Translations under genes and position numbers: made by a program
Part shown: in pieces, positions 1 through 22,329 of the stretch
How positions within the stretch are numbered: the stretch's first letter is position 1
Layout: each line of letters begins with the position of its first letter
The notes under the pieces: model-generated
The model's input: the letters and a program-made list of their open reading frames with translations, nothing else
Database searches by the model: none
Told to the model about the DNA's origin: nothing
IMG/VR virus record: IMGVR_UViG_3300030329_001963
Coordinates: 1 to 22,329 of that record
Reading direction: 5' to 3' (one strand)
Source: a virus
Length of the DNA: 22,329 nucleotides

Positions 1-102
1 TTTGACGAATTAAATAATTACGTCAATGTTATAGCTAACAGATTGACTGAATTAGAGAAATTAAAAATGCGTTGTGAGGAAGTTAATCATCCTCCTACCT
101 AA
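1..102 (+). CDS. C-terminal end of an unknown protein, cut by the window edge
   Basis: An open frame enters from the left edge and ends at TAA 100-102. The 33 visible residues are helical and charged (LTELEKLKMRCEE), consistent with a coiled coil. The same frame stays open for 27 more codons beyond the stop, to TAA 184-186, and the downstream part (EETKAEQLNQWFDHKTDDLP) reads like ordinary protein but has no start codon of its own. The gene may therefore be broken by a nonsense change, or read through. Function not recognised. The start lies outside the window. Confidence 0.4.
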   Translation, partial: FDELNNYVNVIANRLTELEKLKMRCEEVNHPPT

Positions 103-245
103 GAAGAAACAAAAGCAGAACAACTTAATCAGTGGTTTGATCACAAAACCGACGATCTACCAAAACTTGATAAAGGGGGTGGCTAAAGGTAGCAATAGGT
201 ATTATAATTGAGATAAGCCCGAGAGGGCTCCTTCGCTAAAGTCTT

Positions 246-419
246 ATGAATCTTCAAGAAGAAATTTCTACAGTAAAAAAATCTCTAAAGCAAGCTCAAG
301 ATGATTATGCTCATGCTTTTGCTGCTGGGGATCTTTCTACTATTCCTGTTAAAAAAAGAAAAGTTGCCAAGCTCACTAGAGAATTTGGCAAGCTAATCAA
401 GCAGAGGTTAGCAAAATGA
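246..419 (+). CDS. Small basic helical protein, 57 aa
   Basis: A 57-codon ORF beginning ATG at 246 (MNLQEEISTVKKSLKQAQDD) with a helical N-terminal half and a lysine/arginine-rich C-terminal half (VKKRKVAKLTREFGKLIKQR). There are no Cys residues and no membrane segment. Its TGA (417-419) overlaps the ATG of the next gene (416-418), so the two are probably translationally coupled. It opens the plus-strand operon. The sequence does not reveal a function; the basic tail would fit nucleic-acid binding, which is inference only. Confidence 0.6.
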   Translation: MNLQEEISTVKKSLKQAQDDYAHAFAAGDLSTIPVKKRKVAKLTREFGKLIKQRLAK

Positions 420-556
420 AAAACCTCTCAACAATCACACTTTCTATTCTTTTCGGTGGTCTTCTTTATTGGGGGTTAACAACCTCTTTAGAAGATATGA
501 CCAGAACAGACTGTGAAATACATCAAATTGAAAAAGCTTGCGAACAACTTAAATGA
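416..556 (+). CDS. Small single-pass membrane protein, 46 aa
   Basis: A 46-codon ORF overlapping its neighbours by ATGA at both ends (416-419 and 553-556). Residues about 4-22 (LSTITLSILFGGLLYWGLT) form one hydrophobic segment behind a Lys, predicting a membrane anchor with a short acidic C-terminal tail holding two Cys (C33, C42). The perfect 4-nt overlaps on both sides are the main evidence that it is real. Function not recognised. It sits just upstream of the recombination nuclease, so it is probably expressed early. Confidence 0.6.
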   Translation: MKNLSTITLSILFGGLLYWGLTTSLEDMTRTDCEIHQIEKACEQLK

Positions 557-1353
557 CTAAAGGTACTGCTGTGATTCCTAATGCTGTTTATCATGCTGAC
601 CCAGCATATAGTTCATCAGATCTTAAGTTAATTACTAACACTTGTCCTGATGCCTTCTATAAAACTAAATATGAAGGCCAGAAAAAAGATCATGCACCTG
701 CATTAAAAAAAGCTTTCAGAGATGGTGAGCTTTGTCATGCTTTCACACTTGAACCTGAAAGAGCAAAAAAAGACTACGCAGTTTGTGCTAATAGATCCAC
801 AACAGAAGGGAAAAAACAAGCTGTTCAGATGAAAAAAGATGGCATTGAGGCCATCACTAATACTGAGCTTGAATTAGCTACAAACGTCAGTCAAGCAGTT
901 TTAAATCATTCAGTTGCCTTTGAACTTCTATCAGAAGGACAACCAGAATTAAGTTTTTGGGCTGATGATCCAATAACAGGTCTTTGCTGTAAAGCACGAC
1001 CAGATTGGCTTAGAAAAGATGGCACGATTGTTGATTTAAAAACAACAGGTGATAAAGGAGCAAAGCCGTCTGCCTTTAGCAAGACAGCAGCCAACCTTCT
1101 TTATCATCTTCAAGCTGCCCATTATTTAGAAGTAACAAAAGCAAAACGCTTTGTTTTTCTTGTCGTTGAAAAAGTTTTTCCTTTTTCAGTCGGCATTTAT
1201 GAATTAGATGAAGCAGCATTAAAAGAAGGTTTTCGCCTTCGAAATAATGCTTTGGCATTAATTAAATCTTGTCATCAAAAGGGTAAGTGGCCTACTTACA
1301 CCGATGAAATCACCTCGCTTAGTTTTCCAAACTGGGCTTTTACTTCTCATTAA
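553..1353 (+). CDS. RecE-like PD-(D/E)XK exonuclease (DUF3799 type)
   Basis: A 266-aa protein predicted to be the 5'-3' double-strand DNA exonuclease of a phage recombination pair, resecting ends to give 3' single strands for the annealing protein encoded next. Visible motifs are the N-terminal YSSSDLK segment, G58-E-L-C-H62 with the following LEP (typical of the family's first helices), ARPDW with D151, the PD-(D/E)XK signature D161-L-K163 in IVDLKTT, and the Q187-A-A-H-Y191 motif on the helix after it. Length fits phage RecE/DUF3799 nucleases, which are much shorter than E. coli RecE. The start ATG at 553 overlaps the upstream TGA. The annealase gene begins 2 nt after the stop. Confidence 0.88.
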   Translation: MTKGTAVIPNAVYHADPAYSSSDLKLITNTCPDAFYKTKYEGQKKDHAPALKKAFRDGELCHAFTLEPERAKKDYAVCANRSTTEGKKQAVQMKKDGIEAITNTELELATNVSQAVLNHSVAFELLSEGQPELSFWADDPITGLCCKARPDWLRKDGTIVDLKTTGDKGAKPSAFSKTAANLLYHLQAAHYLEVTKAKRFVFLVVEKVFPFSVGIYELDEAALKEGFRLRNNALALIKSCHQKGKWPTYTDEITSLSFPNWAFTSH

Positions 1354-1355
1354 AA

Positions 1356-2018
1356 ATGGAATCTATTTCACCTAAAAAAGAGTTGTTCCAAGCTCTACAA
1401 AAAGTTCAAGCAGAAATGCCTTCTTTGAAAAAAAGCAAAGAAGGTTTCAACTATAAATACACACCACTAGAAGAAATGCTTTCAGTAATTCAACCTGTAT
1501 TACATAAAAATGGGTTGATGTTAATTCAACCGCAAGAAGTCAGTGAACATGGTCAAACAACAATTCTTACTTGTCTGATTCATGTAGAAACAGGTCAGCA
1601 ATTACCAAGTAGGTTGCCAATTTATCTTCCAGAAAATATGGGTAACAAACCAATGTTTGCTTGGGGTGGGGCACTTACTTACGCAAGAAGATATGCCATA
1701 AAAATGATTCTTGGGATTGAGCCTGACATGGATACAAATACAGAAGATCCTGATGAATTAATTAAACATCAAATGAAGAAAACAGCTCAAGGAAAACAAT
1801 CAAATCCAGCTAAAAGAGCAGCACTAAAACCAACCAATGCTTCTGTTGCTGTCTTAGCAGCACAAGCAATTAGAAAAGCAAAAACAACTGAAGAATTATT
1901 TAGTCATAAAAAAAATGTAATGACTAGACATGCAGAAGGTCGTTTAACTGCTGATGATCAAAAAGGATTGATTGATTTGATTAATCAATGCGAATTGAAA
2001 TTAAAAAGTAAAAAGTAA
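1356..2018 (+). CDS. erf: ERF-family single-strand annealing protein
   Basis: A 220-aa protein of the ERF superfamily. These proteins bind the 3' strands made by the partner exonuclease and pair them with complementary DNA. The diagnostic features are YKYTPLEEMLSVIQPVLHKNG near residues 33-53, a central strand region with HVETG, and the core motif G104-G-A-L-T-Y-A-R-R-Y113 followed by LGIEPDMDTNTED (119-131), which matches the family's GxxxTYxRRY...DxD block. Residues after about 140 are Lys-rich and variable, with a possible small helical C-terminal domain at about 160-215. The exonuclease-annealase-SSB-like order is the classic phage recombination module. Confidence 0.9.
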   Translation: MESISPKKELFQALQKVQAEMPSLKKSKEGFNYKYTPLEEMLSVIQPVLHKNGLMLIQPQEVSEHGQTTILTCLIHVETGQQLPSRLPIYLPENMGNKPMFAWGGALTYARRYAIKMILGIEPDMDTNTEDPDELIKHQMKKTAQGKQSNPAKRAALKPTNASVAVLAAQAIRKAKTTEELFSHKKNVMTRHAEGRLTADDQKGLIDLINQCELKLKSKK

Positions 2019-2020
2019 TT

Positions 2021-2290
2021 ATGAACAAAAAAACTCCCATGATTCAAATCCTTGCTAACTACATGATTTCACAAGATGAGCGTGGCTTCTGGCACATGAG
2101 CAAAGTGATCCATGATGACAAAGGGGAAGCAGATGTCGAAATGATTTGTGAAGAGGTTGAAATCTTTGATCTCTTTAAACAAATACATGAGCAACATCTT
2201 CTGAATCATCACGAATACTTTTCACAGAAAAGAATGAAAGAAGACGAAAAAGAGTTTGGCTTATGTGATGAAAGAGGGAGGCCGCTTTAA
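2021..2290 (+). CDS. Unknown acidic protein, 89 aa
   Basis: An 89-aa protein starting 2 nt after the annealase stop and ending directly against the next ATG. It is rich in Glu/Asp, His and Met, with segments such as ISQDERGFWHMSKVIHDDKG and FKQIHEQHLLNHHEYF. No membrane segment, signal or recognised motif is visible. It lies inside the recombination operon, so it may modulate nuclease or annealase, but the sequence does not show this. Confidence 0.7.
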   Translation: MNKKTPMIQILANYMISQDERGFWHMSKVIHDDKGEADVEMICEEVEIFDLFKQIHEQHLLNHHEYFSQKRMKEDEKEFGLCDERGRPL

Positions 2291-2521
2291 ATGGAAGAAC
2301 CTTTTTTAACAACAGAACAACTTGCCGAAAGATACGGCATTAAACCTGTCACCGTTAAACGGTGGCGAAGGGACACTAGAGCAGGAAAGCCTATTGGTCC
2401 TAATTGGTACGAACTCCCAATTATGGCCGTAGCTAAAAATGCTCCTAGAGTTCGTTACCCTCTCGCTCAAGTTCTTGCTTGGGAAGAAACAAATTCAATT
2501 ACACCTATTAATCATTTTTAA
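2291..2521 (+). CDS. Excisionase/MerR-like helix-turn-helix protein, 76 aa
   Basis: A 76-aa DNA-binding protein of the HTH_17/excisionase type. The N-terminal helix-turn-helix LTTEQLAERYGIKPVTVKRW (about residues 6-25) is followed by basic RRDTRAGKPIGP and a wing ending RVRYPLAQVLAWEE, the usual form in which residues after the wing define the second helix. It starts immediately after the upstream stop with no gap. Proteins of this size and fold act as recombination directionality factors or phage regulators. No integrase is in the window, so an Xis role is only an inference. Confidence 0.75.
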   Translation: MEEPFLTTEQLAERYGIKPVTVKRWRRDTRAGKPIGPNWYELPIMAVAKNAPRVRYPLAQVLAWEETNSITPINHF

Positions 2522-2523
2522 TC

Positions 2524-2847
2524 ATGCCTTTTAACGCTGCACTTCCAAAACAAATTAAATGGTCAGTTAATGACAATCGTTTTGAAGATAAAGATAAAAA
2601 TCCTAAAAGCTTGAGCCTTTTTATTCCTAAAGAATCAATTGGTGCTTTTTGTAATCACATCATGAATATGGTAGATGATCCTGACCTTATAAAAACAGGC
2701 AAAGTTTATAATTTTGATACTCAATCAAATGAAGAGGTTGAAGGGATTTATATCAATGGCAAAGGAAAAATTAGTCAAGATGAATCTGGAGCATTTGGAA
2801 GTATTAATCCTCAAAAGATTGATGTTATTGATGAACCAGCATTTTAA
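2524..2847 (+). CDS. Probable single-stranded-DNA-binding-like protein, 107 aa
   Basis: A 107-aa protein with a strand-rich core (KQIKWSVNDNRFEDK, LSLFIPKESIGAFCNHI, EEVEGIYINGKGK) and an acidic C-terminus ending IDVIDEPAF. Bacterial and phage SSBs end in an acidic tip closing with a hydrophobic Pro-Phe-type terminus that recruits repair partners; the DEPAF end and the position after the exonuclease and annealase make a phage SSB the best guess. No clear OB-fold signature can be read by eye. It begins 2 nt after the HTH gene. It could instead be an unrelated DNA-metabolism accessory protein. Confidence 0.6.
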   Translation: MPFNAALPKQIKWSVNDNRFEDKDKNPKSLSLFIPKESIGAFCNHIMNMVDDPDLIKTGKVYNFDTQSNEEVEGIYINGKGKISQDESGAFGSINPQKIDVIDEPAF

Positions 2848-2859
2848 GGTTACTTTCTA

Positions 2860-3771
2860 ATGTCAAATTCACCTCATTTTTCTCGTTATAGAGGACGACT
2901 TTTATCCAAAAAACAAATTGAATTTTATAACAAAAGAGTGTCTCCTTATGGGTATTACCCATGGAGACAGCTTGCAAAAGAAATATTTGCTGAACATTTT
3001 GATGATTCAAGAAAAGATCATTTACTTCTTTCTAAGACGCCAAGTGTTATTGCAAATAAAGCATTTTTAAATGCTCCTGTTTTCTTTCTAACAGATGAAT
3101 TATGCAAAGCTTTTATAAAAACTAAGTTCACGAGGATTAAAATCGAGGAAAAGCCAAAAGTTATTGCTCCATATTTTATTCTTATGCAATCTACAAATAT
3201 AAATAATATAAATTATTCTTTCATAGACCAAAGTGAAAAAAAAGTAGATGTGTCGATGAGTTTTTCTTATCAATGTAACAAGACTAAAAATAGAGGTACA
3301 TATTTAAATACATTCTTTAATTGGAATGAATTTCAAAACTCACTTAATGATTCTGATGAGCTATTAACAAACTTTAAAATTGATAAAAGCAATAAAGAAC
3401 AAACAAGATTAATGAATACTATATTTAATCAAAAAAGCATACTTGTAAATTTCATTTTATTATTAAATACTCAACCAGATATTTTAACTGAAGAATACAT
3501 ACCCAATTCAACCTTACAAGGTAAAAAATCATTCAAACCAAGCAATCAAGAGTTAAAATCTTTAATTACTTGGGTAGGAAAAGATTTTACTCAACGGATA
3601 ATAAAAACAAAACCAAAGACAGATGAAATATTAGAAAAGAATACAGGTAAACCTAAAAGATCACATTGGAGGCGAGGTCATTGGCATACCATTTTGCAAG
3701 GACCAAAACGTAAACAAAGAAAAATGAAATGGTTTCAACCTGCCTTTATTGTGGGGAACTGTAAAAAATGA
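2860..3771 (+). CDS. AcrVA2-like protein (anti-CRISPR family homologue), 303 aa
   Basis: A 303-aa protein whose C-terminus (about 267-300) contains SHWRRGHWHTILQG followed by RKMKWFQPAFIVG. From memory, the anti-CRISPR AcrVA2 of Moraxella bovoculi elements (about 320 aa) ends with a closely matching block: RRGHWH, QG, then a basic stretch and W-x-Q-P-A-x-x-V. The internal VNFILLLNTQPDI (about 197-209) also resembles an AcrVA2 segment ending in PDI. AcrVA2 binds the nascent N-terminus of Cas12a and causes loss of its mRNA. Relatives occur on many mobile elements in hosts without Cas12a, so the target here is unknown. The N-terminal 150 residues are divergent. Base composition is more AT-rich than its neighbours. 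The gene starts 12 nt after the SSB-like gene. Confidence 0.65.
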   Translation: MSNSPHFSRYRGRLLSKKQIEFYNKRVSPYGYYPWRQLAKEIFAEHFDDSRKDHLLLSKTPSVIANKAFLNAPVFFLTDELCKAFIKTKFTRIKIEEKPKVIAPYFILMQSTNINNINYSFIDQSEKKVDVSMSFSYQCNKTKNRGTYLNTFFNWNEFQNSLNDSDELLTNFKIDKSNKEQTRLMNTIFNQKSILVNFILLLNTQPDILTEEYIPNSTLQGKKSFKPSNQELKSLITWVGKDFTQRIIKTKPKTDEILEKNTGKPKRSHWRRGHWHTILQGPKRKQRKMKWFQPAFIVGNCKK

Positions 3772-3783
3772 CCACAAAAACAA

Positions 3784-3789
3784 AGGAGG
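3784..3789 (+). promoter_or_regulatory. Perfect Shine-Dalgarno that sets the start at 3797
   Basis: AGGAGG lies 7 nt before the ATG at 3797. It decides between this ATG and an in-frame ATG at 3749 inside the preceding gene. Most genes in this operon have no such site and rely on tight stop-start spacing, so this gene appears to be translated independently and strongly. Confidence 0.8.
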
Positions 3790-3796
3790 AAGCCTC

Positions 3797-4012
3797 ATGA
3801 AAAAGAAAAAACAACTTGATAATTCTGCCAATTTCTATGAACTTGAAATGAATTATCCGTTACTTTCTTACGGAACAAGTGGATGTATTAACTGGGATTC
3901 TCACAAAGGTAAACCAGAAATGATTGCAGGCTCAGTTAAATACTTGATCAATAAAAGATTTCCTGAATTTCATTGGATTATTGAGGTCAACGACCCAAGA
4001 CAACCTAAATAA
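3797..4012 (+). CDS. Unknown small protein with strong RBS, 71 aa
   Basis: A 71-aa protein (MKKKKQLDNSANFYELEMNY...) downstream of the AcrVA2-like gene. The start at 3797 is chosen because of the consensus AGGAGG upstream; an earlier ATG at 3749 would overlap the previous gene and add 16 residues. The protein has a basic N-terminus, a middle with YGTSGCINWDSHKGKPE, and a final IIEVNDPRQPK. No known motif is recognised. Its strong ribosome site and place directly after a possible counter-defence gene make it a candidate for a related early function, by inference only. Confidence 0.65.
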   Translation: MKKKKQLDNSANFYELEMNYPLLSYGTSGCINWDSHKGKPEMIAGSVKYLINKRFPEFHWIIEVNDPRQPK

Positions 4013-4014
4013 AA

Positions 4015-4230
4015 ATGAATAAAACTTATTGCTCTTGCCCTAAGTGCAATCAACCTAGAACTAGAGTTGTATTAACTAAACGCACAAAAGATGGAGTAAC
4101 TATTCGGAGAAGATGTTGTATTAATTGTGAACACCGTTGGTACTCTGTTCAGTATCCAGAAGTTGCTGTAAAAGACGAGGAGGTTAAGTGGATTAAAACA
4201 GGATCTAAGGCAGAATTTAAGCCTTCATAA
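4015..4230 (+). CDS. Zinc-ribbon protein, 71 aa
   Basis: A 71-aa protein with two Cys pairs forming a zinc ribbon: C8-P-K-C11 in the first knuckle and C35-I-N-C38 in the second, separated by a basic strand pair (RTRVVLTKRTKDGVTIRRR). The arrangement resembles the N-terminal ribbon of NrdR and other small transcription-linked ribbons (CPxC...RRRxCxxCxxRW). The C-terminal 28 residues are charged and featureless. It starts 2 nt after the previous stop and ends inside the tail of the opposite-strand gene at 4225. A role in DNA binding or transcription control is likely for the fold but not shown. Confidence 0.7.
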   Translation: MNKTYCSCPKCNQPRTRVVLTKRTKDGVTIRRRCCINCEHRWYSVQYPEVAVKDEEVKWIKTGSKAEFKPS

Positions 4231-4515
4231 ATCAAGAATTTTTCTTAGCCAATTTTTAAATGTAGGTTGTCTTACAGGATTCTCTAAACAAGCAATTTTA
4301 GCCTTACATCTTGCTATTTCAGTTAAACAATTAGCAATAAATTGTGCTTGATGAAAATGATTTCTTTCTACTGCTTCGCAATGTCTTTCTAATTGTTCTC
4401 TGGATGCACCTTCAGTGAACCATCTAATTTTTTTTTCTAGTTCTAATTCTTCCTCAACTGTTGGTGGTTTCATTAAAGAATCTAACAAAATAAATTGTTT
4501 ATCCAAGTTCTCCAT
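4225..4515 (-). CDS. Unknown helical protein, 96 aa
   Basis: A 96-aa, largely helical protein (SLMKPPTVEEELELEKKI, then REQLERHCEAVERNHFHQAQ) with four Cys and a basic end (FKNWLRKILDL). It converges on the zinc-ribbon gene and overlaps its last 6 nt, leaving no room for a terminator between the strands. Its start overlaps the stop of the upstream minus-strand gene by 17 nt. It vaguely recalls small proteins in picocyanobacteria and their phages, but I cannot name a family. Confidence 0.65.
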   Translation of the reverse strand: MENLDKQFILLDSLMKPPTVEEELELEKKIRWFTEGASREQLERHCEAVERNHFHQAQFIANCLTEIARCKAKIACLENPVRQPTFKNWLRKILDL

Positions 4516-4663
4516 CTAATTCTTTCCTTTTAGCTGCTAATCCAGTGTAGACACCGTGGAAAGGACTGTCAGGTAAATGACGACCATCAAGAACATATAA
4601 TCGCTCCATTTCCATCATTCTTTGCTTATCTTCCTCTAACCATTTTGAATCGTAATTTGTCAT
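4499..4663 (-). CDS. Small charged protein, 54 aa
   Basis: A 54-codon minus-strand ORF (MTNYDSKWLEEDKQRMMEME...). AGGA sits 7 nt before the ATG, and the ATG (4663-4661) overlaps the TGA of the preceding gene in an ATGA. Its TAA at 4501-4499 lies inside the next gene. The sequence contains LDGRHLPDSPFHGVYTGLAA and a Lys/Glu-rich end. No known domain. The overlap pattern and RBS support it as a real middle gene of a three-gene minus-strand cluster. Confidence 0.6.
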   Translation of the reverse strand: MTNYDSKWLEEDKQRMMEMERLYVLDGRHLPDSPFHGVYTGLAAKRKELDGELG

Positions 4664-4845
4664 TGTAAATTCCTATTAGATTTAGGGTATAATCTTGACT
4701 GAAGAAAGTTAACAGCCTCATCATCTAATGTATTTGTAGTTTGTTTTGCTGCTGCTTTCAATAGGTCAAGTACCAGTTTTTTACCTGCTTCACTACGCAA
4801 AAAAGCATAAAGGAGTGGAAGCAACGGTTTAAATAGTTTTCTCAT
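4660..4845 (-). CDS. Small membrane-associated protein, 61 aa
   Basis: A 61-aa protein starting at ATG 4845 (MRKLFKPLLPLLYAFLRSEA). A TTG seven codons upstream (4866) would extend it but has no better ribosome site. The N-terminus has a short hydrophobic/amphipathic stretch, followed by AGKKLVLDLLKAAAKQTTNT and an acidic DDEAVNFLQ. Phages often carry such small proteins near lysis or membrane genes, but no family can be assigned. It is coupled to the next gene by ATGA. Confidence 0.55.
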   Translation of the reverse strand: MRKLFKPLLPLLYAFLRSEAGKKLVLDLLKAAAKQTTNTLDDEAVNFLQSRLYPKSNRNLQ

Positions 4846-4866
4846 AATTAGACTTACTCTTTTCAA

Positions 4867-4917
4867 TCTTATATATAACCGCTACATTTGGCTTGGTGAT
4901 CCCCATACACCAGACAT
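4867..4917 (-). promoter_or_regulatory. Possible promoter/operator of the minus-strand micro-operon
   Basis: On the minus strand, TATATATAAG just before the 4845 start resembles a -10 element, though no good -35 box is seen at the usual distance. A TGGTG/CACCA inverted repeat (4894-4898 and 4908-4912, 9-nt spacer) lies upstream and could be an operator half-site pair. Both signals are weak. Confidence 0.25.
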
Positions 4918-4960
4918 AACCTCCCTAGAAGTGCATTTTAAAGGGAGGTTTTGTTGTCTT
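4918..4960 (+). terminator. Rho-independent terminator, plus strand
   Basis: A 9-bp perfect stem, AACCTCCCT (4918-4926) pairing with AGGGAGGTT (4942-4950), with a 15-nt loop, followed by a T-rich tail (ttgttgtctttg). The T tract is only on the plus side. The nearest plus-strand genes end at 4230, so transcripts of the recombination operon would run antisense through the three minus-strand genes before stopping here. Confidence 0.7.
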
Positions 4961-4985
4961 TGCCACTCACTAAGTTAGCAGGATT

Positions 4986-5096
4986 ATGGAACCAAAAACC
5001 ATTGTATGTTTTTGTGAACATTGCCTCGAAATTAGAAGACAGGTTGAGAGAGCTTACCTATTGAACAACAAAAAAGAACTGGCTAAAATTAGATAG
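4986..5096 (+). CDS. Possible 36-aa Cys-rich peptide
   Basis: A short ORF between two terminators. It encodes MEPKTIVCFCEHCLEIRRQV and a charged helical end (NNKKELAKIR). The CFCEHC cluster could bind a metal. AGGA is present but only 2 nt before the ATG, which is poor spacing. The terminator at 5154 would end its transcript neatly. It may be a real microprotein or chance. Confidence 0.4.
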   Translation: MEPKTIVCFCEHCLEIRRQVERAYLLNNKKELAKIR

Positions 5097-5153
5097 CAAT
5101 TTATTAGGAGGCTGCAAGCTTAAGTATCAAACATCAGCATTAGGTATAGACAG
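5097..5153 (+). other. Non-coding stretch with an orphan Shine-Dalgarno
   Basis: The segment holds AGGAGG at about 5106-5111 but no ATG, GTG or TTG at a usable distance, then leads into the terminator hairpin. With 4867-4985 it forms the longest gene-poor part of the window. It could be the end of a small RNA or a decayed gene remnant. Confidence 0.3.
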
Positions 5154-5197
5154 AACTCCTTAGCTCTTAGAGGACGCTAGGGGGTTTTGTTTTTTCC
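5154..5197 (+). terminator. Strong rho-independent terminator, plus strand
   Basis: The stem AACTCCTTAGC (5154-5164) pairs with GCTAGGGGGTT (5176-5186) over 11 bp with two U-G wobbles and an 11-nt loop. It is followed by ttgttttttcc, a good U tract. It closes the small transcript region at 4986-5153. The hairpin also overlaps the end of a short minus-strand ORF. Confidence 0.8.
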
Positions 5198-5261
5198 AGT
5201 GTTTTACTAATATTTTTAATTCTTTTATTCTTTTTTTTGCTCTTTCTATCTGTTCCTCCAT
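5160..5261 (-). CDS. Possible 33-aa basic coiled-coil peptide
   Basis: A minus-strand ORF starting inside the end of the 62-aa membrane gene (16-nt overlap) and encoding MEEQIERAKKRIKELKILVK then HWKKQNPLASSKS. The heptad-like pattern is protein-like, and the overlap resembles that of 4499/4515. No good RBS is seen, and its 3' end lies in the terminator stem of the opposite strand, so it could be fortuitous. Confidence 0.3.
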   Translation of the reverse strand: MEEQIERAKKRIKELKILVKHWKKQNPLASSKS

Positions 5262-5434
5262 GCGTTTGGATTTCTTTTTGTTCCTTCTAATCTAGCTAGG
5301 TTCTGTTCTACTGCATTCATGCGATGAAATAGCTCTATTAGGTCTCTATGTCGTTTATTTGTGTAGTTTGAAATAACCATTAAGAGGCCAGAGATAAAAG
5401 CCCCTATCAAGGCTGCGAGTAGTTCTTGAGGCAT
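5246..5434 (-). CDS. Small membrane protein with coiled-coil tail, 62 aa
   Basis: A 62-aa protein whose first 23 residues (PQELLAALIGAFISGLLMVI...) form a membrane segment, followed by a basic patch (NKRHRDL) and a short coiled coil (NAVEQNLARLEG). AGGA is placed 6 nt before the ATG at 5434. It is transcribed divergently from the next gene, with 45 nt between starts. This architecture occurs in phage lysis accessory (holin/spanin-like) proteins, but no endolysin is adjacent and no lipobox partner is seen, so function stays open. Confidence 0.65.
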   Translation of the reverse strand: MPQELLAALIGAFISGLLMVISNYTNKRHRDLIELFHRMNAVEQNLARLEGTKRNPNAWRNR

Positions 5435-5479
5435 TTTTATCCTTTTGGAGTAATCTTAGACTATTGTTTCTAGTTTTCT

Positions 5480-5938
5480 ATGACAGAAAAACAAACTCCT
5501 GAAGCCAAGCCTAATAAAAAAGGGCCAATTGGTAAACTAAAAGATTTGGCTGAAGATAAAGAAGAACAGCTCCAAATCATAGGTGTAGCAGTGCGTTTGG
5601 GCGTTGTCATTTGGTCTGGTTTTATCGTAACTTTAAATTATATATCTATCCCAGGATACAGTTCTGAACCCAAAGATATAACTTTTCCGGCCTCTTTACT
5701 GACGGGAGCTTTGGCAAGTTTTGGTTTGGAGGGTGGCAAAAAGCGTGGTGATGGAACATATAAATCAGACGATGAAAAACCTATGAATAAAAAAGAAATA
5801 CAAGCAATGTTAAGTAAGCAGTCTGGCTCGTTCCAAACCATAAGAATTGAAACTCCTATTAAACTGGTTCCACAAGAACCAAAGATTGACCCTATTACAG
5901 GGAAAGAGATTGATTCTCAATCGGGCAAACTTACATGA
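5480..5938 (+). CDS. Cyanophage-type membrane protein, 152 aa (possible holin-like)
   Basis: A 152-aa protein with a basic N-terminus (KPNKKGPIGKLKDLAEDKEE), a hydrophobic segment at about 32-55 (IIGVAVRLGVVIWSGFIVTL), a short loop with ISIPGYSSEPKD, and a second hydrophobic segment at about 70-85 (FPASLLTGALASFGLEGGKK). A long charged soluble tail follows. The two-segment layout and the AEDKEEQLQ opening match, from memory, small membrane proteins of marine cyanophages. Two TMs with a charged tail would allow a holin role; this is inference. Its TGA overlaps the ATG of the next gene (ATGA), and no clear RBS precedes its own start. Confidence 0.6.
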   Translation: MTEKQTPEAKPNKKGPIGKLKDLAEDKEEQLQIIGVAVRLGVVIWSGFIVTLNYISIPGYSSEPKDITFPASLLTGALASFGLEGGKKRGDGTYKSDDEKPMNKKEIQAMLSKQSGSFQTIRIETPIKLVPQEPKIDPITGKEIDSQSGKLT

Positions 5939-6447
5939 AAAAGTTTTTAATCTTGCTTTTACTAGCAAGTCCTGTGCAAGCAGATATGCGGCACTCCATA
6001 ACCACCTCGGCAAAAATTCAGTTAGATCAGGCTTATTCTTCGGTTTCGAGAATCGGGACAACGTACAGCGTTACGGGAAATAATGTCACACCAAGTACGA
6101 CTGTTTCAGGCACTACAACCTCTGGTGCCATCGGAGGATTGACGGCCGATAGTGTCACCGCAGGAGTACCAGCAATTGTAGATACTGACTTCGCTATAAC
6201 CACGGCTGGATCTGCCTATTCGATGACAGAAAGCCTAACGGTTGGAGATGCCGTCCAAAGTGCAACTACGGTGACGGGAGGGGTCGTGCCGAGCTTGCCG
6301 TCACTTGGCTCGACCGTAACGGGGTCGGGAGGTGTGTCAGGAGGAACCATAACGAGTTTAAGTTCGGGGGTTCATTCCTGTGGTGGCACGATGGGAGCTG
6401 GATCTAGCTGCACAGCTCAGACAATAGTTGAATCAGTTGTAGATTAG
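5935..6447 (+). CDS. Secreted Gly/Ser/Thr-rich protein, 170 aa
   Basis: A 170-aa protein with a clean signal peptide (MKKFLILLLLASPVQA, cleavage likely before D17). The rest is dominated by Thr, Ser, Gly and Val in short strand-like repeats (TVSGTTTSGAIGGL, TVTGGVVPSLPSLGSTVTG), suggesting a beta-rich exported protein. A Cys pair near the C-terminus (CGGTMGAGSSC) could form a disulphide. GC content is clearly higher than in flanking genes: 38 of 60 bases in 6241-6300 against 20 of 60 in 6601-6660. It is first of three consecutive exported proteins of a type seen in cyanophages; their role is unknown. Confidence 0.7.
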   Translation: MKKFLILLLLASPVQADMRHSITTSAKIQLDQAYSSVSRIGTTYSVTGNNVTPSTTVSGTTTSGAIGGLTADSVTAGVPAIVDTDFAITTAGSAYSMTESLTVGDAVQSATTVTGGVVPSLPSLGSTVTGSGGVSGGTITSLSSGVHSCGGTMGAGSSCTAQTIVESVVD

Positions 6448-6449
6448 TT

Positions 6450-6884
6450 TTGAAGCGTTATTTGCTGCTATTGTTGTTACTAAATAACTGGCAAAAATCA
6501 GTCATAGCAGTTCCCGTGGTACCTAACTTTTCTAGCGGAAGTATGACCGCAGTAACACGAACGACACAAAATATTACAGAGTCAATAGTTTCGACAGATT
6601 ACAATACTGGTCATTCACTATCTATAACAGGCACAAATTTAGAAATAGATGGATCGACAATGTTACCTGACCCTACAACTATTAACCAAACTGTAAATGG
6701 GACAACTTATCAATGGACTGGAGCCGATCTAACAACAATGCCCAATGTAACTATCAAAAATGCAGGGGCAGCGTTTCAAATGAATCAAGTTTACCACGGG
6801 CCAGGTTTATCAAATATAACCAACATAACTCGCACAACTCAAGTAGAAAGTGTCACAGAAACAGTCTCTACATTCTCGCAATAA
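6450..6884 (+). CDS. Secreted cyanophage-family protein, 144 aa
   Basis: A 144-aa protein starting with TTG at 6450, 2 nt after the previous stop; no ATG is available until well inside. The signal peptide is MKRYLLLLLLLNNWQKSVIA, followed by VPVVPNFSSGSMTAVTRTTQ and Asn/Thr-rich strand repeats ending NITRTTQVESVTETVSTFSQ. The PNFSSGSMTA opening and TINRT/VETxS-type ending resemble a family of short exported proteins I recall from marine T4-like cyanophages. The stop TAA (6882-6884) overlaps the presumed start of the next gene. Confidence 0.65.
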   Translation: MKRYLLLLLLLNNWQKSVIAVPVVPNFSSGSMTAVTRTTQNITESIVSTDYNTGHSLSITGTNLEIDGSTMLPDPTTINQTVNGTTYQWTGADLTTMPNVTIKNAGAAFQMNQVYHGPGLSNITNITRTTQVESVTETVSTFSQ

Positions 6885-7495
6885 TTTTTGTACTTAATCC
6901 TTTAAAAGTATTAGCAAATACCTCCCAGACCGCTGCCCCAGTGGCAAATAGTTCTGGATCAGTAACTAATATGGCCATCCAATCCCTTCAGGGAAATATG
7001 ATACAAAATCAATACGGTAATGGAATAGTTTGTCAGGGGCCAATGCTCACGGCATCTCCATTCCTAACAGATAGTTTCCAGCAGCAACTTCCAAAAGAAT
7101 ATTGGTACTCTTCACCAGTGTATGACGATGATGGAAATATTACTTATTACCAAGATGTTCGTACAGGTCAGAAAGACTCTGCAAGTTTAAATTGGGGTTT
7201 TTCAATTACATTTAGTCTTCCATTAGATAATTCATTACAAAAACGATGTAAGGCAATGGCTGATAAATGGCTTGCGATCCAAGATCAAAACCTTAAAGAC
7301 AAACAATTATCATGGCATGTTGCACGATTAAAAGAATGTGGCGCACTTAAAAAATCTGGAGTGGAATTTGCTAAAAATTCTGTTTTTTATTCTTTATGTG
7401 AAGACGTTTTAGTCAAACCAAAGATGGGACAAGTTTTACCTCACAGACATAGAATCCCTCCTATTACTTCTTCATCCTCTTCAAAGCCCGAATAG
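6881..7495 (+). CDS. Secreted cyanophage-family protein lacking a standard start codon, about 204 aa
   Basis: An exported protein with hydrophobic leader IFVLNPLKVLA then NTSQTAAP. Its body contains NMAIQSLQGNMIQNQYGNG, VCQGPMLTASPFLTD, YQDVRTGQKDSASLNWGF and an alpha-helical end with LARLKECG-like and SVFYSLCEDV motifs (two conserved-looking Cys). I recall this pattern (QxLQGxxxxNxYGNGxxCQGP, RTGQKD) from cyanomyovirus proteins. The frame is open from an ATG at 6713, but that part is an out-of-frame overlap with the previous gene. No ATG, GTG or TTG lies near the leader; the best position is ATA at 6881 overlapping the upstream TAA. The end overlaps a convergent gene by 32 nt. Confidence 0.65.
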   Translation: MIFVLNPLKVLANTSQTAAPVANSSGSVTNMAIQSLQGNMIQNQYGNGIVCQGPMLTASPFLTDSFQQQLPKEYWYSSPVYDDDGNITYYQDVRTGQKDSASLNWGFSITFSLPLDNSLQKRCKAMADKWLAIQDQNLKDKQLSWHVARLKECGALKKSGVEFAKNSVFYSLCEDVLVKPKMGQVLPHRHRIPPITSSSSSKPE

Positions 7496-8189
7496 CAGCA
7501 GTTACTTCTCTTTGATTTGTTCTTCTTTCATTAATAGACAATATTTTTTTATTTTTACCTAATTTCTTTTTGATTTTTCCAATAATTTGTTTAACCAATG
7601 GTTTTACAATCTTTAACAGAAAAGGAGCAGCGAGAGCCGAACTTGTAGCAATAAGAGTAATACTAACAGCACTAACAACTTGTGGTGGAGAGGGAATAGC
7701 ATCAACAATCCTTTGCTGCATTGTTAGCTTTTTATACTGTGTAATGCAACGATTTCCAATCAATTGATACCCAATTATTTCTTTCTTCCCATCTTCAATC
7801 TTAGTCCCGATTTCTGAAGCTCCAGCAGGCGGGCAATCCTCGATTTTCTTGGGGGGCGGTGGTTCTTGTGCTGGTGTTTCTGGCTCTTCATATCGTTGCG
7901 GTTCTGAATCTTCCGTATAAACCAATTCTTCAGGGACATAATTCATTGCATCGTATGAAGGGTATTGTGCATCACACAGAATTAAATTTCCATCAGGATC
8001 ATTGTTGACTAAATTTTCATTTTCATTGGATCGTCTTGCTTTTACACAACCAGGAATATTAACAACAGGAAATCCCATAGGCAAAACTACAGGGACATTT
8101 GGACTATCAATTTTTGGAGCGTTAATAATATAAGTTCTTACTGGTTCAATCTGAATAGAACTAACTCCTATTCTTGGAATTTCTGTCAA
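7464..8189 (-). CDS. Cyanophage-type Pro-rich membrane protein, 241 aa
   Basis: A 241-aa protein beginning MTEIPRIGVSSIQIEPVRTY, with NIPGC (44-48), a DDP-like segment NNDPDGNLILCD (62-73), an acidic Pro-rich linker (97-113, PAQEPPPPKK), DCPP (118-121), an IGYQLIGNRCI strand pair and one C-terminal membrane segment at about 171-190. A very basic tail follows (KQIIGKIKKKLGKNKK). Four Cys are spaced through the ectodomain. This ordered set matches, from memory, a conserved unknown in marine cyanomyoviruses found near tail-fibre genes. It converges with 6881-7495 and is coupled to 8186-8407 by ATGA. Confidence 0.65.
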   Translation of the reverse strand: MTEIPRIGVSSIQIEPVRTYIINAPKIDSPNVPVVLPMGFPVVNIPGCVKARRSNENENLVNNDPDGNLILCDAQYPSYDAMNYVPEELVYTEDSEPQRYEEPETPAQEPPPPKKIEDCPPAGASEIGTKIEDGKKEIIGYQLIGNRCITQYKKLTMQQRIVDAIPSPPQVVSAVSITLIATSSALAAPFLLKIVKPLVKQIIGKIKKKLGKNKKILSINERRTNQREVTAAIRALKRMKK

Positions 8190-8407
8190 AACTTAGGCAA
8201 AGACATTTTAGGTTTAGCAGTAGGGAGAACAGGCCCAGACAGTCCAGGTAGCTTTAATGATCCAGTAACTTGTTCAATTAATTGTTGCTTTAGCTTTTCT
8301 TGGTTTGTTTCGTTGGTAAGCCAAAAATAAGAAAACACCCCGCCACCAGTTATTGCTGCGACAAGCACAAAAGAAACTACACTAATAATGTTGAGAATTT
8401 TTTGCAT
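8186..8407 (-). CDS. Single-pass membrane protein, 73 aa
   Basis: A 73-aa protein with an N-terminal membrane segment at about 5-29 (LNIISVVSFVLVAAITGGGV), then a short helix (NETNQEKLKQQLIEQVTG) and a Pro/Leu-rich end (LPGLSGPVLPTAKPKMSLPK). The TM-helix-LP tail layout resembles a small cyanophage protein that accompanies the 241-aa protein. The ATGA overlap with that gene implies coupled synthesis and perhaps a common membrane complex. Confidence 0.6.
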   Translation of the reverse strand: MQKILNIISVVSFVLVAAITGGGVFSYFWLTNETNQEKLKQQLIEQVTGSLKLPGLSGPVLPTAKPKMSLPKF

Positions 8408-8427
8408 GGTAAAAGAAACTATTTTAA

Positions 8428-8449
8428 AAGCTATTGGTCACACTAGCTT
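8428..8449 (-). terminator. Weak candidate terminator, minus strand
   Basis: A 6-bp stem, AAGCTA/TAGCTT, with a 10-nt loop, followed on the minus strand by TTAAAATAG. It falls in the 50-nt gap between 8458 and 8407, the largest gap in this minus-strand group. The stem is short and AT-rich, so termination would be partial at best. Confidence 0.3.
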
Positions 8450-8457
8450 AATTCTGT

Positions 8458-8640
8458 CTATTGGGCTTTTGCCTCTGTTTCCTCTGTATCTTGTAGGACA
8501 ATCTCTTTCTGTTCAACAGTCTCAGATTGTTCAATAAGTTGCTGCTCTAAAATCTTTATTGCACCTGTTAACTCATGCAAAACAACAGTTAGCTTTTGCC
8601 TTTCAAGACTAAGCTCTTCTATTTTTTTTTGAATATCCAT
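8458..8640 (-). CDS. Coiled-coil protein, 60 aa
   Basis: A 60-aa protein that is nearly all heptad-type helix (MDIQKKIEELSLERQKLTVV, then TGAIKILEQQLIEQSETVEQ). An upstream in-frame ATG at 8679 lies inside the previous gene. The ATG at 8640 directly follows that gene's TAG (8644-8642) with one base between and gives the form I recall from cyanophages. It probably oligomerises; position next to the fibre suggests a fibre-linked or assembly role, by inference. Confidence 0.6.
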   Translation of the reverse strand: MDIQKKIEELSLERQKLTVVLHELTGAIKILEQQLIEQSETVEQKEIVLQDTEETEAKAQ

Positions 8641-8641
8641 A

Positions 8642-8899
8642 CTAGGAATAAACTTTTTTACCTGTAACGATTGCAGCATCTATGGCAGTAAAACTTTCAG
8701 TTGTCCAAATAGAAGTACTGCCATCTAATTTTTTATAGGCTTTGATTAACTCTAAATGTTCTACATTCCTTTGAATGCGTTCTTTCCACTCGGTTTCTGT
8801 TTCATTGTCTGCTTTTTCTGTGTCTGTATTAATCAGAGTGACGCTATCACCAGCAGCAGTAAAAATTGCTGCAACTTCATCTGCTGTTCTTTCAGCCAT
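8642..8899 (-). CDS. Small acidic fibre-adjacent protein, 85 aa
   Basis: An 85-aa acidic protein opening MAERTADEVAAIFTAAGDSV, with a helical middle (WKERIQRNVEHLELIKAYKK) and the end TTESFTAIDAAIVTGKKVYS. Similar short proteins (opening with A-x-R-T-A-x-E-V) lie next to fibre genes in marine phages as I recall them. It follows the fibre stop by 26 nt and precedes the coiled-coil gene by one base. An accessory or chaperone role for the fibre is plausible but not shown. Confidence 0.6.
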   Translation of the reverse strand: MAERTADEVAAIFTAAGDSVTLINTDTEKADNETETEWKERIQRNVEHLELIKAYKKLDGSTSIWTTESFTAIDAAIVTGKKVYS

Positions 8900-8925
8900 A
8901 ACAATTAAAAATGAATAAGTTTATT

Positions 8926-11061
8926 CTACCCTGCTTCGAGGGCTGTGACTTTTGCTGATAGTTCTTGTACTGCATTAATCAGAATAGGAACTAACTTAGA
9001 ATACTGCATTCCATAATTACCATCTTCATTTATATGACTAACGATCATATTTTCTGAAGTATCTCCAAATCCATGCTCCTTCTCAACTTCAATTTCATCC
9101 TGTGCAATCAAACCTACATTTAATTGTAATTGTTTCTTGCTTCCATCAGGTTTACCATCCTCATAGAAACTTCTATTATCCCAACGATAAGTAACAGGAT
9201 TTAATTTATTAATCCATGATAATCCATGATTAAATGGTGTGATGTCAGTCTTATCTCTTCTATCTGATGTAACAGTCCAATCAATCTTTATATAAGCATT
9301 AGTTGGGCTATTATCTCCTAAAACTATATTATTACTTCCTGTTGTAATTGATCCTGAAGGAGATGCCGATTTACCTGCATGATTTCCTAAACAAAGATTA
9401 TTGCCTCCTGTTGTTATATCTTGTCCTGCTGTTCTACCAATAACAGTGTTGTTATCACCAGTTGTTATTGCTTCTCCTGCTGTATAACCTACAGAAGTGT
9501 TCTGTGTTCCTGTTGTGTTTGCCTCTAACGCATTAGAACCAACAGCTACGTTATTAGCTCCTGTTGTGTTCATTTCTAAAGCAATATAACCAACGGCTGT
9601 GTTATTACTTGCAGTTGTATTTTTATCTAAAGCATGATCTCCAACGGCTGTATTATTACTACCGCTTGTGTTTTCATCTAATGCTTTACAGCCAATACCT
9701 GTATTAGATGTGCCCGTATTTACTTCTAACGCTTCAAAACCTACAGCAGTGTTATTAGTTGTAGTGGTAACTGTCTTGAGTGCAGAATAACCCACGGCCA
9801 CATTTTGTACGCCAGTTGTGTTTGCTGCTAGAGCATCTTGTCCAACGGCTGTAAGGCTTGATGCAGTTGTATTAGCTCCTAATGCATTAGTACCGATAGC
9901 AGTGTTTCCCCCTCCAGTGGTGTTTGCATCTAAAGATTGCTGACCACACGCAGTATTACTAGCACCTGTTGTGTTTGCTGCTAATGAATTATCACCACAC
10001 GCAGTATTATAAGATGCAGTTGTGTTTGCTGATAATGCAGCAGTGCCAAGTGCAGTGTTTCTAGCACCTGTAGTGTTTGCATCTAAAGCGGTATTACCTA
10101 CTGCTGTGTTATTACTTGCAGTTGTGTTTGCTCCTAACGCATCTTGGCCAACGGCTGTGTTGCTGCTGCCTGTGGTGTTTACATCTAAAGCTCTACCACC
10201 CACCGCAACATTGTTGCCTCCTGTGGTGTTTGAATCTAAAGCGGTATAACCAACTGCTGTATTTGCTGAACCTGTTGTTGTTTGCCTTAATGCTTGATAA
10301 CCAAGTCCTGTGTTTGCTGTTCCTGTTGTATTAGCCTCTAAAGCTTTATAACCTAATCCAGAGTTATCTCTTGCTGTAGTATTTGAATTTAAAGCGTTAT
10401 AACCTACAGCGACCATATATTCGCCAGTCGTGTTGGATTGTAAAGCTTGATAACCCACTGCTGTATTGTCATCAGCCGTTGTGTTTGCTTCTAATGACTT
10501 GCACCCTACGGATGTATTGCTGGCCCCTGTTGTGTTTGCCTCTAGCGCCTCGTCCCCAACTGCTGTGTTGTCATCAGCCGTTGTGTTGGCTGCTAATGCA
10601 CTTTTACCAAAGGCGCTATTTTGTCCTCCTGACGTATTTGCTGCTAAAGAGCTAGAACCACAAGCTGTGTTGCTTGCACCAGAAGTTAATGTCGTTAAAG
10701 CTTCTTTTCCAATAGCTGTGTTATTTCCTCCACTTACTGAAGCATCTAAAGCACTTTCTCCAAGAACAGTGTTACCAGCAACAGAGTTTGCACCCTTACC
10801 AATAGAAACACTATTAATAGTTGCATCTGCTGACGCGGTTATGCCACCTGTAAGGGTTCTTAGATCAACCCAGCCGTCATTAGCTGTGTTTCTCATGCGT
10901 AATAAATTATTTGAAGTATCAGCCCATAGCATGTAGCTTGCAGTGGTTGAGGGGGCTGAACCGGAACTATTATTAGTTAAGATGGCCTGTAATACATTAT
11001 TTAGATCACTTCTTACATTCGCTCCTGTAGAGTTATCAATTACATAGTCGTGGGTTGCCAT
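8926..11061 (-). CDS. Side tail fibre with 17-aa repeats and S74 chaperone domain, 711 aa
   Basis: A receptor-binding fibre in three parts. Residues 1-70 are an attachment domain common in marine phage fibres (THDYVIDNSTGANVRSDLNN...PSTTASYMLWADT). Residues 93-564 are about 28 tandem 17-residue repeats with consensus ANTTGxxNTAVGxxALx, likely a trimeric beta shaft; the unit at about 447-462 has only 16 residues. Residues about 590-711 are a Peptidase S74 intramolecular chaperone: TSDRRDKTDI with the self-cleavage Ser at 599, LNPVTYRW, NVGLIAQDE, and YSKLVPILINAVQELSAKV. The chaperone trims itself after trimerisation. It lies 44 nt after J. The very regular repeats make it open to copy-number change by recombination. 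Confidence 0.88.
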   Translation of the reverse strand: MATHDYVIDNSTGANVRSDLNNVLQAILTNNSSGSAPSTTASYMLWADTSNNLLRMRNTANDGWVDLRTLTGGITASADATINSVSIGKGANSVAGNTVLGESALDASVSGGNNTAIGKEALTTLTSGASNTACGSSSLAANTSGGQNSAFGKSALAANTTADDNTAVGDEALEANTTGASNTSVGCKSLEANTTADDNTAVGYQALQSNTTGEYMVAVGYNALNSNTTARDNSGLGYKALEANTTGTANTGLGYQALRQTTTGSANTAVGYTALDSNTTGGNNVAVGGRALDVNTTGSSNTAVGQDALGANTTASNNTAVGNTALDANTTGARNTALGTAALSANTTASYNTACGDNSLAANTTGASNTACGQQSLDANTTGGGNTAIGTNALGANTTASSLTAVGQDALAANTTGVQNVAVGYSALKTVTTTTNNTAVGFEALEVNTGTSNTGIGCKALDENTSGSNNTAVGDHALDKNTTASNNTAVGYIALEMNTTGANNVAVGSNALEANTTGTQNTSVGYTAGEAITTGDNNTVIGRTAGQDITTGGNNLCLGNHAGKSASPSGSITTGSNNIVLGDNSPTNAYIKIDWTVTSDRRDKTDITPFNHGLSWINKLNPVTYRWDNRSFYEDGKPDGSKKQLQLNVGLIAQDEIEVEKEHGFGDTSENMIVSHINEDGNYGMQYSKLVPILINAVQELSAKVTALEAG
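9370..10743 (-). repeat. 51-bp tandem coding repeats in the fibre shaft
   Basis: About 27 in-frame units, period 51 bp, encoding variants of ANTTGxxNTAVGxxALx (fibre residues 107-564). Twenty uniform units are followed by one 48-bp unit and then six more of 51 bp. Units differ at the same three or four positions (the xx after TTG and after VG), which would be surface-exposed. Confidence 0.9.
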
Positions 11062-11083
11062 TGTCTACTCTTTGTTTCTTTTT

Positions 11084-11102
11084 AGTATATCTTAAGCGCT
11101 TA
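11084..11102 (-). promoter_or_regulatory. Palindrome and -10-like box ahead of the fibre gene
   Basis: The 44-nt gap between J and the fibre contains the perfect palindrome TAAGCGCTTA (11093-11102) directly followed on the minus strand by GATATACT, where TATACT resembles a -10 box. No convincing -35 is present. It could be a fibre promoter with operator or a small processing hairpin. Confidence 0.3.
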
Positions 11103-11105
11103 TTT

Positions 11106-14100
11106 TTAGCTTCCTCGACCAAAGCCAGTAGCAGAGTATTTAAAATTGCGATTAACAAAACTAGATCCGTTTTTTACATCTATTACAAACCCAGTTGAAC
11201 TTATAGAAGATAAAGCAAAGAAATCACCTGATTGAGCATTTTCTATTGTTATCCCGATAGAAGGCAAAACAGAGTTAGCTGCAATACTTGTTCCACTTTG
11301 ACCTATAAAGAAACTGTCGGTAAAGGTTACAGTTTTACTAGATGTTCCAGAGGCTATAAGCCCATTTGTTGCGCCTGCATTACCTAAACTTGTTTCTGTT
11401 CTACTGTGCAATTCTGCTGTGTAACCCAGTTGATCAATTTCAATACTTTGCGCTGGGTCGTTAGAATCCATCTCACATCTAAATTTGAAACCTCTGGCAA
11501 TATAAGAACCATTAACAAAAGGATTAAACTGGCTAAATTCTGCGCTGTAGGTACAGTTACCACTTGTTGTTTGGCTTGAGGTGGCTGTTAATGTAAATGT
11601 ATTAGCACTTGGTACCGTTTGAATTTTATAATTTCCATCCACACCATTACCTGTAGTAAAATCAAGCACTACAAAACTACCAACAGAATATCCATGAGAT
11701 GATTTTGTGATTGTGATTGTTGTTCCTGATTGTGCATAAGTGGCAGAAGTTGATGTATCAGGATCAGAATCAGTTGTCGCTACTAATAATTTTGCTCCCA
11801 CATTAAACGCTGTTGCTGCATCAAAGTCTGTCCACGTGTCAATATTTGCTGTTCTCTTATCAATCAAATCATTTGGATAATAACCCTGAGAAACAATATG
11901 TCTTCGTAAATGTAAAGGTTGTTTTCCACCTAAATCTAAAGTATTAGCAAATTCATAAGACCCCCCTGTAATATCAACGGCTCCTAGAAAATCAAAATCA
12001 GCAATTGCATCAAAATCAGTAACAGAATCTAATTCTTCTAAGGAACCAAGAACAAGCCCATTGACCTCATCACTAAAAAAGCAATCAACTTTAGTTCCTG
12101 CAAATGGTGGGCTATCTGTATCTTCTCTATCTGTTAATACTGTTAATTTAGGAAATACATCAGGTTCTGTTTGCAACATAACAATAGAAGCGTCTCCACT
12201 GCTCAACCTTCCACCATCATCTTGAAATTTTAAAATATAAGTACCATTAACAATATTAGGAACTATTGTTTCATTTACATTTCCACTAAGAGCTGGTAAG
12301 ACATCAACTGCATTTGTGAAGGTTGCGCCACTTGTTAGATTTGAACTTCTTATTACAACGTTTCCACCGTGTAAAACATCAACATCAGTTGACTTATCAA
12401 ACCGTAATCTTACAAATTGATCTGATATAGGTTCAATAAATAAATTTTGTACATCAGAAGGAACTGCTGTTTTTCCAACTGTTGTGATTGTTGTTGTTGC
12501 TGGAGTGATGCTTGGTTTTCCTAATGCATTAATACTAAAAACTCTTATTTCATAAGTTCCATTTAATGTTTCGAAAATTGTAAAATCTGATCTTTTAACT
12601 CTTTCACTTATAAAATTTTCATTTTTAAATCTGTATTGGATATTATATTCAGTCACCCCTGCTACTGGTTCCCATTGAATAAACAATTTAGATACAGCTC
12701 TATTATTTAAAACAACAATTTGCTCTGTTGCTGTTAATGATGCAGGAGCCGCTTTTATTGCTGTTAAAGTTGTTACAACTCTTGCGGGTAAAGCTGTACC
12801 ATCTTCTACAGAAGAATATTTGTTTGGATCATGCGCAACAGCAGTAATTTGATAATTTAATTCTGAACTTTCAGTAATATTAATCACTCTAAATAATTGA
12901 AGCTTAACGGTTACATTTTCTAAAACCCATGCTGTATTAGCCTGAGGAATAGCAGAGAAGGCCGAGCCAACAGTGATTGTTGCTCCTGAAATTGTAGATA
13001 TAGTTTTTGTTTCGAGTGTTCCATCTGGAAGAATTACAGAAAGGGTTGAATCTCCAACTGTTGTTAAATCTGTATCAGTTGAATTATCAACAATTACTTG
13101 AGTAGTTGAAACACCTGTTTTAACCTTACCTCCACGTCTTACCCCTGCTTTTACAGGATCTTGAACTTGAATAACAGAACCAGGTCTAACAATCACCCCT
13201 GCATCAATTGTTGTTGTAAAAGTAACAACCTGTCCTTCATTCGACTGAGTGTGTAGAAACCACTTTGCAAGCCTGTTTGCTTGACCCCTTGATGTTGTTG
13301 CAAATCCTTTTATATTTTTTACATTCACCCCATATTTTGTAATTAAGTCAGAGTCTTCTACAGTTTCATGGTCAATTGTTTGTGTCTCATTATCAAAATA
13401 AGAAACATTTACAACACTAAATTTTGTATTTTTAGCAGAATTATTATATGCAAAACCTGCCTCGGTCACGTTAGACAAATTAAAGCAATATGCAGGATCA
13501 GCAGGCCGATCCTGAGAAATATTTATTACTCCTGCTGAGTAAAAAGGCATGACCCGCATAACAGAGCAAAGATCATTGATAAGTGAATATGCGTCTTGTG
13601 AATTTCTAATAACTACATTTGTTGCAAATCTTGGCTCGGTTCCTCCCTTTCCATCATCTATCTGTTCCCCACAATATGCACTTGCAGATTGAAAACTATA
13701 AACATCCAACTGGCTTTCTGCTATTTGATCACCAAAGCCTTTTGAAGTTGTTAAAAGGTCGTAAAGAATCCAAGCAGGATCATTTGTATATGCTTTATCT
13801 GCTTTGAATGTGCCATTAAAAACCCCTGAATACGAAAGCGATCCATCTGCTCTGACTGTAGCGTTATGAGGTATTTTGATTAAAGTCCCTCTGATTTTAT
13901 ACATCCTTTGGGGAATAGAAGGGAAAGTTTCAGCGCTGAACCTAATTGCTGTATGAGCTGTATTAGCATAAGTTTTTTGCTCATCAACAATTTCTGTGTA
14001 TGAAGTCCATTGCAGTTCATTTTGCAAGGTGGACTCTGTGCTATCGGCTGTTGTTCTATTAACTCTTATAGTTACAGGGTGAACAATACTACTAGAAAAA

Positions 14101-14699
14101 TTAATCTTATAATCTCTAAAATATGGGCTTGCTGTTCTACCTTTTACTGTGTCATTTATAGGGGTTGAGGTTGTGCCATCGCCTTGAATAACTTGAATAG
14201 TTAGTGCTACCTCTGCGCCGTTAATATCTCCATTATCTTGAAAATCTTGAAGAGCTGGAAAACCCAAAGTAATTCTTACAGCATCTTTTCCAGTATTTAA
14301 GGTTCTTGAAACTGATGTTGATTGAGTAACAGCAACACCAACAACAATTTCTGTTTCAATTTCAGATATTCCACCAATTGCTGTCTGATCTGAAGTTCCA
14401 AGCTTTGATGCAAAAGTTATATTTTGAAAATTAAAATCAGAGTCAGCAGGGCTTGAATTACTAGCGGATGATTGTAAAACTTGAGTGCCATTCAAAAAAG
14501 TATCTTTAAGACTTGCGTTTGTATAAGCGGTTGTTCCATGCGTTAACCCTGCATCTAAAGCAGATGGGAAACCAGCGATAACGCCCTCTCCTAAAATTTC
14601 AACAATCGTTGAAAATTGTTTTGAAGAAAGAGTTTCACTTGGTAAATCAGGATCAACTATTGACTGACTCAAGCGAAAATCTTGTGTTGAACGAGGCAT
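11106..14699 (-). CDS. J: Tail tip / central fibre protein, lambda J-like, 1197 aa
   Basis: The largest gene, encoding the host-contact tip of the tail. The N-terminus (FSTIVEILGEGVIAGFP, TFLNGTQVL, FNFQNITFASKLGTSDQ, SEIETEIVVGVAVTQS) matches the hub region of lambda J. The middle carries DPAWILYDLLTTSKGFGDQI and the YxxxxxQDRPADP-type domain, then IQVQDP...GGKVKTG. FNIII-like strands follow (IQWEPVAGVTEYNIQYRFKN). The C-terminal 220 residues are phage-specific and include an Ig-like domain at about 985-1053 that is also present in M. Its ATG shares one base with the stop of the I-like gene (TAATG). The C-terminus is the likely site of host specificity. Confidence 0.9.
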   Translation of the reverse strand: MPRSTQDFRLSQSIVDPDLPSETLSSKQFSTIVEILGEGVIAGFPSALDAGLTHGTTAYTNASLKDTFLNGTQVLQSSASNSSPADSDFNFQNITFASKLGTSDQTAIGGISEIETEIVVGVAVTQSTSVSRTLNTGKDAVRITLGFPALQDFQDNGDINGAEVALTIQVIQGDGTTSTPINDTVKGRTASPYFRDYKINFSSSIVHPVTIRVNRTTADSTESTLQNELQWTSYTEIVDEQKTYANTAHTAIRFSAETFPSIPQRMYKIRGTLIKIPHNATVRADGSLSYSGVFNGTFKADKAYTNDPAWILYDLLTTSKGFGDQIAESQLDVYSFQSASAYCGEQIDDGKGGTEPRFATNVVIRNSQDAYSLINDLCSVMRVMPFYSAGVINISQDRPADPAYCFNLSNVTEAGFAYNNSAKNTKFSVVNVSYFDNETQTIDHETVEDSDLITKYGVNVKNIKGFATTSRGQANRLAKWFLHTQSNEGQVVTFTTTIDAGVIVRPGSVIQVQDPVKAGVRRGGKVKTGVSTTQVIVDNSTDTDLTTVGDSTLSVILPDGTLETKTISTISGATITVGSAFSAIPQANTAWVLENVTVKLQLFRVINITESSELNYQITAVAHDPNKYSSVEDGTALPARVVTTLTAIKAAPASLTATEQIVVLNNRAVSKLFIQWEPVAGVTEYNIQYRFKNENFISERVKRSDFTIFETLNGTYEIRVFSINALGKPSITPATTTITTVGKTAVPSDVQNLFIEPISDQFVRLRFDKSTDVDVLHGGNVVIRSSNLTSGATFTNAVDVLPALSGNVNETIVPNIVNGTYILKFQDDGGRLSSGDASIVMLQTEPDVFPKLTVLTDREDTDSPPFAGTKVDCFFSDEVNGLVLGSLEELDSVTDFDAIADFDFLGAVDITGGSYEFANTLDLGGKQPLHLRRHIVSQGYYPNDLIDKRTANIDTWTDFDAATAFNVGAKLLVATTDSDPDTSTSATYAQSGTTITITKSSHGYSVGSFVVLDFTTGNGVDGNYKIQTVPSANTFTLTATSSQTTSGNCTYSAEFSQFNPFVNGSYIARGFKFRCEMDSNDPAQSIEIDQLGYTAELHSRTETSLGNAGATNGLIASGTSSKTVTFTDSFFIGQSGTSIAANSVLPSIGITIENAQSGDFFALSSISSTGFVIDVKNGSSFVNRNFKYSATGFGRGS
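11541..11747 (-). repeat. Ig-like inserted domain, copy in J
   Basis: J residues about 985-1053 (YAQSGTTITITKSSHG, FTTGNGVDGNY, NTFTLTATSSQTTSGNCT) match, motif for motif, an insert in the M-like protein at 16679-16903. Both have QSGTT-(I/V)-TIT, HG, a (D/Y)(F/Y)T(S/T)G turn, a DG pair and a TSGN end. Confidence 0.8.
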
Positions 14700-15316
14700 T
14701 AAGCAGTCCCCTCAATTTGTACGGTGTCAACACCTGAACTAATCACAATTGAACCAGTAAAGACTTCACCATAAATAATAGGCACAGGAATGCCACTAAC
14801 ACTAACGTTTGTAATTCCACTAAAAGCATAAGATCCTTGAGCTAATGGATCATCATCACCCATTGATGATGCACCTGAATTACTTGGAGGCGTTGGAGTA
14901 AGCATTTGGGTAACACCACCAACTGCCATTGATACACCAACAGTACTTGCAATAGATCCCAAAGTAAGTTTTCCAATTCCAATTTTTGCAACAGCGGGTG
15001 CTAAATAGGGGGCTGCAATCAAAGCTGCACCTGTCACAATCTTTCCGACTGTTGAATCAAAAAAACCTCCTGCACCAACAGCTACAGGGATAATTTGAAT
15101 ATCGTCTTTACTTCTTAAATTTAAAGAATCTTCTGTAATATCTGATTCTCCCATCTTTACCTTATAAAACTGATCTATCATGTGTTTCTCAAGCTTTGGA
15201 AAATTACAAAGCAAAAAACGCATTGCATCAGCAGGACTAGCCGCAACAGCTTCAAAACTTGATTGACCTAAAAACTTTCTCAGTCTTCCATAGACTCTTA
15301 TCGTTTTAAGTTCCAT
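14699..15316 (-). CDS. I: Tail assembly protein, lambda I-like, 205 aa
   Basis: A 205-aa protein between K and J. Residues 1-78 form a ubiquitin-like beta-grasp domain (LKTIRVYGRLRKFLGQSSFE, ASPADAMRFLLCNFP, IQIIPVAVGAGG), as in lambda gpI. A Gly/Ala-rich hydrophobic middle follows (79-135, TVGKIVTGAALIAAPYLAPA), then a C-terminal strand domain (VSVSGIPVPIIYGEVFTGS). gpI works with gpK to start tail tip assembly. The start lies 11 nt inside the end of K, and the stop overlaps the J start by one base, so all three are coupled. Confidence 0.85.
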   Translation of the reverse strand: MELKTIRVYGRLRKFLGQSSFEAVAASPADAMRFLLCNFPKLEKHMIDQFYKVKMGESDITEDSLNLRSKDDIQIIPVAVGAGGFFDSTVGKIVTGAALIAAPYLAPAVAKIGIGKLTLGSIASTVGVSMAVGGVTQMLTPTPPSNSGASSMGDDDPLAQGSYAFSGITNVSVSGIPVPIIYGEVFTGSIVISSGVDTVQIEGTA

Positions 15317-16007
15317 ATCTATAAACCTTCTTTGTAGCTTCTATATATTTTAAGTCATAATTTTCTCTACAACTTAATTGTCCAATGTTATGGTGCAAAA
15401 TTGTTTGATCTCCTATATAAAGTGCTGTATGACTTAATTTTTTTTCTGGCCCTTCGACTAATAAAACATCATAAGGTTTTATTTCGTTTTTATGTATTTC
15501 TTTAAATCCTAGTTTTGGTAAGGTTGCTTCAAATAAAGGATTTTTTGAAAACTCTTTTATATTTTTTGGTCTTGGTGTATATGGAATATTTATATTTTTT
15601 TCTTGCTTGAAAAAATCTGTAATAAGACTCCAGCAATCATGCTTGCCCCAAATCCATCTCCTGCCATAGATCCCTGCCTCATAACCAGACGGCTCAAAAG
15701 AAACCCAGTCTTTGTGCTGAACACTATAAATAAACCATGGTAAACCTAAATGCTCACAAGATGCTTTATCAGGTTCAGAGGGAACAGCAGCCCCAAACGG
15801 GTGTGAATGAACAATGCCAATTAATTCGCCTTCATCTTCACAATCAGCCCAGTCATCTGGATTTATTACAAAGTATTCAGAAGCTGTTTCAGCTAGATTT
15901 TTACAAGGCCAATAAGTTTCTTTTCCTTTTATTAGTGCCAACAATCCACAAGATTCTTTTGGTGCCTTTGCTTCTGCATGAATAACCGCTTGATCTTTCC
16001 AACTCAT
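15306..16007 (-). CDS. K: Tail tip peptidase, lambda K-like (JAB/MPN plus NlpC/P60), 233 aa
   Basis: A two-domain enzyme of the tail tip. Residues 1-110 are a JAMM/MPN metalloprotease: E18 in ESCGLL, then H67-S-H69-P-F-G...S77-E-P-D80, the complete zinc-binding set. Residues about 115-233 are an NlpC/P60 cysteine peptidase: C125 in GKHDCWSLITDFF and H193 in LSHTALYIGD, with His205/206 nearby, giving a plausible Cys-His catalytic pair for cutting peptidoglycan cross-links during entry. Start overlaps L by 4 nt (ATGA). All active-site residues look intact. Confidence 0.92.
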   Translation of the reverse strand: MSWKDQAVIHAEAKAPKESCGLLALIKGKETYWPCKNLAETASEYFVINPDDWADCEDEGELIGIVHSHPFGAAVPSEPDKASCEHLGLPWFIYSVQHKDWVSFEPSGYEAGIYGRRWIWGKHDCWSLITDFFKQEKNINIPYTPRPKNIKEFSKNPLFEATLPKLGFKEIHKNEIKPYDVLLVEGPEKKLSHTALYIGDQTILHHNIGQLSCRENYDLKYIEATKKVYRYGT

Positions 16008-16582
16008 GCGTTTACGAACGTACCAACGCCAGGGAAATCTTTTCTTGTAACTTGTCTTTTTGGTGCCCTTACGTTTTGAAGATCTAAAGCACTTACTAAT
16101 TCAAATTGTACCTGCTCTCTATTTTCTAAAAGTTTTTGATTAATAAAGTAAATTTCTTGTGGTAATTCTGTGGAGCTTGAGGGGGTGCCATAAATATTTT
16201 GATTATTAGGAAAATTAGCAGCATCCAAAAAAGCTGCCAAAGTTCTATGTCTAATTATTTTTGCTCCCTGTAAATCATTAAAAGGTGTTGTTGCATTAAC
16301 AGCAGCCATTAAAGCCGTAATGGTTCCTAATATATTGGATACGGTTAAAATAGGTCTTGGCAATCTTCCAACTCCTGTATATTCAAAACCTGTTGCTTCA
16401 ACTGGAAACCGATCATAAGTATTTGATTGCCAAATAATCGAAGCGTTGCTATTCATCCCAACACCTGAATGGAACCTATGGACATCTGTTGAACCATGTA
16501 AGGCACTAACTAACGTCATTGAATAAAGTTCAATAATTGAACTAGGGTTTATTTTTTGAAGATCTGAGACAGGTATTGCCAT
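16004..16582 (-). CDS. L: Minor tail protein, lambda L-like, 192 aa
   Basis: A 192-aa L-family protein (DLQKINPSSIIELYSMTLVS, WQSNTYDRFPVEATGFEYTG, GRLPRPILTVSNILG, LENREQVQFELVSALDLQ). The conserved order L between M and K supports the call. Lambda gpL has a C-terminal extension with four Cys that bind an iron-sulphur cluster; here the protein ends soon after RAPKRQVTRKDFPGVGTF and contains no Cys at all, so that region is missing or replaced. Start is 3 nt after M. Confidence 0.87.
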   Translation of the reverse strand: MAIPVSDLQKINPSSIIELYSMTLVSALHGSTDVHRFHSGVGMNSNASIIWQSNTYDRFPVEATGFEYTGVGRLPRPILTVSNILGTITALMAAVNATTPFNDLQGAKIIRHRTLAAFLDAANFPNNQNIYGTPSSSTELPQEIYFINQKLLENREQVQFELVSALDLQNVRAPKRQVTRKDFPGVGTFVNA

Positions 16583-16585
16583 AAA

Positions 16586-17152
16586 TTAAGGTTCAAAAAC
16601 TTCTCTAAAAGTGCAATTTATAATAGCTCTATTTACATACATTATTGTCTTGCTCCATGTCTGGCAAACATATTGCCCTGCACCTGAAAGAGTGATTGAA
16701 ACATTACCGCTATTTGTTGCGCTGGCTGCTGCTGTCACTGTGAAAACATTGTCATCTGTCACCGTGGCAACAACAAAATCTCCATCTGTAGCTGATCCCG
16801 AGGTGTAATCAATTGTTAAAAGGTCAGCAATAGCAACTCCATGATTTGTAATTGTAATTGTAACGGTTGTACCTGATTGAGAATAAGTTCCTGTTTTTGT
16901 AAAACCTTCTCCAGGAGGTGTAAAAGTAAAACTTGCTTGGTCTTGTGCCCGACTTCTTAAGAATCCTTCAATAACATCTGCCTCTGTTTCGCTAACTGTA
17001 AATACAAGATCAAAAGTTTTTGGATCTTGCGTTAAAGGTAAACCCATCATTGTGCGAAATTCATACCCATCCCCTAGTTGGGTTATTCTTACCTTGGGCT
17101 GGCTTGTTTTGCGTTGCCCGTATGTTGGATTAATCGAGGGAAAAGTTGCCAT
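16586..17152 (-). CDS. M: Minor tail protein, lambda M-like with inserted Ig-like domain, 188 aa
   Basis: Residues 1-82 (INPTYGQRKTSQPKVRITQL, GDGYEFRTMMGLPL, FTPPGE) and 159-188 (QYVCQTWSKTIMYVNRAIIN, then CTFREVFEP) are the two halves of a Phage_min_tail (gpM) protein of about 110 residues. Between them, about 84-158, sits a foreign beta domain (YSQSGTTVTITITNHG, IDYTSGSATDGDF, NSGNVSITLSG). The protein sits between the tape measure and the tip. The gene begins immediately after the tape-measure stop. Confidence 0.88.
   Translation of the reverse strand: MATFPSINPTYGQRKTSQPKVRITQLGDGYEFRTMMGLPLTQDPKTFDLVFTVSETEADVIEGFLRSRAQDQASFTFTPPGEGFTKTGTYSQSGTTVTITITNHGVAIADLLTIDYTSGSATDGDFVVATVTDDNVFTVTAAASATNSGNVSITLSGAGQYVCQTWSKTIMYVNRAIINCTFREVFEP
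16679..16903 (-). repeat. Ig-like inserted domain, copy in M
   Basis: M residues about 84-158 interrupt the gpM fold in a loop between FTPPGE and GAGQYVC. The segment is related to the one in J at 11541-11747. Such decorating domains occur in loops of virion proteins and may bind host surface polymers; that function is an inference. Confidence 0.8.
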
Positions 17153-19327
17153 TTATCTTGCTAATAGTCCTCCTGGTTGTGTTTCTTTAATTAATTCATT
17201 CTGAACGGCTGCACCAATTAAAACGCCTAATTGTTGTGCATCTGCATTGTTACCAGAGACGGCAGAGCCAGTGGCATCAACTGAAACATTAACAATATTA
17301 TTAGTGCCGCCACCTCTTAATTCATTATTTGGTGTAATAAATCCTCTACTAGACCCCATTGTTAACAACTCTGGACCTTTTTCACCTACAACAAAAGTTT
17401 TACCAGCCGCAACCCGACCCCCAGCCGCTTTACCACCTCCAAAAACTGATCCTAAAAAACCGCCAATCTTTCCACCAATACCAGAGACAGCCCGTTGTAT
17501 AGCAACTTCTATTAATTTTCTTTTTAACTGATTTAATACACTAATAGCAGATTGAGCTAATGTTTTTGTTCCCATTACTGCATCTGTTAAATTTGAAACT
17601 ATTCCTTGTTCAATGCCTTGACCTATTTCCATAAATTTGTCTTTTAGTTTGTCTGCCGCTTCATTTTGTTGGTTTATTTTGTCTGTTGTATCTTCAATTA
17701 CTTGTTTATTTTTTAAGTTACTTTTAACAATATTATTTGATGCTGTAGCAGTACTCTCAACACCTTCTTTTAATTGATTAACAGCGTCTAAATTGGTATC
17801 GACATTTATGGATAATTTAGGAAGTTTTGTAATTCCAAATATAAATTTAAGAACAGGATTGCCATTGATAAAATCATTAATTTTTTTAAAAGCACCTATG
17901 ACAGCCTTAAGAATTTTCCCCACAATTGTACCTACAGTTTTACCTAGATTTATTACTGCATCAGAAAATTGAGTAACACCCTCCTTGACCATTATCCAAC
18001 CTTGTTCTAATTCAAATAAAGTATTAGTTGCATCAACGCCCATTGCTTCTGCAATAGCTTTTCCTACCTCTCCAACCGCTGCAGAAATAAATCTAACGGG
18101 TGCAAGTATTAATTTAAATGCAGCCCCTAAAGCTTCAACTGTTACGGCTGCAATTTTTAAACTTTCCCTAATAAGGATTCCAAACTCTGATCCCTCGGCT
18201 GTTAAATTTGTAAATGCAGAGCCTAATCTGGTCAGTTGTCCTTGAATTGTATTAGATGCTGTAAAAGCTGCTTTAGCAGCAACATCTTGAGCATTTGCTT
18301 GATTTTCTAAGTTTTTATTAAAAGAAACTAGCTGATCATTTAATAAGGGTAATACTGCTGTCCTTGCTTCTACAGATCCAAAGAATTGTGCAAGTGTTTC
18401 TTCACTAGCTCCACCTTTTTCTATTAGCTCACTTAATACTCCACCTAACCCTTTTGTTTTAAGTGCTGTAGCACTAAAATCTATCCCTAATTTCTCAGCA
18501 GCTTTTGACGCTTCACTTGTAGGTTTTTGTATTGAAGATATAACTTGTCGTAATCCAGCAAATGTCGATTCAACAGGAACACCCGTTGCAGTAACACTTG
18601 ATATAGCAGCATTTAATTCATCTATTCCCACACCTGCGCCTGCTGCTACTGGAGCTAGACGACCAATCTGTTGTGCATATTGTTCAACAATTATTTTACC
18701 GTCATTTTGTGTCTGGACGAATCCATCAACAATTTTTGCTGCCTTTTCGGATTCTAATCCATAAGCATTTAGAACAGAGGTTGTTGCATCAGCAACAGTA
18801 GCTAATTCAGAGAATCCACCAGTAGCACCTAGCTGTGATGCCTTCAAAACATCTGTAAGTTCTGTAACCTCACCAAAGCCAGCAGAGGCAACATCATAAG
18901 AAGCTGAAAGCAAATCTAAAGACGATGCTTGACCGCTTAATTCATTAGATAAAGATTTTAATTTTGGTTTTAAGGTATCAACATCAACCCCCAAGGTCTT
19001 GACTTTTGCACTAGCAAAATCTTGTGCTTGTAATACTTGAAAAACTTTAGTAAAAGCAGCAACAGCCGTTGTAATTCCTAGAAGAGGTAACAGTGCGTTT
19101 TGCATCGCTGCGCCAAAGACTCCAACTCCCACTGCTGCACCCTTGGCAGCGTTACCAGTTGCAAAAAATCCTTTAGGTAAAACGCTTAATCCTTTGTTTG
19201 CATCTCTTAATTTGCCTTGAGTACCATTGACAGTTTTATTAAATTTCTGTGCTTGGACATCAACAGATCTTAAAGCGGTTATTGCTTGTTTTGCGTCAAC
19301 TCTTAGCTCTACATTTGAGACTGCCAC
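17153..19327 (-). CDS. H: Tape measure protein, TP901 type, 724 aa
   Basis: A 724-aa protein that sets tail length and exits ahead of the DNA. The GTG start at 19327 (VAVSNVELRVDAKQAITALR) is used because no ATG fits. Residues about 60-95 are hydrophobic (AAVGVGVFGAAMQNALLPLL). The TP901 core lies at about 125-330 (LSGQASSLDLLSASYDVASA, TTSVLNAYGLESEKAAKIVD, TGVPVESTFAGLRQVISSIQ). A second hydrophobic region is at about 390-430. The C-terminus has the usual GKTFVVGEKGPELLTMGSSR motif. At about 0.15 nm per residue the length predicts a tail near 110 nm. It lies 18 nt after the T frame. Confidence 0.9.
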   Translation of the reverse strand: MAVSNVELRVDAKQAITALRSVDVQAQKFNKTVNGTQGKLRDANKGLSVLPKGFFATGNAAKGAAVGVGVFGAAMQNALLPLLGITTAVAAFTKVFQVLQAQDFASAKVKTLGVDVDTLKPKLKSLSNELSGQASSLDLLSASYDVASAGFGEVTELTDVLKASQLGATGGFSELATVADATTSVLNAYGLESEKAAKIVDGFVQTQNDGKIIVEQYAQQIGRLAPVAAGAGVGIDELNAAISSVTATGVPVESTFAGLRQVISSIQKPTSEASKAAEKLGIDFSATALKTKGLGGVLSELIEKGGASEETLAQFFGSVEARTAVLPLLNDQLVSFNKNLENQANAQDVAAKAAFTASNTIQGQLTRLGSAFTNLTAEGSEFGILIRESLKIAAVTVEALGAAFKLILAPVRFISAAVGEVGKAIAEAMGVDATNTLFELEQGWIMVKEGVTQFSDAVINLGKTVGTIVGKILKAVIGAFKKINDFINGNPVLKFIFGITKLPKLSINVDTNLDAVNQLKEGVESTATASNNIVKSNLKNKQVIEDTTDKINQQNEAADKLKDKFMEIGQGIEQGIVSNLTDAVMGTKTLAQSAISVLNQLKRKLIEVAIQRAVSGIGGKIGGFLGSVFGGGKAAGGRVAAGKTFVVGEKGPELLTMGSSRGFITPNNELRGGGTNNIVNVSVDATGSAVSGNNADAQQLGVLIGAAVQNELIKETQPGGLLAR

Positions 19328-19345
19328 AACTATAAGCTCACTTGT

Positions 19346-19546
19346 TTAACTATAACCTGAACGGCGTTTAAAAGCATTAGCCTCTTTTTTTTCTCTATCA
19401 TATTTTAAATCATAATAACCAGCGAAAAAAATAAATTCCTCCTCTGTGAGTTGCGACCTTAACTCACTAATTGTTTTGCCTAATTCTGTTGCAAGGAAAA
19501 ACTCAAAATTTAGCCAGTTGTCCCCCCTTAAGATTCCTTTACGTTT
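19346..19546 (-). CDS. T: Tail assembly chaperone T frame, reached by -1 frameshift from G
   Basis: The frame from 19546 to TAA at 19348-19346 is open for 66 codons and encodes NWLNFEFFLATELGKTISEL, RSQLTEEEFIFFAGYYDLKY and DREKKEANAFKRRSGYS. This is the typical T domain found between G and the tape measure in siphoviruses. It has no start codon. Relative to G it is the -1 frame, overlapping the last few G codons. A shift before the G stop (19530-19528) would make a G-T fusion of about 180 residues that coats the tape measure during assembly. The slip must lie after the -1 frame TGA at 19549-19547. Confidence 0.75.
   Translation of the reverse strand, partial: KRKGILRGDNWLNFEFFLATELGKTISELRSQLTEEEFIFFAGYYDLKYDREKKEANAFKRRSGYS
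19528..19540 (-). other. Probable -1 ribosomal frameshift region
   Basis: Within the only window where a G-to-T shift is possible (19546-19528), G-frame codons are AAC GTA AAG GAA TCT TAA. The tetramer A-AAG (19540-19537) permits P-site slippage to AAA, the Z_ZZN type of site. No classic X_XXY_YYZ heptamer is present. A G6 run follows the stop, and AGAGG lies about 15 nt upstream as a possible stimulator. Confidence 0.5.
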
Positions 19547-19881
19547 TCAACTGTAACCTCTGCATTTATACCAAATAAAAATAATTCAATTTCATTTAAA
19601 ACATTTTCTGGTAATTCTGTCTGCAAATTACCAACATCAGCAGGTGAAAAAGCTTTTTTACCATCTTCTAATTCTGCTAACTGACAAAGCATGTGAGTGG
19701 AAACAACTAAAGCATCTTCAGAACCAGCTCGTTCTATTGCTTTTTTTCTGTCTGATCGTGTAATCGCTTTAAAATACAAGCTAATAACTACATTTCCATT
19801 ATCATCTTTTACATCAAATTTCCGTCTTTTATTTAAATCAAACGCCTCCTTTAAGGTGTCAAGAGTCCTTTTGGTTGCCAT
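19528..19881 (-). CDS. G: Tail assembly chaperone G, 117 aa
   Basis: A 117-aa protein (KRTLDTLKEAFDLNKRRKFD, SLYFKAITRSDRKKAIERAG, VVSTHMLCQLAELEDGKKAF, LPENVLNEIELFLFGI) with the size, composition and place of siphovirus tail assembly chaperone G, between tail tube and tape measure. It is not part of the virion but holds the tape measure soluble. The leader lacks a Shine-Dalgarno and contains a C8 run. The gene ends ENVKES and overlaps the T frame. Confidence 0.85.
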   Translation of the reverse strand: MATKRTLDTLKEAFDLNKRRKFDVKDDNGNVVISLYFKAITRSDRKKAIERAGSEDALVVSTHMLCQLAELEDGKKAFSPADVGNLQTELPENVLNEIELFLFGINAEVTVENVKES

Positions 19882-19910
19882 GGTTGGGGGGGGTTGTTTA
19901 ATTTATGCTC

Positions 19911-20333
19911 TTAAATAGCAGAGGTGATTGCACCGTTAGTAATAAAACTAATGTTAATAATCTGAGTCTCGCCAAGCGTTGCTCCATACTCTGCACCTGT
20001 AATAATGCCAGCAAAACTAATCTTTTTTGCTGAAGTCGATGAGTCTGGAAACAACTCAAAAAGAGCATCGCCATTATCGCCTGTTGTTAAGACATCATCA
20101 ATAAAAGTTGTATAACCTGCGCCTGTTTCGCTCGGATTATATAGAAGTTCTGCTGAACCTTCTCCAGAAATCAAACCACCAATAAATGATTTTGATGTGT
20201 CACCTTGTTTTGTTGTTTCGTGAGTGTCTTTCGTAACCGATAAAGACCATGACCTAGTTTGTCCAACGTCAGCTTCAGTGCCGCCAGCATTTTCAAACAT
20301 GATCTTTCCAACATCTCCCTTAATGGCAGTCAT
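19911..20333 (-). CDS. V: Major tail tube protein, lambda V-like, 140 aa
   Basis: A 140-aa protein beginning MTAIKGDVGKIMFENAGGTE. It has alternating strands (SWSLSVTKDTHETTKQGDTS, SGEGSAELLYNPSETGAGYT, KKISFAGIITGAEYGATLGE, QIINISFITNGAITSAI). The TKQGDTSKSFIGGLISGEGS turn and the GxITGxEYGATLGE block are typical of phage tail tube subunits, which stack as hexameric rings. Position directly before the G/T chaperones supports it. The C-terminal Ig extension of lambda gpV is absent. Confidence 0.85.
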   Translation of the reverse strand: MTAIKGDVGKIMFENAGGTEADVGQTRSWSLSVTKDTHETTKQGDTSKSFIGGLISGEGSAELLYNPSETGAGYTTFIDDVLTTGDNGDALFELFPDSSTSAKKISFAGIITGAEYGATLGETQIINISFITNGAITSAI

Positions 20334-20362
20334 TTAAACAAAGAAAAGCTATTACAGGTATA

Positions 20363-20506
20363 TTAACCTTTTTTAGTATCTTTTACATTTTTTACACCCG
20401 TTTTGTTTTTTTCCATGTATCTCTTGCAACGATTATCCCAATAGGCTGGCTCCCTCCGACCCTTCACAGCTTCGATTGCATCGAGCATCTCTTCTGTAAT
20501 TTCCAT
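20363..20506 (-). CDS. Small basic protein between tail terminator and tail tube, 47 aa
   Basis: A 47-codon ORF starting ATG at 20506, 2 nt after the tail-terminator stop, and ending TAA 20365-20363. It encodes MEITEEMLDAIEAVKGRREP, AYWDNRCKRYMEK and a Lys-rich end. It fills most of the gap before the tail tube gene. The tight spacing and codon pattern like the neighbours support translation. Lambda has no gene here; function unknown. Confidence 0.6.
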   Translation of the reverse strand: MEITEEMLDAIEAVKGRREPAYWDNRCKRYMEKNKTGVKNVKDTKKG

Positions 20507-20508
20507 GA

Positions 20509-20925
20509 TTAAAGATTTTCAAAGACTTCAAAAGTTATTCTAATCTGTGTTTGATAAAAACCTTCAGGGGCACCCGTTAAGGACTCTGGCCCAACAGGTG
20601 CATCAAAAATTACGCTGGAAACTGTTTGGCGGTTGTATAAATCTCTTATCCTTTTTGCAATAGTCAGATTGGCTCCTGCCCCTGTTCCTTCTGGGGTGTA
20701 AGTATTTAGAAGAATCAAACCAACTACAGCATTATGAGAATCGCTTGATTGAGTTAAATAAACATTTGCACCAAAGCTAACTTGACACTGAACAAATGAT
20801 TCAACGCCTGTTGAGTCATAAGCCATATTGTTAAATACAACAGGGATGACAGGACTACTTGCAAGCTCTGTTGCCAACCGCCCTTCAATGGTTGATCTGA
20901 TTGTGTTTAGGTCAACGGCTGCCAT
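20509..20925 (-). CDS. U: Tail terminator protein, lambda U-like (DUF4128 type), 138 aa
   Basis: A 138-aa protein with DLNTIRSTIEGRLATELASS, IPVVFNNMAYDSTGVESFVQ, NAVVGLILLNTYTPEGTGAG and YQTQIRITFEVFENL. This alternating helix/strand pattern, with a short target strand after the first helix and a final FEVFE strand, is that of tail terminators that cap the tube and stop its growth. The order Z-U-V fits. Its start shares one base with the stop of the gp10-like gene. Confidence 0.82.
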   Translation of the reverse strand: MAAVDLNTIRSTIEGRLATELASSPVIPVVFNNMAYDSTGVESFVQCQVSFGANVYLTQSSDSHNAVVGLILLNTYTPEGTGAGANLTIAKRIRDLYNRQTVSSVIFDAPVGPESLTGAPEGFYQTQIRITFEVFENL

Positions 20926-21281
20926 TAGATTGCTCCTTTGATTTTTTCATATTCATCTTTGGCCCAATTCGTTAATTCTTTCCCAATAATTTCTGGATAA
21001 CCTTTTACTGTTTGTTGTCTTGTTCGATATTTTCCACCCCATGAAGGCGGCAAGTTTTCACCATAAACAACTGGTTCTGCATATTCCAAATTATTACTAA
21101 TAACCCCTTCATATGGTTTTATATCTGTCTGCCATGCGGCCCTAAGTCTTCCAGTATCAACTGGAGTGGCTTTCTTTACCCTTGCTGTCCATTCTAATGT
21201 TGTTACTTTTACCAATAACTGTGCCGCCTCGTCCATTACGTCAGATATTTGATCAATTCTTATTTTCCTAGTTCCTGTCAT
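20925..21281 (-). CDS. Z: Tail completion protein, HK97 gp10 / lambda Z-like, 118 aa
   Basis: A 118-aa protein with the hallmark ATPVDTGRLRAAWQTDIKPY at about 38-57, then ISNNLEYAEPVVYGENLPPS, and a helical C-terminus (IGKELTNWAKDEYEKIKGAI). The PVDTGxLRxxW...NxxxYA pattern defines HK97 gp10-like proteins, which join the finished tail to the head. Start overlaps the upstream stop by one base. Confidence 0.88.
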   Translation of the reverse strand: MTGTRKIRIDQISDVMDEAAQLLVKVTTLEWTARVKKATPVDTGRLRAAWQTDIKPYEGVISNNLEYAEPVVYGENLPPSWGGKYRTRQQTVKGYPEIIGKELTNWAKDEYEKIKGAI

Positions 21282-21637
21282 TACGACCTCAAAAACAAAG
21301 TAAAAGCAATTGGAATATTATTCTGTTCCTCGGTGTTAATTTGCACAATTTGGTAAACAACTGAACTAATTACAACACGATCTTTTGGTGTTGGTACATA
21401 ATCCAAATCACCTGCTGAAATGACACAAACTTTATCTTGTGCTTGAATTAAATCATTAACCTCAGAATTACCAACATCAGAAAGAACACCATTTACAACT
21501 GTATCTGCTGTGCTTTCGCTGATCGCTCCCGTTGTTGTGTTATAACTTCCAGCCGTTACTTTTCTAATCGTCACAGAACCACCAAGAGCTTTTAAACTCT
21601 TAGATGCTGCTTTCTTTAGAGAGGAGGCAAGACCCAT
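21281..21637 (-). CDS. Head closure protein, lambda FII-like, 118 aa
   Basis: A 118-aa protein with a basic helical start (LASSLKKAASKSLKALGGSV), a strand domain (VTIRKVTAGSYNTTTGAISE, TVVNGVLSDVG) and the ending YVPTPKDRVVISSVVYQIVQ then INTEEQNNIPIAFTLFLRS. The P-x-x-x-DRV-x-x...YxIVxI pattern is that of neck/head-closure proteins of the gpFII/HK97 gp7-like group. It lies between the 76-aa gene and the gp10-like gene, each joined by a one-base overlap. Confidence 0.78.
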   Translation of the reverse strand: MGLASSLKKAASKSLKALGGSVTIRKVTAGSYNTTTGAISESTADTVVNGVLSDVGNSEVNDLIQAQDKVCVISAGDLDYVPTPKDRVVISSVVYQIVQINTEEQNNIPIAFTLFLRS

Positions 21638-21867
21638 TACAAACTATATGCAATAACAGTTCCACTATCTAATTTAACGCTAGTTATAACGCCGCAAACC
21701 TCACCTGTTGCACTTACGCTGATCCCTGTTAAGTCACCTGTAATATTTTCAGCAACAAGCGTATTAATAACAGCATCATTTAAGGCAACTACTTTGCCAA
21801 ATCTTCCTGTATGGGCGGCTGTATCATTGATAATTTTTGCTGCTGGGTAGTCGTAACCGTATCCCAT
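21637..21867 (-). CDS. Small beta-rich structural protein, 76 aa
   Basis: A 76-aa protein (GYGYDYPAAKIINDTAAHTG, FGKVVALNDAVINTLVAENI, TGDLTGISVSATGEVCGVIT, SVKLDSGTVIAYSL). The ending, ITSVKLDSGTVIAY, is a motif I recall from short proteins encoded near head or fibre genes of many phages. A decoration, neck-spike or fibre-base role is possible. It is coupled to the next gene by a one-base overlap and starts 2 nt after the adaptor stop. Confidence 0.6.
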   Translation of the reverse strand: MGYGYDYPAAKIINDTAAHTGRFGKVVALNDAVINTLVAENITGDLTGISVSATGEVCGVITSVKLDSGTVIAYSL

Positions 21868-21869
21868 GA

Positions 21870-22329
21870 TTAAGCCCTCTTGATTGAAATGTTTGCTGGT
21901 GTGCTGATTCTAATCCCATTCAGGTACTCTTGAAACAATGGAGGAACTTGATCAGCACCAACCGCCCCAAAGAAACGAGGCGTTACATTAATAGACCCAA
22001 TAGAAACTGCATTAAAATTCTCTAGTCCTGATAGTCCCAAAGCATCACGATTATTATTTAAAAAAACAGCTAAAACAACCTGTGCTTTTTTTACTCTATC
22101 TGGGATTTCTGTGTCAGTGTAATAATCAGCAACTAAACGATTAGGAAAACTTAAGCCATAAAGGTTTGTATAAGTATCAGGTTTTCTTACTCCTGACCTC
22201 GGCCATTGAAGTGCTTGAGTATCAGCTACCCTTGAACCTAAAAATCTTTCTCTATCAATTCTTTGTGCTGCTGTATATAAAGCCCGATTTCTATAGTCAT
22301 CACTTGTTGAGCCAGCTTCCCATGCTTGC
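21870..22329 (-). CDS. Head-tail adaptor (DnaT-like family), partial
   Basis: The frame enters from the right edge and ends TAA 21872-21870, giving 152 visible residues. The sequence RALYTAAQRIDRERFLGSRV, then DTQALQWPRSGVRKPD, IPDRVKKAQVVLAVFLNNNR and a C-terminal strand segment matches the phage family often labelled DnaT-like ssDNA-binding; QALxWPRxGV and IPxxVKxA are its signature. In this place it is the gp6-like connector ring between portal and head closure protein. The N-terminus lies outside the window. Confidence 0.8.
   Translation of the reverse strand, partial: QAWEAGSTSDDYRNRALYTAAQRIDRERFLGSRVADTQALQWPRSGVRKPDTYTNLYGLSFPNRLVADYYTDTEIPDRVKKAQVVLAVFLNNNRDALGLSGLENFNAVSIGSINVTPRFFGAVGADQVPPLFQEYLNGIRISTPANISIKRA

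Follow-up and report, generated by a model that had tools for sequence, protein, structure and literature searches.

The two described proteins closest to the gene analysed here are AcrVA2, the Moraxella bovoculi anti-CRISPR protein of PDB entries 7CI1 and 7CI2, and FinQ, an IncI-plasmid fertility-inhibition protein directed against F. AcrVA2 is described as reading the nascent N-terminus of Cas12a and triggering the loss of cas12a mRNA (PMC13131331, citing Marino et al.), and the same account presents it as the first prokaryotic case in which reading of a nascent peptide destroys its own mRNA. For FinQ, PMC8744291 (citing Ham and Skurray, 1989) reports that transcription of the tra operon is halted and the transfer of F thereby prevented. 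In the literature that we searched, FinQ is not mentioned together with AcrVA2 or anti-CRISPR, and preprints may already note the link.

By sequence comparison, AcrVA2 and FinQ are homologous over nearly the whole AcrVA2 query. Residues 66-318 of AcrVA2 matched 523 plasmid records, 503 of them conjugative; among the matches listed, most are annotated finQ and come from IncI-type plasmids (Escherichia, Salmonella, Shigella, Klebsiella), with E values of about 1e-11 and 98% of the query covered. The family PHROG_6160 is strongly matched by AcrVA2-like proteins of Moraxella phage Mcat24 and Shewanella phage Y11 and by proteins of Erwinia jumbo phages, with E values of 5e-107 for AcrVA2-like phage proteins and 2e-39 for FinQ, which has no Pfam or NCBIfam model match here and was found only in this unnamed family. 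The relatives of the two proteins also stay in one cluster when their C-terminal tails are removed. Because AcrVA2 is homologous to FinQ and both belong to PHROG_6160, one relative already has a target that is not a Cas protein. The two may share a mechanism.

Here we describe a cyanophage gene whose product carries the C-terminal module of these proteins. We propose, at a probability of about one half, that its product serves counter-defence or competition by lowering a single mRNA, and that it combines a diverged recognition half with a conserved C-terminal effector module.

C-terminal homology of a cyanophage protein to AcrVA2 and FinQ

The window, the whole stretch of DNA that was analysed, is a 22.3-kb virus record. 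It contains a recombination operon with the gene order exonuclease, ERF annealase, 89-aa ORF, HTH, 107-aa gene, 303-aa gene, 71-aa ORF and zinc-ribbon ORF (Table 1). Along 99% of its length, tail protein J has 52% identity to its counterpart in Cyanophage MED4-117 (host Prochlorococcus MED4), and the identity to that of Prochlorococcus phage P-HS2 is also 52%, and the exonuclease is 47% identical to that of Synechococcus phage S-CBS1. These similarities identify the phage as a Prochlorococcus/Synechococcus-type siphophage (cyanosiphophage), in agreement with an earlier sequence-only reading that had placed the gene in the recombination operon of a probable cyanophage. Elsewhere in the window, the minus strand of 8926-11061 encodes a 711-aa protein with many NTTGxxNTAVGxxAL-type repeats and a chaperone-like C-terminus, probably a tail fibre.

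Table 1. Features of the recombination operon and of the 303-aa protein, in window coordinates
Coordinates	Strand	Feature	Basis or remark
553..1353	+	Exonuclease VIII-type nuclease	PHROG_412, E 7e-71
1356..2018	+	ERF-type single-strand annealing protein	Operon context
2291..2521	+	HTH/excisionase-like protein	Kept in relatives whether they carry the AcrVA2-like gene or lack it
2524..2847	+	107-aa conserved operon gene; its stop codon is the left edge of the exchangeable slot	
2860..3771	+	AcrVA2/FinQ-tailed protein, 303 aa	ORF; PHROG, PDB and family-profile matches; dN/dS
2860..3339	+	Residues 1-160, diverged N-terminal half, proposed recognition half	Tail-free comparisons
3340..3756	+	Residues 161-299, aligned by the AcrVA2/FinQ-clade profile, 55.6 bits	Profile alignment
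3391..3480	+	Residues 178-207, long helix ending VNFILLLNTQPDI, counterpart of AcrVA2 LPYLLWLCVAEPDI	Model and alignment
3664..3747	+	Residues 269-296, tail block HWRRGHWHTILQGPKRKQRKMKWFQPAF	Alignment of 69 relatives
3797..4012	+	71-aa ORF downstream, GGAGG site, ATG at 3797	Seen in this phage only
4015..4230	+	NrdR-like zinc-ribbon small protein	Likeness to relatives lacking the AcrVA2-like gene starts again here

The open reading frame that the sequence-only reading had placed at 2860-3771 lies exactly there and is a real gene under purifying selection. It begins with an ATG 12 nt past the stop of the preceding 107-aa gene and encodes a protein of 303 aa with a pI of 9.9, for which no family was found in Pfam, NCBIfam or PADLOC. 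IMG/VR holds two near-copies, one of 100% identity that is divided between loci L003 and L004, and one of 91% identity (L002). Against the latter, dN/dS is 0.33 for the gene as a whole and 0.12 for its final 60 codons; the gene is therefore maintained by selection, and this purifying selection is concentrated in the tail. The tail reads SHWRRGHWHTILQG...KMKWFQPAFIVG, and H269-W275, W291 and P294 are invariant among 69 relatives. The last 60 residues are basic, with a net charge of +15 (family median +11).

A phmmer search with the 303-aa protein against all of PDB (177,635 sequences) returned AcrVA2 (7CI1/7CI2) as the sole match, with E = 0.0028 over residues 246-299. Two family profiles built from marine-virus and Cyanobium relatives, with members of the AcrVA2 clade left out, each gave a single significant match in PDB, again AcrVA2 (E = 5e-9 and 2e-8), so that the resemblance goes beyond chance. 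When profiles were aligned with each other, the AcrVA2/FinQ clade matched at 98.5% over residues 186-300. Direct matches were also obtained to PHROG_6160 (E = 6e-11, residues 91-299) and PHROG_15934 (E = 3.5e-4, residues 175-294), neither of which has a name or functional description in the library. Throughout the aligned region, the elements follow in the order long helix, PDI, V-G strand, basic linker and HxRRGHWH...G...W..P..V tail, with the PDI segment reading YLLWLCVAEPDI in AcrVA2 and NFILLLNTQPDI in the 303-aa protein, and the tail common to both proteins reading HWRRGHWH...W..P..V. A full-length profile match to AcrVA2 was discounted as partly circular, since the underlying alignment contained AcrVA2-clade proteins.

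These alignments identify the C-terminal ~45% of the protein (residues 161-299) as homologous to AcrVA2, and we restrict the claim to this part because the match is lost when the tail is removed, rank tests are inflated and structural models disagree (see below). The sequence-only reading, which had called the protein an AcrVA2-like anti-CRISPR homologue, is upheld to this extent and not for the full length. Its description of a C-terminus that nearly reproduces the end of AcrVA2 overstated a similarity that falls short of near-identity, while the similar overall length that it noted (303 aa against a 323-residue AcrVA2 chain) and its matching internal segment (VNFILLLNTQPDI, which aligns with LPYLLWLCVAEPDI of AcrVA2) both hold.

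As in AcrVA2, then, the C-terminal ~140 residues present the same helix-PDI-strand-RRGHWH order in a phage-borne, early protein, but the N-terminal half of AcrVA2 is not demonstrably homologous to its counterpart here, the cyanophage gene has no neighbouring acr genes, and the probable host family is mostly without CRISPR. With FinQ, a known inhibitor of gene expression from a different element, the protein shares PHROG_6160 membership and an RRGHWHTYW tail; FinQ is plasmid-borne and acts on the F tra operon, whereas the 303-aa gene is phage-borne.

An alternative that we consider unlikely is that only a short RNA- or ribosome-binding tail is common to this protein and AcrVA2, the rest being unrelated, as in an RNA-binding or translation-modifying early protein. 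When the tail block and the 12 residues preceding it were removed, hhalign found no match between the window clade and the AcrVA2/FinQ clade; the tail-free window clade did match a cyanobacterial-plasmid clade (98.2%). An iterated tail-free profile gathered 111 cyanobacterial and cyanophage members without ever reaching AcrVA2, and among these members the tail is absent only where a copy of this gene is truncated or interrupted. Tail-free FinQ and the 303-aa protein likewise fell into separate clusters, between which no cross-matches were found. Residues 1-160 are thus homologous throughout the cyanobacterial/cyanophage clade and not demonstrably so to AcrVA2 or FinQ, and the tail itself occurs on several mutually dissimilar upstream parts. 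Against a tail-only relation, however, the alignment reaches 80-100 residues upstream of the tail with the long helix, PDI and V-G strand in the same order and spacing, and total length and tail position match those of AcrVA2. Tail-free rank tests placed AcrVA2-clade proteins above decoys with p values of 8e-5 and 1e-3, and a reverse test gave an AUC of 0.77, all three figures being inflated by relatedness within the sets. With the tail block left out, these rank tests alone hint at shared ancestry upstream of it.

Predicted structures bear on both sides of this question. For a first model (pLDDT 71), Foldseek returned AcrVA2 (7CI1) as the sole significant PDB match (E = 5e-4, probability 0.94, TM 0.28), whereas no match to AcrVA2 was found in PDB for a better, AlphaFold model (pLDDT 78). 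The fold comparison suggested with the sequence-only reading is accordingly divided, a weak match in one model and none in the other, and we do not use the first as proof because the better model fails to reproduce it. The tail is predicted as four short strands behind a low-confidence linker, which agrees with the published description of the C-terminal domain of AcrVA2 (PMC10846135). Among viral models (BFVD), the best structural neighbour is K7XS91, an uncharacterised protein of the uncultured Mediterranean phage MEDS5 group (E = 5e-13, TM 0.55, 21% identity).

An exchangeable early cassette

Of the 80 IMG/VR loci with the nearest exonucleases, only 5 contain the AcrVA2-like gene, and one of these (L003) is this phage. 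It is absent from loci L290-L294, in which the exonuclease is 94-96% identical. The replacement is precise: L002, bearing the 91%-identical homologue, has 92-94% identity to L291 on either side, on the left as far as the 107-aa gene extends and on the right starting with the following gene, and between these flanks lie 0.93 kb with the AcrVA2-like gene in L002 and 0.47 kb with an unrelated 132-aa gene, without a PHROG match, in L291. Similarity between the window and L291 stops at 2849 and starts again in the zinc-ribbon gene. Cyanophage MED4-117 has the same operon without the AcrVA2-like gene. The gene at 2860-3771 is an exchangeable early cassette, and exchangeable accessory genes of this pattern are typical of phage anti-defence loci. 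Small orphan genes occupy the same slot in near-identical phages (L291:2761-3156, L290:9074-9388 and L294:9714-10049) and are themselves candidate anti-defence genes.

Because the gene is habitually found near recombination genes, a role in DNA metabolism is possible, and the protein could assist the recombination machinery (exonuclease, ERF annealase and 107-aa protein) as an accessory component that acts on DNA or RNA ends. Many marine contigs carry family members near homologues of the ERF or 107-aa genes, and the copies in Cyanobium have Rad52-like and Mu Gam-like genes in their neighbourhood. Nevertheless, the phages with 94-96% identical exonucleases keep a complete module without the gene, no homologue of the 303-aa protein was found in the exonuclease regions of MED4-117, KBS-S-2A and S-CBS1, and the relatives AcrVA2 and FinQ act on the expression of other genes. 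We therefore judge this explanation improbable.

The sequence-only reading had further paired the gene with the small downstream gene as a possible counter-defence pair. The consensus ribosome-binding site that it noted is present, but the partner is not conserved, and the pair is unsupported because the 71-aa ORF is unique to this phage; in L002 the gene is followed by a different one, whose homologue sits in L291 without the AcrVA2-like gene. The HTH gene, the sole one nearby, was considered as the dedicated, linked regulator (Aca) of an Acr-Aca operon and rejected, because it is conserved with or without the AcrVA2-like gene.

Host CRISPR content and proposed mode of action

Cas12a is unlikely to be the target, since CRISPR is rare in picocyanobacteria: among 201 genomes of the picocyanobacterial family, Cas1 was detected in 13, in a search whose control worked, and an AcrVA2/FinQ-tailed member in 14. 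The Cas12a model TIGR04330 matched none of the 201, a result that counts as weak evidence only, because control genomes were silent too. That the protein is a true anti-Cas12a factor, an orthologue of AcrVA2, would accord with its similar tail but is extremely improbable in view of these counts and of a recognition half not demonstrably related to that of AcrVA2; the function implied by the earlier label "anti-CRISPR" is not to be transferred to it. The same sequence-only reading had doubted Cas12a as a target and proposed another host protein, and both points are supported, the second being made plausible by the homology of AcrVA2 to FinQ, which acts on F-plasmid tra expression.

In the counter-defence or competition reading that we favour, the diverged N-terminal and central part would recognise one specific protein of the host or of a rival element during its synthesis, and the conserved basic C-terminal module would respond by bringing about the loss of the mRNA that encodes this protein, the effect that AcrVA2 has on cas12a. 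A defence factor other than Cas12a, or a competing element, would in this way be silenced pre-emptively. For the 303-aa protein, this reading predicts that it recognises a nascent peptide and causes mRNA decay, that its target is related to defence, and that it is divided into a recognition half and an effector half. One point against it is that FinQ is reported, in the account of PMC8744291, as a transcription terminator and not as a nascent-peptide-dependent factor.

A broader version, which we offer tentatively, would make the RRGHW tail a general mRNA shut-off effector of bacteria that phages and plasmids have joined to many recognition halves, with the "termination" ascribed to FinQ being nascent-peptide-directed mRNA loss. 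AcrVA2 (acting on Cas12a), FinQ (on F tra) and the cyanophage protein (on a picocyanobacterial defence or rival gene) would then be three instances of it.

The comparison places an AcrVA2-type tail module in a separate tail-free cluster and in hosts whose usual target for it is unlikely to be Cas12a. Through the link to FinQ, the family gains a second, independent target that is known from genetics and is not a Cas protein, and with it a convenient test system in E. coli. Should the mechanism prove to be shared, the cyanophage members would point to new defence genes of the photosynthetic bacteria that are most abundant, and recognition halves found in nature would be candidates for programmable mRNA knock-down.

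Distribution of the tail module

A search for the HWRRGHWHT motif gave 76 stretches from IMG/VR and 19 from a species-level genome set, the latter all from cyanobacteria and nearly all of Cyanobium/Synechococcus/Vulcanococcus type. Among isolate cyanophages in the phage collection, no homologue of the conserved domain was found, the sole match being to a separate N-terminal domain of a fused relative. The tail module is widespread in marine and freshwater cyanophages and in Cyanobium.

Tail-bearing proteins form at least four clusters, of 105 members (including the 303-aa protein), 32, 22 and 15 (AcrVA2/FinQ), and upstream of the tail no cluster matches another. Those of 32 and 22 were gathered by the tail motif itself and are therefore linked to the others by the tail alone. 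Mutually dissimilar upstream parts are what would be expected if one module serves different recognition halves.

Several further groups of loci were observed. Marine phage loci selected by the motif, within the range L020-L136, contain two more large families, of GTHASP..HWRRGHWR and GQGSPKREHWRRGHWR types, that have only the tail motif in common with the 303-aa protein. Many close relatives in marine phage loci such as L074, L108 and L150 bear an N-terminal extension of 150-280 aa, which in L074 and L108 contains a DUF5824/PHROG_28338 domain; this domain is also present in a separate protein of Prochlorococcus phages MED4-117 and MED4-184. On chromosomal contigs of Cyanobium, Synechococcus and Vulcanococcus (L188-L206), single genomes hold several near-identical AcrVA2/FinQ-tailed genes, which lie within multi-kilobase segments shared between species, in one case (L195) with Rad52-like and Mu Gam-like genes nearby, and these shared segments suggest an undescribed mobile element.
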